A stretch of DNA of 64,000 nt. Origin: Halorussus sp. MSC15.2. Lineage in GTDB: Archaea > Halobacteriota > Halobacteria > Halobacteriales > Haladaptataceae. Location of the stretch: positions 1 through 64,000 of the forward strand of contig NZ_VSLZ01000003.1 of the NCBI RefSeq assembly GCF_010747475.1. The letters run 5' to 3'. Below the pieces are notes generated by a model, which worked only from the letters and a program-made list of their open reading frames with translations, was not told the origin of the DNA and searched no databases. This document shows, piece by piece, positions 1 through 64,000 of the stretch. The first letter of the stretch is position 1. Every line of letters begins with the position of its first letter. Both the position numbers and the translations under genes were made by a program.

Positions 1-41
1 ACGGCGAAGTCGTCATCACCGACGAACACGGCGACGGATAG
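1..41 (+). CDS. 3' end of a truncated gene
   Basis: An open frame enters from the left edge and reads GEVVITDEHGDG before a TAG stop at 39-41. The acidic, valine-rich composition fits haloarchaeal coding sequence. Only 12 residues are visible, so no function can be assigned. Confidence 0.45.
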   Translation, partial: GEVVITDEHGDG

Positions 42-384
42 CGTACGAGTCGGCCCTGGGTTCGATTCTATCGTGTTGTTATTCGAATTATATTCCCGGA
101 ACTGAGACGTGAGTCTCGGTAGCGTAGATTCGCGTCCGGAGGACGTGAACGTTTCTCGCGTGGGTATGTGTGTTATTCTCCGAGTACATTCATATTCCCC
201 CGGACCGACGTGAGAATACAATGTACGTAGCTTCCCAATCGCGGACAGGTCGAACCGCTACCGACGTGAAGAAGGGTCGAATCAAACGGCGAACGACGCA
301 GTTCGCGTTCCTGTAATCGGTCGCGAAGCGGTCACGTTTTCGAGTTTATTCCCGCAGTAGCGCGAGCAGTCGCCGTCGAGTAGG
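42..384. other. Intergenic stretch without a supported gene
   Basis: This region is more AT-rich than its surroundings around positions 80-225 (for example TGTTATTCTCC and ATTCATATTCC), as expected of promoter DNA. The only plus-strand ATG frame, from 221, gives a basic 31-residue peptide with no recognisable features, so it is not called as a gene. Confidence 0.5.
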
Positions 385-675
385 TTACTCGGACAGTCGC
401 GCTCGGACGGCAGCCACCTCGTCGGAGAGCGACGTGGAGACGGGCGGGGAGCGCATCGCGGCGATGCCCGCCCAGAGAACGCCGGTCAACAGCGCTCCGG
501 ACGCCGAGAACGCCATCCCCATGCTGTAAAAACTCACGCCGTAGACGACGCCGAGCGCGGCCGACGGGAGACTCGTCCCGAGTGGGACTCGCGCAGTGTG
601 GTCTTTCAGGGTCGGAGCGAGGAAGAGTATCGAGGAGACGCTTCCGAGGAGGAAGACGAGGTCTTGCCAAATCAC
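385..675 (-). CDS. Small membrane protein of unknown function
   Basis: This predicted 96-residue protein has three hydrophobic segments at about residues 5-20, 38-58 and 60-73, then a short charged tail, so it should sit in the cytoplasmic membrane. The frame is open further upstream to 777. The GTG at 675 is preferred because the protein then begins directly before the first membrane helix, a GGTGG ribosome-binding-like sequence lies just upstream, and the extra upstream residues look non-coding. I recognise no functional family. It stands alone, with an AT-poor gap before the esterase gene on the same strand. Confidence 0.6.
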   Translation of the reverse strand: MIWQDLVFLLGSVSSILFLAPTLKDHTARVPLGTSLPSAALGVVYGVSFYSMGMAFSASGALLTGVLWAGIAAMRSPPVSTSLSDEVAAVRARLSE

Positions 676-884
676 GATACCACCGCCGCTGTGAGAGCGT
701 ATGCAGTCATCACTGCTCAGTAGACGGGTCACGGGTGTAACGCTGGCCCGTATATCTATTCGAGGTTTCTGTGACACGGGGTTCGATAACTAGCGATGAG
801 ACGGGGTGGCGCGGAACGACCCTCCGAGTCGCACGCGGTGAGGTCAGTCGAGGGGAGGGGCCGGGCGTCGGTCGAAGTCGAGCG

Positions 885-1511
885 TCATCGCCGTGGGCCG
901 ACCCACGCCGCCACGTCGGTCATCTCCGCGGCCGAAATTCGGTGGCCGACCGGATACGTGCGGAAGGTCACGTCGATGCCGGCGTCCGTGAGCAGGTCGG
1001 CGGTTCGTTCGCCGTGTTCGGGCGAGATGACGGTGTCGTCTTCGCCCACGCCGACGAAAGCGGAGACGGAGTTGTCGCGCGCACCCGCGAGTCGGTCGGG
1101 GTCGTCGTAGGGCCGGGGCAGGAATCCGTTCAGTGAGACGGCCCACCGGAACAGGTCCGGGTGTTCGACCAGCGACGCGAGCGCCGCCTTCGCGCCCTGA
1201 CTGAACCCGAAGAGACCGATGCGGTCGTGAGCCACGTCGGCCACCTCCGGAACCAGTTCGGCGAACGCGGCGAGCAGGTCCACGCTCGGCGCGAAGGGGT
1301 CGGGTCGCGAGTCCATCCACCCGTATCGTCCGTCACCCGCTTCGTGAGGCCCCCGAACGCCGAACACGTGCAAGTCGTCTGGGAGACGGTCGGCGTGCGG
1401 TAGTAAGTCCTCCTCGTCGGCCCCGTACCCGTGGAGTACCAGCGCGGCGGGGGCGTCGGCCGTCGGTTCGTCGGGCGGTCTCTCGACGTAGGCGAGCGGA
1501 AATTCGACCAC
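885..1511 (-). CDS. Alpha/beta hydrolase (phospholipase/carboxylesterase family)
   Basis: This predicted cytoplasmic serine esterase has 208 residues, a normal length for the small carboxylesterase/dienelactone-hydrolase-like group. The oxyanion-hole segment is LHGYG at residues 26-30. The nucleophile elbow is GFSQG with Ser104. The acid is probably Asp158 or Asp159 in VGEDD, and the catalytic histidine is His190 in VGH. The substrate cannot be read from the sequence; simple carboxyl esters or lysophospholipids are typical of the family. It starts at an ATG with no overlapping neighbour, and the TrkH remnant lies on the opposite strand upstream. Confidence 0.85.
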   Translation of the reverse strand: MVEFPLAYVERPPDEPTADAPAALVLHGYGADEEDLLPHADRLPDDLHVFGVRGPHEAGDGRYGWMDSRPDPFAPSVDLLAAFAELVPEVADVAHDRIGLFGFSQGAKAALASLVEHPDLFRWAVSLNGFLPRPYDDPDRLAGARDNSVSAFVGVGEDDTVISPEHGERTADLLTDAGIDVTFRTYPVGHRISAAEMTDVAAWVGPRR

Positions 1512-1569
1512 GTAGCGTGTTGGGGTGTGACGGTGTTGAGGCTGCTGCCCGGTAGACGGTCCGGCGTCC

Positions 1570-2040
1570 CGTCGTCAGTCGGCGGGGCGTCGGGTTCGAC
1601 CGCCAGCGGAATCAAACTCCTGCGGGCGGTCCGTCTGACCAGCGGGTCGTGGAGTCGCGTTCAGGACGTCTTCTTCGCCAAACGCTCGCAGGTACTGGAC
1701 ACGGAAGAGGGAACTATCGTCTCCAGTCACGCCTCGACCACGTGCGACGAGGGCGCGCTCGTCAGTTTCCTCTGGTTGGCCTTCGTCGTGGCCGGGGTGT
1801 TCGTCCTCCTCTGGACGTTACTGAGCGGCCGACCGTTAGAGCAAGTGTTGTTCGAGGTGTCGAGCGCACAGGGGAACGTCGGGCTATCGACCGGCATCAC
1901 GGGACCACATGCCCCTCGGAGCGAAGTTGGGATTCGTCTTCAACATGTGGCTCGGTCGCCTCCAAACAATTCCCGCCCTCACCCTGTTCCGTGGTCTGGA
2001 ACGGGCCACCGAGGAGACGGGTCGGAACCGGACGCTGTGA
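1570..2040 (+). pseudogene. Remnant of TrkH-type potassium uptake transporter (C-terminal part, frameshifted)
   Basis: The translation shows the C-terminal part of a TrkH/KtrB-type K+ channel subunit. It starts at the filter-like segment GGASGSTASGIKLLR (about 1576-1620), passes a hydrophobic helix and AQGNVGLSTGITGP, and then breaks at about 1905. It resumes one base later in another frame from 1909 with MPLGAKLGFVFNMWLGRL and ends at the TGA at 2038-2040. One extra base separates the two frames. The first two thirds of a normal protein of roughly 500 residues are absent, with no start codon. This is a decayed gene fragment, not a functional transporter. Confidence 0.8.
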
Positions 2041-2148
2041 CTCGGCCAGCGACTGTGACCCGGTGGACTGACGACTGAAACGTACGGACTGCGACTTACA
2101 GGGGTGCGAATCTCTGTGCCCGTTTCTGACTCGTCTCGCTCGGCAGAA

Positions 2149-2164
2149 AACGGGCGTGACGGGA
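2149..2164 (-). repeat. Partial duplicate of the tRNA-Arg 3' end
   Basis: The 16 bases at 2149-2164 are identical to 2265-2280, which covers the last 13 bases of the tRNA-Arg gene plus three flanking bases. Such copies are typical of attachment-site scars left by elements that integrate at tRNA 3' ends. Both copies sit on the right arm of a local inverted repeat, so a hairpin origin is also possible. Confidence 0.6.
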
Positions 2165-2267
2165 GTGAGCAAACGCGGTTTGTTTGCGAACCACGTCACG
2201 CCAGCGAGGCTAAGCGGAGCGAACCCGCACGCTTCGTTCTCGGTCTCGCGTTTCTCGACACGAGAAC

Positions 2268-2339
2268 GGGCGTGACGGGATTCGAACCCGCGGTCAGGAG
2301 GTTAGGAACCTCCTGCCCTATCCACTAGGCCACACGCCC
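2268..2339 (-). tRNA. tRNA-Arg (anticodon CCT)
   Basis: On the minus strand the sequence folds as a complete cloverleaf. A 7-bp acceptor stem pairs GGGCGTG with CACGCCC. The anticodon stem GGAGG/CCTCC encloses the loop TTCCTAA, and the T-arm is GCGGG-TTCGAAT-CCCGT. The anticodon CCT reads AGG codons. No intron is seen, and CCA is not encoded. Confidence 0.95.
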
Positions 2340-2358
2340 CCGGGCGAAAAAAGGCGGA

Positions 2359-2637
2359 TTATTCGGAGTCTGTGCTGGTGTTCGTCTCGGTCGCGGGTTC
2401 CGTCTCGGTCGCGGGTTCCGTCTCGGTGGCGACCGAGTCGGTGCCGCTCTCCTGCATCTCGCGGAGTTCGTTTTCGACTTCCTGACGCCCCTTCTTGAAT
2501 TCGCCCATGGCCTCGCCCGTCGAGCGCGCGAGTTTCGGAATCTTGTTCGCGCCGAACAGCAGGACGGCGATGAGGAGAATCACCATCATCTCCATCCCGC
2601 CGGGCACGGGTCCGAACAGTGGAATCATCTGTACCAT
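2359..2637 (-). CDS. tatA: Twin-arginine translocase subunit TatA/E
   Basis: This 92-residue protein has the TatA/E layout: a short N-terminal hydrophobic helix (about residues 15-30, MEMMVILLIAVLLFGANKIP), the FG hinge, an amphipathic helix (KLARSTGEAMGEFKKGR), and a flexible acidic tail. The tail contains a threonine/glutamate repeat (TETEPA units). TatA oligomers form the pore that exports folded proteins, which matters in haloarchaea because many secreted proteins use Tat signals; several are predicted in this window. It lies between tRNA-Arg and a divergent peroxiredoxin gene, with no tatC visible nearby. Confidence 0.9.
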   Translation of the reverse strand: MVQMIPLFGPVPGGMEMMVILLIAVLLFGANKIPKLARSTGEAMGEFKKGRQEVENELREMQESGTDSVATETEPATETEPATETNTSTDSE

Positions 2638-2853
2638 CTCTACGTTAGGATAGCTTATTCTGGATTATAGGCTTTTTGCTAGTTCCTCAGACGCGAGAAG
2701 ACGGCCGAACGCGTCCGGCAGAGCCGTTGAACCGTCCGTCGAGTTCTGGTCCCCGTTGTGACGAAGGTCGTCGTACAGCGGTGCCTCTATCGGTAGGACG
2801 TCCGAGTGAGATTCGGAACTGTCTTTTCGTAGATGCGTGTAGTAATACACGTA

Positions 2854-3333
2854 ATGGTAGACGTTGGCGACGACGCACCTGATTTCACTGCACCGCTCGC
2901 AAACGGCGACGTAACGGAGTTCACGTTCTCGGACACCCTCGACGAGGCACCCATCGTCCTCGCGTTCTTCCCCGGCGCGTTTACCGGGGTCTGCACGACC
3001 GAGATGGCCACGTTCGAGCAGCGACTCGACGAGTTCGAGGGCGCGGGCGCGACCGTCTACGGCGTCAGCGTGGACGCGCCGTTCTCGCTCAACGAGTTCC
3101 GCGACCAAGAGGGGCTGAGCTTCGGTCTCGTCAGCGACTCCAACAAGGAGATTATCGACGCTTACGACGTGGAGATGGACTTCGCGGACATGGGCTACTA
3201 CGGCGTCGCCAAGCGCTCGGTCTTCGTCGTGGACGGCGACGGTACAGTCGTCTACAAGTGGGTCAGCGACGACCCCGGCGTCGAACCCGACTACGACGAA
3301 ATCATCGAGTCGTTCGCTGAAGCCGAGAACTAA
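2854..3333 (+). CDS. Peroxiredoxin (redoxin/AhpC-TSA family, 1-Cys)
   Basis: This 159-residue thioredoxin-fold peroxidase reduces hydroperoxides. The active site is PGAFTGVCTTE with peroxidatic Cys47; no second cysteine exists, so it must act as a 1-Cys enzyme needing an external thiol. A conserved proline and threonine precede the cysteine, as in the family. An in-frame ATG lies 21 bases upstream at 2833, but starting at 2854 gives the usual N-terminus (VGDDAPDFTAP). It is divergent from tatA across a roughly 215-bp AT-rich spacer that should hold both promoters. Confidence 0.9.
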   Translation: MVDVGDDAPDFTAPLANGDVTEFTFSDTLDEAPIVLAFFPGAFTGVCTTEMATFEQRLDEFEGAGATVYGVSVDAPFSLNEFRDQEGLSFGLVSDSNKEIIDAYDVEMDFADMGYYGVAKRSVFVVDGDGTVVYKWVSDDPGVEPDYDEIIESFAEAEN

Positions 3334-3340
3334 TCGGGAG

Positions 3341-3358
3341 CGACCGCGGCCGTTTTTT
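3341..3358 (+). terminator. Probable terminator after the peroxiredoxin gene
   Basis: A GC-rich palindromic segment (CGACCGCGGCCG) is followed at once by six T residues at 3353-3358, eight bases after the peroxiredoxin stop. T-runs after GC-rich DNA are the usual haloarchaeal termination signal. Confidence 0.5.
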
Positions 3359-3640
3359 GCTAACTTCGTTCGTGACCGAACAGTATCAGTTAGCGCGACA
3401 GGAACCGCCTCTCGTCGAGTGACGCTACAGTACGGAATCGTTGCTGTGAACGCCTCGCAACTGTGAGACCGAGCGGATAATCCACCCTCGGTACGGAACT
3501 CCGATTGCTTCACTTCGACGTCGGTCCGAGTCGAAACCCAGACGAGCCAGTTTACAACAATTTCAATCTCCATCATACTTCAAATTTTCTATCATGTAAA
3601 TACGGAAAGTAATTATCTGTGCGTCGTACATAACCGAAAT
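3359..3640. other. Intergenic region upstream of the FilR1-type regulator
   Basis: No supported gene lies here. The last 80 bases (about 3560-3640) are clearly AT-rich, with several possible TATA elements upstream of the regulator start, and presumably form its promoter. Confidence 0.5.
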
Positions 3641-4432
3641 ATGGATAACGCGGAAACCGCCACCATAGCCGATTCCGGAACGGGCGACGAACTCCGAGAC
3701 GTCCTCCACAAGCGAAGCGATATTCTCGACGCAGTCGCCGACCGACCTCGTACGAAGCCGGAACTGATAGACATCGTAGACAAATCACGGTCGACAATCG
3801 ACCGCGGCGTCGATGACCTCGAGTCCGTCGATTGCATCGAACGTCGCAACGGAACGTATCACCCGACGACGAAAGGACGCCTCGCGTTGGCAGAATACAC
3901 GGATTTCACCGAGATTACGAATCGCCTCGAGACGGCCGGTGGAATCCTGAACCACCTTTCGTCAGAGAACCCAGTCAGTCGCGTGTTCCTCGAAGGCGTC
4001 ACGATACATTCTTCGAATCCTCACGTCCCCGGAGCAGCGCTCGAAGAGCGCAACGAGTTGCTTCGGTCGTCTACGCGGATGGTTGGTCTCACGCCGACCG
4101 CTCTCTGCTCCTTTCCCGACACCCTGACAGAGGTCGTTCGTGACCAGTCCATCACTATCGAGATAGTCGTCGAAGAGGCCGTGTTCGAGTCACTCTCTGA
4201 CGTAAAAAGCGACCGAATCACCGCACTAGTGGCGCACGACGACGTTACGTTCTACACGTTCGAGGGAACGCTCCCCTACGCACTGTGGGTGATGGAGCAG
4301 GAAGACGACACGTACGCGGGCATCACCGTGTACGAGAACGGTGGCGTCCAAGGAGTACTGATAAACGACACGACCGAGGCGGTCGACTGGGCCGAACGAG
4401 TCTACCGGAAGTACCGCACGCGGGCAAAATAA
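3641..4432 (+). CDS. Winged-helix transcriptional regulator with FilR1-type sensor domain
   Basis: This 263-residue regulator has an N-terminal winged helix-turn-helix (about residues 20-80; recognition region KSRSTIDRGVDDLESVDCIER). A C-terminal alpha/beta domain (about 125-255) resembles the FilR1/DUF1724 group of archaeal regulators. The C-terminal domain is presumed to bind a ligand or mediate dimerisation; this is inferred from family knowledge. The ATG at 3641 follows an AT-rich promoter. The gene is separated by about 320 bases from the Tat-exported cysteine protein on the same strand, a possible target, although co-orientation alone does not prove it. Confidence 0.8.
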   Translation: MDNAETATIADSGTGDELRDVLHKRSDILDAVADRPRTKPELIDIVDKSRSTIDRGVDDLESVDCIERRNGTYHPTTKGRLALAEYTDFTEITNRLETAGGILNHLSSENPVSRVFLEGVTIHSSNPHVPGAALEERNELLRSSTRMVGLTPTALCSFPDTLTEVVRDQSITIEIVVEEAVFESLSDVKSDRITALVAHDDVTFYTFEGTLPYALWVMEQEDDTYAGITVYENGGVQGVLINDTTEAVDWAERVYRKYRTRAK

Positions 4433-4754
4433 ACGGAAACGGAGGAATCGGACGATACCGTAGTGGTCTGTACTGTCGTTCGAGGGATACCTGTACGCCG
4501 AAGACGGCAGGTTTCTCGACTCCACCGGCCCAGTCACTGTGAGTCCAAGTGGACCTTCAGCGGAGAGCTATTTCGAGGAACCTCGCATTTTCGTCGGCCG
4601 CCTGTGAGCCAGACCGGGTGCGGAGACTCGTCTACCGACGAACGGGTTCACTCACGCGTAGCGAAAAAATCGTCACGGCTCGGTAAGGCAGATAGTATCC
4701 GTGCTCTGACCAGTAAATGATTTAATCATGTCGTAGACTTTATTCCGAATTGCG
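4433..4754. other. Intergenic region without a supported gene
   Basis: An open frame from a GTG at 4463 gives an 85-residue basic, Arg/Ser-rich translation that is unlike the acidic neighbours, so I reject it. The last 50 bases before 4755 are AT-rich (AATGATTTAATCATG), with a TTTAAT element at 4720-4725 that fits a TATA box about 30 bases before the next start. Confidence 0.5.
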
Positions 4755-5384
4755 ATGCCAGAAGAAAAAGGCAGTGATGATAGCAGCGAACAGACCCTTC
4801 CCCGACGAAAGATGCTCCTGACCACCGGTCTCCTCAGCGCAGGCGCAGTTGGCGTTCCCGGTGTATCCGCCGCCAAGGATTCCGGTTCGTCCCCCAAGAT
4901 GGACGAAGAGGACTTCTCGTGGAGCGAAGTCGACCACAGCAAGTGGGAGGCAGTGCCGCAGGGCGATACGCCGCAATCGCAGGTGTACGGTGCCGAAGTC
5001 GCCCAGTCCAACGACCGCATTACGACGCAGGCGTTGCCGGAAATCGTCATCTTCAGCAAGGACATCCCGTCGTACGTGCCCTACATCGGCGGCGATACCC
5101 TGACCGTCAAGATTGTTCCGACCCTGTCGTGGCAGGCGGTTTCGCTCGACGTCGTCGTCTGTCTCAACAGCAGTTGCGTCTCCGTCGGTGGGTTCGGCAT
5201 CGAGAAGAAGAACTCGGACGTGTGCGTCGACTTCAAGCACGGAAGCGTTCCGCTCGACATCGGAATCTGTGCTAACGCGTCGTGGGACGGCGGTTACGAC
5301 GTCACCCTCAGCATCGACGCCGAAGTCTGCGTGAAGTACACGAACTTCTGCGTCAGCGGTTCGGTCGTCGACGTGGAAATCTGA
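4755..5384 (+). CDS. Tat-exported six-cysteine protein of unknown function
   Basis: This 209-residue protein has a clear twin-arginine signal: LPRRKMLL with Arg17-Arg18, a hydrophobic core at about 20-37, and an A-x-A-like cleavage region near residue 40. After a polar linker the mature part is predicted to be beta-rich. Six cysteines lie at 136, 141, 157, 172, 192 and 199, enough for three disulfides; the first two form C-x4-C. I recognise no family. It is probably secreted in folded form. The nearest gene upstream is a FilR1-type regulator. Confidence 0.75.
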   Translation: MPEEKGSDDSSEQTLPRRKMLLTTGLLSAGAVGVPGVSAAKDSGSSPKMDEEDFSWSEVDHSKWEAVPQGDTPQSQVYGAEVAQSNDRITTQALPEIVIFSKDIPSYVPYIGGDTLTVKIVPTLSWQAVSLDVVVCLNSSCVSVGGFGIEKKNSDVCVDFKHGSVPLDIGICANASWDGGYDVTLSIDAEVCVKYTNFCVSGSVVDVEI

Positions 5385-5620
5385 AGCGAACGCGATAGCC
5401 ACCCGTTCCCTGACCGCGTGCCGGACCGGCACACGGTCAGATTGCTCGACCGTACGAACCGGTGACTCGAACGGAGGGACAGTTCGAGTTCGAAAATAGA
5501 TTCTCGTCCCGCACTATTTCGTCGAAATCGTGAGTCCGAAACTTCGGGACCGACGATATCGACGCTGTGCTCGCAGTGTCACCGAGACGAAACCGCAGAG
5601 ATATCGATAGAGACCGCCCG

Positions 5621-5992
5621 TTATATGATATTAGGGGTGAATGGATACCGCCATTCCTGTCCGCGAAGCGCTTTGACTGCCGCTACGAGGCAGAACACCG
5701 TATTGAGAAGCACCAGTAATAGGGTTCCTAGGGCCGCGAGTATGACGAACAAGTCCGAAACCGGTTTGAGACCGAACGCGATTACGCCGAGCACAGCGCC
5801 GACCAACAGGACGAAAATCTGCCAATTTAACGCGTTTCGCGCGTTGGCTTTCGTGAACGCCGCATCCGACAGGAGATAGACCACCCCCACACCGAGAATT
5901 CCGAAAAAGAGACCCAGTAGATGGACAATCGTTCCGAAAATCGTTCGCTTGGCACCGCCTCGATTCTCCGAGGACTCTGTTACTGAATCCAT
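5621..5992 (-). CDS. DUF4870 family membrane protein
   Basis: This 123-residue protein shows the DUF4870 signature, in which a hydrophobic segment is followed by FTKANARNALNWQ and then two more hydrophobic helices ending in a basic AVKALRGQEWRYP tail. Four membrane helices are likely. The function of the family is unknown. The ATG at 5992 lies about 25 bases from a strong TATA box, suggesting a leaderless transcript. A paralogue with the same NARNALNWQ core is encoded at 8090-8548. Confidence 0.85.
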   Translation of the reverse strand: MDSVTESSENRGGAKRTIFGTIVHLLGLFFGILGVGVVYLLSDAAFTKANARNALNWQIFVLLVGAVLGVIAFGLKPVSDLFVILAALGTLLLVLLNTVFCLVAAVKALRGQEWRYPFTPNII

Positions 5993-6015
5993 GTATAAAA
6001 TTTCGCCACCAACAC

Positions 6016-6026
6016 ATATATATTTA
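6016..6026 (-). promoter_or_regulatory. TATA-box promoter of the DUF4870 gene
   Basis: An AT-only tract (ATATATATTTA on the plus strand) lies 24-34 bases upstream of the minus-strand ATG at 5992. This is the spacing expected of an archaeal TATA box driving a leaderless mRNA. Confidence 0.55.
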
Positions 6027-6293
6027 TTGCTTAAACGAATGTCTATGTTTGTGAGCGGCTAGCCAGCCGTCAGTTGCGAACAGAACACCGACCGCGATAC
6101 GTTTCGATGCGCCGACCGTGTCCGACACTCAGTTTGGAACTATTACCACCTGCATCGTCAGCAGTAGCGCCCGGACCCTCGGACTACCGAGATGCTCGCA
6201 GTCGGCGAGGTGTGCGTCACTTCTGTCGGACACAGGCAACTGAACGAGTCTCGACCGTGATGGGCGTATCGTGGGGGTTAGCCCACCACCAAC
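6027..6293. other. Intergenic region between divergent-promoter DNA and the lipoprotein gene end
   Basis: Frames here give proline/arginine-rich translations without features. I see no gene, tRNA or convincing hairpin. Confidence 0.45.
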
Positions 6294-7163
6294 CTACGGC
6301 TTGTAGTGTTCGCGGTGGACGACTTCCTCCGTCCCGTTCTGGATAGCAGTCACGACGATTTGGTCACCCGTCGGGTTCAGAGTGACGACTGCCCACGACC
6401 CGGACCACGAACCGCTGAACTCGGCTTGGTACCCGCTCACGGTCGCTTCGACCCGGATGGTGTCTGCTTCGGTGCCGGGTGAGTCCGTGAGTGAGACCGT
6501 CGCCGTGTGTTCTCTCGGGTCGCCGTACGTAATCTCCTCGACGACGCTCGCGTTCTCGTCTTTGATTGGGTCCTCGAACACCGACTCCGGGTTTTCGGGG
6601 ACTTCGTTTTTCTCTCCGACCCAGAAGACGCGCCACTTACCACCTTCGGTAACGAGGACCCACGTGTTCGTCTTCGGGTCGGACCCCGATTTCTTCAGTT
6701 CGACGGTAACGAGGCTGATGTCGGAGTCACCGATATCGTTCCGGAGGTCGCTGTTATCGAACTGTACCGAGGCGTATTTCAGTTTGAAGATATCTGCTAC
6801 CGACCCGTTTTTGGTTACGATTTCGGTGTCACCGCGCTTTCGGCCCTCACCGATGTTGAACATGACTTTATCCTCGGCGAGCGCGTTCTGCATCGGACTC
6901 GAACTGTGGACGACCTCTCTCATCGCGTCCAAGTCGTCGTTTTTAGCCGCGGCGAGGTACGCGTCGATTACCTCCGTGGGATTAGTCGTGCCATCATCTC
7001 CGGACCCGTCGGTATCGGTGGTAGTCGTGGAATTAGTACTATCGCTCTCGTCGGTCGTCTCGGTGCCGTCGTTTCCTGACATGTCAGTGGACCCGCTTAT
7101 GCAACCAGCGAGGAGGGACGGTACAGCAGCGCCAGCAGTGACCAAATACGTTCGGCGGTTCAT
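6294..7163 (-). CDS. Tat-exported lipoprotein of unknown function
   Basis: This 289-residue protein begins with a Tat-type signal (MNRRTYL, Arg3-Arg4) and a lipobox LAGC with Cys21. It should therefore be exported folded and lipid-anchored on the outer face of the membrane. A Ser/Thr/Asp-rich linker covers about residues 24-60. The following part begins VIDAYLAAAKNDDLDAMREVVH, which resembles the start of NTF2/SnoaL-like folds, then a beta-rich C-terminal half. The NTF2-like reading is only a suggestion. The gene is divergent from the winged-helix membrane protein at 7458 across about 290 bases. Confidence 0.75.
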   Translation of the reverse strand: MNRRTYLVTAGAAVPSLLAGCISGSTDMSGNDGTETTDESDSTNSTTTTDTDGSGDDGTTNPTEVIDAYLAAAKNDDLDAMREVVHSSSPMQNALAEDKVMFNIGEGRKRGDTEIVTKNGSVADIFKLKYASVQFDNSDLRNDIGDSDISLVTVELKKSGSDPKTNTWVLVTEGGKWRVFWVGEKNEVPENPESVFEDPIKDENASVVEEITYGDPREHTATVSLTDSPGTEADTIRVEATVSGYQAEFSGSWSGSWAVVTLNPTGDQIVVTAIQNGTEEVVHREHYKP

Positions 7164-7457
7164 AGCCGATTACAACTCCGTCGCGCTACGAAATAAACAA
7201 CACGCGATTTTGGCGGACGCCAACCCGCGTTCGCCGGGCTAACCCTGCCGGTCGTCAGCATCCGCCGGTGAAAACTGCGGTTCACACCGGCACGAAACAG
7301 GTCTTCCGCCCGGAAGACGAGTTCCCCCTCGTGAGCGCGTCTAACGACGTCTCTCGCTATCGGCGGCCGATTTTACGACCGCATATTCGCGTTTGACGCC
7401 CGCCAAACAGGAGAAGCATTTAATTTACGTACCATCTATAGTTACAACTACGACACG

Positions 7458-8054
7458 ATGTCATCCCTTCCAGAGTGGATTGGGGACCGAATCGACGTCG
7501 GTCTCGACAAGAAACTCACCCAGCGTCACGTCGTCGAGACCATGATAGAATCGGAGCGACCGTTCTTCTCCATTCGCCAGCTCGAGGCACTCGTCAAACC
7601 CGAGGTGAGCAACGAGACCGTACGCAACCGTCTGGACGAACTCCGAGAAATCGACGTCGTGGCCGCAGAGACGTACCCCGAGTCGATTACGCTGTACTAC
7701 GTGAACTACTCCCAATCGGACTGGCCGCTGTCGCCCGAGGGTAAGGATGCGCTCGAAGACGACACACCGCTCGAAACGCTGTCGGCGGCGGACTTTCTAC
7801 GGCTCAGAAACCCGGCCGGAATACGGACGTTAGTCCTCGCCGGCTTCCAATTGAGCCTGTTGCTGTTCTGTGCCGGAACGGTCCTGATGCTCTTCGCGGT
7901 CGACGCACCGGTCCAGAACGACCACGGACTGTGGGAGGCCGCCGGAAACCTCCTCGTCACGTGCGTCGTCCTCCTCCTTTCGGAGCGAATCGTTCGAAAA
8001 GTTCGCCACGACGGGCCTCGCGGAGTGCTTCCGCGACGGTTCGTCTCCAAGTAA
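7458..8054 (+). CDS. Winged-helix protein with two C-terminal membrane helices
   Basis: This 198-residue protein has an N-terminal winged helix-turn-helix (about residues 20-90; QLEALVKPEVSNETVRNRLDELREIDVV) followed by two hydrophobic helices (about 122-145 and 158-176) and a basic tail. This suggests a DNA-binding domain tethered to the membrane. A TTTAAT element at about 7418-7423 lies about 35 bases before the ATG. The DUF4870 gene begins 36 bases after its stop, so the two are probably cotranscribed. I cannot name a target or signal. Confidence 0.75.
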   Translation: MSSLPEWIGDRIDVGLDKKLTQRHVVETMIESERPFFSIRQLEALVKPEVSNETVRNRLDELREIDVVAAETYPESITLYYVNYSQSDWPLSPEGKDALEDDTPLETLSAADFLRLRNPAGIRTLVLAGFQLSLLLFCAGTVLMLFAVDAPVQNDHGLWEAAGNLLVTCVVLLLSERIVRKVRHDGPRGVLPRRFVSK

Positions 8055-8089
8055 CGGATTCAGACCCTCCAAAATCAGATTCCAATACC

Positions 8090-8548
8090 ATGTCACCGAA
8101 ACCCAACTCCGCGTCGCCGAAATCGCCCTCGACCCAACCTGGCCCGTCACTGCTCGCAGAGCGGTCGCTGCTGGGAATCTTCGTTCACGCCATCGGTCTC
8201 GTTTCGGGATTCGTCGGCCCGTGTTTCGTTTACTGGGTGTCGGACCACGAGTTTACGCGGGCCAATGCCCGAAACGCGCTCAACTGGCAACTGTTCCTTA
8301 CCCCTGCGTTCCTCGTCGCAAGCGCCGCCGTCACCGTACCGATGGGCGTGTCGAACTGGTTCGAGATTCCGGACGTAATCGAGTTCGTCCTGTTCGTTCC
8401 GGTGGTGGTAGTCGTCGTAGCCTTGACTTTACTCAGTCTAATGGCGTTCGTGTTGCCAGTCGTCGCGACGGTGAAGGCCATCTTCGGCAAGGCGTGGGAG
8501 TACCCCATAGCGCCCGACTTCGTATCGCGAGTAGGCGGACTTACCTGA
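8090..8548 (+). CDS. DUF4870 family membrane protein
   Basis: This 152-residue paralogue of the protein at 5621-5992 shares the FTRANARNALNWQ core and the C-terminal AKAWEYPIAPDF-like tail. It has about four hydrophobic segments after a proline/serine-rich N-terminus. The ATG at 8090 is chosen because upstream codons in this frame overlap the winged-helix gene and look non-coding. It follows that gene by 36 bases, probably in one operon. Function unknown. Confidence 0.8.
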   Translation: MSPKPNSASPKSPSTQPGPSLLAERSLLGIFVHAIGLVSGFVGPCFVYWVSDHEFTRANARNALNWQLFLTPAFLVASAAVTVPMGVSNWFEIPDVIEFVLFVPVVVVVVALTLLSLMAFVLPVVATVKAIFGKAWEYPIAPDFVSRVGGLT

Positions 8549-8708
8549 CCGCTCTTCGCAGACGCGACACGGGACAACCGACCGGTCGGCAGCGTCCCCG
8601 TTCGGTCCGTCGAGGCTCACCACCGTGACCGATACTCGTCGGACTTTCTTCGAACACCGCCGACGTTCCAGCCGAGGGCTTTTTCCGCTAGACCACGACG
8701 TACAATAC

Positions 8709-9539
8709 ATGAGCGAGACCGAAGACACCGAGCAGTCCGACGACGAAGGTCGTGAGTACGACCCGCAGGCCGACCACGCCTTCCCCGACGAGCGCCTCAA
8801 CGAAGTTCTGGAGTTCGTCGAGAACGACCCCGAGATTCAGACCTACCTCGACGCCCAGAACGTCAACCCCGTCGTTCGGAAGGGGTACAACGACCACGGG
8901 CGCAAGCACATCTCTATCGTCCGAAATCGGGCACTGGGTCTCTACGACCTGCTCAAGCGGGGCGACGTCGAGTTCAACGGCGCGTCCCAGCAGGGACTGG
9001 AGGAGGCCGACGAGAGCGTCATCGTCGCGCTCGCCGCGACTATCCACGACATCGGTCACGTCGTCCACCGCGACGAACACGCCTACTGGTCGATTCCGCT
9101 CGCGGCCGACCTGCTGGACCGAATCCTGCCCGAGTTCGGCTTCTACGACACCAGGGAGGTCGTCCGAGTCAAGGGCGAGGTCCTCCACGCCATCCTCTGT
9201 CACCACACCGAGGAAGACCCTCTCACGACCGAGGCCGGAGTCGTCCGGGTCGCCGACGCACTCGACATGGAGAAGGGCCGTTCGCGGATGCCCTACGAGA
9301 AGGGCGGCCGGGGCATCGACACGGTGTCGAGTCAGGCAATCCAGCGCGTCACGCTGATGCAGGGCGAGGCGGTGCCCGTCCTCGTGGAAATCGAGATGCT
9401 CAACGCCGCGGGCGTCTATCAGGTGGACAACCTGCTGAAGGCGAAACTCCGCGACTCCGGACTCGAAGACGATATCCGTATCATCGCGGTCAACATCCGC
9501 GAGGACGGCAACCAACTGGTCGAGCGGGTCGAACTCTAA
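8709..9539 (+). CDS. HD-domain metal-dependent phosphohydrolase
   Basis: This 276-residue protein carries an HD domain, with the metal-binding pair in ATIHDIGHVVHRDEH and a further His-rich segment HAILCHHTEEDPL. The family hydrolyses phosphomonoesters or phosphodiesters of nucleotides, and the substrate here is unknown. The frame extends upstream to 8625, but the ATG at 8709 starts a typical acidic N-terminus (SETEDTEQSDDEG). The stop overlaps by four bases with the converging histidine-kinase gene. Confidence 0.85.
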   Translation: MSETEDTEQSDDEGREYDPQADHAFPDERLNEVLEFVENDPEIQTYLDAQNVNPVVRKGYNDHGRKHISIVRNRALGLYDLLKRGDVEFNGASQQGLEEADESVIVALAATIHDIGHVVHRDEHAYWSIPLAADLLDRILPEFGFYDTREVVRVKGEVLHAILCHHTEEDPLTTEAGVVRVADALDMEKGRSRMPYEKGGRGIDTVSSQAIQRVTLMQGEAVPVLVEIEMLNAAGVYQVDNLLKAKLRDSGLEDDIRIIAVNIREDGNQLVERVEL

Positions 9540-10570
9540 ACTCGGATTTCGAATCGCGCGCCGCCGCTTTCGGACTCCGCTATGCGGACTCGCCATCCGT
9601 GAGCGTCCACGATTCGCTCGACGATAGCTAACCCCAGTCCGGTCCCGGTCGAAGCAGTGGTGTACCCGTCTTCGAAAACGCGTTCGCGGTCCTCGACGGG
9701 GACGCCGCGACCGTCGTCGGCGACGAAGAACCCGTCGTCGAGGTCGAGCGTCCCGACGACGACCGTACTCTCGTCGTGGTCCACGGCGTCCTCGTGAGCG
9801 TGTGAACGAGGACTCGCGGAGCCGTGTTCCACGGCGTTCCGGAAGCAGTTTTCGAGGACGTGGTTCAGCAGTTGCGGGTCGGCCTCGAACTCGGTCGAAT
9901 CGACGACCGAGAGGTCCGCGTCGCCCGTCTCGACCTGCTCCCAAGCGCGATTCGCCCGCGTCCGTAGTTCGACCGTCCTCGTCGCGGCAGTCTCGTCCGA
10001 CCGGACGAACTCGAGGGCTTCGGAGATGATAGATTCCATGCGCTGGAGCGACCTGACGAGGGGTTCGGCGTGTTCGGACTCGACAAGTTCCGCCCGTCCG
10101 AGAGCGACGTTCAAGGGGTTGCGGAGGTCGTGACTGAGGAGACCGGCGACGGTTTCGAGTTGGGCGTTCTGGTTCCGGAGTCCGATTTCGGACTGTTTGC
10201 GGTCCGTGATGTCCACGTGCATGACCAGCACGTACCGTTCGCCCGACTGCTCGAACTCGATACCGCGCATCGTGAACCATCGGTCGCCCCTCGGCGTCGG
10301 ACAGAAGTACTCGACCGAAACGCGCTCCCTGTCGCCATCGAGGAGCGCACGGAGTCGGTCGGCGATTCGAGACGCTTCGTCGTCCCCACTGGCCTCGCAA
10401 ACCTCGAGATAGTTCGTGCCGACGTGGTCGTCCGCGACTGCACCGGTTTCGGTCGGGAACTCGCGCCACGCTCGGTTCGTGAACACGATGTCTCCCGTCC
10501 CGTCGAGTATCGCCACCTGACTCGGAAGCACGTCCAACCCCGACAGGAGCATCGAGTCGTTGACGGTCAC
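9536..10570 (-). CDS. PAS-domain sensor histidine kinase
   Basis: This 344-residue soluble kinase has no membrane segment. An N-terminal PAS domain (about residues 10-125) is followed by a His-kinase dimerisation helix with phospho-acceptor His147 in SHDLRNPL. The ATPase domain has an N-box (NCFRNAVEHG), a G1 box (DDGRGVP) and a G2 box (GTGLGLAIVERI). It should autophosphorylate in response to a cytoplasmic cue and pass phosphate to an unlinked receiver, since no response regulator is adjacent. It converges with the HD gene, with a 4-bp overlap. Confidence 0.9.
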   Translation of the reverse strand: MTVNDSMLLSGLDVLPSQVAILDGTGDIVFTNRAWREFPTETGAVADDHVGTNYLEVCEASGDDEASRIADRLRALLDGDRERVSVEYFCPTPRGDRWFTMRGIEFEQSGERYVLVMHVDITDRKQSEIGLRNQNAQLETVAGLLSHDLRNPLNVALGRAELVESEHAEPLVRSLQRMESIISEALEFVRSDETAATRTVELRTRANRAWEQVETGDADLSVVDSTEFEADPQLLNHVLENCFRNAVEHGSASPRSHAHEDAVDHDESTVVVGTLDLDDGFFVADDGRGVPVEDRERVFEDGYTTASTGTGLGLAIVERIVDAHGWRVRIAESESGGARFEIRV

Positions 10571-10627
10571 GAACGGAGGATAGTATCGTCAGAGCTTATA
10601 TTTCGGGGTCGTTATCAGAGCTGACAC

Positions 10628-11731
10628 TCACGCGATTTCGCGGTAGACCTCTCGGAGGCGCTCGACCGCGTTCTCGACGCTCACGTCGTCGCGACGCGCG
10701 AGACACGTCTCGCGGAGTCGCTCTCGGTCGGCCAGCGTCCGGCGAATCGCGTCCCGGAAGTCGTCGATGTTCCCGCTCTCGTAGTGGTAGCCGGTCTCGC
10801 CGTCGTCGATGGTGTTGGCCAGCGCGCCCGCGTTCGCGCCGACGACGGGCGTCCCGCAGGCGTTGGCCTCCAGCGCAACCAGCCCCTGCGTCTCGACCGG
10901 ACTCGGGAATGCGAAGGCGTCGAGCGCCGAGTAGAACGCCGCCATCTCCTCGCGGTCGAGGAACCCGAGGAACCGAGCGTTCGCCCCGAGGTCCTCCGCC
11001 TGCGCTTCCAAGTCCGCGCGGGCGGGACCGTCGCCGCCGAACACCACCGTCACGTCCATCTCCGAGGCGGCGGCGACGAGTTCCGAGAGGCGCTTCTCGT
11101 ACCCGTGGCGGCCGGTGTAGCCGACCAGCGGTCGCTCGCCGTCGAGGTCGTACCGGGCCAGAAAGTCGTCGGTCTCGACAGGTTGGAACCGCTCGGTGTC
11201 GATGCCGTTGGGGACGACCTCGACGGTCGTATCCACGCCGACCTCCTCGGTGAGGTGGTCGCGAGTCGCCGCAGAGGGTGCCAGCACCGCGTCGGCCCGA
11301 CCGAAGAACCAGCGCTCGTAGGCCTCCGACACGCGCCCGACCAGCGACGCGATGGAGTCGGTGGGCGAGACGTATTCGGCGTACTCGCTGGTCGGGGTGT
11401 GGTAGGACGCGACGAGGGGCACGTCGTTGTCGCGCGCGAGTCTGAGACCGCCCAGACCGATGCTGAAGGGCGTGTGTGCGTGGACGACCTCGGCGTCGCG
11501 GACCGCCTTCGGAATCCGCGGAGTACCGAGACGGAACCCGTCGTAGAACGGGAACGGGAGACTCCCGACGGGGTGTTCGCCGTCGGTCGGTCTGTGGCCG
11601 TCCGCGTTGGGGTAGACCACGTCCATCTGACCGCCCGCCCGCTCCCAGCGGTCGCGCCACGACGCGATAGTGTAGGTCACGCCGTTGACGGTCGGCAGAT
11701 AGGTGTCGGTGAACGCGGCGACCTGTTCCAT
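10628..11731 (-). CDS. GT4-family glycosyltransferase
   Basis: This 367-residue retaining glycosyltransferase has the GT-B fold. The acceptor-side N-terminus is AAFTDTYLPTVNGV, followed by VVHAHTPFSIG, and the donor-binding C-terminal half shows FPSPVETQGLVALEANACGTPVVG with the family EX7E glutamates. The ATG at 11731 has a GGAG ribosome-binding sequence about eight bases upstream, which favours it over the TTG six codons earlier. It lies downstream of a second GT4 gene (78-base gap, same strand). The pair probably acts on a shared glycolipid or glycan; this is inference. Confidence 0.88.
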   Translation of the reverse strand: MEQVAAFTDTYLPTVNGVTYTIASWRDRWERAGGQMDVVYPNADGHRPTDGEHPVGSLPFPFYDGFRLGTPRIPKAVRDAEVVHAHTPFSIGLGGLRLARDNDVPLVASYHTPTSEYAEYVSPTDSIASLVGRVSEAYERWFFGRADAVLAPSAATRDHLTEEVGVDTTVEVVPNGIDTERFQPVETDDFLARYDLDGERPLVGYTGRHGYEKRLSELVAAASEMDVTVVFGGDGPARADLEAQAEDLGANARFLGFLDREEMAAFYSALDAFAFPSPVETQGLVALEANACGTPVVGANAGALANTIDDGETGYHYESGNIDDFRDAIRRTLADRERLRETCLARRDDVSVENAVERLREVYREIA

Positions 11732-11809
11732 TACTGGCTCCTTTGGCAACCGATACTTAAGACCTTTTGAAGTTGTGCTGCGACGGAGACGTCCGAGTTC
11801 GGTCGCCGC

Positions 11810-12817
11810 TCAGGCCAGTTCCCGGTACAGAGCGACGAGGTCGTCGCCGACCGCGTCCAGTTCGAACTCTCGACTCTTGTCCGCGGCGCGCGCACCGAGT
11901 CGCTCGCGCAGGGCCGGGTCGCGCAGGCGGTCGAGTTTCGATGCGAAGTCGCCCACTGCGCCGCTCGACTTGAGGCAGTGAGTGTCGTCTTCGAGCCAGT
12001 CGTACGTCGGGATGTCGCGGATGACCAGCGGTTTCCCGCAGGACATGGCTTCGAGGAGCGCGATGCCCTCGTTCTCGTTCTTGGAGGGCCAGAAGAACAC
12101 GTCTCCGGCCGCGAACGCGCCGCGGATGTCCTCCACGTAGCCCGTGAAATGACAGTTGTCGGGGGAGTTCTCGACCAGTCGCTTGGTGTCCCGACTCTTG
12201 AGCAGGCGGTCGAGTTCGCCGCCCGCGGGGTTGAGGTAACCGAACCAGACGAAGTCGAGGTCGGGCATCTCGCGGGCCGTCTCCACGAAGGCTTCGAGTC
12301 CCTTGCGCTTGATGACGTGGCCCACGTTGAACACCACCGGCGGGTCGAGGTCGTAGCGGTCGAGATACTCCCTTCGGAGGTCCTCGTCGTCGGACCCCGC
12401 CACCTTGTCCGGGTCGAACCCGTTGCTGATGACCGTCTTGGGCGCGTCGGCGTACTCCTCGACGACCGCCCGGTTGTGTTCCGACGGGCAGACGAGGTGG
12501 TCGGCCTGCGAGTAGGCGTACCGGAGGTAGGGCTTCATCGGCCGGGAGAGCGCGTTCGAGAACGCGAAACTCTCCCGGAAGTCCTCGGCGGTCTGGTGAG
12601 TGTGGACGAGGACCGGTACGTCGGCGCGTCGGGCGCGTTTGGCGTAGTACAGCGACTTCGGCCCCATGTTGTTGAGGTGGAGCAAGTCGGCGTCGAGGGT
12701 GGGTTCTGTGGTGTACTCGATGCCGCGTCGGTCCATAATTTTGCGCTGATTGTCCACCGACTGGACGTGGCCGCCCGTGATGTACTCCTCCCACTCGAAG
12801 TAGTGGCTCACCTTCAT
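11810..12817 (-). CDS. GT4-family glycosyltransferase
   Basis: This 335-residue GT-B enzyme starts MKVSHYFEWEEYITGGH, a sugar-transferase N-terminal loop with the GGH motif. The donor site is FFWPSKNENEGIALLEAMSCGKPLVIRD near the C-terminus, with the EX7E pair. The frame is open to 12967, but the upstream 50 residues are Arg/Pro-rich and unlike the protein, so the ATG at 12817 is preferred. It probably forms an operon with the GT4 gene at 10628-11731. Lipid or exopolysaccharide glycosylation is plausible; donor and acceptor are not determinable. Confidence 0.88.
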   Translation of the reverse strand: MKVSHYFEWEEYITGGHVQSVDNQRKIMDRRGIEYTTEPTLDADLLHLNNMGPKSLYYAKRARRADVPVLVHTHQTAEDFRESFAFSNALSRPMKPYLRYAYSQADHLVCPSEHNRAVVEEYADAPKTVISNGFDPDKVAGSDDEDLRREYLDRYDLDPPVVFNVGHVIKRKGLEAFVETAREMPDLDFVWFGYLNPAGGELDRLLKSRDTKRLVENSPDNCHFTGYVEDIRGAFAAGDVFFWPSKNENEGIALLEAMSCGKPLVIRDIPTYDWLEDDTHCLKSSGAVGDFASKLDRLRDPALRERLGARAADKSREFELDAVGDDLVALYRELA

Positions 12818-13076
12818 GGGTCGAGTCCGATTCCATACCCGAAACCGCCGATTCCGGGGTCGTTGCGCGCGCTCACTGTCGGACGGAAAACGCGGACGCG
12901 ACAAAACCCTACCGGAACGCGGTCGGCGAACGCGAGGAGCGTCGTCGATTCCGCCCTCGAAAACCAAAAAGTATTTTACTCATTCGGAGAATGACCCCGA
13001 TGGGGCAACACAGGCACTTTCTATCCTTGTCCTGTCTCGCCCCGGAAACCCCCACCCCCCCCCATTCCCATATTGC

Positions 13077-13352
13077 ATGACGATAGCCGAAGAGCGCATT
13101 GAGCGTCTTGCATCGCTCGCCCGCGAGGCCGCCGCGGAGTGTCACGACCGGCGCGCACGCGAGTACGTGCGCCTCGCGCGACGACTCGCCGAGCGCAACC
13201 GCGTCTCGCTCCCCGAGCAGTTCAAGCGATTCAGTTGTAACGACTGCGATAGCTACCTCCGCCCCGGCAAGAACGCCCGCGTCAGATTACAGGAGGGCCA
13301 CGTCGTCCTCACGTGCGACTGCGGGGCGCAGAAACGACACCCCTACGAATAG
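13077..13352 (+). CDS. rnp4: Ribonuclease P protein component 4 (Rpp21 homologue)
   Basis: This 91-residue basic, helical protein ends with a zinc-binding domain: CNDCDSYLRPG and CDCGAQKRHPYE supply the cysteines. This matches archaeal Rnp4/Rpp21, which binds the RNase P RNA specificity region with Rpp29 and helps 5' processing of pre-tRNA. The ATG at 13077 follows a C-rich run (about 13050-13063). The length is normal for the family. It converges with the BASS transporter gene. Confidence 0.9.
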   Translation: MTIAEERIERLASLAREAAAECHDRRAREYVRLARRLAERNRVSLPEQFKRFSCNDCDSYLRPGKNARVRLQEGHVVLTCDCGAQKRHPYE

Positions 13353-13367
13353 TTCGACTTCTCCGGT

Positions 13368-14267
13368 TCAGTCGGCGAACCGGCGAGCGAGGACCGCGCT
13401 CGTCGCCATCTCGACGACGCCGAACAGTACTGCCGGGAGCGACGCGCTCGCCGGGAACCCGGCCGCGGTCACCAGCGCGGCCGCGACCGCGAAGTCCCGC
13501 ATCCCGACCGAGAGCGTCCCGGCGACCCGGGCCGGACCGTCGGCCGACCGCGTGCCTATCCACCCGAGCGCGTAGCCCGCGAGGTTGACCGCGAGCGCGC
13601 CCGCACCGACGGAGACGAGGAGGTCCGTCTCCGTGCGAATCAGGTCGGCGTTGGCCGCGGTGACGCCGCCGATGATGAGAATCACCATGACCGCAGAGAC
13701 CGACGCGTAGTACTCCTCGTACGTCCCCACGCGCCGGTCGTAGCGCGTCCGCACGCCGACCGCGAGTACCATCGGGACGACGACCGCGACCAGCAGGCTC
13801 TCGGCGATGCGCCAGCCGTCGATTTCGACACCGGACCCGAGCAGCAGCGTAACCGCGACCGGCGTGAAGATAGTACTCCCCGCCCCGATGACGACGAGCG
13901 CGGTCGAGGCGAGCGCGGTGTCGCCGTCCGAGAGCGCGGTCATCGTCGGCGTCACGAGTTCGGGCGTGACCGCACCGAGCAGGACGAACCCGGCGACGAG
14001 GTCGGGACCGAGACCGAGGGCGCGAGCGACCGCGAACGCGACCGCGGGCATCGTGACGTGGCCGACGAGGATGCGACCGAGCGCCGACCGGTCCACCGCC
14101 CGGAAGCGGTCGGCCGAGAGGGTCAGCGAGACGCTCCCGACCATCACCGCCAGAATCGGCGCGGAGAAGTCGGCGACGACCGCCAGTCGGGGTTGGGCGA
14201 CGCCCAGTGCGACCGCCGCGAGAATCCACGCGAACAGGTAGTCGTCGACGACTTCGGTAACTCGCAT
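13368..14267 (-). CDS. Bile acid:sodium symporter (BASS/SBF) family transporter
   Basis: This 299-residue integral membrane protein has about nine to ten hydrophobic helices and the BASS-like sequence LLGAVTPELVTPTMTAL in the core region. Family members move organic anions with sodium, and the substrate here is unknown. The gene converges with rnp4 (16-base gap) and diverges from the CRM-protein/MscS pair. Confidence 0.85.
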   Translation of the reverse strand: MRVTEVVDDYLFAWILAAVALGVAQPRLAVVADFSAPILAVMVGSVSLTLSADRFRAVDRSALGRILVGHVTMPAVAFAVARALGLGPDLVAGFVLLGAVTPELVTPTMTALSDGDTALASTALVVIGAGSTIFTPVAVTLLLGSGVEIDGWRIAESLLVAVVVPMVLAVGVRTRYDRRVGTYEEYYASVSAVMVILIIGGVTAANADLIRTETDLLVSVGAGALAVNLAGYALGWIGTRSADGPARVAGTLSVGMRDFAVAAALVTAAGFPASASLPAVLFGVVEMATSAVLARRFAD

Positions 14268-14354
14268 CGACCGCCGATTGACACGAGAGGCCGAAAAAAC
14301 CCGTCCCCGTCGTCCTCCACGTGCTTTAAGTTATTCGGCTCCTCAGAACGTGGT

Positions 14355-14600
14355 ATGACAGACGAAGACCTCCGGAAGCAGGCCCACGACACGGACGTGA
14401 CCGTCTGGGTCGGCAAGTCCGGTATCGACGCGGTCACCGACGAACTCGCCGACCAGTTGGCCGACCGCGAACTGGTGAAGGTCAAGTTCCTCCGGGCCGC
14501 GCGCGGCGGCACGACGACCGACGAACTCGCCGAGGAACTGGCCGACGAGGTGGACGCCGACCTCGTGGAGACGCGAGGCAACACCGCAGTGCTGCACTGA
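14355..14600 (+). CDS. YhbY/CRM-domain RNA-binding protein
   Basis: This 81-residue protein is essentially one CRM fold. It starts DLRKQAHDTDVTVWVGKSGI and continues through a VKVKFLRAARGG segment. CRM proteins bind structured RNA and associate with ribosomal precursors in bacteria; the archaeal role is unproven. Its stop overlaps the MscS start (TGATG at 14598-14602), so translation of the two is likely coupled. Confidence 0.85.
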   Translation: MTDEDLRKQAHDTDVTVWVGKSGIDAVTDELADQLADRELVKVKFLRAARGGTTTDELAEELADEVDADLVETRGNTAVLH

Positions 14601-15481
14601 TGGTCGACCCGCTGCCATTCCTTGACCGCGTCCTCGACACGGGGTACGCGACGGCCGTCACGCAGGCCATCTACTTCGTCGTGTCGTTCGTCGCTATCTA
14701 CGTCGTCGGCCGACTGACCGTGATTCCGCTCGTCGGACGCTTCCTCGACCGGCGGGACCTCGACAGTCACGCCAAGCGACCGCTGGTCAAACTCACGAAG
14801 TTCGCCGTCGTGTTCGTCGCCATCTCGGTCGCGTTCGGGTTCGCCGACTACGGCAACTTCCTGACGGCGCTGGCGACCATCGCGGCCGCGGCCACACTCG
14901 CCATCGGATTCGCGATGCAGGACGTCATCAAGAACTTCGTGGCCGGCGTGTTCATCTACACCGACAAGCCGTTCAAAATCGGCGACTGGGTGGAGTGGGA
15001 CGGCGGTAGCTACTCGGGTATCGTGGAGGACATCGGTCTGCGCGTGACCCGCGTCCGGACGTTCGACAACGAACTGCTGACGGTGCCCAACTCCGCGCTG
15101 ACCGACGGCGTCATCAAGAACCCCGTCGAGGGCGACCGACTCCGACTGAAGTTCCTGTTCGGCATCGGCTACGATGACGACATCGACCGCGCCACCGAGG
15201 TCATCGTGGAGGAGGCCGAAGCCCACCCCGACATTCTGGACGACCCCGCGCCCTCGGTCCGCCTCACGGAACTCGGCGACTCGTCGGTCGGTCTCCAGTC
15301 GCGCATCTGGATAGCCAACCCCTCCCGGAGCGACTACGTGAAGACTCGCGGGGAGTACGTCACCGCGGTCAAAGAGCGATTCGACGAGGAAGGCATCGAC
15401 ATCCCGTACCCGAACCGGACCCTCGAAGGCGGACTCGAACTGACGAGCGTCGAAGACGTGGTCGAAGCCGCGGACGACTGA
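14600..15481 (+). CDS. mscS: Small-conductance mechanosensitive channel (MscS family)
   Basis: This 293-residue channel protein has three membrane helices (about residues 17-40, 60-77 and 84-112). The third contains the glycine/alanine-rich pore-lining stretch (TIAAAATLAIGFAMQDVIKN). The cytoplasmic beta domain follows (FKIGDWVEWDGGSYSGIVEDIGLRVTRV) and then the alpha/beta domain. MscS channels release solutes on hypo-osmotic shock, a useful trait for a halophile. It is translationally coupled to the CRM-protein gene. Confidence 0.92.
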   Translation: MVDPLPFLDRVLDTGYATAVTQAIYFVVSFVAIYVVGRLTVIPLVGRFLDRRDLDSHAKRPLVKLTKFAVVFVAISVAFGFADYGNFLTALATIAAAATLAIGFAMQDVIKNFVAGVFIYTDKPFKIGDWVEWDGGSYSGIVEDIGLRVTRVRTFDNELLTVPNSALTDGVIKNPVEGDRLRLKFLFGIGYDDDIDRATEVIVEEAEAHPDILDDPAPSVRLTELGDSSVGLQSRIWIANPSRSDYVKTRGEYVTAVKERFDEEGIDIPYPNRTLEGGLELTSVEDVVEAADD

Positions 15482-15752
15482 CCCCTCTGCAGAAGGCGGT
15501 TCTCTTTTCCCGGACTCGACGGCGATTCTCCTATCGACACGGCCCCAGCTACGGCCACGTCGCACCCGAAAACTGGAATGTGGCTAGAAGCGGCCGACCG
15601 CAGCGACGAAAGCCAACAACTAAGGCGGGGATTTGAGACTCTGCCACCTGCATGGCACGCGAGCGGTTGGAGAATCCGCCTCCACGAGTAGCAGGTAGTA
15701 TCGACCGCGCTGGCACCGAACCTCTCCCGTCTGCGTCCGGTGGCCCGCCGCG

Positions 15753-16916
15753 ATGAGGCGCGTCGCAGTGCTCGCGCTCACCGCACTCTTGGTGAGCGGT
15801 GCGAGTACCGGGGCGCTCGCGTTCGTTGACTCCGACGCCGACGGGGTCTCGGAGTTCCGCGAGTTCTTGGGACCGACCGACCCGACGGTCGCCGACACCG
15901 ACGGTGACGGTCTGGACGACGGGACCGAACTCGAACGCGAGTCCGACCCCACGGCCGCCGACACCGACGACGACGGACTGAACGACCGCGAGGAGTCCGC
16001 GGTCCACGAGACCGACCCCGTTAATGCGGACACGGACGGCGACGGACTCGCCGACACGGCAGAGGTAAGCGAGTATCCGACGAGTGCCACCGTGAGCGAC
16101 ACGGACGGTGACGGATTCGCCGACGCCGACGAGGTGACCGAGCGCTCGACCGACCCGACGGTCGCCGACACCGACGACGATGCGCTGGACGACGGTCCGG
16201 AGGTGCGCGAGTACGGAACCGACCCGACGGTCGCCGACACCGACGCCGACGGTCTCGGCGACGGCGTCGAGGTTGGGACCGGGTCGGCCTTGGCGAAGGC
16301 CGACCCCCTGCGAAAGGACGTGTTCCTCGAAATCGATTACATGCGCGGAACGACCGTTCCGGAGTCGAAACTGGAACGCGTCGAGCGCGCGTTCGCGAAC
16401 GCCCCGGTCACCAACCCCGACGGGTCGAGCGGAATCGCGCTCCACGTCCGCGTGAGCGACTCGCCCGTTTCGGCGGAGTCGAAAACGTCGCTGTCGGAGT
16501 ACTCGAACACCTACTATCGGTCGGCGTACGACACGGCGGGGAAGGGGTACTTCCACGCGCTCGTCGTGAAAGAGGTTCCCGACGAGTCGGGCAACCGAGT
16601 CGGTCTCACTTCGACCGGCAACTCCGGGATGATAATCGAGGACCGGCCGAGTCGAGTCCGCGTCACGAAGACTATCATGCACGAACTCGGACACAACCTC
16701 GGTCTCCATCCGGACGAACACCGCGGGATAGACTCCTACGAGGTCCAGCCGAAGCGATATCCGAGCGTGATGAACTACCATCGACTCGGCGGGTGTGACT
16801 GTCACTACGACTACTCCGACGGGACCCACGGTCCGGACGACTTCGACGACTGGGGCCACATCGCGTCCGTACTCGACGAACAGGCACCGAACGCGAGCGA
16901 CGCGACGACGCCCTGA
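15753..16916 (+). CDS. Secreted metalloprotease-like protein with calcium-binding thrombospondin-3 repeats
   Basis: This 387-residue protein has a Sec-type signal peptide (residues 1 to about 25). Seven acidic repeats of the form D-T-D-x-D-G-x-x-D (about residues 27-180) match thrombospondin type 3/calcium-binding repeats. The C-terminal domain has a zinc-protease motif HELGHNLGLH (His310, Glu311, His314) and a Met-turn-like SVMNYH about 30 residues later. The third ligand is not in the canonical metzincin position; His319 or Asp321 are candidates. It is probably exported and calcium-stabilised. The long antisense frame over this gene is a composition shadow. Confidence 0.8.
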   Translation: MRRVAVLALTALLVSGASTGALAFVDSDADGVSEFREFLGPTDPTVADTDGDGLDDGTELERESDPTAADTDDDGLNDREESAVHETDPVNADTDGDGLADTAEVSEYPTSATVSDTDGDGFADADEVTERSTDPTVADTDDDALDDGPEVREYGTDPTVADTDADGLGDGVEVGTGSALAKADPLRKDVFLEIDYMRGTTVPESKLERVERAFANAPVTNPDGSSGIALHVRVSDSPVSAESKTSLSEYSNTYYRSAYDTAGKGYFHALVVKEVPDESGNRVGLTSTGNSGMIIEDRPSRVRVTKTIMHELGHNLGLHPDEHRGIDSYEVQPKRYPSVMNYHRLGGCDCHYDYSDGTHGPDDFDDWGHIASVLDEQAPNASDATTP

Positions 16917-17056
16917 CGTTCGTCGGTCTATAGACGAACCAGACGAGTTCCCGATTTTTCTGAACGACCGGGCGCTGTCGAACGACGCATCTCCAGTCGC
17001 GTCGCTGTGTAGGTGACACCACCGTCTCCGTAGTGACGTGAGAATGCAGTATGAAT

Positions 17057-17361
17057 GCGGACAGCCGGAATTGCCCGGCGTTCCGCGTCGGGGAGTCCCG
17101 GTCGCGTCCTCCACCCCGCAACCCTGCGAGCGATAGCTGTCCAGTGGTCCGCTGCTCGCTTCCGCGCCTGGCGGATTACCACCGGCTAACTCCGACTGCG
17201 ACACTCCTGCGAGTGCCCGCCGGAGACCGCTATCCCCGCAGGACGAGGCTTCGAAGTTGGCTTCCGGGGCCCGGCGCGGTCTGACCGGACGCCTCCGGGG
17301 TTCGGTCCCCGCTAAAGGCCATAGTGCGGGAGACGAGCAGGGCCTAACTGCCCGACCTAGT
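17057..17361 (-). ncRNA. Signal recognition particle 7S RNA
   Basis: About 305 nt, read on the minus strand from ACTAGGTCGGGCAGTTAGGC, match the haloarchaeal 7S RNA pattern. They include the GGTAATCCGCC/GCGGAAGCGAGCAGC helix-8 region that binds SRP54, and the GGAGGCGTCCGGTCA region of the Alu-like domain. Long GC-rich complementary arms (helix 5) link the ends. The exact termini are estimated. The RNA with SRP19 and SRP54 directs membrane and secreted proteins to the translocon. Confidence 0.92.
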
Positions 17362-17385
17362 CCATCTACAAGTAAGCGGGTGCGG

Positions 17386-17392
17386 ACTTAAG
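17386..17392 (-). promoter_or_regulatory. TATA-box of the SRP RNA gene
   Basis: The minus-strand sequence CCTTAAGT lies about 25-30 bases upstream of the estimated SRP RNA 5' end, the normal archaeal TATA position. Confidence 0.5.
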
Positions 17393-17443
17393 GGCTTTTC
17401 GCAAATCGCGCGACGGGAGAGTTCCGTTCGGCGAGACCGACGG

Positions 17444-17956
17444 TCAACTGACGACGAGGATGGCCCAGACGTTGCCGACGACCACGAGCAGGCCGACGAG
17501 GAGGAAGACCGCGCTCCCCGCGCGGAACGTCCGGCGAGCGTCGTCGGTGAGACCGGGCAGGAGGAGCAGAACTACCGCCGTCATCGCCTTCAGTAGGACG
17601 AGTCCGCCGAGACCCGCCTCCGCGATAATCGCGGCGGCGACCGGGTTGACCTCGTCGAGTCCCATCGCCATCCCGACGCCGGTGGTTATCACGTCGCCGA
17701 CCATCACCGCGACCACCACGCCGAACAGGAGCGGCGAGACGTACCCCCACCACGACCGGCCCTCGTCGCGGAGGACGTACTCGCGGTCCTCCTCCAGAAG
17801 GAACTCGTCGTCCCGGAGCATCCACCGCTCGCGCGCTCGCTCGGACTCCGCGAGGTCTCCAACCCCGTCGGCTCCGCTCCGAGCGTCGCCCGACGCGCGG
17901 TTCCAAGGCGTCGCGTCTCCCCGCGCGCCGGTCCCGGGGGTTTCGTTCTCGGACAC
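17444..17956 (-). CDS. Membrane protein, possibly DUF5658-like
   Basis: This 170-residue protein has a polar, acidic first 65 residues, then about three to four hydrophobic helices. The segment DVITTGVGMAMGLDEVNPVAAAII carries the asparagine-proline motif seen in DUF5658-type proteins; this link is tentative. No catalytic motif is visible. It lies between the SRP RNA and another membrane protein on the same strand. Confidence 0.7.
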   Translation of the reverse strand: MSENETPGTGARGDATPWNRASGDARSGADGVGDLAESERARERWMLRDDEFLLEEDREYVLRDEGRSWWGYVSPLLFGVVVAVMVGDVITTGVGMAMGLDEVNPVAAAIIAEAGLGGLVLLKAMTAVVLLLLPGLTDDARRTFRAGSAVFLLVGLLVVVGNVWAILVVS

Positions 17957-18045
17957 GACGCCGACTACCGGCGCGTTCGGCTTTGTTATGCATCGGCTGA
18001 CACCGATTCACGCACGGTCTGTGAGGGAGTAATCGGTCGCTACCG

Positions 18046-18465
18046 CTACAGCACGTCGTTGGCGAACCACCCGGCGGTGGCCGCGACCGCGAAGGCGGTC
18101 GCGAGGAGTAGCCAGCGGTGGTAGTCGAACGCCGCGACTGAAGTGAGACTGCCGACGAGTCCGCCGACCTCGACGGCCCACCAGAGGACGAGTAGCGTCA
18201 TGAACCCGCCGAGGACGACCGTCGCGCCAGCAGCGGTCGGCGGGTCGGTCCGACCGTTGCGACCGGCCGCGAAGACCACGACGGCGACCATCGCGAACAG
18301 GCCGACAACGAGGTGAATCGGGAGGAACGTCGGCGCGCTGTAGTAGACGCCGACTTCGGGCGCGTCGATGAGGAAGTACGGTGCGACGACCGCGACGAGT
18401 ACCGCCAGCGCGGCGACGACGCCGACAGTCGGGGCGGGCGTCTCGGGCAACCGTTTCTGCGACAT
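18046..18465 (-). CDS. Four-helix membrane protein of unknown function
   Basis: This 139-residue protein has about four membrane helices (around residues 15-32, 47-67, 80-100 and 115-135) with short loops. The frame is open to 18879, but that extension is antisense to the coiled-coil gene. The ATG at 18465 gives a normal polar start (SQKRLPETPAP) before the first helix. It is divergent from the coiled-coil gene at 18548. Confidence 0.75.
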   Translation of the reverse strand: MSQKRLPETPAPTVGVVAALAVLVAVVAPYFLIDAPEVGVYYSAPTFLPIHLVVGLFAMVAVVVFAAGRNGRTDPPTAAGATVVLGGFMTLLVLWWAVEVGGLVGSLTSVAAFDYHRWLLLATAFAVAATAGWFANDVL

Positions 18466-18547
18466 ACCCGACAGTTCTCCGGTGGCATCAAAAAGACCGG
18501 CGGTCGAGTCGGAAAAGTCACGTATCGGGCGACACAACGTATCGAGC

Positions 18548-18826
18548 ATGGGATTCGGAAGCACGGCCAAGAAGGTCCAGAAGCTGGCCGACACCGCCGA
18601 GAAACTGTACGGCAAACTCAACGAACTCCGCGAGCAGGTCGCGGAGATGCGCGAGAAGTTGGACTCGACCAGCGAACGCGTCGAGCGACTGGAGCGCGAG
18701 AACGCCCAGCAGCGCGCGCTCCTCGAAGCCATCGCCAAGGAACAGGGCATCGACCCCGCGGACGTCGAAGCCGAGAGCATCGAGGGCGGAGACACGGAAA
18801 CCGCGGCCGACGAAGCGGAAGCGTAG
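18548..18826 (+). CDS. Small coiled-coil protein (DUF5798-like)
   Basis: This 92-residue, highly charged protein is predicted to be almost entirely coiled coil (residues 8-70; KKVQKLADTAEKLYGKLNEL and later heptads) with an acidic tail. The sequence fits the haloarchaeal DUF5798 group, whose function is unknown. It starts 83 bases from the divergent membrane-protein gene and precedes the cysteine-synthase gene by 92 bases. Confidence 0.75.
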   Translation: MGFGSTAKKVQKLADTAEKLYGKLNELREQVAEMREKLDSTSERVERLERENAQQRALLEAIAKEQGIDPADVEAESIEGGDTETAADEAEA

Positions 18827-18918
18827 CGGTTCGGAACTGACGCCGACCCCAGATTTCGCCACCCCCGAGAGCGCCACACAAAAAAAGGTTAACCGCCTTC
18901 CCAACTTTTGCCTACCCG

Positions 18919-19899
18919 ATGACAGACCACCGGACGCCCCTCGATTCCGTGTTAGACACGGTGGGCGAGACCCCGCTCGTCCGCGTGCAGGCGGCACCCG
19001 ACGAGGTGCCGGTGTACGCCAAACTGGAGTCGTTCAACCCCGGCGCGAGCGTCAAGGACCGCATCGGCGAGTACATGGTCGAACAGATGCTGGAGCGCGG
19101 CGAGTTGGAACCCGGCGGCACCGTCATCGAACCCACCGCCGGGAACACCGGCATCGGGTTCGCCATCGCCGCGGGCCAACTCGGCGTAGACGCCGTCTTC
19201 GTCGTCCCGGAGCGGTTCAGCGTCGAGAAACAGCAGTTGATGGACGCGCTCGGCGCGGAGGTCATCAACACCCCGACAGAGGACGGCATGGGCGGGGCCA
19301 TCGACCGCGCCCACGAACTCGCCGAGGAGATGGACGACGCCGTGGTCCCCCAGCAGTTCTCGAACCCCCTCAACGTCGAGGCCCACTACGAGACGACGGG
19401 ACCGGAAATCTTCGAGGCGTTAGACGGCGAGGTCGGCGCTGTCGTCGCCGGGACGGGCACGGCGGGGACGCTGATGGGCATCGCCGAGTACGCGCTGGAA
19501 CAGGACCCCGACACCCACGTCGTGGCGGTCGAACCCGAGGGGTCGCTCTACTCCCAGACGAAGGGCGAGGACGTGGAGGAGGCCGAGTACAAAATCGAAG
19601 GCATCGGCACTCACGACCCCGCCACGAACGAACTGTTCGACCCCGAACTCGTGGACGAGGTGCTACAGGTCCCGGACCGGCGCGCCCACGACGAACTGAA
19701 ACGTCTCGCGCGCGAGGAGGGCCAACTCGTCGCGTCCAGCGCGGGCGCGGCCAGCGCGGCGGCCCGGCACGTCGCCGAGCGCATCCGCGACGGCGAAATC
19801 GACGCGCCCCACGACTCGGTGGCCACCGTCTTCCCGGACTCCAGCGAGCGCTACCTCTCGAAGGGCATCTATCGCTCGTTCGAGGAGTGGGAAGGGTAG
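18919..19899 (+). CDS. PLP-dependent cysteine synthase family protein
   Basis: This 326-residue fold-type II PLP enzyme has Lys46 in GASVKDRIG, which forms the internal aldimine. The substrate loop is EPTAGNTGIGFA and the phosphate-binding loop is GTGTAGT. It should make cysteine from O-acetylserine or O-phosphoserine and sulfide; a cystathionine beta-synthase-like role cannot be excluded. The motif order and length match CysK/CysM. The start is an ATG 92 bases after the coiled-coil gene. Confidence 0.88.
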   Translation: MTDHRTPLDSVLDTVGETPLVRVQAAPDEVPVYAKLESFNPGASVKDRIGEYMVEQMLERGELEPGGTVIEPTAGNTGIGFAIAAGQLGVDAVFVVPERFSVEKQQLMDALGAEVINTPTEDGMGGAIDRAHELAEEMDDAVVPQQFSNPLNVEAHYETTGPEIFEALDGEVGAVVAGTGTAGTLMGIAEYALEQDPDTHVVAVEPEGSLYSQTKGEDVEEAEYKIEGIGTHDPATNELFDPELVDEVLQVPDRRAHDELKRLAREEGQLVASSAGAASAAARHVAERIRDGEIDAPHDSVATVFPDSSERYLSKGIYRSFEEWEG

Positions 19900-20376
19900 T
19901 CGGCGCTGGCGAGGTGCGGTCCACGGTTTCAGTAACGCGGTTGCAGAATTGGCATCGGTCACAGGTGGCTTCCTTCGCATCTTCTCGACGACTGTGGCTT
20001 TCCTCGACGACGATTCGGAGGACACCAAGGATTCAGCAGACGCGGCGACCCGACCGACAGCGACGACACCGCAGACAGCACCGCGAGTTCGTGCGTGAGC
20101 CACGGAGTTACCGCACGGCCTCGCACCGCGACCTCGAACCGCCCCGGCATCCTGCGTTTCTCGGTCGTCACTTCGCTCCTCCCTGCGATACTCGTCCACC
20201 GGAGGACGCAGTGCGTCCTTCGAGCAGTCGGTCGATTCTCTCCCGACGACCTCGCACGCACGGGCGTGGCACGCAGGCCGCGCTGGCGTGCGCCTGACAA
20301 GTATTAGATAATCAGCGCGCGCCGGAGAAGAGGGGTCAGCGCGCCCCGAAGTCGCACTTTCGTCCGTCGCCTCGGG
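19900..20376. other. Intergenic region of 477 bases, no supported gene
   Basis: Frames through this stretch give Arg/Pro/Thr-rich translations unlike the flanking proteins. Near 20270-20300 there is a self-complementary patch (GGCGTGGCACGC and GCGTGCGCC), and near 20318-20340 a GCGCGC...GCGCGC pair, either of which could act as termination or repeat structure between the converging genes. I see no RNA gene. Confidence 0.45.
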
Positions 20377-21099
20377 TCACGCCCACGGCGGTGTTTGGAG
20401 GTCGTGCATCGACTCGATGGTGTGGTGGGGCGTGTGGTCGGCGGTCGCGTCGGGTTGTTCGAGCCACACCGACCGGACGCCCGCGGCGTGCGCGCCAGCC
20501 ACGTCCGCCCGGAGCGAGTTGCCCACGTGGACCGTCTCGTCGGCCGAGGCGTCCATCGCCGCGAGGGTGCGATGGAAGTGGTCCGGGTCGGGCTTGACCG
20601 GGCCGTCGGGTTCCGTGAACGTCATCGCGTCGAAGTAGTCGGCGATGTCGAGGGCGGCGAGTTTCGCGGTCTGGGTCTCGCGGTCGCCGTTCGTCACCAG
20701 CGCGAGGTCGTGGTCGGCGGCGAGGGCGTCGAGCGCCGACGCCGCGCCGGGCAGGAACTCGACCGCGGTCGGGTCCGGGTCCTCGTAGGCGCGGGCCACT
20801 GCGAGCGCGTCGGCGGCGGCACGGCCCTGCTCGTCGGCGATGCCGGTGAAGCACCGCTCGCGCAGTTCGACCGCGGAGTCGGCGGTCACCGTCGTCAGCC
20901 ACCGCCGGAAGTCCTCGGTGTCGAAGAAGGGTTCGACACCGGCCCGGTCGAAGGCGTCGGCGAGTCGCTCGCCGGTCGAACGCGTATGCTCGCAGATGGT
21001 CTCGTCTAAATCGAGGAAGACCGTCGAGACGTCGGCGTCGGCATCGGCATCGGAGACATTGGCGTCGGAAGAGGCGTCGGCATCGGAAACGTAGTTCAT
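20377..21099 (-). CDS. HAD-superfamily hydrolase
   Basis: This 240-residue phosphatase-like protein has motif I FLDLDETI (catalytic Asp pair), motif II LVTNGD, the lysine in GPVKPDP, and motif IV HVGNSLRADVAGA. A helical cap domain lies between. The N-terminal 25 residues are an Asp/Ala-rich low-complexity leader; an internal start nearer to STVFLDLD cannot be excluded. Small phosphometabolites are typical substrates. It is followed on the same strand, upstream in transcription, by the CoA-binding protein gene. Confidence 0.85.
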   Translation of the reverse strand: MNYVSDADASSDANVSDADADADVSTVFLDLDETICEHTRSTGERLADAFDRAGVEPFFDTEDFRRWLTTVTADSAVELRERCFTGIADEQGRAAADALAVARAYEDPDPTAVEFLPGAASALDALAADHDLALVTNGDRETQTAKLAALDIADYFDAMTFTEPDGPVKPDPDHFHRTLAAMDASADETVHVGNSLRADVAGAHAAGVRSVWLEQPDATADHTPHHTIESMHDLQTPPWA

Positions 21100-21154
21100 T
21101 ACCGGCGTCTACGCTCTCGGTGGCAAAAAGGGGTTCGTCGGTCGCCCGGCGTCC

Positions 21155-21565
21155 TCACGCGACCAGTCGCTGGTGTTCGACCTTGATGCACTTGTCTTGG
21201 ACGACCCGCCGCCCGGCGTCCTCGGCGCGCTCGGCGGCCTCCTCGTCGGCGATACCGAGTTGGGTCCAGACCACGGCCACGTCGTCGCGGTCGAGCGCCT
21301 CCTCGACGATGCCCGACACCTCGTCGCTCGGTCGGAAGACGTCTACGATGTCCACCTCCTCCTCGACCTCGGAGAGCGAGTCGTAGGTCTCCCGGCCGAG
21401 AATCTCGTCGGCGGTCGGGTTGACCGGAATCACCTCGTAGCCGTTGTCGAGCAGGTACTTCGGAATCTCGTGGGCGTCCTTGCCGGGCGTGGACGAGCAT
21501 CCGACGACCGCGACGCGCTCCATCCCCAGAATTTCGCGCAGTTCGGCGTCGCTCTGTACGGGCAT
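21155..21565 (-). CDS. CoA-binding-fold protein
   Basis: This 136-residue single-domain Rossmann protein is of the YccU/CoA-binding type. The nucleotide-binding start is VAVVGCSSTPGKDAHEIPKYL, followed by VIPVNP and the conserved VVWTQLGI segment and VQDKCIKVEH near the end. The family binds CoA-like ligands, but its biological role is unclear. It may be cotranscribed with the HAD hydrolase gene, 55 bases downstream. Confidence 0.85.
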   Translation of the reverse strand: MPVQSDAELREILGMERVAVVGCSSTPGKDAHEIPKYLLDNGYEVIPVNPTADEILGRETYDSLSEVEEEVDIVDVFRPSDEVSGIVEEALDRDDVAVVWTQLGIADEEAAERAEDAGRRVVQDKCIKVEHQRLVA

Positions 21566-21673
21566 ACCTCACGTGAGGTCGTCTGCGTGCAAAAGGATTG
21601 AGGTTGCAGTAAGACCGGCCCGCGGACCCGCCTCGACCGTACCTTTATATCTGATAACGGACAACTCCCGGAC

Positions 21674-22315
21674 ATGAGCCTCCGACGCAGTCACCTCGTC
21701 GGCATCGCCCTCGTGGGGGTCTCGGCGCTCCTCAGCCTCGTCGCGTACCCCGAGATGCCCGCGGAGATGGCGACCCACTGGAACGCCGCGGGCGAGGTGG
21801 ACGGCCGGACGCCGAAACTCGTCGCGCTCGCGGCGTTTCCGGCGCTCCTCGCCGCCACGCTCGCCGCGTTCGCCGCGCTCCCGCGAATCGACCCGCTGGG
21901 CGAGAACGTCGCCGAGTTCCGCGAGCAGTACGACACCTTCGTCGCGCTGTTGCTCGGATTCCTCGCGTACCTCCACCTGCTGGTCGTCGCCGCCAACGCG
22001 GGCTACGAGTTCGGGATGATTCGGGCGCTCGCGCCCGCCGTCGGCGCGCTGTACTACTACGTCGGCGTCCTCTCGGAGCACGCCGAGCGCAACTGGTTCG
22101 TCGGTATCCGAACGCCGTGGACCGTCTCCAGCGACGAGGTCTGGGACCGGACCCACGAGCGCGCCGCCCCGCTGTTCAAACTCGCGGGCGTCGTCGCCGC
22201 GACGGGTGCGCTCGTCCCGGCCTACGCCGAGTTGTTCCTCGCGGCACCGGTCGCGGCGGTCGCGCTGTACGCCACGGCCTACTCCTACGTGGAGTACCGG
22301 CGGGTCGGCGCGTAG
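21674..22315 (+). CDS. SdpI/DUF1648 family membrane protein
   Basis: This 213-residue protein has about six membrane helices. It carries the DUF1648 motif (PEMATHWNAAGEVDGR) between helices 1 and 2, and the SdpI signature RNWFVGIRTPWTVSSDEVWDRTH. Bacterial SdpI gives immunity to a peptide toxin and controls a repressor. Haloarchaeal copies are common, and their role is not known. It is divergent from the CoA-binding gene. Confidence 0.85.
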   Translation: MSLRRSHLVGIALVGVSALLSLVAYPEMPAEMATHWNAAGEVDGRTPKLVALAAFPALLAATLAAFAALPRIDPLGENVAEFREQYDTFVALLLGFLAYLHLLVVAANAGYEFGMIRALAPAVGALYYYVGVLSEHAERNWFVGIRTPWTVSSDEVWDRTHERAAPLFKLAGVVAATGALVPAYAELFLAAPVAAVALYATAYSYVEYRRVGA

Positions 22316-22348
22316 CGCCGAAGCGAGACAGAGTCGCGTTCGGCCGTC

Positions 22349-23332
22349 CTACGTCCAACTGTCGAGACCGGTCTGGACGACCGACTCCTCGATGCGCTCG
22401 AAACCGCGTTCGACCTCGTCGGCGTGGACGCCCCACTCCTCGACCACGTACTCCCGGGCGGCGTCGAGGTCCGGGTCCATCTCGGCGTCGAACTCGTAGT
22501 CGTCGCTCACCGTCGGGTTCAGGAACAGTTCCCGAATTACGTCCACGTCCTTGTCGATGCTCGCGCCGCGGGCCTCCAGCACGCCCCAGATGTCGCCGTG
22601 TTCCTTGACGCCCTTGAGTGCGGTCTTCGGACCGATGCCCGAGACGCCCTCGTTGAAGTCCGTGCCACAGAGGATGGCGATATCGACCAACTGCTCCCAC
22701 GTCACGTCGTGTTCGTCGAGCGTGGCCTCGAAGTCCATGAGTTCGGGGTCGCCCTTGCTGGTGAGTTGGCGGAGCGTGAGCGGTGCCCCGAGCAGGAGCG
22801 AGTCGTAGTCCTCGGTCCCGCAGTAATCGACCGCGCCCGTCCGATTCATGTGCGCGGCCTGCGACTCGCCTTCGCCCGGAGCCTCGATGTAGGGCACGTC
22901 GAGGCGGTCGAACAGCTCGCGCGTCGTGCGCTGAATCGTGTCGGTGAGGCGCTGGGTGTGGGCGTCGAGTCGGGCGACTTCGACAGCATCACCCGCCTCG
23001 CGGGCCTCCTCCAGTTTCTCCTCGCGCTTCTCGCGCTCCTCGCGGCGCTGTTCGATTTCGGCGGTCTTGTGGTCGGTCACCGCGCCGTCGAAGACGAAGA
23101 CTGGCGTCAGGTCGTTCTCGAAGAACTTCGGTAGGCCTTGCACGACGCCGACGAGGTTTGCGACTTCGGTCCCGTCGTCGGTGGTGTACACCTCGTCGCT
23201 CGTCCACTTGACGGTCGTCGTGAGGTACTTGTAGAGCCAGTTGTGCGCGTCCACGGCGACGACGCTCCCCTCCAGTTCCTCGAAGGGGACCTCCTCCAGC
23301 ACTGCGAGTTGACGTAAATCAGAGTTTCCCAT
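22349..23332 (-). CDS. fen: Flap endonuclease 1
   Basis: This 327-residue structure-specific nuclease removes 5' flaps during Okazaki-fragment maturation and base excision repair. Metal-binding acidic residues lie in VAVDAHN (Asp28), [24 protein letters not shown] and CGTDFNEG, in the FEN1 order. The helical arch region is rich in Glu/Arg. The C-terminus QTGLDSWT fits a PCNA-interacting motif, with Gln, Leu and Trp at the key positions. It converges with the SdpI-type gene. Confidence 0.95.
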
Positions 23333-23393
23333 TAGGTGACGGTAGGCTTCGCGGGGGTTTGAAAGCTACTGCTCGGCGCGCCAACACCGGGAC

Positions 23394-24920
23394 TCACTCC
23401 CAGCGACTCGGCAGTTCCTCGTTCGCGGGACCGTCCAACACGTCGCCGTCTATCGAGAACCGCGACCCGTGACAGGGGCAGTCCCACGACCGCTCGCCGT
23501 CGTTCCAGTGGACGATACACCCCATGTGGGTGCAGACCGCCGACCTGACGTGGAGGTCGCCCTCCTCGTCGCGGGCCACTGCGAGCGGTTTCCCGTCGCG
23601 CCGCACCACCTCGCCAGCGCCCGGTGGAACCGTCTCGTCCGCCGTCCCGAGCAGTGCCTCGGCCCAGTCTCGGGTGAACTCCTTGCCGACGTTGGCGTTC
23701 TCGGTGACGAGTTTCTTGCCCGCCGCGCCGGGGTCGATGCGCTCGGGGTCGAACGTGTGCGCCCAGAGGCGGTTCGGGTCGCCGCGGGCGAACTGCGCCA
23801 GCAGCATCCCCGCGGCGGTCCCGTTGGTCATCCCCCAGCCGCCGTACCCCGTCGCGCCGTAGACGTTCTCGTACCCCGGGCCGAGTCGCCCGACGTAGGG
23901 AATCTTGTCCGCCGAACTGAAATCCTGCGTGGACCACCGGTACTCCACCGACTCCACGTCGAAGTGCTCGCGGGCCTGCCGTTCGAGTCTCCGGTAGCGC
24001 TCGGTCGTCGAACCGCCCTGTCCGGTCTTGTGACTCTGGCCGCCCACGAGAGTTAGGTTCCCCTCCGCACCGGGATACGGGCGCACCGAGAAGTACGACT
24101 GGGACTTCCGGTAGAACATCCCCTCGGGCGGTTCCTCCGCGAGGCGGACGCCGAGGATGTACGACCGATGCGGGAACTGTCGGGCGAAGTAGGCCGCCGG
24201 GTCCTCGATGGGGAAGTGGGTCGCGACGAGGACGGTGTCGGCGGTCACGGTGCCGTGCGGAGTTTCGACCTCGCAGGGCGACCCGTCACCGATGCCGGTC
24301 GCCTTCGTGTTCTCGAAGACGTGACTTCCCTCACCGGGAATCTCCTCGGCGAGGTCCAGCAGGTACTTCCGGGGATGGAAGTGGACCTGCTCGTCGAACC
24401 TGACCGCGCCCGCGCTTCGCCCGGGGAACGGCGGGTCCTCGACGAACGCGGCGGGGAGACCCAGCGACTGGGCGACCGACACCTCGCGTTCGACCTGACC
24501 GCGCTTTTTCTCGTCGGTGACGTAGGTGTAGGCCGGAAGCCGGCCGAAGTCGCAGTCGATGTCGTGGCTCTCGACGCGGTCCGCGATTTCCTCGACGGCG
24601 GCCGAGTTGGCCTCGGCGTACCCCTGCGCTCGTTCCCGGCCGTGTTTCTCCAGCAGTTGGTGGTAAATCAGCGAGTGCAGCGACGTGACCTTCGCGGTGG
24701 TCTTCCCCGTAACTCCTTCGACGATTCGACCCTTCTCAAGCAGTGCGACGTCCTGACCGGCCTCCTTGCAGTGGACCGCCGCGGTCACTCCAGTGATGCC
24801 GCCGCCGAGGACAACCGTGTCCACTCGGCGGTGCCCGTCCATCGTCGGAAAATCCGTCCGAGGCGTCGTGTCCATCCACAGCGATTCGTGGCGCCCCCGT
24901 AGCGAGTCTCGTTCACTCAT
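23394..24920 (-). CDS. FAD-dependent oxidoreductase with C-terminal Rieske domain
   Basis: This 508-residue fusion protein has an N-terminal FAD-binding Rossmann motif (VVLGGGITGVTAAVH, about residues 33-48) and a DadA-like amine/aldehyde-oxidoreductase body. A C-terminal Rieske [2Fe-2S] domain has the ligand sets CTHMGC and CPCHGSRF. Electron transfer between FAD and the cluster is expected, and the substrate is unknown. The ATG at 24920 starts a natural N-terminus; the open frame above it is Arg/Pro-rich and non-coding. It needs the iron-sulfur assembly machinery encoded further along. Confidence 0.9.
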   Translation of the reverse strand: MSERDSLRGRHESLWMDTTPRTDFPTMDGHRRVDTVVLGGGITGVTAAVHCKEAGQDVALLEKGRIVEGVTGKTTAKVTSLHSLIYHQLLEKHGRERAQGYAEANSAAVEEIADRVESHDIDCDFGRLPAYTYVTDEKKRGQVEREVSVAQSLGLPAAFVEDPPFPGRSAGAVRFDEQVHFHPRKYLLDLAEEIPGEGSHVFENTKATGIGDGSPCEVETPHGTVTADTVLVATHFPIEDPAAYFARQFPHRSYILGVRLAEEPPEGMFYRKSQSYFSVRPYPGAEGNLTLVGGQSHKTGQGGSTTERYRRLERQAREHFDVESVEYRWSTQDFSSADKIPYVGRLGPGYENVYGATGYGGWGMTNGTAAGMLLAQFARGDPNRLWAHTFDPERIDPGAAGKKLVTENANVGKEFTRDWAEALLGTADETVPPGAGEVVRRDGKPLAVARDEEGDLHVRSAVCTHMGCIVHWNDGERSWDCPCHGSRFSIDGDVLDGPANEELPSRWE

Positions 24921-25047
24921 TCCCAGAACCCCCGGATTCGATACTGGTTCGACGCCGCTCGGTTTAACCCCGGTGGCCAGCGCGGCCGCTGTCCGTCGAG
25001 GTCGGGTCGTATCGCACTTCGCGTGGTCTGAGTAGGGGAACGGCGGG

Positions 25048-25779
25048 TTACGGCGACTCGACTCGCTCGGGCGGGTCGGCGTGGGACTTCGCGGCCAAGA
25101 ACGACCGCTCTTCGTCCGCGAGGCGGTCGCGCTCGCGGTAGACGTCCAGCCCTGACTGGTAGCGCTCGCGCGACCGGTCGCCCGGCAGGGCAAGCACCAG
25201 TTCTGCGAGACCGGTCTGCTCGCCGGTGTAGCCGAACCCGGCCTTGTAGAGGGCGTGGTACGCGAAGGCGTTGTTCACCGCGATTTTCACGCGGTCGTAC
25301 TCTCGCTCGCGGAGGCGCGCGGTCGTGAACCGGGCGAGGCGCGCGCCCAGACCCTCCCCGCGGCGGTCCTCGCGGACGGTCACGTACCGAAGCCACGCCG
25401 TCGCCGGGTCAGTCCGGTCCTCGTTGAACGCGACGGCGGCGACGATTCGGTCGTCCTCGACCCAGTCGCGGTCCCGTTCGGGGTCTCGCCCGGAATCCAC
25501 CTCGCGTTCCCCGGACCCGTCGTCTGTCTCGACTTCGCGTTCGTCGGTTCCCTCTCCGTCACTGTCCCCGTCTTCTCCCTCGTCCTCGCGCACGACCGCC
25601 TTCCCCGTGTTCGACATCACGAACTTCCCGGCGTAGCTGAACTCGCGGTGGTCGAGTCGTATCTGGGGACCGTCCTCCGGCCATCCCACCAGCGAGTACT
25701 CCATGAGTCCGGTTTCGGTTTCGCGCGGTAACTGTGCTTCGCTCGGGTCCCCGTCCAGATTTCCGTCTCCGTGGTCCAA
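25048..25779 (-). CDS. GNAT-family N-acetyltransferase
   Basis: This protein of up to 243 residues has an acetyl-CoA-binding motif A (TVREDRRGEGLGARLARF) and a following NNAFAYHALYKAGF segment typical of GNATs. An acidic low-complexity insert (about residues 64-105) interrupts the N-terminal half. A second in-frame ATG at 25704 (MEYSLVGWPEDGP) would give a 218-residue product and is a strong alternative start. The substrate is unknown. It is divergent from the methyltransferase gene. Confidence 0.8.
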   Translation of the reverse strand: MDHGDGNLDGDPSEAQLPRETETGLMEYSLVGWPEDGPQIRLDHREFSYAGKFVMSNTGKAVVREDEGEDGDSDGEGTDEREVETDDGSGEREVDSGRDPERDRDWVEDDRIVAAVAFNEDRTDPATAWLRYVTVREDRRGEGLGARLARFTTARLREREYDRVKIAVNNAFAYHALYKAGFGYTGEQTGLAELVLALPGDRSRERYQSGLDVYRERDRLADEERSFLAAKSHADPPERVESP

Positions 25780-25891
25780 CTTGTGTTCCGACGAGCCACC
25801 CGATTGCCCGAGTCGCGACTCCCGACCTGCAATCGACAGTCACGCCGACCGGAGTCCGGTTTTTTTGCCGTCTCGGCACGTCGTCTCGACC

Positions 25892-26473
25892 ATGAGCCAC
25901 GCGCTTGGCGACACCGCCACCTTCGACCGAACGGCCCGGTTCTACGACTGGTTCGCGCCGACGCCCGACGCCGCCGAGTTCCGCGACGCCCTCTCGTTCG
26001 CCGACCGAGAGGTAGAACGCGTCCTCGACGTGGGCGGGGGAACCGGCCGGGGCGCGAGCGCGCTCGGCGTCTCCGAGCGCATCGTCGCCGACGCCGCCGA
26101 GGGCATGACGCAGCAGGCGCGCAGGAACGGGTTCGAGGCGGTCCGGGCCGACGCCGCGACCCTCCCGTTCGCCGCAGAGGGCGTCGATGCGGTCCTCGTC
26201 GTGGACGCGCTCCACCACTTCGGCGACTACGAGCGCGCCGTCGCGGAGGCGGCGCGCGTCCTCCGGCCCGGCGGCGTCCTCGTGATTCGGGAGATAGACC
26301 CGACGTCGCTGGTCGGCCGAGTCGTCGAAGTCGGCGAACACCTCTACGGCTTCGATTCGACGTTCTTCGCGCCCGAGGACCTCGGCCGGGCGGTCGCCGA
26401 CGCGGGACTCGACGCCAGATTCCGGACGTCGGGGTTCGAGTACACCGTCGTCGGGCACGCATCGCGGGAATGA
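25892..26473 (+). CDS. Class I SAM-dependent methyltransferase
   Basis: This 193-residue enzyme has the SAM-binding motif I VLDVGGGTGRGA (about residues 44-55), the acidic motif II region, and VVDALHHFGD and LRPGGVLVIRE of the UbiE/Methyltransf_11 type. It probably methylates a small molecule or quinone-like lipid; the substrate is not determinable. The ATG at 25892 is chosen because upstream codons of the same frame are antisense to the GNAT gene. Confidence 0.87.
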   Translation: MSHALGDTATFDRTARFYDWFAPTPDAAEFRDALSFADREVERVLDVGGGTGRGASALGVSERIVADAAEGMTQQARRNGFEAVRADAATLPFAAEGVDAVLVVDALHHFGDYERAVAEAARVLRPGGVLVIREIDPTSLVGRVVEVGEHLYGFDSTFFAPEDLGRAVADAGLDARFRTSGFEYTVVGHASRE

Positions 26474-26499
26474 TAATCGCCCGGGTCTAAAGCGGCGCC

Positions 26500-26916
26500 A
26501 TGAGCAACGCCGACGGACTCCTGCGCTCGCGGGTGAACCGCTCTCCGGGTACGGCGCGCCTCGCGCTCGGCGACCTGTTGGTGATGGTCGGATTCCTCGT
26601 GATGGGCGAACTCCGCCACGGGGTGAACCCCGTCACGATGCCGGGCCGCGTCGCGGGCACGATAGCCCCGTTCCTCGCCGGGTGGGTCGTCGCCGCGTTC
26701 GTGGTGGGGACGTACGCGCCGGGCGCGACGCGAACGGTTCGGACCGCGGTCCAGCGAGCGGCCGGGGCGTGGGTCCTCGCGGCCGCTATCGGGTTGGCGC
26801 TTCGCTCGACAGAAGTCTTCCACGGCGACGCGCCGTGGACCTTCGCGCTCGTCGTGACCGCCACCGGCGTCGTCTTCTTCTCGGCGTGGCGCGCGACGGT
26901 GGCGTCGCTGCGCTGA
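26500..26916 (+). CDS. DUF3054 family membrane protein
   Basis: This 138-residue protein has four hydrophobic helices and the DUF3054 pattern, with the pair ALGDLLVMVGFLVMGELRHG and FLAGWVVAAFVVG followed by a helix beginning WVLAAAIGLALR. Function unknown. It starts 26 bases after the methyltransferase stop, so cotranscription is likely. Confidence 0.85.
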   Translation: MSNADGLLRSRVNRSPGTARLALGDLLVMVGFLVMGELRHGVNPVTMPGRVAGTIAPFLAGWVVAAFVVGTYAPGATRTVRTAVQRAAGAWVLAAAIGLALRSTEVFHGDAPWTFALVVTATGVVFFSAWRATVASLR

Positions 26917-27076
26917 GGGGCCGCGCGCCGGGCGGACCAACGTTTATAGGGGAGAGCGCGCGATGCTCGGGTATGACGACCGTCACGACGAGTCGGCGCG
27001 GACGGAGTCGAGAACGCCGTCGCCGGGTTGCACCGTCACGGAACGCCTTTAGGCACCGGACGCAAACGACGAATCG

Positions 27077-28441
27077 ATGACACGGGTGATACACACGGGG
27101 GACACCCACCTCGGGTATCGGCAGTACCACTCCCCCGAGCGACGGGAGGACTTCCTCCGGGCCTTCGAGCAGGTGATAGACGACGCCATCGCCGAGGACG
27201 TAGACGCCGTGATTCACGCCGGAGACCTGTTTCACGACCGTCGCCCCGACCTCGACGCCCTCCACGGAACTATCTCGATTCTGGGCCGACTCCGGGACGC
27301 CGACATCCCCTTCCTCGCTATCGTCGGCAACCACGAGGGGACGCGGGGCCGCCAGTGGCTCGACCTCTTCGAAATGCTCGGTCTCGCCACGCGACTCCGC
27401 GACGAACCGGAGGTCGTCGGCCAGACCGCGTTCTACGGTCTCGACCACGTCCCCAAGTCCAAGCGCGACGACCTCGACTATCGGTTCGAGGGACACGACC
27501 GACCCCACGCCGCGCTCGTGAGCCACGGCCTGTTCCAGCCCTTCGACCTCGGCGACTGGGACGCCGAGGAGGTGCTGACCGAGGCCAACGTGGACTTCGA
27601 CGCGATGCTGCTGGGCGACAACCACAAGCCCGGGACGAAGGAGGTCGCCGACACGTGGGTCACCTACTGCGGTTCGACCGAACGGTGCAGCGCCGACGAG
27701 CGCGAGGACCGCGGCTACAACATCGTCGAGTTCGACGGCGACGTGACCATCACGCGCCGGGGACTCGACGCGACCCGCGACTTCGAGTACGTAGAAGCGG
27801 ACCTCGCCGAAGACGAAGGTATCGACCGCGTGCGCGAGAAACTCCGGGAGCGCGACCTCGAAGACGCCGTGGCAATCGTGGAAATCGACGGCGAGGGCGA
27901 ACAGGTCACGCCCGCCCGCGTCGAGGAGTTCGCGCTGGAAGCCGGTGCGCTGGTCGCCCGCGTCGCGGACCGCCGCGAGGTCGAGGACGACGAGGGCGAG
28001 GTCGAAGTCTCGTTCGCCGACCCCGACGACGCCGTACGCGAACGCGTCCGCGACCTCGGCCTGAGCGAGGCCGCGCGCGGTATCGACGAGACGGTCCGGG
28101 CGAGCAAAATCGCCGACTCGAACGTCCGGGAGTCGGTCAAGGGCCGCGTGAGCCAACTGGTCGAGGACGGCGACCTCTCGGCGTTCGAGTCCGCGCCGGA
28201 CGACGGAGACGGTTCGGCGAGAGCGGGAGGAACCGACGACTCCGACGGCGGAGAGAACGAAGCGGACGCCTCGACCGGCGAGAGCGGAGAGAGAGCGCCC
28301 GACCCGGACGACTCCGAGGCCGTGCAAGCAGTCGCCGAGGCCGCAACGGAAGTCGACGCCGACGCGGACGCCGAAGCGACGGGTGACTCCTCGCCCGAGG
28401 AAACCGGAGAGAGCGACGGAACGCTGGAGGAGTACCTATGA
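27077..28441 (+). CDS. mre11: DNA double-strand break repair nuclease Mre11
   Basis: This 454-residue calcineurin-like phosphoesterase has metal ligands in GDTHLG (Asp9, His11), [21 protein letters not shown] and LGDNHKP. It is the nuclease of the Mre11-Rad50 complex that processes DNA ends. The C-terminal 120 residues are a highly acidic Ser/Asp/Glu tail, longer than in non-halophiles. The stop overlaps the rad50 start (ATGA at 28438-28441), so the subunits are coupled in translation. Confidence 0.95.
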
Positions 28442-31103
28442 AGTTCGACCGCGTTCGCCTCCGGAACTTCAAGTGCTACGCCGACGCCGACCTGCGACTC
28501 GACCGCGGCGTGACCGTCATCCACGGCCTGAACGGGAGCGGAAAGTCCTCGCTGCTGGAGGCCTGCTTCTTCGCGCTCTACGGCGCGAAGGCCTTGGACC
28601 GCACGCTGGACGACGTCGTCACCATCGGCGAGGAGGAGGCGGTCATCGAACTCTGGTTCACTCACGACGGCGGTGACTACCACGTCCGGCGGCGGATTCG
28701 GGCGACCGGCGAGCGCGCCACGACCGCCGAGTGCGTCCTCGAGACGCCCGACGACACCATCGAGGGCGCGCGAGACGTCCGCGCCGAGATTACGAAGCTC
28801 TTCAGGATGGACTCGGAGGCGTTCGTCAACTGCGCGTACGTCCGGCAGGGCGAGGTTAACAAGCTCATCAACGCCTCTGCCGGGCAGCGCCAAGACATGA
28901 TAGACGACCTCCTCCAACTCGGCAAACTGGAGGAGTACCGCGAGCGCGCCAGCGACGCCCGACTGGGGGTCACGTCGGTGCTCGACGACAAACGTGGGAG
29001 CCTCTCGGAGTTGGAGAGCCAAATCGAGCAGAAGGAAGAGAAGAATCTCCACGCTCGCCTGAACGACCGGAAGTCCGACCTCAAGGAGGTCGAGACCGAA
29101 ATCGAGCGCTTCGAGGACAACGAGGAAACCGCCGAGCGAACCCGCGAGCAGGCGGTCGAGATACTGGAGACCTACGAGGAGAAACGCGAGGAGTTGGAGT
29201 CGCTGTCGGAGGACATCGACGAACTCGAAGGCGAAATCAGCGAGACCGAACAGCAACGGACCGAACACGGCGAGCGCGTCCGCGAACTCCGCGAGCGCGT
29301 CGAGGACTTCGAAGCGGACGTCGCCGATTTGCTGGCGGAGACCGACCTCGATTCGGCCGACGAGGACGCGCTCGACGCCCGACTGGACGAACTCGACGCC
29401 GAAGACGAGGACCTCGCGGCGGACCTCAACGACGCGCGGACGCAGGCCCAGATGTTCGACACGCAGGCCGGGAACCTCGCCGAGAAGGCCGAGGAACTGG
29501 AAGGGCGGGCGGCGGACAAGCGCGAGCGCGCCGAGACGCTCGAAACCGAGGCCGACGACGCCGAGTCCGACCTCGAAACGCGCCGCGAGAAACTCGACCA
29601 GTTGAGCGACGACATCGCGGCCGAGAAGGCGGCGTTCGAGGACGCGCCCGTCGAGTTCGGGGACGCCGACGCGCACCTCGAAGACCGACGCGAGGCTCAG
29701 ACCGACCTCCAGAGTCGCATCGAGGACGTGAAAGCCGACCTCAAGAGCGCCCGCGACAGCGTGTCCGAGGCCGAACAACTCCTCGACGAGGGCAAGTGTC
29801 CCGAGTGCGGCCAACCGGTGGAAGACTCCCCGCACGTCGATACGCTGGCCGAGGACCGCGAGCGCGTCGAGGAACTGGAGACCGAACTGGCGGACCTCCG
29901 CGAGGAGCGCGAGACCGTCGCCGACGAACTCGACGAGGCCGAGCGCCTGCGCGAGGCCGAGCGCGAGGTCGAGAATCTCCGGGACCGCCGCGAGAACTTC
30001 GAGCAGTTGGTCGCCGACAAGCGGGAGTCGGTCGCCGAGAAGCGCGAGGAGGCCGAAAACCTCCGCGAGGAGGCCGACGACCTCGACGCCGACGCCGCGG
30101 ACAAGCGCGCGGACGCCGACGAACTCCGGGCGAAGGCCGAGGACCGCGAATCGAAGGCCGAGGAACTCGAAGCCGAGCGCGAGCAACTCGCGGCCAAACG
30201 GGAGCGATTGGAGGAGATTCGGTCGCTGCGCGACCGAATCGAGGACGCGGAGGACGACATCGAGCGCCACCGCGAGAAGCGCGCGAGTCTGGCGGAACAG
30301 AACGACCTCCGGCGCGAGCGCCTCGCCGAGAAGCGCGAGCGCCGGAGCGACCTCCGCGAGAGCTACGACGACCAGAAGGTCGAGTCGCCCGCGAGGACAA
30401 GCGCGAGGCCGAGGAGTATCTGGAGAAAGTCGAGGTCAAACTAGACCAACTCCGCGACCGGCGCGACGACCTCCAGAGCGAAATCGGCGGCATCGAGAGC
30501 GAAATCGAGGAACTCGAACACCTGCGCGACCGACGGGAGCGACTCGCCGAGCGCGTCGAGTCGCTGGAGTCGCTCCGCGACGAGACCGAGGAGCTACAGG
30601 AGATGTACGGCGACCTCCGGGCCGAACTCCGCCAGCGCAACGTGGACCAGTTGGAAGCGATGTTGAACGAGGTGTTCGACCTCGTGTACCAGAACGACTC
30701 GTACGCGCGCATCGAACTCGATGGCGAGTACGAACTCACCGTCTACCAGAAGGACGGCGAACCGCTCGACCCCGAGCAACTCTCCGGCGGCGAGCGCGCG
30801 CTGTTCAACCTCAGCCTCCGGTGCGCCATCTACCGACTGCTCTCGGAGGGCATCGAGGGGACGGCTCCGATGCCGCCGCTCATCCTCGACGAACCGACCG
30901 TCTTCCTCGACTCGGGTCACGTCGCCCAACTCGCGGAACTCGTCAACTCGATGCGCGAACTCGGCGTCGAGCAGATTGTGGTCGTGAGCCACGACGACGA
31001 ACTCGTCGCGGCGGCCGACGACGTGGTGTGGGTCGAGAAGGACTCGGTGTCGAACCGCTCCACCGTCGAGCGTCGGGAGAGTCTGTTGGAAGCGGCGGAC
31101 TGA
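28438..31103 (+). pseudogene. rad50: Rad50 ATPase, reading frame interrupted by a one-base shift
   Basis: The two frames together give about 888 residues, the normal Rad50 length. Frame one runs 28438 to about 30385, with Walker [10 protein letters not shown] (residues 30-38), coiled coil, and zinc hook CPECGQPV (Cys454, Cys457). Frame two runs from about 30384 to 31103 with the rest of the coiled coil, signature LSGGERALF, and Walker [12 protein letters not shown]. The switch is a loss of one base near 30384-30392 (after YDDQKVES). As written, the product stops at 30444 and lacks the C-terminal ATPase half. It could be a real mutation or an assembly indel. Confidence 0.88.
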
Positions 31104-31188
31104 CGACGAAACTCGACGGCTGCCGGGAGGAGATTGACAGACTGACGACGGTGGTTTCTCCCTTCGAATCGAGAGGTGCCGAGAAATA

Positions 31189-31626
31189 CTACGGGTCGCC
31201 TCTTTCGCCGGTGAGCAGTGCGAGACCCTCGTCCGCTCGGTCGGTCGTCCCGTAACCGCGCTCACCCAGCACGCGAGTCTCCTCGACGAGTCCGGCGGCG
31301 CGGAACTCCGTCAACAGACCGAGCAGGTCGCTCTCGCAGAGGTCGGTGGCGTCGAGCAGGTGGCGGACCGAGTGGGGGCCGCGCTCGCGCAGGTCCACGA
31401 GCAGGCCGAGCGCGCGTTCGTCCGGCGTCGCGGTCAGGACGCGACGGGCCGATTCCGGGACGGCGCGGGCCGCCGCCGCCAGCGCCGACTCGCCGGAGGC
31501 GGGTTCGAGTTCGTCGCTGTCGCGGTAGCTCTCTTCCCCTGTCTCGGGGTTCCGGACTTTACAGGCGTCGCTCGACTCCTTGAGGAGCAGGTAGACGGTC
31601 CCGGAATCGTCCCGGACGGTTCGCAT
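31189..31626 (-). CDS. Winged-helix-like small protein of unknown function
   Basis: This 145-residue protein begins MRTVRDDSGTVYLLLKESSDACKVRNPETGEE, a beta-rich N-terminus. Its C-terminal half (about residues 65-135) resembles a winged helix (LLVDLRERGPHSVRHLLDATDLCESDLLGLL). It may be a haloarchaeal transcription-associated protein, but I cannot name a family. The ATG at 31626 is chosen over the longer open frame because the upstream residues are Thr/Arg/Pro-rich. Confidence 0.7.
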   Translation of the reverse strand: MRTVRDDSGTVYLLLKESSDACKVRNPETGEESYRDSDELEPASGESALAAAARAVPESARRVLTATPDERALGLLVDLRERGPHSVRHLLDATDLCESDLLGLLTEFRAAGLVEETRVLGERGYGTTDRADEGLALLTGERGDP

Positions 31627-31651
31627 GGCCGGTCGTTGGCGCGGCGCGCGG

Positions 31652-32122
31652 TTAGTCCTTCTGGAGTTCGGCGTCGTCGGACGTTTCGTCCGGAACCTCG
31701 CGCTCGGAGTCGTCTGCGTCGGTCGCCCCACCCTCGTCGTCGTCCGCGTCGGTCTCCCCGTCGGCGTCTCCGGACGTGTCGGTCGCCTTCCGATAACCGT
31801 ACCACCCGCGGGCGAAGGCGAACGCGCCCACTGCGAATATCGCGCCGCCGAACTCCCACCGGCCCTCGAAGCCGACGAGCATGATACCGAGGCTCATCCC
31901 GAACAGCGCGACGTTGAACAGCAGCACGAGCGACCAGAACTCCTTTTTCACCTCGGTGGGTGCGTCCTCCTCCGACGGGACCGACACCTGCGGCGGGTCC
32001 GGAGCGAGACCCTCGGAGGGGTCGTCGGGGAGCAAGTCGGTTTCCGCCTCCGGCGGGTCCTCGGGCAGTAAGTCGGTGTCCGGCGGGTCGGTGTCGTCCG
32101 GCGTCGAGTCGTCGGGAGCCAC
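31652..32122 (-). CDS. Acidic two-helix membrane protein of unknown function
   Basis: This 156-residue protein has a proline/aspartate-rich N-terminal half with two LLP(E/D)DPPEAETD-like repeats, two membrane helices (about residues 62-82 and 88-106), and an acidic Asp/Glu tail. No known catalytic motif is seen. It lies 25 bases from the winged-helix-like gene on the same strand, so the two probably share a transcript. Confidence 0.7.
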   Translation of the reverse strand: MAPDDSTPDDTDPPDTDLLPEDPPEAETDLLPDDPSEGLAPDPPQVSVPSEEDAPTEVKKEFWSLVLLFNVALFGMSLGIMLVGFEGRWEFGGAIFAVGAFAFARGWYGYRKATDTSGDADGETDADDDEGGATDADDSEREVPDETSDDAELQKD

Positions 32123-32171
32123 TGTTCGACAGTCGAAACGGAACGAGGAAAAGCGCTTCGTCCCGCCGTCC

Positions 32172-32357
32172 TCAGAGTTGTTCGTTAAGTGTGAGCGGTT
32201 CGCCCGCCTTCAACCACGCCAACGGGTTGTCCGCGTCGTAGAATACGACCCCGTCCTCTGTCTGATATGACTCGACAGTCGCTTCCGCGTCGTCGGGTTC
32301 CGGAAGCGCCGCTTCCGCACGGTCCAGCTCGTCGCTCGGGTTGACGTGGTCGGACAT
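32172..32357 (-). CDS. Small haloarchaeal protein of unknown function
   Basis: This 61-residue acidic protein starts MSDHVNPSDELDRAE and ends with an ESYQTEDGVVFYDADNPLAWL segment of a type common in small haloarchaeal proteins. An upstream in-frame ATG nine bases earlier is an alternative start. No function is known. It is divergent from polB. Confidence 0.65.
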   Translation of the reverse strand: MSDHVNPSDELDRAEAALPEPDDAEATVESYQTEDGVVFYDADNPLAWLKAGEPLTLNEQL

Positions 32358-32494
32358 AGGCGTCACCTCGTCCCATGGTATGCGTTAACACGTTATATGT
32401 CTTTGCATTCAGGAAACCGTTTCGTCGGTCGCGTGACTCGCCGCGGTCCGCCGAAAGCGAGGGTTTTTAGCCGAAAGCCCCAAACCCCGAATAC

Positions 32495-35230
32495 ATGAGC
32501 GATTCGGGGTCTACGACGACACTTACCGACTTCTCCGACGGTGGTGACGACGAGCGCGACGCCGAGGCCGAGGCACGCGCCGTCGCCGGAGGCGACCACC
32601 AGCGCGCCGACGCGGTGGTCGGGGACGACGACTGGCTTCCCGACCCTGAGGGCGAAGTCGAACTCTCGGTCGTGCAGGTCGATTACACCGTCGAAGGCTC
32701 TGGCGACGACGAGGAACCCGTCGTCCACGTCTTCGGTCGCACGGACGACCAGCGCTTAGAGCACGTCAAGGTCTACGACTTCGAGCCGTATTTCTACGCA
32801 CCTGCGGAGAACGTCGACGACGAGCGGATTGCACAGTACGACGGGTTGGTCACCTACCGGGAGACCGACGAGCACGGCGACCTCTTCGAGTCCATTCGTG
32901 GCGAGCGCCTCGTCAAAATCATCGGTCGAACGCCGCGAGACGTCGGGCAGGTCCGTGACGAGTTCGACCACTACGAGGCCGACATCCTGTTCCCGAACCG
33001 CCTGCTCATCGACAAGGACATCAAGAGCGGCGTCAGGCTCCCCGAGCGACGCGACGACGACGGGGACATCCGCATCTCTCACGAGGAAATCGAACCCGTC
33101 GATGCGAACGTCACGCCGCGGGTGAACACCTTCGACATCGAGGTCGACGACCGGCAGGGCTTCCCCGAGGACGGCGAGGAGACCATCGTCTGTCTCACCT
33201 CTCACGACTCCTACCGCGACGAGTACGTCAACTGGCTCTACCAGTCCCCGGCAGGCGTCGACGGTCCCGCGGCACTGGCCGGGTACGACCCCATCGAGGA
33301 CGACTTCGAGGCCGACGTCCGAGTGTTCGAAGAGGAAGAAGCGATGCTGGAGGCGTTCGTCGAGTACGTCGAGGAGACGGACCCGGACATCCTCACGGGC
33401 TGGAACTTCGCGGACTTCGACGCGCCGTACTTCCTCGACCGGATGGAACAGCTTCAGGGGTCCCACCACGACTACGACCTCGACATCGACCGCCTCTCGC
33501 GGGTGAACGAGGTCTGGCGCTCTGACTGGAACGGTCCCGACATCAAGGGACGGGTCGTCTTCGACCTGCTGCGGGCGTACAAGAGCAACCAGCGCACCGA
33601 ACTGGAGTCGTACCGCCTCGACGCCGTCGGCGAGGTCGAACTCGGCGTCGGCAAGGAACGCTACAGCGGCGACATCGGCGACCTCTGGGAGGAGAACCCC
33701 GAGCGCCTGCTGGAGTACAACCTCCGGGACGTCGAACTCTGCGTGGAACTCGACCGCAAACAGGACATCGTCGCCTTCTTCGAGGAAGTGGCGTCGTTCG
33801 TCGGGTGCAAACTGGAGGACGCCCCGACGGCCGGGGACGCCGTGGACATGTACGTCCTCCACAAGGCCTACGGCGAGTTCGCGCTCCCGTCCAAGGGCAC
33901 CGTCGAATCCGGCGAGGAGTTCGAGGGCGGTGCGGTCTTCGAACCCATCACGGGCGTCCGAGAGAACGTCTCGGTGCTGGACCTGAAGTCGCTGTATCCG
34001 ATGTGCATGTGGACTGTCAACGCCTCGCCGGAGACCAAGGTCGACCCGGAGGAGTACGACGGCGAGACCTACCGCACGCCGACGGGCCAGCACTTCCGGA
34101 CCGAGCCGGCCGGGATGATGCGGGAGATGATTGAGGAGTTGCTGGCCGAGCGCGAGGAGAAGAAACAGCTCCGCGACCAACACGAACCCGGCACGGAGGC
34201 CTACGAGCGCTACGACAACCAGCAGGCCTCCGTCAAGGTCGTGATGAACTCCCTGTACGGCGTGTCGGGGTGGGACCGCTTCCGCCTGTACGACAAGGAC
34301 AACGCCGCGGCCGTCACGGCGACCGGGCGCGAGGTCATCAACTACACCGAGGAGACGGTCTCCGATTTCGGCTACGAGGTCATCTACGGTGACACCGACA
34401 GCGTCATGCTCGAAATCGGGCAGGACGTCGCCAAGGACGAAGCAATCGAGAACTCCTTCGAACTCGAAGAACGAATCAACGAGTCGTACGACAACTTCGC
34501 CCGCGAGAACCTCAACGCCGAGGAACACCGCTTCCAAATCGAGTTCGAGAAGCTCTACCGGCGGTTCTTCCAAGCGGGGACGAAGAAGCGCTACGCGGGC
34601 CACATCGTCTGGAAGGAGGGCAAGGACGTAGACGACATCGACATCACCGGCTTCGAGTACAAGCGCTCGGACATCGCGCCCATCACGAAGACGGTCCAGA
34701 AGCAGGTCATCGACATGATTGTCCACGGCGAGGATTTGGACGATGTGAAAGACTACGTCCACGACGTCATCGAGGACTACCAGAACGGGAACGTGAACCT
34801 CGACGACGTCGGCATCCCCGGCGGTATCGGGAAGCGACTCGACGACTACGACACCGACACCGCGCAGGTCCGCGGGGCGAAGTACGCCAACCTCATGCTC
34901 GGCACCAACTTCCAGCGCGGGAGTAAACCGAAGCGCCTCTACCTCGAAGGAGTCCACCCGGACTTCTGGCAGCGACTGGAGACTGAGGAGGGGTTCGACC
35001 CGAGCGGTAATTCGCGCGAAGACCGCCTCTATCGGGAGTTCAAGAAGGACCCCGACGTAATCTGCTTCGAGTTCGCCGACCAAGTGCCGCCGGAGTTCGA
35101 GGTCGATTGGGACAAGATGCTCGACAAGACGCTCCAAGGACCCATCGAGCGCATCCTCGAAGCGCTCGACATCTCGTGGGACGAAGTGAAGTCCGGCCAA
35201 GAACAGACCGGACTCGGCAGTTTCGTCTGA
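32495..35230 (+). CDS. polB: DNA polymerase, family B
   Basis: This 911-residue replicative/repair polymerase has an N-terminal 3'-5' exonuclease with FDIEVDD (Asp214, Glu216), GWNFADFD and YNLRDVELC. The palm motif A is DLKSLYP (Asp496), motif B is KVVMNSLYG, and motif C is YGDTDS (Asp633, Asp635). No intein interrupts it, unlike many haloarchaeal polB genes. The C-terminus QTGLGSFV fits a PCNA-binding motif. The ATG at 32495 follows the usual acidic haloarchaeal N-terminus. It is followed by a T-rich stretch at about 35274-35280. Confidence 0.96.
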   Translation: MSDSGSTTTLTDFSDGGDDERDAEAEARAVAGGDHQRADAVVGDDDWLPDPEGEVELSVVQVDYTVEGSGDDEEPVVHVFGRTDDQRLEHVKVYDFEPYFYAPAENVDDERIAQYDGLVTYRETDEHGDLFESIRGERLVKIIGRTPRDVGQVRDEFDHYEADILFPNRLLIDKDIKSGVRLPERRDDDGDIRISHEEIEPVDANVTPRVNTFDIEVDDRQGFPEDGEETIVCLTSHDSYRDEYVNWLYQSPAGVDGPAALAGYDPIEDDFEADVRVFEEEEAMLEAFVEYVEETDPDILTGWNFADFDAPYFLDRMEQLQGSHHDYDLDIDRLSRVNEVWRSDWNGPDIKGRVVFDLLRAYKSNQRTELESYRLDAVGEVELGVGKERYSGDIGDLWEENPERLLEYNLRDVELCVELDRKQDIVAFFEEVASFVGCKLEDAPTAGDAVDMYVLHKAYGEFALPSKGTVESGEEFEGGAVFEPITGVRENVSVLDLKSLYPMCMWTVNASPETKVDPEEYDGETYRTPTGQHFRTEPAGMMREMIEELLAEREEKKQLRDQHEPGTEAYERYDNQQASVKVVMNSLYGVSGWDRFRLYDKDNAAAVTATGREVINYTEETVSDFGYEVIYGDTDSVMLEIGQDVAKDEAIENSFELEERINESYDNFARENLNAEEHRFQIEFEKLYRRFFQAGTKKRYAGHIVWKEGKDVDDIDITGFEYKRSDIAPITKTVQKQVIDMIVHGEDLDDVKDYVHDVIEDYQNGNVNLDDVGIPGGIGKRLDDYDTDTAQVRGAKYANLMLGTNFQRGSKPKRLYLEGVHPDFWQRLETEEGFDPSGNSREDRLYREFKKDPDVICFEFADQVPPEFEVDWDKMLDKTLQGPIERILEALDISWDEVKSGQEQTGLGSFV

Positions 35231-35371
35231 CGAGAGGTCGGCGCCGACACCCCGTGTCGTCGTCTCGCGGGATAGTTTTTCACAATCCGAAAAGTTATTT
35301 TCCGACCTGCGAAACCATTTACGTGGGAATGCGAAAGCATTATGAGACGCACAGCCCTTTCTCCAAACGAC

Positions 35372-35385
35372 TTAGGTGAACCTAA
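35372..35385 (+). promoter_or_regulatory. DtxR/IdeR-like operator palindrome upstream of sufC
   Basis: TTAGGTGAACCTAA consists of 6-bp inverted arms (TTAGGT/ACCTAA) around two bases. This closely matches the known core of DtxR/IdeR iron-repressor boxes (TTAGGTTAGCCTAA). It ends two bases before the sufC ATG and overlaps its GGTGA ribosome-binding sequence. Binding of an iron-loaded repressor here would block sufCBD expression; two DtxR-family genes lie within the window. Confidence 0.7.
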
Positions 35386-35387
35386 CA

Positions 35388-36284
35388 ATGGCAACGCTTG
35401 AACTCAAAAATCTACATGCAGAGGTCGTCGAAGCCGACGAGAAGATTCTCAACGGCGTCGACCTCGAGGTACAGTCCGGCGAGATTCACGCCCTGATGGG
35501 TCCCAACGGGAGCGGGAAGTCCACCACGGCGAAGGTAATCGCGGGCCACCCCGCCTACGAGGTGACCGAGGGCGAAGTCATCCTCCACCTCGACGACGAG
35601 GACGTCCCCGAGGACAAGCAGTCGTGGAACCTGCTCGACCTCGAACCGAACGAGCGCGCGGCGCTCGGCGTCTTCCTCGGCTTCCAGTACCCGGCCGAAA
35701 TCGAAGGCGTCACGATGGTCAACTTCCTCCGACAGGCGCTCAACGCCAAACTCGAAGAGCGCGAGGAACTCTTCGAGGACGACGAGGAAGCCGAGGCCGA
35801 AGCGGAAGAGGAGGACGCTGGCTACGAGACCAGTCCGATGGAAGGTCCCGCCGACGAGGGCGAGGTCGACGTCGCGGAGTTCCAGCAGATTCTCTCGGAG
35901 AAGATGGACCTGCTCGACATGGACGAGAAGTTCGCCCACCGCTACCTCAACGCCGGATTCTCCGGCGGTGAGAAGAAGCAGAACGAGGTTCTGCAGGCCG
36001 CCATCCTCGAACCGTCCGTCGCGGTGCTGGACGAAATCGACTCCGGTCTCGACATCGACCGCCTGCAGGACGTCTCGAACGGCATCAACGCCCTGCGCGA
36101 CGAACAGGGGACCGGCGTCCTCCAGATTACCCACTACCAGCGGATTCTCGACTACGTCGAACCCGACCACGTCCACGTCATGCTCGACGGCGAAATCGCC
36201 ATGAGCGGTGGCGCGGAACTGGCCGAGAAGCTCGAAGACAAGGGGTACGACTGGGTCCGCGAAGAAGTGTACGAGGCTGCGTAA
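35388..36284 (+). CDS. sufC: Iron-sulfur cluster assembly ATPase SufC
   Basis: This 298-residue ABC-type ATPase powers the SufBCD scaffold. Walker A is GPNGSGKST (residues 38-46), the signature is FSGGEKKQNEVLQ, and Walker B is VAVLDEIDSGLDID. It is about 50 residues longer than bacterial SufC because of a very acidic insert at about residues 120-165. The ATG at 35388 is chosen for its GGTGA sequence eight bases upstream; an in-frame GTG lies 12 bases earlier. First gene of sufC-sufB-sufD. Confidence 0.95.
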   Translation: MATLELKNLHAEVVEADEKILNGVDLEVQSGEIHALMGPNGSGKSTTAKVIAGHPAYEVTEGEVILHLDDEDVPEDKQSWNLLDLEPNERAALGVFLGFQYPAEIEGVTMVNFLRQALNAKLEEREELFEDDEEAEAEAEEEDAGYETSPMEGPADEGEVDVAEFQQILSEKMDLLDMDEKFAHRYLNAGFSGGEKKQNEVLQAAILEPSVAVLDEIDSGLDIDRLQDVSNGINALRDEQGTGVLQITHYQRILDYVEPDHVHVMLDGEIAMSGGAELAEKLEDKGYDWVREEVYEAA

Positions 36285-36293
36285 GGTGATAGC

Positions 36294-37724
36294 ATGAGTT
36301 CCGAACAAGACCAACTGAAAGAGACAAACACGGAAGAGCGCTTCGCGTTCAAGAAAGAGGAGAGCGCGGCGGTCAAATCCGGGAAGGGGCTGACCGAGGA
36401 GGTCGTGAACCTCATCAGCGACGACAAGGACGAACCCGACTGGATGCGCGAGCGACGCCTCCGCGCGCTCGAACACTACCACAACATGCCCCTGCCCACC
36501 GACTGGCCCGGGCAACCCGACCTCACCCAACTCGACATCGAAGAAATCGTCCCCTACATCCGCCCCGACGTCGACAAACGCGAAGGTGCCGATAGCTGGG
36601 ACGACCTGCCAGAGGACATCCAAGACACCTTCGAGAAACTCGGCATTCCCGAAGCCGAGCGCAAGGCCCTCTCCGGGGTCGGTGCGCAATACGAGTCGGA
36701 GGTCGTCTACCAGAACATGCAGGAGCAGTGGGAGGAGAAAGGCGTCGTGTTCTGCAACATGGACGAGGCGGTCCGCGAACACGAAGACCTCGTCAAAGAG
36801 CACTTCATGACCTCCTGCGTTCCCCCGAGCGACAACAAGTTCGCCGCGCTCCACGGCGCGGTGTGGTCCGGTGGGTCGTTCGTCTACGTCCCCGAGGACG
36901 TAACTGTGGAGATGCCCGTCCAGGCCTACTTCCGGATGAACTCGGAAGGGATGGGCCAGTTCGAGCACACTCTCATCATCGCCGAAGAGGGCTCGGAGGT
37001 CCACTACATCGAAGGCTGCAGTGCGCCCAAGTACGGCAGCCACAACCTCCACTCCGGCGGCGTCGAAGTCTTCGTCGGCGAAGACGCTCACGTCCAGTAC
37101 AGCACCGTGCAGAACTGGTCGAAAAACACCTACAACCTCAACACTAAACGCGCCCTCGTCGAGAAGGGCGGCCGCATGGAGTGGGTCTCGGGCAGCATGG
37201 GGTCGAAAGCCACCATGCTCTACCCCTGCTCCATCCTCAAGGGCCGCGGCGCCTCCGCGAACCACATCTCCATCGCGTTCGCGGGCGAAGGCCAGAACAT
37301 CGACACCGGCGCCAAAGTCTACCACAACGCCCCGCGGACGAATTCGACTATCGAATCCAAGTCCATCAGTAAGGACGGCGGCCGCACCAACTACCGCGGT
37401 CTCGTCCAGATTTCGGAGGGCGCGACCGACTCCAGCACTAGCGTCGAGTGCGACGCGCTGATGTTCGACAACGACTCGGTCTCCGACACCATGCCCTACA
37501 TGGAAATCGACGAGTCGAAAGTCGACGTCGCCCACGAGGCCACCGTCGGCAAAATCGGCGACGAAGACGTCTTCTACCTCCAATCCCGAGGGCTGGACGA
37601 CGACGACGCCAAGCAGATGATTGTCTCCGGCTTCATCGAACCCATCACCGAGGAACTGCCTATCGAGTACGCCGTGGAACTGAATCGTCTCATCGAACTC
37701 GAAATGGAGGGGAGTCTCGGATGA
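36294..37724 (+). CDS. sufB: Iron-sulfur cluster scaffold protein SufB
   Basis: This 476-residue SufB starts with the usual GKGLTEEVVNLISDDKDEPDWM region and then the long beta-helix core, with MTSCVPPSDNKFAALHGAVWSGGSFVYVP. Conserved features near the C-terminus include RGLVQISEGATDS and SVECDALMFDNDS. SufB with SufC and SufD forms the scaffold on which [4Fe-4S] clusters are built. It lies nine bases after sufC and overlaps the sufD start by four bases. Confidence 0.96.
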   Translation: MSSEQDQLKETNTEERFAFKKEESAAVKSGKGLTEEVVNLISDDKDEPDWMRERRLRALEHYHNMPLPTDWPGQPDLTQLDIEEIVPYIRPDVDKREGADSWDDLPEDIQDTFEKLGIPEAERKALSGVGAQYESEVVYQNMQEQWEEKGVVFCNMDEAVREHEDLVKEHFMTSCVPPSDNKFAALHGAVWSGGSFVYVPEDVTVEMPVQAYFRMNSEGMGQFEHTLIIAEEGSEVHYIEGCSAPKYGSHNLHSGGVEVFVGEDAHVQYSTVQNWSKNTYNLNTKRALVEKGGRMEWVSGSMGSKATMLYPCSILKGRGASANHISIAFAGEGQNIDTGAKVYHNAPRTNSTIESKSISKDGGRTNYRGLVQISEGATDSSTSVECDALMFDNDSVSDTMPYMEIDESKVDVAHEATVGKIGDEDVFYLQSRGLDDDDAKQMIVSGFIEPITEELPIEYAVELNRLIELEMEGSLG

Positions 37725-38932
37725 CTGCGACGCAGGTACACGAGACCATCTCGGAGGAGACGGTCCGACAGATATCCGACGAACTCGGCGAACCCGACTG
37801 GCTGCTCGAGACGCGTCTCGAGGCGCTCGACGCGCTCTCGGACCTCGACATGCCCGACGTGATTCGGACGCCCGGCCGCAACTGGACCAACCTCCACGCG
37901 CTCGACTTCGAGGGCTTCGTGGACCCGCTCGACGCTGCGGAGGAGAAAGACCAAGTCGGTCCCGAGGACGCCGAAGTCCTGTCCATCGCCGAGGCGGTCG
38001 AGGAGCGCGAGGACCTCCTGCAGGAACACTTCGGGTCGGTCGTCGACCCGCAGGAGAACTACCTGACCGCGCTCTCGACAGCGCTGTTCAGCACGGGCAC
38101 GGTCGTCTACGTCCCGAAGAACGTGGACGCCGAGGACGTGACCATCCGGACCACGCAGAACTCCCAGTCGCTGTTCAACTACACGCTGGTCGTCACCGAG
38201 CAGTCGAGTTCGGTGACGATTATGGAGCGACAGGACACCGGCGAGGACGTCGAGGGCGACCGCTACTACAGCGGCGTGGTGGAAGTCGCCGCGGGCGAGA
38301 ACAGCCACGTCCAGTACGGGTCGCTGCAGGACCTCGACGAGCAGACGTACAACTACACGCTCAAGCGCGGTGAGGCCGCCGACTACGCCACGGTCAACTG
38401 GATTGAGGGCAACCTCGGCTCCCGTCTCACCAAGTCCTCCGTCGAGACCGAACTGAACGGCGAAGGCTCGGAGACCAAGACGGTCGGGGCCTTCTTCGGT
38501 CATGACGACCAGCACTTCGACATCGCGGCCCGCGTCTGGCACAACACGGCCCACACCACCGCGGACCTCGTGACCCGCGGCGTGCTCGACGACGACGCCC
38601 GCTCGGTGTACGAGGGCGTTCAGGACGTCGGCCGCGAGGCGTGGGACACCAACTCCTACCAGCGCGAGAACACGCTGATGCTCTCCGACGAGAGCGAGGC
38701 CGACGCGTCGCCGAAGCTCATCATCAACAACCACGATACCGAGGCCAGCCACTCGGCCACGGTCGGCCAAATCGACGAGGAGGACATGTTCTACATGACC
38801 TCCCGCGGACTCGACGACGAGTCCGCTCGGAACATGCTGGTCGAGGGCTTCTTCGTCCCCGTCCTCGAAGAAATCGAGGTCGAGGAACTCGCCGAGGACC
38901 TCCAGACCAAGGTCCGCGAACGGCTTCGGTAA
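37721..38932 (+). CDS. sufD: Iron-sulfur cluster assembly protein SufD
   Basis: This 403-residue SufB paralogue has the beta-helix core and the C-terminal motif SHSATVGQIDEEDMFYMTSRGLDD, including the histidine used at the SufB-SufD interface. The ATG at 37721 overlaps the sufB stop (ATGA). Upstream codons in the same frame are inside sufB and look non-coding. Last gene of the suf operon, followed by a clear terminator hairpin and T-run. Confidence 0.95.
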   Translation: MTATQVHETISEETVRQISDELGEPDWLLETRLEALDALSDLDMPDVIRTPGRNWTNLHALDFEGFVDPLDAAEEKDQVGPEDAEVLSIAEAVEEREDLLQEHFGSVVDPQENYLTALSTALFSTGTVVYVPKNVDAEDVTIRTTQNSQSLFNYTLVVTEQSSSVTIMERQDTGEDVEGDRYYSGVVEVAAGENSHVQYGSLQDLDEQTYNYTLKRGEAADYATVNWIEGNLGSRLTKSSVETELNGEGSETKTVGAFFGHDDQHFDIAARVWHNTAHTTADLVTRGVLDDDARSVYEGVQDVGREAWDTNSYQRENTLMLSDESEADASPKLIINNHDTEASHSATVGQIDEEDMFYMTSRGLDDESARNMLVEGFFVPVLEEIEVEELAEDLQTKVRERLR

Positions 38933-38956
38933 GCCGATTCGGCCCTCGCTGTTTCG

Positions 38957-38993
38957 CCAGCGGTGTCGCTGGACGTTCGTTCTCTCGTTTTTT
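38957..38993 (+). terminator. Terminator of the suf operon
   Basis: A perfect 6-bp stem CCAGCG-GTGT-CGCTGG at 38957-38972 is followed by a pyrimidine-rich stretch ending in TTTTTT at 38988-38993, 25 bases after the sufD stop. It separates sufCBD from the ferritin-like gene. Confidence 0.6.
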
Positions 38994-39090
38994 CGTCTCG
39001 CTGTCGAGTTTAATCACATCTGTTAAGTCCCCCAGCGCCCCAGTTAGGCACGATGACTGACGTATCGCCGTTCGAGCGCGGGTGGTCGAC

Positions 39091-39582
39091 GTGAGCGTCG
39101 GCCAGCGCGTCTCGACCGACCATCAACTCGCCCGCCTGCTCCAAATCGCGATGGTACTGGAGGAGGTCGTGGAAGTTCGCGCGGCGCGTCACTACGAGAC
39201 GCTCTCGCCCGAGGAGCGCGACGAAGACGTCGAGGAACTGCTCGACGAGGCCCGCGAGGAGTCCGCGGCCCACCGAAAGCAACTGGAATCGCTCATCGAC
39301 CAGTTGGACGCCGAAGCGGTTCCGCTCGAAGAAATCGAGATGCTGGTGGAGGGTCACTACGCCCAGACGGGACCGGAAGATTTCGACGGTGTCCTCTACG
39401 ACCAACTCCACGGCGAGGAGACCGCCTACAAGTTCTACGACGACCTCATCGAGGCCATCGAGGTCAGCGACACCGAGTTCACCCTCGACCGCGAGGAGTT
39501 GCTTACTACGTTGAAGGCGATTCGCGAGGAGGAGGCCGAAGGCGTCGAGGAAGTGACCCAAGTGATGGAGGCCCGAGAATGA
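39091..39582 (+). CDS. Ferritin-like domain protein
   Basis: This 163-residue helical protein has conserved Glu/His pairs across four helices (VLEEVVEVRAARHY, ESAAHRKQLESLI, EEIEMLVEGHY, GEETAYKFYDDLIEAIE) that suggest a di-iron ferritin-like bundle. The GTG at 39091 is chosen as start (SVGQRVSTDHQLARLLQ); another GTG lies at 39082. It overlaps the DtxR-family gene by four bases (ATGA at 39579), which links it to metal-dependent control. Iron storage or sensing is inferred. Confidence 0.8.
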   Translation: MSVGQRVSTDHQLARLLQIAMVLEEVVEVRAARHYETLSPEERDEDVEELLDEAREESAAHRKQLESLIDQLDAEAVPLEEIEMLVEGHYAQTGPEDFDGVLYDQLHGEETAYKFYDDLIEAIEVSDTEFTLDREELLTTLKAIREEEAEGVEEVTQVMEARE

Positions 39583-40007
39583 ACACGGCAGACCAGTATC
39601 TAAAGGCGATTTATCTCGTGCAGAAGATGGAGAACGGTCCCGCTTCGACCGGCAGACTCGCCGACCGACTCGACGTGAGTCCCGCGAGCGTCAACGAGAT
39701 GATTGGCAAACTTCAGGAGCGCGGTCTCGCCGACCACGAGAAGTACAAGGGGGTCAGCCTCACCGACGAGGGAATCGAGCAGGCCCGCGAGGCGCTCCAG
39801 ACCTACTGCATCATCGAGCGCTTCCTCCACAACGTCCTCGAAGTCGAGGAGTTCCCGAGCGAGGCGAAAGCCCTCGAGAGCGTCATCGACGAGACCGTCG
39901 CGGAGCGACTCGACACCATCATCGACCGCGAACCCCAGTGTCCGGACTGTTTCGACGCCGAAGCCGACATGTGCGCCGAACTGGTCCGCGAAGGCGAAGC
40001 GGACTAA
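39579..40007 (+). CDS. DtxR/MntR-family metal-dependent transcriptional regulator
   Basis: This 142-residue repressor has an N-terminal winged helix (TGRLADRLDVSPASVNEMIGKLQERGLADHEKYKG) and a metal-binding/dimerisation domain (ERFLHNVLEVEEFPSEAKALES). A Cys-rich end (QCPDCFDAEADMC) resembles haloarchaeal SirR proteins. It has no FeoA/SH3 domain, so it is a short form. It is translationally coupled to the ferritin-like gene and lies just after sufCBD, whose promoter carries a DtxR-like box. It is the best local candidate regulator. Confidence 0.88.
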   Translation: MNTADQYLKAIYLVQKMENGPASTGRLADRLDVSPASVNEMIGKLQERGLADHEKYKGVSLTDEGIEQAREALQTYCIIERFLHNVLEVEEFPSEAKALESVIDETVAERLDTIIDREPQCPDCFDAEADMCAELVREGEAD

Positions 40008-40078
40008 TCTGTGGGTCCTTCTCGGTGGCTTTCTATTGCGATACGTTCAAGTGCGTCTTGCGATTATGTGGAAACGAA

Positions 40079-40126
40079 GTCCCGTGGTGGTGAGAGAATC
40101 CGGAGGATTCTCGACGCTCACGGGAC
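40079..40126 (+). repeat. Two-tier inverted repeat upstream of tRNA-Gln
   Basis: Outer 8-bp arms GTCCCGTG (40079-40086) and CACGGGAC (40119-40126) enclose an inner perfect 8-bp stem GAGAATCC-GGA-GGATTCTC (40093-40111). The left outer arm is part of a 15-base copy (40075-40089) of the tRNA-Gln 5' end at 40143-40157. It may be a terminator, a repeat element or part of a duplicated tRNA boundary. Confidence 0.6.
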
Positions 40127-40145
40127 GAGCGAACGACGTGAGCGA

Positions 40146-40248
40146 AGTCCCGTGGTGTAGTGGCCAATCATATGGGCCTTTGGACGTGGTGAGTTACGAG
40201 TCGCTACGGAAGATAGCCCATGACGGCGGTTCGAATCCGCCCGGGACT
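40146..40248 (+). tRNA. tRNA-Gln (anticodon TTG) with a 31-nt intron
   Basis: The cloverleaf shows acceptor AGTCCCG/CGGGACT, anticodon stem TGGGC (40173-40177) with GCCCA (40216-40220), and T-arm GGCGG-TTCGAAT-CCGCC. The loop CTTTGGA carries TTG at 40180-40182. A 31-base intron occupies 40184-40214, between positions 37 and 38, the canonical archaeal site removed by the splicing endonuclease. Confidence 0.92.
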
Positions 40249-40372
40249 ATTCTACTGCGAGCAAACGTGTGAACGACAGGTATTCCTCGTAACTACTCCA
40301 CATCGTCGCGTCTGACGCTCACGACGAACCAGCAATCAGTGACGTCATCGACACACCCCCATCGCTACTGAC

Positions 40373-41071
40373 TCAGGACAACCGGTCCGCGAGGTCGTGG
40401 AAGTCCTCCACGACGATGTCCGGGTCCGGACCTAACTCCTCGTGAGGAGCGTTCTCCTCCGGGCGCGAGAGCCACGCCGTGCGCATTCCGGCGTGTTTCG
40501 CTCCCCAAACGTCGCGCATGCTCCCGCCGGAGACGTGGAGTATTCTGTCGATTGGCGTTCCGACTCGCTCGGCGGCGTGGCGGTAGATAGCCGAGTCAGG
40601 TTTGTACACCTCGATTTCGTCGGCGCTTATGGTGTCGGTGACGATACCATCTAGGTCTGCGGTCTCGACGAGGTGGTCGAGCATCTCCGGATTCCCGTTC
40701 GAGAGGACGTACACCTCGTACCCTAAATCCGTGACGCGGTCGATTCCGTCGGTCACGTCTTCGAAGACGGTGAGTCGGTCCTCGTAGACCGTGCGTCGAA
40801 TCCGGTCGCGGACGTCCGCAGAGACGTCGTACCCGTTCGCTTCGAGGGCGTATCGCAGTCCCTGCCCGACGAGTTCCCAGAACGGTCGATACTCGTCGAT
40901 GTCGTTCGCGACCATCGAGTAGTTGATGTACTGCGACCGCCAGCGTTGGGACACCGTCTCGGCGTCGTCCATCCCGTCGACGTGTTCCTCTAGCGCTTCT
41001 ATCTGGGAACCGACGTCCACGAGTGTGGTGTACGAATCGACCGTGACTGTCGTGACTGCTTCGGAGTCCAT
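40373..41071 (-). CDS. HAD hydrolase, haloacid dehalogenase type II
   Basis: This 232-residue protein has nucleophile Asp12 in TVTVDSYTTLVDV, motif II YVLSNGNPEMLDH, and the lysine in EIEVYKPDSAIYRHAAERVG. The HVSGGSMRDVWGAKHAGMRTAWL segment is typical of L-2-haloacid dehalogenases. The helical cap (about residues 18-90) is present. Substrate is not certain, since many such proteins are phosphatases. The ATG at 41071 is preferred to the longer open frame, whose first 25 residues do not resemble the family. Confidence 0.85.
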   Translation of the reverse strand: MDSEAVTTVTVDSYTTLVDVGSQIEALEEHVDGMDDAETVSQRWRSQYINYSMVANDIDEYRPFWELVGQGLRYALEANGYDVSADVRDRIRRTVYEDRLTVFEDVTDGIDRVTDLGYEVYVLSNGNPEMLDHLVETADLDGIVTDTISADEIEVYKPDSAIYRHAAERVGTPIDRILHVSGGSMRDVWGAKHAGMRTAWLSRPEENAPHEELGPDPDIVVEDFHDLADRLS

Positions 41072-41273
41072 GTCGTAATCGCGCACCGCAAACGTCCATA
41101 ATTGTTTGTCACTGTCGGAGTGACAGAGTTGCCGATAGAACCGCAACTCGTGCTCCCACCGCGTTCTCCAAGCACTCGGTTCCGAGGCGGAGAGGGAGTG
41201 TTCTCACGTTCAGTTCGTTGGCGCACCATCTGCAGTTACCTATTTCACGCCCAACGTTGACTAGTAGCATCCT

Positions 41274-41483
41274 ATGTCCCTCCCCGTCGAACTCGCCGTC
41301 GGCGTCGTCCTGCTCGCGTGGGGGTTCGCGGACTACCTGTTTCCACAGACCGTCCTCCGCACGCAATCGAACCTCCTCAACGTCCCGCCCGAACCGGAGG
41401 AGTCGCTCGCCCGGCACAAACGGCGAGTCGGACTCGTCTGCATCCTCGCAGGTCTGCTAGCCGTCGTCGCGGCGGTCGGATGA
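41274..41483 (+). CDS. Small two-helix membrane protein
   Basis: This 69-residue protein has hydrophobic helices at about residues 3-22 and 51-68 joined by a basic/acidic loop (NLLNVPPEPEESLARHKRR). It starts at an ATG preceded by an AT-rich stretch. Function unknown. It faces the divergent HAD gene. Confidence 0.65.
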   Translation: MSLPVELAVGVVLLAWGFADYLFPQTVLRTQSNLLNVPPEPEESLARHKRRVGLVCILAGLLAVVAAVG

Positions 41484-41660
41484 GGGTGCTTACCGCGTTA
41501 CAAACACTCTTTACACCCCACTTATATTCCCTCTATTCAAGGAGAAAATTATAAAGCGTCGTCAGGCGATACATAACAAAGCCACTACGCACTGTGGTTT
41601 CGCACGCATGGTCCCCACTCGTCTGCATCGCGCCGCCGACCGCCCGCCAACCGGAGAACG

Positions 41661-41960
41661 ATGGAACTGACGTGGCTGGTAGCCTCGTCGATACTCCTCG
41701 TCAGCGTCGGGTACGGCTTCCTCAGGCGCGCTCGGCGAACCCGGGTCGTCTGCTGGACCCGACTCGGCGCGTCGCTGTTCGCTCTCGCCACGCGCGACCT
41801 GTTCCAGTCGCGCGAGCGGGGTCGGCCCGCCGCGTCGCCGGTCGGCGAGTCGGCGACGCGCGCCGAACGAACCCGCACCGAGCGAGCGCAGACCGACGAC
41901 GAGCGACGGACCCCGCTCTTCGTCCGACTCCGTCGGCGAGTCGCCGGATGGCTCAACTGA
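41661..41960 (+). CDS. Small membrane-anchored basic protein, tentative
   Basis: This 99-residue frame has one N-terminal hydrophobic helix (about residues 4-20) and then a basic, Arg-rich tail. The basic composition is unusual for this genome, so coding status is uncertain. It is kept because it starts with a plausible membrane anchor and fills an otherwise empty gap before alaX. Confidence 0.4.
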   Translation: MELTWLVASSILLVSVGYGFLRRARRTRVVCWTRLGASLFALATRDLFQSRERGRPAASPVGESATRAERTRTERAQTDDERRTPLFVRLRRRVAGWLN

Positions 41961-42055
41961 ACCGGGGATACCGCTGGAATCCGACACGAGCGACTCGACC
42001 GGCGTCCGTTTCCGCCAGCGGACCGATTAAGCGTCTCGAACGCCTTTGGCCGACC

Positions 42056-42781
42056 GTGACCGAGCAACGCTACCTCCCCGACGCCGACGACGTGACCGAG
42101 TTCGAGGCCACCGCGACCGAGGCGACCGACGACTACGTCGTCCTCGACGGGACGTACTTCTACCCGGAGGGCGGCGGCCAACCGGCCGACCGCGGCGAAC
42201 TGTCTTGGGACGGCGGCAGCGCCGCGGTGACGAAGGTGCGGAAGAACCACGGCGACGTTCGCCACTACGTCGAGGACGTGGAAGGCGACCTGCCCGACTC
42301 TGGCGACCGAGTGCGGGGCGAAATCGACGCCGAGCGCCGCGAGGCCCACCGCCGGATGCACACCGCCCAGCACGTCGTCTCGCGCGTGGTCCTCGACGAG
42401 TACGGCGCGGCCACCGCCGGCAATCAGGTCCACGCCGACCGCTCGCGCATCGACTTCGAACCCGCGGAGTTCTCCGCGGCGGACGTGGAGCGAATCGAGC
42501 GCCTGTCAAACGAGGCCATCGAGCGTGACCTCGAAGTAACCAAGGCCGAGCGCCCGCGCGAGGAGGTCGAGGAGCGCACGGAGGAGGGTCGCGCACTGCT
42601 CGACCTCATTCCCGACCACGTGGACCCGCTCCGGGTGGTCGAAATCGAGGGCTTCGACTACTGCCCCTGCGGCGGGACCCACGTCGATAGCCTCGGCGAC
42701 CTCGGCCGCGTCGAGATAACGAACCGGGAGTCGAAGGGCGAGGCGACCGAGCGCATCGAGTACGAACTGCGGAGGACGTAG
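42056..42781 (+). CDS. alaX: Alanyl-tRNA editing protein AlaX
   Basis: This 241-residue free-standing editing domain hydrolyses Ser-tRNA(Ala) or Gly-tRNA(Ala) made in error. Zinc ligands are HTAQH in the centre and CPCGGTH near the C-terminus, in the AlaRS-editing order. The start FYPEGGGQPADRG region is intact. A GTG at 42056 is the proposed start, about 30 bases after the TATA-like GATTAAGC at 42023-42030; no ATG fits, so the start is moderately uncertain. Confidence 0.88.
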   Translation: MTEQRYLPDADDVTEFEATATEATDDYVVLDGTYFYPEGGGQPADRGELSWDGGSAAVTKVRKNHGDVRHYVEDVEGDLPDSGDRVRGEIDAERREAHRRMHTAQHVVSRVVLDEYGAATAGNQVHADRSRIDFEPAEFSAADVERIERLSNEAIERDLEVTKAERPREEVEERTEEGRALLDLIPDHVDPLRVVEIEGFDYCPCGGTHVDSLGDLGRVEITNRESKGEATERIEYELRRT

Positions 42782-42936
42782 CGAGGCCCGAATCACGTCT
42801 CGACGTATCGTGGAAAAAATACGACGAGGAGGTGATGGCCGGTCGCACGAACGGCGGGAGATTCCGGACGACGCCCCAAAAAACGCGTCTTCGGTTCGGA
42901 GTCCCATCGTCGTAAGCCTAAAGAGTCAATCATTCG

Positions 42937-42943
42937 TTTATAC
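42937..42943 (+). promoter_or_regulatory. TATA-box upstream of the HD-domain gene
   Basis: TTTATAC lies about 45 bases before the GTG start at 42986. Transcription would begin near 42965, leaving a short leader with an AGGTGG ribosome-binding sequence at about 42974-42980. Confidence 0.45.
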
Positions 42944-42985
42944 GAGTAAGAATGAGTACGGACATCTGCGAATCGAGGTGGTTCT

Positions 42986-43696
42986 GTGGGCGTCGAAATT
43001 AAGGAGTCGCCCGTCACGGACAGCGAATTCGAGGAGATGGAGGACTTCGTGTACGAGTATCTCGTCGCCAGCGTCGAGAACGAGGACGGCGGCGGCCGGA
43101 TGCGGTGGTACCCGTGGCACTCCGCGGAGTACCGGTTCAACCACATCCTCAACGTCGTGGACCTCGCGGGCACCATCGCCGAGAAGGAGGGCGCGAACGT
43201 GGACGTGGCGCGCGTCGCGGCGCTGTTCCACGACATCGCCAAACTCGACGCCGACCAAGACGTTCACGCCGAGGAGGGCGCGCGCATCGCCCGGAAGTAC
43301 CTCGAAACGCACGGCGACTTCCCGGAATCGTTCATCGAGGAGGTCTGCAAAGCGGTCGAGAACCACTCGTATCAGGGCGACCTGACCGACCTGCCGAAGG
43401 AGACCCAGTGTCTCATCGAGGCCGACCTGCTCGACAAGGTGGGCGCGAACGGCACCGCGCTGATGCTCCTGCGGATGGGCTACGAGGCCCGCACCCACAT
43501 GGACGCCGCGGAGATGGTCGACAGAGTGATGGAGCGCGGGAAGGACGCCACCAAGCGGGTCCAGACCGAGACCGCGGAGGGAATCGCACACAGGCGTCTG
43601 AAGCGCGTCAAGTGGTTCCGAGAGTGGCTCGAAGAGGAGGTGCCGGAGATGGACTGCGAGGAGTCGCCCGACCGCCGGACGCAACGACGACCGTAA
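42986..43696 (+). CDS. HD-domain phosphohydrolase
   Basis: This 236-residue enzyme has metal-binding residues in HILNVVDLA, ALFHDIAKLD (the HD pair) and VENHSYQGD, and a later aspartate in EADLLDKVGANG. This pattern fits the YedJ/HDIG-like nucleotide phosphohydrolases. The GTG at 42986 has an AGGTGG sequence upstream and a TATA-box at 42937. Substrate unknown. The gene is followed by a repeat-rich intergenic stretch. Confidence 0.85.
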   Translation: MGVEIKESPVTDSEFEEMEDFVYEYLVASVENEDGGGRMRWYPWHSAEYRFNHILNVVDLAGTIAEKEGANVDVARVAALFHDIAKLDADQDVHAEEGARIARKYLETHGDFPESFIEEVCKAVENHSYQGDLTDLPKETQCLIEADLLDKVGANGTALMLLRMGYEARTHMDAAEMVDRVMERGKDATKRVQTETAEGIAHRRLKRVKWFREWLEEEVPEMDCEESPDRRTQRRP

Positions 43697-43819
43697 CGAG
43701 GCCGCGTTCGGGTCCAGAATCGGCCGCTTTTCGCCGCCCGAGCAGTGGCTTCCGTCGCGACGAATGGACGGGGAAATCACCGCAGTAGTACTTCGAACGT
43801 AACTGTTCGGCACTTACCG

Positions 43820-43891
43820 CGACACGGCTAGCTACTCCTCGAGCGACACGGCTAGCTACAGCGCGAACGACACGGCTAGCTACTGCTTGAA
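43820..43891 (+). repeat. 24-bp tandem repeat, three units
   Basis: Units start at 43820, 43844 and 43868. Each begins with the identical 16 bases CGACACGGCTAGCTAC followed by eight variable bases (TCCTCGAG, AGCGCGAA, TGCTTGAA). The core contains GCTAGC, and CTAG is a rare word in haloarchaeal DNA. Confidence 0.85.
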
Positions 43892-44087
43892 CAGAGGAGT
43901 CCGGCACCGTCACTGCACCGCGACACCGCGACCGGCACTGCGACCGCACAACACCCACCACGACACCACAGCACCACCGCGACCGCACGGCACCGCCACC
44001 GCGCCCCGTTCCTCCCCGCTTGCACGCTCGGTAGCGCCCGCACCGCGACGCGCTGCCGAGCGAGCGGCGCGTCCCGTGGACTGTGAC

Positions 44088-44159
44088 GATTCACGAAACG
44101 GGGGACGGCGAGAATCACGAAACGGGGGACAGCGACGGTCCGCGAAATTGGGAAACAGC
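44088..44159 (+). repeat. 24-bp tandem repeat, two good units and one degenerate unit
   Basis: Units start at 44088 and 44112, differing at only two positions (GATTCACGAAACGGGGGACG and GAATCACGAAACGGGGGACA, then GCGA). A third unit at 44136 keeps CGCGAA...GGGAAACAGCG. In one plus-strand frame they encode HETGD-containing 8-residue units. The sequence differs from the array at 43820. Confidence 0.8.
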
Positions 44160-44215
44160 GGGGACGCACGAGATGGGCGTGGTGCAGTGCGGTGAGGTGG
44201 TTCAATCGGTCTCGG

Positions 44216-44887
44216 CTACGCCAGCATCCCGCCGGCCTTCGAGAGGAACGAGAGACCCGCGAGCGCGAGGACCACCGCGCTGAGGTAAGCGACGGCGGGC
44301 GCGAACGCGTCCACGCGTCGCCCGACCGTCACCAGCGCGGCAGGGAATCCCGTAATCCAGAGTGCGATGCCGCCGAAGAAGCCGACCACGATGACCGGGC
44401 TTCCCGTCGATATCGTCAGACCGCCGAGCGCGTCGAGCGCGAACGTGCCGGGGTCGAGCAGGCCCACGCCCGCCGTGAGCCACCAGAGAATCTGGTAGGG
44501 GTTGGTCAGCGCCAGCACGAACGCCTTCCGGAAGCCCTTGCTGTCGCCCCCGGTCGCCGCGCCGCCGTCCGCGGCGGCGTCGCCGCCGAACGCCGCGCTG
44601 GCGTCGGCGACCGTCCCGTACGCGAAGTACAGCATCAGCAGGCCGCCGACGCCGAACAGCACGCTCTGGACCACCGGAACGTCGCGTACTACCGTAACGA
44701 CACCTAGCAGCGCGAGAACGAAGAAGCAGGCGTCGGCCGACATCGCGCCGAGACCGGCGCGGAACCCCGACCCCCATCCCCGGAGGACGCTCTCCTCGGC
44801 GATGATGGCGTTCATGGGGCCGGGCGGGGCCGCCAGCGAGAGTCCGAGCGCGACCCCCGCCAGCGCCGACGCGACTGCTTGAAACAT
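44216..44887 (-). CDS. LysE/RhtB-family transporter
   Basis: This 223-residue membrane protein has six hydrophobic helices. The family start is GLSLAAPPGPMNAIIAEESVLRGW, with the conserved PPGP, and the second half-repeat contains FVLALTNPYQILWW with NPYQ. Members export amino acids or related compounds; the substrate is unknown. A short Gly/Ala/Asp-rich loop sits at about residues 100-118. The ATG at 44887 is preferred; the frame above it is Arg-rich. It lies downstream of the FeoA-type DtxR gene on the same strand (107-base gap). Confidence 0.87.
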   Translation of the reverse strand: MFQAVASALAGVALGLSLAAPPGPMNAIIAEESVLRGWGSGFRAGLGAMSADACFFVLALLGVVTVVRDVPVVQSVLFGVGGLLMLYFAYGTVADASAAFGGDAAADGGAATGGDSKGFRKAFVLALTNPYQILWWLTAGVGLLDPGTFALDALGGLTISTGSPVIVVGFFGGIALWITGFPAALVTVGRRVDAFAPAVAYLSAVVLALAGLSFLSKAGGMLA

Positions 44888-44994
44888 CGCTCGAAGGTAG
44901 GGACCCCGGCCGAGAAAAAACTGTCTCTCCGTGGAGAACTCGGGCCGAGTCGCTCTCGGAGACCGCCGTGGGCCGAGTCGCCACCGCGCGTTCC

Positions 44995-45732
44995 TCAGGG
45001 TTTGAGGCCCTGCGCGTCCCCGCTGGATTCGTTCCCGGCGTCGTCGGTGTCGATTTCGTCGCGCTCGTCCGCGGGCCGCACCCGGATGGAGCGCGCGACG
45101 TTCTCTGGGAGGCTCTGTTCGCGCTCGTCGCCGTCCCCGACTCGGACCGTCACCATCCCGAACGGCGCGACGTCCAGCACGTCGAGTTCGGTCCCGGGCG
45201 CGATGCCCGCGTCCGCGAGGTAGCGCAGTTCCTCCTCGTCGCGGTCGCTGACCCGGGCGACCACGAGTCGGTCGCCGGAGTCGTGGTCCGAGAGCGGCGT
45301 GGTGTCGTCCGTTTCGAGCGGTGCGAGGTCGGCGCTCGGGATGGGGTCGCCGTGGGGGTCCACCTCGGGGTCGCCCAGCGCGTCGGCGACCCGCTGTTCG
45401 AACTCCTCGCTGATGTGGTGTTCGAGGGTGTCGGCCTCCTCGTGGACCTCGCTCCACGAGTAGTCGAGGTGTTCGGTCAGGTACGACTCTAGCAGGCGGT
45501 GGTGACGGAGCACTTCGAGCGCCACCGTCTCCCCCTCCGCGGTGAGTTCGACCCCCTTGTACTTCTCGCGCTCGACCAGCCCTCTGTCTTCGAGTTTCTC
45601 CACCATGCTCGTGACCGTCGGCGGCGTCACGTCGAGGTAGTCGGCGATGGCCGAGGTCGAGACCGGCCCGCCGTCCTCCTTCTGGAGGGCGTATATCGAT
45701 TTCAGGTAGTCTTCCATCACGTCGCTCAACAT
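44995..45732 (-). CDS. DtxR-family metal-dependent regulator with C-terminal FeoA/SH3-like domain
   Basis: This 245-residue long-form regulator has a winged helix (STSAIADYLDVTPPTVTSMVEKLEDRGLVEREKYKG) and a metal-binding dimerisation domain (RHHRLLESYLTEHLDYSWSEVHEEADTLEHHISEEFEQRV). A FeoA-like beta domain spans about residues 150-215. His, Glu and Asp residues in the centre suggest Mn2+ or Fe2+ sensing. It is the second DtxR-type gene of the window and differs from the short one at 39579. It could read the palindrome upstream of sufC; this is inference. Confidence 0.88.
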   Translation of the reverse strand: MLSDVMEDYLKSIYALQKEDGGPVSTSAIADYLDVTPPTVTSMVEKLEDRGLVEREKYKGVELTAEGETVALEVLRHHRLLESYLTEHLDYSWSEVHEEADTLEHHISEEFEQRVADALGDPEVDPHGDPIPSADLAPLETDDTTPLSDHDSGDRLVVARVSDRDEEELRYLADAGIAPGTELDVLDVAPFGMVTVRVGDGDEREQSLPENVARSIRVRPADERDEIDTDDAGNESSGDAQGLKP

Positions 45733-45903
45733 TTCCCGTCCGGATTTAGCCGCGTCTAAAACTTATATTTGTCCCGTCCCGGCCGAGGCTCCGAGGGAGT
45801 CGCCGGTACGGCGTGACTACGCCGAGTTAGCGCGGGAAAACGCCGTCTCGGCGGCGCGAGTAGACGGCGTATAACTAACCGACGGGACGCGGTTTTACGG
45901 GAC

Positions 45904-46074
45904 ATGTCGCACATCGAGACGCGTATCGGGTGTCCGAACTGCGACGGGCGGGCCGTCGAAGTCGCCACAGACGGCGGCGAACCCGACCCGGCGTTCCGAG
46001 ACCCCGACCGACTCACGGGGACGACAGTGGACTGTAGCAACTGCGGCGACGAGTTCGAAGTGTACTACTACTGA
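45904..46074 (+). CDS. Small zinc-ribbon protein
   Basis: This 56-residue protein has two CxxC knuckles, GCPNCDG (Cys10, Cys13) and DCSNCGD (Cys44, Cys47), which should bind one zinc. It starts at the ATG at 45904, with TATAA at 45870-45874 about 30 bases upstream, so the mRNA is nearly leaderless. Function unknown; small zinc ribbons of this kind are numerous in haloarchaea. Confidence 0.75.
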   Translation: MSHIETRIGCPNCDGRAVEVATDGGEPDPAFRDPDRLTGTTVDCSNCGDEFEVYYY

Positions 46075-46149
46075 CCCCCGATTTCGAGCCAGTCCCCCTG
46101 TTCGATACGGTCCGGTGCCGCCCAGCGGAGTTCAGTTCTTCCCAGTCCG

Positions 46150-46205
46150 ACTCGATTCGACCGAGTGCCGGTCGGTCCGACCCGGTACACTCGGTTCGAT
46201 TCGAT
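46150..46205. repeat. Imperfect inverted repeat
   Basis: The left arm TCGATTCGACCGAGTGCCGG and the right arm CCGGTACACTCGGTTCGATT are complementary apart from a few mismatches and gaps, around a short centre (GTCGGTCCGAC, itself partly palindromic). It lies 76 bases after the zinc-ribbon stop. A terminator or structured RNA is possible. Confidence 0.45.
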
Positions 46206-46330
46206 ACTTCCGGTCGCTTCTCCGGCCTCGCTTACGAACGAGTAGCCCCGGCGTATCCACGGGTAAACCGCCTGTACTCCCGGGTAGACGGCGTATAGTA
46301 ATGGCCGGGTGCCACGTAGCGGCGGACACG

Positions 46331-46456
46331 ATGTCAGAGACCGAGACGAGCGAACGAATCACCGCTCACTTCCACGACGGGAACCTCGAACTCCGGTCGA
46401 AGGAGTCGCCCGACGCGTGGATAATCGCCGAAGAACCGGTCAGCGTCGAACGGTAG
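46331..46456 (+). CDS. Very small haloarchaeal protein of unknown function
   Basis: This 41-residue acidic protein (MSETETSERITAHFHDGNLE start) has a HDGNLELRSKESPDAWI core of a kind found in many tiny haloarchaeal proteins. The ATG at 46331 is chosen because residues above it in the frame are Arg/Pro/Gly-rich. Confidence 0.6.
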   Translation: MSETETSERITAHFHDGNLELRSKESPDAWIIAEEPVSVER

Positions 46457-46585
46457 CGAAATCTCCGAACTGTCCGCGTGTCCTCGCCGACGAGTCGGGG
46501 CACCGACCCGGGCAATCGAACGCACAGACTCGATACCACAATAGCGAGCCAGTAACCCTATTGAAACGAGCGTCTTCGAATCGGT

Positions 46586-47734
46586 GTGAATCTGGGGAAA
46601 TACGCGAACCGACGCGACGTGCTTCGAACCGTCGGCGGACTCGGAGGGACTGCACTGGTCGGCGGCGTCGCCGCGGCACAAGACGGCGGGACGACCACTC
46701 CCGGCGGCGGAGGGACGACGACGGAGGGCGGCGACCAGACGACGACCGAGACCAACGGGCGGGCGACCGACCGGCCGCTGGTCGTCACCTGTCGCCTCGA
46801 CGACTCCGTCGCGCTACTGAATCAGGAGACCAAGGAGATATTCGCCGAGATACCCGTCGGGAAGGAACCGCTGTACTGTGCGGTCTCGACCGACGGCGAA
46901 CTCGCCTACGCTCCGAACACCGCGTCCGCCGACGTCTCGGTGGTGAACGTCGAGCAGCGGGAGGAGGTGAAGCGAATCCCGCTCGACGCCGCGCCGCGCG
47001 GCGTCAACGTCCACCCGGAGAACGACGACGCGTTCGTCGAGGTGGCGGGCGCGAATCAGGTTGCGGTAATCGACAGCGAGAACCTGGAGGTGCGCGAGAC
47101 CATCGACGTCGGGAAAGCGCCGCACAACATCGTCTTCGACGCGGAGGCCGGGTTCGCGTACGTCACGAATCAGGGAGGGAACAGTCTGGGGTTCATCGAC
47201 CTCCAGTCGCTGGAGATGGTAGACCAGGTTCCGGTCGCCAAAGCGCCGCACAACCTCCACGTGGACCGGGAGCGCAACGTCGTCTACACCGCCAACGCGC
47301 TCTCGAACGACGTGGGGATAATCGACGTGGAACAGCGCGAACTGCTGAAGAAGCGGCCGCTGACAGACCAGAACGCCGACATCCACGCGACGCAGAACGG
47401 CGAGAAGATATTCGTCGCCGGAGTCCAGTCCGACGCGGTGACGGTCTACCGGGCGCCCGACGACCCCGCCGAAGGCGAGTACCGGGTCGCCGACATCGTC
47501 ACGGTCGAGGACCAAGACGAGATACGACCCCCGCTCCCCGAGCGCGACTTCGTGCCGCCGGGTCTCGGCCCGCACGGCTGTTTCGTCTCGCCCTACCGCA
47601 ACGAGGTCTACGTCACCATCACCGGGCGCGACCAGTTGGTCGTCATCGACACCGAGACCCACGAGATAACAGACCGGGTCTCGACGCCGACGTACCCGTT
47701 CTTCTCGGACGTGCAGTACGACTCAGGGAACTGA
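46586..47734 (+). CDS. Tat-exported YVTN-type beta-propeller protein
   Basis: This 382-residue protein starts at a GTG with a twin-arginine signal (YANRRDVLRTVGG, Arg9-Arg10) followed by a Gly/Thr-rich linker. Repeats with the pattern AFV-VAN/VIDxxxxEVxxxIxVGxxP run from about residue 75 to the end, for example NTASADVSVVNVEQRE and GFAYVTNQGGNSLGFIDLQS. This fits a seven-bladed YVTN/cytochrome D1-like propeller, but no heme motif is seen. It probably acts outside the cell as a binding or scaffold protein. Confidence 0.82.
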   Translation: MNLGKYANRRDVLRTVGGLGGTALVGGVAAAQDGGTTTPGGGGTTTEGGDQTTTETNGRATDRPLVVTCRLDDSVALLNQETKEIFAEIPVGKEPLYCAVSTDGELAYAPNTASADVSVVNVEQREEVKRIPLDAAPRGVNVHPENDDAFVEVAGANQVAVIDSENLEVRETIDVGKAPHNIVFDAEAGFAYVTNQGGNSLGFIDLQSLEMVDQVPVAKAPHNLHVDRERNVVYTANALSNDVGIIDVEQRELLKKRPLTDQNADIHATQNGEKIFVAGVQSDAVTVYRAPDDPAEGEYRVADIVTVEDQDEIRPPLPERDFVPPGLGPHGCFVSPYRNEVYVTITGRDQLVVIDTETHEITDRVSTPTYPFFSDVQYDSGN

Positions 47735-47763
47735 GGCCGACTACTATCCTCGCGCGTTCCCGT

Positions 47764-48957
47764 TCAGACGCCCTTGCTCATCAGGTGACTGCGGAGGACG
47801 TCGTCGTCCTTGTTGCCCGCGCCGGTGTTGAGCAGAACGACGGTGTCGTCCTCGTCGAACTCCCCGCGTCGGGCGAGTTCCCACGCCCCGCTGGCGGCCG
47901 CGGCGCAGGTCGCGCCCATCTCAAGCCCCTCGTGCTGGGCCACCGTGACGGCGCTGTCCAGAATGTCGTCGTCGGACGTTGCGACCGCGCCCCCGTCGCT
48001 CTCGCGGAGGGCGTCGAGAATCAGGGGACTCGCGCCGGGGTCGGGAATCTCGATGCCGCCGCAGATGGTGTCGGGCGTCTCCCAGACGTCGTGGACCTCC
48101 TTACCTTCGTCGAACGCCTCGACGATGGGCGCGCAACCCGACGACTGGGCCGCGTACATCGCCGGAATCTCGTCGGTCAGGCCCAACTCTCGGAGTTCCT
48201 TCGCGCCCTTGTGCATCCCGACCAGACCGACGCCGCCTCCGGTCGGGTAGACCACGGCGTCCGGGACCTCCCAGTCGTTCTGCTCGACGATTTCGTAGAG
48301 CATCGTCTTCTTGCCCTCGTGGCGGTAGGGCGTCTCGAACGTCTTCACCGAGTACCAGTCGTCGTGGTCGGCCATCGCGTCGGCGTAGGCGTCGGCGGCG
48401 TCGCCGATGCGCCCCTCCACGATGGTCATGTCGCCGCCGTGGACGTTGACCATCGCCTTGTTGGTGAATCCGGCCCGCGACGGTAGGAAGACGTGGGAGT
48501 CGAGTCCGGCGCGGGCGGCGTAGGCCGACGCGGCCTGTCCGGCGTTGCCCGCGGAGTTGAGCGCCACGTCGGTGGCGCCGTGCTGGACGGCCGCCGTAAT
48601 CGCGGCGGTCTGGCCGCGGTCCTTGAACGTCCCGGTCGGATTGCGGCCCTCGTCTTTGAACAGAACGCGGCCGACGCCCAGTTCGTCGGCGAGCGTCGGG
48701 CACTCCACGAGTTGGGTCGCGCCCTCGTCCATCGTCACCGCGGCCGACTGCGGGAACGGGAGGAGTTCCTCGTAGCGCCACATCGACTCGAACGAGCGGG
48801 AGTCGAGGTCCTCGCGCGTCAGGTCGATGGCCTCGTAGTCGTAGTCGGGGTCCAGAATCCCGTCGCAGTCGGGACAGCGGTGGGTGGTCTCCTCGGCGTC
48901 GAACGTCTCGCCGCAATCGACACACGTCAGGCCGACGAACGCGTCGGTAGTCTCCAT
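47764..48957 (-). CDS. thrC: Threonine synthase
   Basis: This 397-residue PLP enzyme converts O-phosphohomoserine to threonine. An N-terminal zinc ribbon (Cys12, Cys15, Cys28, Cys31) is followed by the PLP lysine Lys112 in NPTGTFKDRG and SAGNAGQAASAYAARAG. TGGGVGLVG binds the phosphate. The ATG at 48957 begins METTDAFVGLTCVDCG; the longer open frame upstream is a shadow of the cupin gene. Length is typical of the ThrC group. Confidence 0.92.
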   Translation of the reverse strand: METTDAFVGLTCVDCGETFDAEETTHRCPDCDGILDPDYDYEAIDLTREDLDSRSFESMWRYEELLPFPQSAAVTMDEGATQLVECPTLADELGVGRVLFKDEGRNPTGTFKDRGQTAAITAAVQHGATDVALNSAGNAGQAASAYAARAGLDSHVFLPSRAGFTNKAMVNVHGGDMTIVEGRIGDAADAYADAMADHDDWYSVKTFETPYRHEGKKTMLYEIVEQNDWEVPDAVVYPTGGGVGLVGMHKGAKELRELGLTDEIPAMYAAQSSGCAPIVEAFDEGKEVHDVWETPDTICGGIEIPDPGASPLILDALRESDGGAVATSDDDILDSAVTVAQHEGLEMGATCAAAASGAWELARRGEFDEDDTVVLLNTGAGNKDDDVLRSHLMSKGV

Positions 48958-49073
48958 GGGCGGCAGTTCGGAGTCGAGCGACAAATCCCTACTCCTTTCG
49001 GCCTCGGTCGCACCCGACGCCGGGACTCGGGGAGTCGCCTCGGTCGCGACGCCGAGCGAGCGCTCCGACGACG

Positions 49074-49709
49074 CTACTCGCCGAACGGCGTCCTCGCCCG
49101 GGCACCGCAGTCCGGACAGACAACGGCCGTCTCGGCGTTCGCGCTCGGCGGGTCCGGCTCCGCGCCGTCGGACGACGCGAGCGTGACCCGCATCTCGCGG
49201 CCGCAGTCCGGACAGCCCTCGGGGACGTTCTCGGCGCCGCAGTCCGGACAGACGAGACTCGTTCCGGTCTCGTCCCACGTCGGTCGCAGTTCGCCGTGGC
49301 CGCACTCCGGACACGCGAGCGGAACGCGCACGTCCTCGCCGTCGCGCGGTGCCCCGATAGCGAGGGCCACGAGGTCGTCGCCGTCCGAGTCAGCCTCGGA
49401 GACGGCGTTCCTGCCCGACTGGTACTCCCCGGGAGCGAACCTGACGGCTTCGCCCTCCGCGACCGTGACCTCACCGGCCTCCTCGCGTTCCGGTCCCAGC
49501 GTCTCGAAGGTCGCTTCGCCGTCGAGGACGAGGAAAATCTCTTCCTGGTCGGCGTGGGCGTGGAGTCCGCCGGGGAACCCGTCTCCGGGAGCGACTCGGT
49601 AGCGATTGACCGCCACGTCGGTCGCGCCGAGCGGTTCGGTCAACCCGCGGCGCTCGGCGTCGTCTCCGAACGCCCTCGCCTCCACCGCGTCGATGGCGAC
49701 TCGCTCCAT
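49074..49709 (-). CDS. Cupin-domain protein with C-terminal zinc ribbons
   Basis: This 211-residue protein has a cupin barrel in the first 110 residues (HAHADQEEIFLVLDGEATFET with the metal-ligand histidines and glutamate). The C-terminal part has four CPxCG knuckles, enough for two zinc ribbons. The ATG at 49709 is preferred to the upstream ATG at 49736. No enzyme activity is evident; a sensor or RNA/protein-binding role is open. It lies upstream of thrC on the same strand. Confidence 0.75.
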   Translation of the reverse strand: MERVAIDAVEARAFGDDAERRGLTEPLGATDVAVNRYRVAPGDGFPGGLHAHADQEEIFLVLDGEATFETLGPEREEAGEVTVAEGEAVRFAPGEYQSGRNAVSEADSDGDDLVALAIGAPRDGEDVRVPLACPECGHGELRPTWDETGTSLVCPDCGAENVPEGCPDCGREMRVTLASSDGAEPDPPSANAETAVVCPDCGARARTPFGE

Positions 49710-49879
49710 GCTCGCCGGTTCGGTCGGCGGGGGCAAATCGTTTCGGTCGCGCGAACCGAGCGACCGGTCGTCTCGGAATAGATGTCGAAGAATGGTCTCG
49801 GTATCCTGCGGCGGACCGTCCCTCCGGCGGGGACGCTACCCGACCCGGAAGCGCCGTGGTCGTCCGGGAGAACTCCTGC

Positions 49880-50008
49880 TCACCACTCCTCGCGCGGCGG
49901 AAGTTCCTCGCCACAGCGCCGGCAGTACTGCATCGGTGCGTTCGATGCGCGCTCCTCGCTGTCGACGGTGGCTTTCCGGCCGCAGTTCTGGCATTCTATC
50001 TTCGTCAT
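49880..50008 (-). CDS. Very small zinc-ribbon protein
   Basis: This 42-residue protein has two CxxC pairs, CQNCG (Cys6, Cys9) and CRRCG (Cys29, Cys32), consistent with one zinc site. It is a complete frame from ATG at 50008 to TGA at 49880, too short to be called by usual length cut-offs. Function unknown. Confidence 0.65.
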   Translation of the reverse strand: MTKIECQNCGRKATVDSEERASNAPMQYCRRCGEELPPREEW

Positions 50009-50251
50009 CGTTCGGACTCCTGTCGTCGGCGTCGGCCCGACGGCGAGTGAAGAACGTCGAACGATACGACGCCGAGTATGATAAACCTAGCCACGGTATC
50101 GCGGCGACAAACCGAGTCCCGCTCAGGTCGGTCATCACACCGAGAAGTTATGCGACGCACTGCGACGAAGTATGTTCAGAACTTCACTCGTCCGGAATCA
50201 CAACCCCCTCGAAACGTTCACTCTAACTACATTATCGCAGTAGTGACACCC

Positions 50252-50614
50252 TCAGTCGGCCGAGACGATGGCGGGTTCGAGTTCGGCCACCGCGGCGACC
50301 ACCTCCCTGCGCTCGGACTCCGGTACGTCGAAGGCCGCGAGAGACTCGTCGAGGTGGGTGGCGATTATCTCGAAGTCCCGCCCGTCGATGTCGAGGTGGG
50401 CGTGGGCCGTCGAGAGGTTCGCTCCGTCGTACTCGACCGGTCCGCCCGTCACGGACGCGAGAAACTGAGTCTGGTGTGCCCGAAGCGCCGACACGTCGGT
50501 GTCGTCGAAGAAGTGCTCGACGCGCTGGTCGTCGAGGACGCGGTCGTAGAACTCCTCGACGACGGCCGAGATGGCGTCTCGGCCACCGAGGCGCTCGTAG
50601 AGGGTCTCGGACAT
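50252..50614 (-). CDS. glbN: Group I truncated hemoglobin
   Basis: This 120-residue globin has the trHbN pattern, with EFYDRVLDD carrying the B10 tyrosine (Tyr23), HFFDDTDVSALRAHQTQFL, GGP, and the proximal F8 histidine His71 in STAHAHLDI. Such proteins bind O2 and NO, often for NO detoxification. A TTTAAG TATA element lies at about 50643-50648. A TTAGGTGAA sequence on the same strand lies upstream at 50671-50679. It is divergent from the chemotaxis cluster. Confidence 0.92.
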   Translation of the reverse strand: MSETLYERLGGRDAISAVVEEFYDRVLDDQRVEHFFDDTDVSALRAHQTQFLASVTGGPVEYDGANLSTAHAHLDIDGRDFEIIATHLDESLAAFDVPESERREVVAAVAELEPAIVSAD

Positions 50615-50747
50615 GTGTACACCAACACAAATATTCAGGGTGCTTAAATTTATTGGCCGAGAATCGCTATTTCACCTAACTGAATAACCAGATAAAGCGT
50701 CAGGTCTAACGAACTATCGGATTTCTTGGTATCCTGCCGGGGAATAG

Positions 50748-50756
50748 TATTTTATA
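50748..50756 (+). promoter_or_regulatory. TATA-box of the chemotaxis cluster
   Basis: TATTTTATA lies about 40 bases before the cheY ATG at 50794. Transcription should start near 50780 and leave a short leader. The surrounding 100 bases are AT-rich. Confidence 0.55.
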
Positions 50757-50793
50757 CTTCGCACGGAAGCGCATAAATGATGAGTAACACGCC

Positions 50794-51162
50794 ATGAAGA
50801 CCGGGATTCTCATCGTGGACGACTCGGAGTTCATGCGACAGCGAGTGAAGAGCGCGCTCGCGGACGACGAGTATCGAATCGTCGCCGAGGCGCCGAACGG
50901 CGCGTGGGCGATTCAGAAGTACAAGGAGAACGCCGAGGACATCGACCTCATCTTGATGGACATCGTAATGCGGAAGGCCAACGGCCTGAAGGCCACGGCC
51001 GCCATCAAGAAACTCGACGACGACGTTCGGGTCGTCATGTGTACCAGCGTGGGCCAGCGACAGAAGATACAGTTGGCCGCGCGGGCCGGTGCCGACGCGT
51101 ACATCACGAAACCCTTCGAGGACGAGGAACTCACCGACGCCATCGACGGGGTGGTCGTCTGA
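50794..51162 (+). CDS. cheY: Chemotaxis response regulator CheY
   Basis: This 122-residue single receiver domain has the acidic pocket VDDSEF (Asp9, Asp10), phospho-acceptor Asp56 in LILMDIVM, Thr in VMCTS and Lys in YITKPFE. It should be phosphorylated by CheA and act on the archaellum motor through archaeal CheF-type adaptors, which are not in this window. First gene of the chemotaxis cluster, with its own TATA-box. Confidence 0.95.
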   Translation: MKTGILIVDDSEFMRQRVKSALADDEYRIVAEAPNGAWAIQKYKENAEDIDLILMDIVMRKANGLKATAAIKKLDDDVRVVMCTSVGQRQKIQLAARAGADAYITKPFEDEELTDAIDGVVV

Positions 51163-51228
51163 TGGGCGGGGAGAGACCCGAACGCCCGAACCAGCGCCTT
51201 CGACGCGGGACCTCGCGGAGGTGCAGGG

Positions 51229-54200
51229 ATGGCCCCGACTGACGACGCCTTCTTTCGGGAAGCCAAGTCCCAGATTCGCGCGCTGAACGACGGCCTGCTC
51301 GCCGTCGAGGGCGACGACGGTGACGCGGCCGTCGCCGAACTGTTCCGCGTCGCCCACTCGCTCAAGGGGTCGTGTCGGACGCACGGACTCGACGAGGCGG
51401 GCGAACTCGCCCACGCCGTCGAGGACGTCCTCGACGCGATTCGGAGCGGCGAGGTCGCTCCGACGCCGACCCTCGTAGACGAGGCGCTCGGGACGGTGGA
51501 CCTGCTCGAAGCGACGGTCCGCGCCGCCGCGGTGGGCGAGGAGCGACCGGGCAGCGTCGAGGCGACGCTCGAATCGCTCCGGGCCGCACTCGACGAGGCG
51601 CGCGCCGAGACCGACGACACGGACGCGACGCTCGGGTCCGCGGTGTCGCCGCCCTCCGCCGCCGACGAATGGGACCCCGCAGACGACGACCTGAGCGACG
51701 ACGTGGTTGCGGCGCTCGAAGACACGACCGAGTTCGACGACCTCGACGCGCTCCTCGACGAGATGGACGACCCGGAGGGCGAGGAGGAACTCGACGGGTG
51801 GGGACTCCTCGACGATGGCGACGCCGACGCGGGTGCGCCGGGGGCCGACGCCGCGGCGGTCGCCGAAGACACCTCCGCTACCGAAGACTCCCCGAACGAC
51901 GCGGGGTCAACGAGGGACGACTTCGCCGACGCGGCCGAATCGACCACCCAACCGAGGAGGGCCGAGACGCCCGACGAACCGTCCGCGTTCTTCGAGGAGA
52001 CCAAATCCCGGATAGACGACGAGGAGAGCATTGACACCCTGCAGGAGGACATCGACGCGGTCGAGTTCGGCGAGTTCGACGACGAGGACAGTTACACCAT
52101 CGAGGAACTGATGGACCTCGACCCCGACGAGGGGGCGGCGGACGACCGACCCGAGTCGGAGACGCCGGACGCGGGCGTCGAATCCCCAGAAACGTCGGAC
52201 GCCGGCGAGATTCCGAGCGCGGACGAAATGGTGGACGCCGAACCGGCAATCGAGCAACCCGCGGACGGTGACGACTCGCTGGATGTCTCGGCCGACCTGC
52301 TCGGTTCGGGAGTCGCAGAATCGAACGCGGACGGTGAGGCGTCTGCCGAGGAGTCGTCGGACGCCGCGGACTCGGTCGGCGACCCCCTCGGTCTCGCGGA
52401 CGCCGACCCGTCGCCGGACGACCCGAGCGATTCGGCCGACGCGTCCGGCGGGGCCGACGACACCGACGAGTCGCCGGAACTCCCCGAGAGCGGCGCGACC
52501 AACACGTTCGTCTTCGGGGCGGAGTCCGCGGACGACGGAGCCGACGACGAACCGACCTCGGCCGTCGAGTCCGAATCTGACGCGACGGCGAGCGCAGATT
52601 CCGGAGTCGATTCGACGCCGGAGGCGGACGACGAACGACCGATACGGTCGAAGTGGATTCTGTCGGCTCGCCCGAACCCGCAGACGCGTCCGAGTCCGTG
52701 GATGCGGACGCGCCCGCCTCTGCCGACGCGCCCGACCGAGCGGACGCGTCTGCGGGTGCGGACTCGGTCGCGGACGCCGCCGAACCGGGCGATGCAGAAC
52801 CCTCCGACCCCGTGGAATCGGCCGACCACCCGGACGCGCCCGATTCCACGGACACGCCGGAGTCTGCGGACGTATCGCAGTCGGCTGATTCACCTGACTC
52901 TGCGGACGAATCGGAGTCCGGGGACGCGACCGACGAGGCGGCCGACGCCGCGGCGGTCCCGGAGGGCGCCGATTCGGTTCCCGACGCCGACTCGGTTCCG
53001 GACCCCGACTCGCTCCCTGACGCAGAATCCGTTCCGGACGCCGATTCACTTCCAGACCCCGATTCCGTTCCGGACGCCGACTCCCTCCCAGAACCCGACT
53101 CCCTCTCGGACGCGGATTCGCTTCCGGACGCCGAGTCGGTCCCCGACGCCGACTCGATGCCCGAGACCGACCTCGGCGTGGACCTGTCGGACGACTTCGA
53201 CGCGGACCTCGGGGACGAGGCGTCCGGGGGACTCGGCGGCGACGACGCGGCCGGGACCGAGATGGACGTCTCCGTGGACGACGAGATGGCCGAGTTCGAG
53301 TCGCGGTTCGGCGACCTGCTCGGCACCGGGCCGGGGGCCGACGACGGCGACGACGAGGGCGCGGTGTTCCGGTCGGCGGTGGCCACCATCGAGGAGAGCA
53401 GACTCGACGCCGACGAGTTCCCGACCGCTGGCGGCGACCGACCGGACGACGCCCGCGAGTTCGACCGCCTGCAGGCGATGACCGTGGACGTGGACACCGC
53501 GGACAAACTGCTCGACGTCGCCGAGGAACTGTCGCTGTCGCACCTCCGACTCGACGAGGCGGTCGGTCCCGACACCGACGAGGCCATCCGCGAGGAGGTC
53601 TCGAACCTGCTCCGGGTCGTCACCGACTACCGCCGGACGGTCATGGACGTGCGCCTGATGCCCCTCGAAACCGCCATCGACGCGATTCCCCGGACCGTCC
53701 GGGACGTGGCGCGCTCGCAGGGCAAGGAGGTCGAACTCGTCGTGAGCGACGCCGACGTGGAACTCGACCGCTCCATCGTGGACCGACTCAGGGACCCGCT
53801 GGTCCACCTCGCGCGCAACGCCGTGGACCACGGCATCGAGTCGCCCGAGGAGCGCGAGGCGGTCGGCAAGGCCCCGGAGGGCACCGTCGCCATCTCGGCC
53901 GAGCGAGTCGGCGACGAGGTGGTCGTGGAACTCTCGGACGACGGCCGGGGCGTCAACGCGCAAGCGGTCCGGGAGCGCGCCGTCGAGAACGGCGTCGTCA
54001 CGCCCGCGGAGGCCGAGCAGTTGAGCGACGACGAGACCTACGACCTGCTCTTCGAACCCGGCTTCACCACCAGCGAGGAGGTGACCGACGTGAGCGGGCG
54101 GGGCGTGGGCATGGACGTGGTGAACCGGACGGTGGCCGACCTCAACGGCAGCGTGACGGTGGAGAGCGACCCCGGCGTCGGGACGACGGTGCGACTGCGG

Positions 54201-54646
54201 GTCCCGGTGTCCATCGCGCTGACCGAGGTGCTGTTCGTGGAGGCGGCCGACCAGACGTTCGGCGTCCCGATGGCCGCGGTCGAACAGATTACCGCCGCGC
54301 CGCCGGTCGAGGAGGTCGAGGGGCGCGAGGTCGTCAGGCGCTCGAACCTCGACCTCGTGGGCGGTCTGCCCGAGGGCGTCGAGGCCGACGACGCCTACCC
54401 CTTCGTGCGACTGGCGTCGGCGCTGGACCTCGACGCGACGCGGACCGGCCGACCGACGACAGCCAGATAATCTGGATTCGGGGCGAGACCGGGCGACTCG
54501 CGGTGCGGTGCGACCGCGTGGTCGCGTCCCAAGAGGTCGTGGTCCGGCCCTACGGCGACCTGCTCCGAGACGTGCCCGGCGTCAGCGGCGCGACGACGCT
54601 CGGCGACGGCGAGGCGGTCAACGTACTGGACGTGGCAACCCTATGA
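51229..54646 (+). pseudogene. cheA: Chemotaxis histidine kinase CheA, interrupted by two one-base shifts
   Basis: Joining three frames gives about 1140 residues. The HPt domain (phospho-acceptor His43 in VAHSLKGSC) begins at the ATG at 51229. A huge acidic linker of roughly 600 residues follows, including an 11-unit repeat. Then come the dimerisation helix, the ATPase domain (HLARNAVDHGIE, DDGRGV, GRGVGMDVV), and a CheW-like domain ending with DVATL before the TGA at 54646. Frame changes near 52639 and 54447 both equal a loss of one base. As written, no full kinase is made. The end overlaps the cheC start (ATGA). Confidence 0.85.
52971..53168 (+). repeat. 18-bp repeats in cheA, eleven units
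   Basis: Eleven consecutive 18-base units encode hexapeptides of the form (D/E)-S-(V/L/M)-(P/S)-(D/E)-(A/P/T). The DNA units differ mainly at third codon positions. They lie in the acidic linker of CheA. Confidence 0.85.
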
Positions 54647-55940
54647 AACTCGACGTAGACACTCTCGGCACGTTCTACGAGATGGCCCGAGAGGGGGCCG
54701 GACTCGCGGCGAATCGGCTGAGTTCGATGACCGACATCCCGGCGCGCGTGGACGTGACCCACCTCAACTTCACGCGGGACGCCTCCATCGCCCGCGAGTT
54801 GACCGACACCGAGTGGGTCGGCATCCGGGTCCGCCTCTCCGACGGGTTCGGCGGCACCTCGGTCCTGCTGTTCGACCGGGAGAGCGCCGAGACCATCGCG
54901 GCGGCGGTCATCGACGACATCCCGACCGTCGAGGACGGGACGCTCCACGACAGCACGGTGACCGAAATCGCCCAGATAATGAACAACGGGTTCGTGGACG
55001 GGTGGGCCAACGTGCTGGACACCAACATCGACGTCTCCGCGCCGACGTACGTCTCGGCCGACACCCCCGACGAGTTCCTCGCGGACTCGGCGCTCTCGCT
55101 CGCCGACGAACAATCGCCGGAAGACGAGGGGTCCGTCGGCGTGCCGGCGACGAGTTGGCGGTGCTGTTCCGCAACAACCTCGAAGCGGTGGGTGAGCGAC
55201 TCACCTTCAGACACTACCTCGTTCCCGACACCGACACGGTCCAGCGCCTGTTCCGGGCGCGGAGCGAGGAGCGCGCCATCGAGTTCAAGAAACTGGTCGG
55301 GTTCGACCGCATCGCCCAGCGCGGGGCGACGCAGGTGGCGAACAACCTGACCCAGATGACCGACATCGAGATGGACGTGGACATCCGGCGCATCAACTTC
55401 ATCTCGCTCGACGCTATTCCCAGCGAGGTCTCGACCGAGCGCATGATAGGCGTGGCGTTCAGTTTCGCCGGGATGCCCAGCGGCTACCTCCTGTTCCTGT
55501 TCGACGAGGAGTCGGCGGAGACGCTGGTGAGTCGGAGCGTCGAGACCCACACCGCGGCGGGTCTCGGGGAGTTCGAACGCGACGCGATACAGGAACTCTC
55601 GAACGTGATGGCCAGCGGGATGCTCGACGGGTGGGCCAACCTGCTGGACACCACCATCGACCACTCGACGCCCGCCTACGCCCACGACATGGGCGCGGCG
55701 GTGGTGGACCCCCTCGTCGTGGGTCTCGGAGAGTCACAGGAGTTCGCGTTCGTCTTCGACACCCGAATCGAGGCGGTCGATACCGAGGTGGACCTCGACA
55801 TCTACGTCATCCCGGACGAGGCCGACCTCCGGGCCGCGCTCGGCGAGTTCGACATGGGTCGGGTCGCCGACACCACCCCGGAGGCCGACACCGACCTCTC
55901 CGAACAGGACGTGGACCTCGACTACTGGGAGTCGCTCTGA
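54643..55940 (+). pseudogene. cheC: Two-domain CheC-type phosphatase, interrupted by a one-base shift
   Basis: The joined product (about 432 residues) has two CheC-like halves. The first contains VTEIAQIMNNGFVDGWANVLDT and the second AIQELSNVMASGMLDGWANLLDT. Both keep the E-x2-N phosphatase pattern. CheC proteins dephosphorylate CheY-P and bind CheD. The frame changes by a loss of one base near 55137-55148, so as written only the first half would be made. The ATG at 54643 overlaps the cheA stop. A second, single-domain cheC is at 59175. Confidence 0.83.
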
Positions 55941-56179
55941 GGTCGGCACTCGTCTTTCGGGAGTTCCCGTCTCCCGGACCACGGCGACCTTCGAATCGAC
56001 GATTCGTCGCGCGAACGGCCAGAACAGTTATAGGATGCGTCCGAATCCGATTAAATCATGTGTCATCCCCGGAGGGTTCGAAAGACAGTCCCGAATCGAC
56101 GTCCGCGACGCGGTGTCGTCGGGGCCGGACCCGCGCACGTCTCCGCGAGCCGACCTGTCGAAGGACGGTGGAAGTAGCC

Positions 56180-56722
56180 GTGCATGGCATCGTACTGAAG
56201 GGTCTGAAAGACTTCGTGACCACCGAGTACGACCGCGAGGCGTGGCGCGGGATACAGGACGGCGCGGGTCTCGAAGGAAAGGTGTACGTCCCCGTGACCG
56301 AGTACGAGGACGCCGACGTCCTCGCGCTGGTGGAGGCGGCCGCCGACGCCACCGGCGAGGACGTCCCCGACCTGCTCGACGCGTTCGGTCGGTTCCTCGT
56401 CCCGCCGCTGGTCGAGACGTACGGCGTCCACGTCGCGGCGGAGTGGACCGGTCTCGAACTCGTCGCCAACGTCGAGACGTACATCCACGAGGCCCTGCGC
56501 GCCAAGCAGTTGTCCACCTACACGCCGCCGGCGCTGTCGGCGGAGTGGGTCGGCGACGACCGAGTCGCGGTGACCTACACTTCCGAGCGCGAACTCTGCG
56601 CCCTCGCCGTGGGTCTGCTCCGCGGTATCGAGACCTACTACGACGAGCAGTACCGAATCGAGGAGCAAACGTGCATGTTAGACGGCGACGACCGGTGTGA
56701 AATCCTCGTCACCCGGCAGTGA
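56180..56722 (+). CDS. Heme-NO-binding (HNOB/H-NOX-type) domain protein
   Basis: This 180-residue stand-alone heme sensor begins MHGIVLKGLKDFV, the usual H-NOX-type start, from the GTG at 56180. His103 in ETYIHEAL is at the place of the proximal heme ligand (about residue 102 in the family). ETYYDE and a Cys/Asp-rich end CMLDGDDRCEI follow, typical of the HNOB group. It should bind NO or O2 through heme. No effector domain is fused; the gene sits directly before a transducer gene, like bacterial H-NOX/MCP pairs. Partnership is inference. Confidence 0.82.
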   Translation: MHGIVLKGLKDFVTTEYDREAWRGIQDGAGLEGKVYVPVTEYEDADVLALVEAAADATGEDVPDLLDAFGRFLVPPLVETYGVHVAAEWTGLELVANVETYIHEALRAKQLSTYTPPALSAEWVGDDRVAVTYTSERELCALAVGLLRGIETYYDEQYRIEEQTCMLDGDDRCEILVTRQ

Positions 56723-56810
56723 CCGCCGACAGTCGGTAACGCTGCGGCCGCGAATCTTGTGGATATTCTAAAAGGACGCGGCGTCAGTTGATTTTTCCTT
56801 TCTCCTACAT

Positions 56811-56817
56811 TTTATAA
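56811..56817 (+). promoter_or_regulatory. TATA-box of the transducer operon
   Basis: TTTATAA lies about 60 bases before the ATG at 56873. Transcription from near 56840 would exclude the upstream ATG at 56828, which supports 56873 as the true start. A second AT tract (ATTTATTA, 56840-56847) could also serve. Confidence 0.55.
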
Positions 56818-56872
56818 CCTATCGGTCATGTTGCGTGAAGATTTATTACGCTATACCGAATGGGTTCGCGCA

Positions 56873-58672
56873 ATGACTAACTTTGCTCGCGCAGTCGTCC
56901 CCAACTTCGTCAGGCGACGCTACTCCCTGAAGTTCGGCCTGACGATGGTTGCGGTCGGCGCAGTCGCAGCAGGAGGTGTGTACGCGACCGGTCAGTTCGA
57001 CCGAACTGTCGCCGCGGCGACGCTCGGCGGCGCACTGCTCGCCGGAGTCGTCGGAACGACCGTCTCGTGGCGAGCCAGTCGGTCGCTCGACAGATTGGTG
57101 GCGAGCGCGGAGCGCCGCGCCGACGGCGAGGACCCCTCGTTCGACACCGCCCGCGTGGACTGCGTGGGCCGGGTCGCCGACTCGATGGCCGACACGCACG
57201 AGACGCTGCTGGACGAGCACCGGGCGCGTCTCGCGGCCGAAGACCTGAACGCCCACGTCGAGCAGACCGCCGAGGCGTACGGACAGGTCATGCGCCGGTG
57301 CGCCGACGGCGACCTCGGCGAGCGCATGGACCCGAGTTCCGAGAGCGAGGCGATGAACCGGGTCGCGACCGAGTTCAACGAGATGATAACCGAGTTCGAG
57401 GAGACCGTCGAGAACCTCACCCGGTTCGCCAACGAGGTGGCGACCTACAGTCAAGAGGTCACGCTCAGCACGGAGGAGGTCAGTTCCGGGAGCGCCCGGG
57501 TCGTGGACTCGCTCCGGGACATCTCGGTGGACGCCGAGACCCAGACCGGCGACCTGCAGGCGGCCGCCGACCAGATGAACCGCCTCTCGACCGCGGTGCA
57601 GGAGGTCGCGGCCTCGACCGACGAGGTGGCGTCCATCGCCGAACGGACCGCCGAGACCGGCCGCGAGGGCCGAGAGGCCGCAACCGACGCGGTCGAGGGG
57701 ATGAACGACATCGAGAGCGAGTCAGAGGACACCGTCGAGGCAATCGAGAACCTCGAATCCGAGGTCCAGCAGGTGGACGAACTCATCGACTTCATCTCCG
57801 AAATCGCCGAGCAGACCAACATGCTCGCGCTGAACGCCCACATCGAGGCCTCGCGCGCCGGCGAACAGGGCGCTGGCTTCGCGGCGGTCGCCAACGAAAT
57901 CAAGGAACTCGCCGAGCGCACGAAGGAGGCAGCGGGCGACATCGAACAGCGCCTCACGCAGATTCAGCGCCAGACCGACCGGACGGTGGACGAGGTCCGG
58001 GACACCAGCGACCGCATCTCCCAGCAGACCGACTCCGTCGAGAACGCGGCCGAGGCGCTGGCCGACATCGCTGGCTACGCCCAAGAGACCAACGCGGGCG
58101 TCCAAGAGATATCCGACGCGACCCAAGAGCAGGCCGACTCCACGAAGGAGGCGCTGGAGATGGTCGAGGAGGCCGCGGCGGTCAGCGAGGGTATCACCGA
58201 CGAGGCAGAGACCGTGGCGGCGTCCGCCGAGTCCCAGACGGACGCGCTCTCGCAGGTCTCGGACAGCGCGAGCGACCTCGCCCGGCAGGCGACCCAACTC
58301 AGCAACGCGCTGGACTCGTTCGACACCGACGACGCGAAACTCGGCGACCCCGAAACCGAGACCGGGGAACCGGCGGCCGACGACCCGGAAACGGACCCCG
58401 AATCCGGCGCGGACGCGACGACTCCGAGGCGGACACCGACGACGCCGAGACTCACGACCCGGAGACGGACGACCGACACCCTGACGACCGAGACACCGAG
58501 TCCGTCCCGGTATCGACCACCGCGGACGACCCGGACGCGGAGTCCGACGCCGACCCGCTGGCAAGCGATGCCGCGACCGAGTCTCTGCCCGACGGCGAAT
58601 CGACCGACACCGGGAACGCCGACGGCGGCGAACCGACCGAACTCGTCGGCGACGAGGAGGCCTAACCGATGA
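56873..58672 (+). CDS. Methyl-accepting chemotaxis transducer with two N-terminal membrane helices
   Basis: This 599-residue transducer has two membrane helices (about residues 18-38 and 46-68) with almost no loop between them, so no extracellular sensor domain. A HAMP-like part and a long helical signalling domain follow, with the conserved tip [28 protein letters not shown]. The last 85 residues switch from acidic to Thr/Pro/Arg-rich because one base seems lost near 58418; the acidic frame would end at 58665. It probably takes its signal from a cytoplasmic partner such as the HNOB protein. Confidence 0.88.
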
Positions 58673-59178
58673 GCGGAGAACTATCCGACGGGGCGATGAC
58701 GCCCGAGACTGCGGAGAACAGACGCGACTGGGTCGAGTTCGTTCGCTTCGGTCTCGGCGGCGACGACTACGGACTCGAACTGGGTCACGTCGAGCAGATA
58801 CTCGACGACCCCAGCGTGACGCCGGTCCCCCAGACCGGGCCGGCCGTCGCGGGCGTGACCAACCTCGGCAGCGAGATTCCGGTCGTCGTGGACGGTCGGG
58901 CGCTGCTCGAACTCCCGGCCCGCGCGCCGGACGCCGAGACGACGCTCCTCTTGCTCGACCGGGGCGACGCCCGGCCGACCGGCCTGCTCGTGGACGAGGT
59001 GGCGGGCATCGACGCCCACCACGTCGATAGCGTCGAGACGCCCGAAGACGGCGACTGGGAACCGTCCGTCAGGCGACGGTGGTTCCGGGCGGTGGTCGCC
59101 GAGTCCGACAGGACCGACGAACCGATGGGCGTCTTCGACGTGGACGTGCTCGTCTCTAAAGCGAGGGCACAGGCATGA
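58669..59178 (+). CDS. cheW: Chemotaxis adaptor CheW
   Basis: This 169-residue adaptor is one CheW beta-barrel fold ([61 protein letters not shown]). It links transducers to CheA. It starts three bases after the acidic-frame stop of the transducer (or overlaps the printed frame by four bases) and overlaps the next cheC gene by four bases. Confidence 0.92.
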
Positions 59179-59972
59179 CGCTCGAAAACGACGCGACGGA
59201 GCGAGAGCGGCGCGAGCGAGACCCGGAGCGAACCGGGGGCGACGGTGGAGGTGAAAGCGGCGAGACGACCGAGCGCGACGGGGCGGGTGAGCGTGCGGGG
59301 ACGAACGAACGCGATGGCTCCACCGAGGCGAGCGAGAGCGCGGAGAAATCGGCGAGCGGCGACGGCGAACGGACGATACCGCTCAAGACGCTGGCGGTCC
59401 TGAACTGGTTGGGCGACCGGGGCGTCACCGGGGTCGAGTCTCGACTCAACGACGTGCTGGACGACGACCTCACGGTGACGACCGAGCAGGTCAAAATCGG
59501 CTACGCCGAGCAGGAGACCGTCGCCGCGCAGTTCCGCGCCAGCGAGCGCGCCGGTGCGCGCGTCCTGCTGAGCAAGCCCCTCGTCGGGAACGTGCTGGTC
59601 GTCTTCCCGATGGAGAGCGCGAACAAGGCCGCCGCGCTGATGCTCCAGCGGGCGGTCGAGGACCTCTCGTCGGTCTCGACCGAGATGGGCCGGGACGCGC
59701 TGACCGAACTCTGCAACATGATGGCCAACGGGTTCGTGGACGAGTGGGCCACGCTGTTCGACACGCCCATCGACACCGGGTCGCCGGTGCCGGTGCAGGA
59801 CCCCGAGCGGACGCTGGTCGCGCGCGTCTTCAAGCAGTACGGCGTCGGCCTGTTCATCCGGTCGCGGCTCCGAATCCCGCGACACGACGTGGACGCGACC
59901 ATCTACGTGTTCCCCGGCGACGAGGAGTTCGTCACCAAGATTTCCGAGGTCGGTCTCGGAGTGATATCGTGA
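59175..59972 (+). CDS. cheC: CheC-type chemotaxis phosphatase
   Basis: This 265-residue protein has an N-terminal Glu/Arg/Gly-rich low-complexity leader (about residues 1-65), then one CheC domain with the active-site helix ALTELCNMMANGFVDEW and the helper segment TVAAQFRASERAGARVLL. It should dephosphorylate CheY-P and pair with CheD. Overlaps cheW by four bases and cheD by four (GTGA). Confidence 0.88.
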   Translation: MTLENDATERERRERDPERTGGDGGGESGETTERDGAGERAGTNERDGSTEASESAEKSASGDGERTIPLKTLAVLNWLGDRGVTGVESRLNDVLDDDLTVTTEQVKIGYAEQETVAAQFRASERAGARVLLSKPLVGNVLVVFPMESANKAAALMLQRAVEDLSSVSTEMGRDALTELCNMMANGFVDEWATLFDTPIDTGSPVPVQDPERTLVARVFKQYGVGLFIRSRLRIPRHDVDATIYVFPGDEEFVTKISEVGLGVIS

Positions 59973-60517
59973 AGACCTACGAGAGCGACCCCGAGACGCC
60001 CGACCGGGAGCGACGCTTCGTCGGCGTCTCCGAGTACGAGGTCGTCGGCGACGGCACGACGCTGGTGGCCTACGGACTGGGCGCGTGCGTCGGACTGGCG
60101 GTGTACGACCCCGAGAACGACGTCGGCGGACTCGCCCACGCGATGCTCCCCCGCCGGTCGGACGGCGACGGCACCAGCGACGGCAAGTACGTGGACGCCG
60201 CCGTCGAGCAGATGCTCCGCGAGGCGGTGTCGGCGGGCGCGAGTTACGCCGCGCTGGAGGGGTACGTCGTCGGCGGGAGCGACCTGCTCGACCTCACCGA
60301 ACTGCCCCGGGAGGTCAGCGACGACAACGTCGCCACGGCCCGCGAGGCGTTCGCGGAACTCGACGTGCCGGTCGTAGGGAGCGACGTGGGCGGCGGCCGC
60401 GGTCGGACCGTCGAGTTCGACACCGGGACCGGCCGAATCGCGGTCGTGACCGCCTACGACCCCGAGCCGATTCTGCTCCGGGAAGGCGAGGGCGGGGACG
60501 AAGAGAGCGAGAACTGA
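59969..60517 (+). CDS. cheD: Receptor glutamine deamidase CheD
   Basis: This 182-residue deamidase has catalytic Cys40 in LGACVGL and His57 in LAHAMLP, followed by KYVDAAVEQMLREAV. CheD deamidates transducer glutamines and is bound by CheC, which links methylation state to CheY-P. The GTG at 59969 overlaps the cheC stop; the open frame above it is antisense-like. Last gene of the chemotaxis cluster. Confidence 0.93.
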   Translation: MKTYESDPETPDRERRFVGVSEYEVVGDGTTLVAYGLGACVGLAVYDPENDVGGLAHAMLPRRSDGDGTSDGKYVDAAVEQMLREAVSAGASYAALEGYVVGGSDLLDLTELPREVSDDNVATAREAFAELDVPVVGSDVGGGRGRTVEFDTGTGRIAVVTAYDPEPILLREGEGGDEESEN

Positions 60518-60541
60518 CCGGGTTCGCGACGTCCGAAATAC

Positions 60542-61093
60542 TTACTGCGCGGCCTTCTCGCCGAACTTCTCGCGTACCTTCTGGACCTTGGGTTCGGCCT
60601 GAATCGAGCAGTACTGGTCGTTCGGGTTCTTCTCGTAGTAGTCCTGATGGCGCTCCTCGGCCTCGTAGAAGGTGTCGAGGGGTTCGACCTCGGTGACGAT
60701 TTCGTCGCCGTCGTAGGCCCCCTCGGCGTCCAACTCGCGGAGGAAACGCTGCACGACCTGCTTCTGCTCGTCATCGTGGTAGAAGACGGCCGAGCGGTAC
60801 TGGGTGCCGACGTCGGGACCCTGCCGGTTGAGTTGGGTCGGGTCGTGGACGGTGAAGAACACCTTCAGCACGTCCTCGTAGCCGAGTTCGTCGGTGTCGT
60901 ACTCGACCTGTACGACCTCGGCGTGGCCGGTGTCGCCCGAGCAGACCGCCTCGTAGGTCGGGTCCTCGACGTGGCCGCCGGCGTATCCCGACGTGACCGA
61001 CTCGACGCCGTCGAGTTCCTTGAACGCCGCTTCCACGCACCAGAAGCACCCGCCGCCGAGGGTGGCCGTCTCGGTTTCGGTATCTGGACTCAT
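60542..61093 (-). CDS. msrA: Peptide-methionine (S)-S-oxide reductase MsrA
   Basis: This 183-residue enzyme reduces methionine-S-sulfoxide in proteins. The catalytic motif is GCFWC with Cys16 and Cys19. The conserved YAGG, GHAEVV, FFTVHDPTQLNRQGPDVGTQYRS and the AEERHQDYYEKNP segment are intact. Length is normal for the single-domain form. It converges with cheD (24-base gap). It fits the oxidative-stress theme with the peroxiredoxin gene at 2854. Confidence 0.95.
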   Translation of the reverse strand: MSPDTETETATLGGGCFWCVEAAFKELDGVESVTSGYAGGHVEDPTYEAVCSGDTGHAEVVQVEYDTDELGYEDVLKVFFTVHDPTQLNRQGPDVGTQYRSAVFYHDDEQKQVVQRFLRELDAEGAYDGDEIVTEVEPLDTFYEAEERHQDYYEKNPNDQYCSIQAEPKVQKVREKFGEKAAQ

Positions 61094-61184
61094 TACTCCG
61101 ACCTACGGGTCGCGGACGGTTAGGTTTGCGGGAAGCGGCGAGCGGACGGCGGGTCGGAAGTCGCTCCGCTCCGACGGTGGCGGG

Positions 61185-63392
61185 TCAGTCGTTCCGAGTC
61201 CGGTAGCCGACTGCGATTGCGAGCGCGACCAGCGGCGCGAGCACGCTCGTCGCGGCGTGGCCCGCGCCCCCGGAGGAACGGGTGGTCGGCGTCGCGGACG
61301 TGTCCGCCGTCGTCTCGGCGGTCGTTTCTGCGGTCGCACTCGCCGTCACCGTCGCCGTCCGAGTCGACGAGTCAGTCCCGTTATCGAGCGCCATCGACTC
61401 GTCGGCCGTGACCGCGAACAGCGAGACGCCTGTTGCCTCGGCGCGGAAGACGTACTTCCCGCCAGTCTTCTCGACGAACTCGGTCGAGAGGGGCTGCCAC
61501 GCGCCGTCCGCGTGGCGATAGAGTCGGACGGGCTCGGGGTCGGTCGCGTCCGTCGGGACGGCGAACTCGACCGTCACTGACCCGAGGTCGGCGTTCCGGA
61601 CGTACGTCGGTTCGACCCGGAGGTAGCCGAGGGTGTCCACGTCCGCCGGCGCTCGGACCGCGGGCGCGTCCACGCTCGACGCGTTGACGAAGAACCGCGG
61701 CTCGGGGTCGTCGCTCTCCGGCCGTATTCGGAGTTTCTCGAACGATACGCGGTCGGTTCCGAGACCCGACAGCGAGACGGTCGCGGGACTGTCGGACCGG
61801 GCGCTCGTTATCTCGAATCGGCGGTAGTCCTCGCCCACTTCGACCGTTTCAGACCGGACGGACGGCGGCGGGACGTTTCCGCCACCGCCGCCACCGCCTC
61901 CGCCACCGCTGCCACCGGAGTTCCGGGAATCAGCTTCGACCGTGACGGGTTTACTGGCAGTGTCGTTCGCCGTCTGGACGACCACGGTATAGTTCCCGAT
62001 GGTCACGTTTGACCACGAAAGCGTCCGTTGGTCGCTCGACCGTTTAGCGAGTGCAATCGAAGCCGAATCGCGAACGGTCCCGTTCACCACCAACTCGACC
62101 GTCTGTGTGGAGCCGAGTTCACCTTGATTCTCGACTGTTACGAGGACATCGAGGCGGTCTCCGGTAGTAACCCGCTGGTTAGTCGTCACTTTCGAAATTT
62201 GGAAGTTGGGGGACCTTAGATTCGAGCGCTCCGTGAGGGCCGTTACTGTTCCGTTCGAATCTCCGACGTAGACCACTCCGTTGGCGATTACCGGCGTGTC
62301 TGGGTGGTCGCCGACCGTGTGTTTCCACAGCGTTGTACCCGACGTGGCATTTATTCCGCGGACCTTGCCATTGTTACTGACGTAGATGACACCGTCAGCA
62401 ATTGCGGGCGTCGAGATAGAATCGCCGTCCGAAATCGTCCGATTCCAGTGCTCGGTTCCATCGACGGCATCGAGAGCGACTAACTCTCCACCAGTAGTCC
62501 CGACGTACGCTTTCCCGTTCCAAGTCGCGAGAGACGTTCGTACGTCCGCCCCGACTCCGGTTTCCCAGCTATTCCCGTTTACGTTGAGAGGGGATGCTTC
62601 GGCATCTCCGAGTCCAGTTCCGAAGTAGAGCGAATTGTTCCAAACAGTCACCGAAGACGAGATATGAATGTAAAGATGAGTTCGGGACACTTCTTCTCCG
62701 GAGGTGACGTTCACTCCGTGTACTTCCCCGTCCTTATCACCAGCATACACTACGCCGTCTCCGATTGCCACCTCCGAGTAGAACTCCGTGTCCGTTGTGT
62801 AGTTCCAGACTTCAGTCCCGGTCGTCGTGTTCACGGCGAATATCTTCCCCCACTCAGTCGCGAAGTAGACCGTGTCATCGGCCACTGCCGGAGACGTCGG
62901 AGTGCCGTGGAAGTCGAATCGCCACTTCCGTTCTCCGGTCGTCGCATTCACGGCGATGACCTTGTAAGGGGTGTTGTCACCATCACGATATTTCCACCCA
63001 AAATAGACGGTGCCGTTTGAGGCGGCTGGGTCTCCAAACACCCATCCGTGACTGCTATACTCCCAAACCTTCTCTCCGGTCGTCGAATTCACCGCGTAAA
63101 CGGTGTTGTTAAAATCTGCAAAATAGACGGTCCCGTTCGAGACGACTGGTGTGTGTACCGCCGAAGAACCGGTTGTAAAGTTCCACCGTTCGACGATGTT
63201 CGTCGTCGGTGCCGTAGAATGGGGATTAAATCCTGTGTTCTGGGAGTCGTATCCGTATTGTGCCCAATCTCCGTTGCCACTACCAGCAGTATTGCCCGCG
63301 TTCCCCGCTGCAGCGTTTCCCACACCGCCGACAGCGAATGCTGAGAATGCGAGGAGGGCCGAAAGGAAGACCGACGAAAGCTTCAGGTTCAT
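61185..63392 (-). CDS. Secreted PQQ-type beta-propeller protein with PGF-pre-PGF-like domain
   Basis: This 735-residue surface protein has a Sec signal peptide (residues 1 to about 30). About seven WD-like PQQ propeller repeats follow (VVSNGTVYFADFNNTVYAVN pattern, residues 40-390), then a CARDB-like beta domain (about 400-490), a polyglycine linker, and a beta domain resembling the PGF-pre-PGF region. A C-terminal membrane helix ends in basic residues. Many N-x-T/S sites suggest heavy glycosylation. It is probably anchored in the S-layer side of the envelope; function unknown. Confidence 0.85.
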   Translation of the reverse strand: MNLKLSSVFLSALLAFSAFAVGGVGNAAAGNAGNTAGSGNGDWAQYGYDSQNTGFNPHSTAPTTNIVERWNFTTGSSAVHTPVVSNGTVYFADFNNTVYAVNSTTGEKVWEYSSHGWVFGDPAASNGTVYFGWKYRDGDNTPYKVIAVNATTGERKWRFDFHGTPTSPAVADDTVYFATEWGKIFAVNTTTGTEVWNYTTDTEFYSEVAIGDGVVYAGDKDGEVHGVNVTSGEEVSRTHLYIHISSSVTVWNNSLYFGTGLGDAEASPLNVNGNSWETGVGADVRTSLATWNGKAYVGTTGGELVALDAVDGTEHWNRTISDGDSISTPAIADGVIYVSNNGKVRGINATSGTTLWKHTVGDHPDTPVIANGVVYVGDSNGTVTALTERSNLRSPNFQISKVTTNQRVTTGDRLDVLVTVENQGELGSTQTVELVVNGTVRDSASIALAKRSSDQRTLSWSNVTIGNYTVVVQTANDTASKPVTVEADSRNSGGSGGGGGGGGGGNVPPPSVRSETVEVGEDYRRFEITSARSDSPATVSLSGLGTDRVSFEKLRIRPESDDPEPRFFVNASSVDAPAVRAPADVDTLGYLRVEPTYVRNADLGSVTVEFAVPTDATDPEPVRLYRHADGAWQPLSTEFVEKTGGKYVFRAEATGVSLFAVTADESMALDNGTDSSTRTATVTASATAETTAETTADTSATPTTRSSGGAGHAATSVLAPLVALAIAVGYRTRND

Positions 63393-63498
63393 ATTATTGT
63401 CGGACGGTAGACATAGGCCGAATGTTAAACCACCGATTTATCAGAAAGATTGTGATGTAATCGCAACCGGGAAGTCGAGAGCGAGCAATCGACTAAAA

Positions 63499-64000
63499 TC
63501 AGCAAATCGGCTTCGGGTCGAGTCCCATCCCCTCCAGCGTCTCGGCGTACTCGTCGTACGCTATCTGGACGACTTCCTCGGCGGTCTCGCGGGCGCGCTC
63601 CCAGTCGCCCTCGCCGTCGCAGTGGGCGGCGAGCAGGTCCACGCCCGTCGAGACGCCCTCCTGCGTGTCGGCGCGCAACTCCCGGAACAGGTCTGCCCGG
63701 CGCTCGTCGGCCTCGTTGACGAAGAAGTTCACGACCTGCAGTTGGGTGCGGTCGGTCGCCAACGAGCGCCCGACGAGTCCCGCCGCGCGCTCGACGGTTG
63801 CGTCGAGACTCCGTAAGTAGTCGTGCATTCGGTCCGCGTCGGTCTCGTCCGGGGTGAACCCCCCGTCCAACTCGGCGACGACGCGCTCGTAGTGGTCGGC
63901 TTCCTCGTCGGCCAGCGCGTCGAAGGTCTCCCGAGCGTCGTCGGTCGCGGTGTCGGTCCACTCGGCGAACGTCTCGCGGGCGGTGTACTCGCTCCGGGCG
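63499..64000 (-). CDS. Ferritin-like/rubrerythrin-type protein, start beyond window
   Basis: About 167 codons are visible on the minus strand and the frame is open to the window edge, so the start lies outside. The N-terminal part shows EYTARETFAEW and DALADEEADHYERVV helices with the Glu-x2-His pattern of di-iron ferritin-like proteins. The C-terminus ends KPIC. Function is probably oxidative protection or iron handling; the exact family is uncertain. Confidence 0.65.
   Translation of the reverse strand, partial: ARSEYTARETFAEWTDTATDDARETFDALADEEADHYERVVAELDGGFTPDETDADRMHDYLRSLDATVERAAGLVGRSLATDRTQLQVVNFFVNEADERRADLFRELRADTQEGVSTGVDLLAAHCDGEGDWERARETAEEVVQIAYDEYAETLEGMGLDPKPIC

Follow-up and report, generated by a model that had tools for sequence, protein, structure and literature searches.

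The window analysed here, a stretch of 64,000 nucleotides from Halorussus sp. MSC15.2, contains a gene (4755-5384, forward strand) for an exoprotein that we read as a putative halocin-like secreted antagonist accompanied by a membrane immunity partner, with a rough probability of 0.45. Because genes of this family nearly always adjoin a gene for a membrane protein, the two are a good candidate for an antibiotic-like protein and its resistance protein.

The exoprotein gene encodes 209 amino acids, with twin arginines at residues 17 and 18. Residues 1-40 (LPRRKMLLTT...; 4755-4874, forward strand) have the sequence of a Tat signal peptide, in which the twin-arginine motif is followed by a hydrophobic stretch, LPRRKMLLTTGLL, and then by a cleavage region of small residues near residue 40. 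The two arginines were invariant in the ten family sequences aligned (10/10). According to the alignments, residues 41-92 (4875-5030, forward strand) form a linker or propeptide-like region. The remainder (residues 93-209; 5031-5381, forward strand) is a predicted beta domain rich in cysteines, supported by an AlphaFold2 model and by the paired loss of cysteines. Its six cysteines, at positions 136, 141, 157, 172, 192 and 199, all lie within the last 74 residues. Most relatives share the architecture of Tat signal, variable stretch, Y-x-G-x-x-KNA-like motif and beta-rich cysteine domain; the motif between signal and beta domain is missing from the clade of the window in the alignments. Halocin C8 is Tat-exported and rich in cysteines.

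A preliminary description of this region had proposed a Tat-exported protein with an unusual set of six cysteines in its last 75 residues. The Tat signal and the cysteines were both found as described, and the protein would leave the cell folded through the Tat pathway. To call the cysteines unusual was fair: among 376 non-member genes (script-called, in the surveyed loci) only eight had at least six cysteines in any stretch of 75 residues, and among the 67 of these non-member genes with an RR motif near the N-terminus only one did. Comparison with the copy in Halorussus aquaticus gave differences of 3/1/19 by codon position (18 synonymous and 5 non-synonymous codons out of 209), and comparison with the copy in H. 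pelagicus gave 39/26/80. By these differences the frame is coding and under purifying selection, which is strongest in residues 93-209, where 97 of 117 residues are identical in H. pelagicus, against 57 of 92 in residues 1-92 (signal included). A tatA-type gene (2359-2637, reverse strand; PF02416, 1.4e-15) is situated approximately 2.1 kb upstream of this Tat substrate gene; H. aquaticus has a 99% identical copy of it, and it is absent from the H. pelagicus plasmid stretch that was compared.

The cysteines probably form disulfides, since they are gained and lost largely in pairs across the family. Covariation was determined in 24 sequences (27 rows minus the near-copies L002, L006 and L010). 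The first and second cysteine (C136 and C141) occurred together in 7 of the 24 sequences and were jointly missing from the other 17, without a single mixed case (Fisher 3e-6, uncorrected for relatedness). The third and fourth (C157 and C172) occurred together in 22 and were jointly missing from 2, again with zero mixed cases (Fisher 0.004, uncorrected for relatedness). The fifth and sixth cysteine of the window, taken as aligned columns, showed no covariation (Fisher p = 1). The number of cysteines was even in 25 of the 27 rows, the odd ones being L077 and L078. The tail of most relatives reads approximately CADPCPGxxCxxC. By eye, the alignment shows that its inner pair (C6-C7) is absent in the window clade, L017 and L079, and its outer pair (C5-C8) in L045; L077 lacks C7 alone. 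Because the window clade lacks the inner pair and L045 the outer one, C192 and C199 of the window were read as the outer pair. The predicted disulfides of the window protein are C136-C141, C157-C172 and C192-C199, the third being assigned from the alignment alone, by visual inspection. For the CADPCxxxCxxC-like tail of the relatives a metal site was also considered and rejected, as nested disulfides fit the losses better by eye, with L077 as the exception.

AlphaFold2 modelling of the window exoprotein (21 rows) gave a block-mean pLDDT of 66-77 over residues 91-190, where seven strands and no helix were predicted. Residues 1-92 and 196-209, the latter including C199, scored below 50, and the mean of the whole model was 53. 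For the mature part of a homologue (25 rows; pLDDT 67, pTM 0.58), eight long strands linked by short turns were predicted, plus one short helix. The beta-rich fold announced in the preliminary description is thus moderately supported, and the succession of strands, taken by itself, suggests an antiparallel meander.

The exoprotein is filed under no known family. It had no match in Pfam, NCBIfam or PHROGs, and PADLOC gave only a stray Specificity_I match (0.024). When 21 aligned members were compared with four libraries, only generic Tat-signal models and stray weak matches appeared. The stray matches of relatives to phrog_2231 (0.023), phrog_17149 (0.034), copper_res_A (0.028), MelC1 (0.035) and flavodoxin (0.056) were taken as chance. 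The Pfam and NCBIfam searches brought up no halocin model, and a sequence search of the PDB with a 20-row mature profile gave no matches up to E 10. The best Foldseek E-values (window model 0.058, homologue model 0.075) were taken as no match; query-normalised TM-scores were below 0.3 among the 50 best rows. Actin-capping-protein rows, with a Foldseek probability of up to 0.94 and an E-value of 0.14, were likewise taken as no match. Gasdermin/MACPF-like pore formers aligned with the homologue model in VIA at a best Z of 7.4 over 66 residues only, which is below the informative level of the tool. The VIA list was led by pore-forming proteins, and in view of the 66 residues, the Z below 8 and the unrelated proteins close behind, it was given no weight as evidence. 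The family libraries, PDB, Foldseek and VIA revealed no recognisable toxin family, fold or active site. The homology and structure search that had been suggested for this protein brought to light relatives and paralogues, but no convincing match to the PDB or to a known fold.

When the signal was part of the profile, 197 of 392 genomes matched, but below the first 20 or so most of the listed matches covered only the N-terminal part; mature-domain profiles were therefore used for the tallies. Such a profile matched in 15 of 391 genomes of the class (G095 weakly), and a later one in 6 of 125 genomes of one family and in 4 of 170 of another. In a sample of the phylum 4 of 294 genomes matched, all from the order of the window (G123 weakly). 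The matches in G095 (4.8e-5) and G123 (8.8e-5, 31 positions) are unconvincing as members, yet are contained in the tallies of 15/391 and 4/294. Within the genomes sampled, the family is thus confined to haloarchaea, where it is patchy and often multicopy. No viral contig carried the window exoprotein or the paralogue on contig C4 of its own genome, and phage records had no match to the one relative searched.

The genome of the window has four copies: the one in the window, two on contig C2 and one on C4. One of the C2 copies (G000:C2:375268-376001; L002, L014) has its signal part and mature part in separate reading frames. Its H. aquaticus counterpart is a single frame, and the split copy appears to be a pseudogene or a sequencing error. 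The window exoprotein is 98% identical to a chromosomal member in H. aquaticus XZYJ18 and 73% identical to a member on plasmid unnamed1 of H. pelagicus RC-68, annotated 'hypothetical protein'. Haloferax mediterranei ATCC 33500 also has a plasmid-borne member, WP_004060528.1 on pHME132, with the same annotation and an hhalign probability of 99.9 against the family. It stands, within L128:6001-7766, next to a GIDE-like protein, WP_004060527.1, which is annotated 'hypothetical protein' too. Further known members lie outside the neighbour survey described below: one on G011:C16, a fragmentary copy where contig G382:C156 ends, and three sites in G493. At G011:C7:8657 and G011:C16:8649 (L072, L076) the same member and DUF6498-like neighbour occur near two contig starts with equal scores, which is either a duplicated stretch or an assembly artefact.

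A match at C7:81158 of the own genome was rejected as a family member, only the signal region being in common. Contig C7 carries a further Tat-signal protein (L005:982-1752, reverse strand), which has five cysteines in its open frame and resembles the family only in the signal region. A signal-less fragment in G041 (L019/L053), which by eye precedes an AlaRS-like ORF, was taken as a remnant and omitted from the locus counts; it reads WDGGYDV...C...CVSG (L053:1071-1331). Literature searches, in which a 2019 survey of archaeal toxins was not covered, found nothing on the exoprotein family. That survey, by Makarova and colleagues in mBio, is said to deal with archaeal antimicrobial peptides and polymorphic toxins, and may already list the family.

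Convergent with the exoprotein gene lies a gene for a DUF4870 integral-membrane protein (5621-5992, reverse strand; PF09685, 5.2e-17, 62.2 bits, cut-off 25; three predicted transmembrane segments by hydropathy count), the candidate immunity or partner protein. The preliminary description ended at 5384 (its range was 3641-5384) and so stopped short of this gene. It had rightly named the neighbour on the other side a FilR1-type regulator, but the most constant neighbour of the family is the membrane protein. Neighbours were surveyed in 27 loci with a called member, plus H. mediterranei, making 28. Four membrane families were found to adjoin members: DUF6498-like, DUF4870, GIDE-like and RDD. In 24 of the 27 loci the next or next-but-one called gene belonged to one of these four clusters, and L104 and L100 too have a DUF6498-like gene beside the member, which the gene caller had missed. 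Thus 27 of 28 loci had a membrane partner within two genes of the member, and only L092 was without. DUF6498-like proteins were found at 13 loci, GIDE-like at 9, DUF4870 at 7 and RDD at 3, some loci carrying two. The nine GIDE-like loci include L095, with a weak Pfam GIDE match below the cut-off, and H. mediterranei, by alignment; the name itself rests on L095, as four other GIDE-like proteins tested had no Pfam match. Because several loci are orthologous, the 28 do not represent 28 independent events. The partner gene is often convergent or divergent to the member and not in one operon with it, as is also the case in the window.

To set these counts against the background, all copies of the partner families in the 15 member-bearing genomes were considered. 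DUF4870 gave 22 hits, of which 7 were next or next but one to a member, 3 more were in the same island as one, and 12 were neither; here, by contrast with those 12, DUF4870 is tied to a secreted cysteine-rich protein. Pfam DUF6498 gave 39 hits in member-bearing genomes, 7 of them next to a member. The GIDE-like profile gave 21 hits (9 next or next but one) and the DUF6498-like profile 46 (14 next to a member, one of these at G011:C16, outside the survey); both profiles are biased towards adjacent copies, because they were built from them. In total, DUF4870 and the two profiles, with RDD left out, had 89 hits in the 15 genomes (approximately 59 Mb). By arithmetic the chance of such a hit within a 5-kb neighbourhood is less than 1%, a figure to be taken as a guide only, because the partner families were chosen for recurring. 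Adjacency to any gene with at least two predicted transmembrane segments was less telling (21/27 members against 106/268 background genes, by a crude hydropathy count).

The partner families also occur apart from the cassette: 20 regions around other copies contained zero called genes with a match to the exoprotein profile; several of these regions looked like housekeeping loci by eye. In L142, L143 and L144, GIDE-like proteins with two transmembrane segments occur in a conserved context without the exoprotein, their neighbours being prephenate dehydratase-like and small heat-shock-like by eye. Literature searches found no paper on DUF6498.

In the window, the exoprotein gene and its DUF4870 neighbour are part of a six-gene island (3641 to 8548) with the order regulator, exoprotein, DUF4870 protein, Tat lipoprotein, winged-helix membrane protein and second DUF4870 protein. 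The Tat lipoprotein (6294-7163, reverse strand), with an RR motif and an LLAGC lipobox, has conserved counterparts in both H. aquaticus (93%) and H. pelagicus (49%). It showed weak NTF2/SnoaL-like hints only (SnoaL_3, 0.042; Rv0361_Cterm, 0.0018; both below cut-off). The next gene (7458-8054, forward strand) encodes a membrane protein with a winged-helix-like N-terminus and two predicted transmembrane segments, 75% identical in H. pelagicus, with a weak match to Replic_Relax (0.0031, below cut-off). The second DUF4870 protein (8090-8548, forward strand, with an in-frame start codon at 8090) matched PF09685 over 8117-8545 (1.9e-11, 44.3 bits, cut-off 25) and is, like 5621-5992, above the family cut-off; it is 56% identical in H. 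pelagicus. The H. pelagicus plasmid keeps the order of the island, its genes being 49-75% identical, and has an additional DUF6159 gene in between. The genes flanking the island had no match in the 18 kb of H. pelagicus compared, apart from a histidine-kinase-like ORF at 26%; in H. aquaticus the flanks are in common with the window too.

The regulator (3641-4432, forward strand) is a one-component protein that combines an HVO_A0261_N winged helix (PF25213, 4.6e-15, 55.7 bits, cut-off 35) with a FilR1_middle domain (PF08350, 1.2e-28, 100.1 bits, cut-off 27), and is thus like HVO_A0261/FilR1-type regulators in both domains. FilR1 itself is a methanogenesis regulator by its Pfam name, unlike the candidate role considered here. 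Its counterparts in H. aquaticus (identity 92%) and H. pelagicus (65%) also adjoin the exoprotein gene. In the family as a whole FilR1-type regulators were found within three genes of a member in 6 of 27 loci, 3 of which are the orthologous loci of the window. An inverted repeat, ATGATT-T-AATCAT (4717-4729), ends 25 bases before the start codon of the exoprotein gene and is the sole exact copy within the window. At up to two mismatches there were three matches in the window (4717-4729 on both strands and one elsewhere), against 0.05 expected from shuffles. The repeat is complete in H. aquaticus, and its first 10 bases are kept in H. pelagicus. It overlaps the position where the TATA element of a leaderless haloarchaeal transcript is expected, and is a candidate operator. 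The regulator likely controls the exoprotein gene.

The inheritance of exoprotein and partner was compared on a tree of mature domains. The partner label required 7 changes on the tree of 28 domains (minimum 6; shuffled mean 15.7; 0 of 200 shuffles as low), a result that is favoured by near-copies in the tree. The label of host family required 10 changes on 27 domains (minimum 4; shuffled mean 13.2; 1 of 200 as low), and two of the three host families tested singly showed no clustering beyond chance. Judged by these label changes, the exoprotein tree agrees better with the type of partner than with the family of the host. Transfer would explain this, with duplication and loss as the alternative. 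The pairs of H. mediterranei and genome G201 are 87% identical in the exoprotein and approximately 80% in the partner. In the called genes around them (18 and 14) the only other match was a 16-residue piece of a neighbouring ORF. Because these flanks do not match, the exoprotein and its partner occur together in two contexts, one of which is a plasmid.

A halocin-like antagonist with its immunity protein accounts for the patchiness, the multiplicity, the plasmid location and the matching of subtypes. Against it, any interacting pair could show such linkage and subtype matching, the partner families are not dedicated to immunity and L092 has no partner. The partner genes that lie outside a common operon, the loci with two partner types, the lack of covariation between the fifth and sixth cysteine columns, the two rows with odd cysteine counts and the failure to recognise any toxin family, fold or active site also speak against it. 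The main rival, which we consider possible but rather unlikely, is a non-toxic envelope complex, in which the exoprotein would be the external subunit and the membrane protein would anchor it or transduce a signal (in sensing, envelope stress or transport). Constant pairing with membrane proteins and subtype matching suit this complex as they suit any interacting pair, partner-family copies elsewhere stand without the exoprotein, and the island has a lipoprotein and a winged-helix membrane protein that might together make up a sensing module. Such a pair explains linkage and matching equally well, but the patchiness less well: the family is patchily distributed, multicopy and partly plasmid-borne, and it would be odd for a structural complex to combine a single exoprotein family with four unrelated membrane families. 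More doubtful is a secreted binding, scavenging or surface protein (an adhesin, lectin-like protein or ligand binder) with which the membrane gene merely travels. The secreted domain is indeed beta-rich and no catalytic motif was seen in it by eye, but the linkage to membrane genes is far over background, the pair occurs in two contexts unrelated to each other, and neither sequence nor fold points to a binder. Nothing found speaks for the adhesin or binding protein that had been suggested earlier.

The exoprotein can be compared by description, not by sequence, with two secreted haloarchaeal proteins. In halocin C8 of strain AS7092, halocin and immunity protein are described as encoded by one gene (PMC3831642), whereas the candidate immunity protein here has a gene of its own, and between its signal and its cysteine domain the exoprotein has only about 52 residues (41-92). 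HmHapP (HFX_0892) of H. mediterranei is reported to be cut by a halolysin and to act via N-terminal alpha-helices (PMC12893001); the antagonistic role is shown for HapP and only proposed for the exoprotein. The two occur in one organism, but the exoprotein family, with its member on pHME132, is predicted to be beta-rich and is rich in cysteines. That the exoprotein is, like HmHapP, an inactive precursor from which an extracellular protease frees an active N- or C-terminal piece has a haloarchaeal precedent in HmHapP and the halolysin HlyR4 (PMC12893001) and a possible place in the Y-x-G-x-x-KNA-like region between signal and beta domain of most relatives, but is very improbable given the putative nature of the processing site, the lack of the motif in the window clade and the helical activity of HmHapP (PMC12893001) against the beta-rich prediction here. 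By 2019 at least 11 halocins had been reported, with in-depth gene analysis only for H6/H7, H4, S8 and C8 (PMC6759562). For H. mediterranei, further antimicrobials besides halocin H4 (PMC6759562) and further precursors besides HapP (PMC12893001) are reported, and gene knockouts have been made in this species (PMC12893001). Because of these further antagonists it is a test organism with an open phenotype.

If the exoprotein is a halocin-like antagonist, it would be the secreted effector of a small mobile cassette, exported folded via the Tat pathway by means of the signal sequence found. Outside the cell it would consist of a beta-sheet domain clamped by disulfides, as the paired loss of cysteines suggests, and would target, like a halocin, the envelope of rival haloarchaea. 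The neighbouring membrane protein, DUF4870 in the window and DUF6498-like, GIDE-like or RDD elsewhere, would protect the producer by binding the effector or by shielding its membrane target. The FilR1-type regulator would switch the effector gene via the inverted repeat over its promoter. We know of no well-studied separate immunity gene for halocins H6/H7, H4, S8 or C8. A secreted toxin, as raised in the preliminary description, is partly supported in that it is one plausible role; toxicity itself we infer. More tentatively, the family may represent a polymorphic effector-immunity system, in which one family of disulfide-zipped, Tat-exported, beta-rich toxins acts at the archaeal membrane and has been combined with immunity proteins of four or more unrelated membrane families, on cassettes that move among haloarchaea and in some loci are under FilR1-type regulation.

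If the main reading is true, an unannotated family would be a toxin-immunity system that is also represented in H. mediterranei ATCC 33500, and four membrane families, two of which are of unknown function by their Pfam title, would gain a testable role. Even if the exoprotein is non-toxic, DUF4870, DUF6498 and GIDE-like proteins acquire a secreted partner through the pairing.
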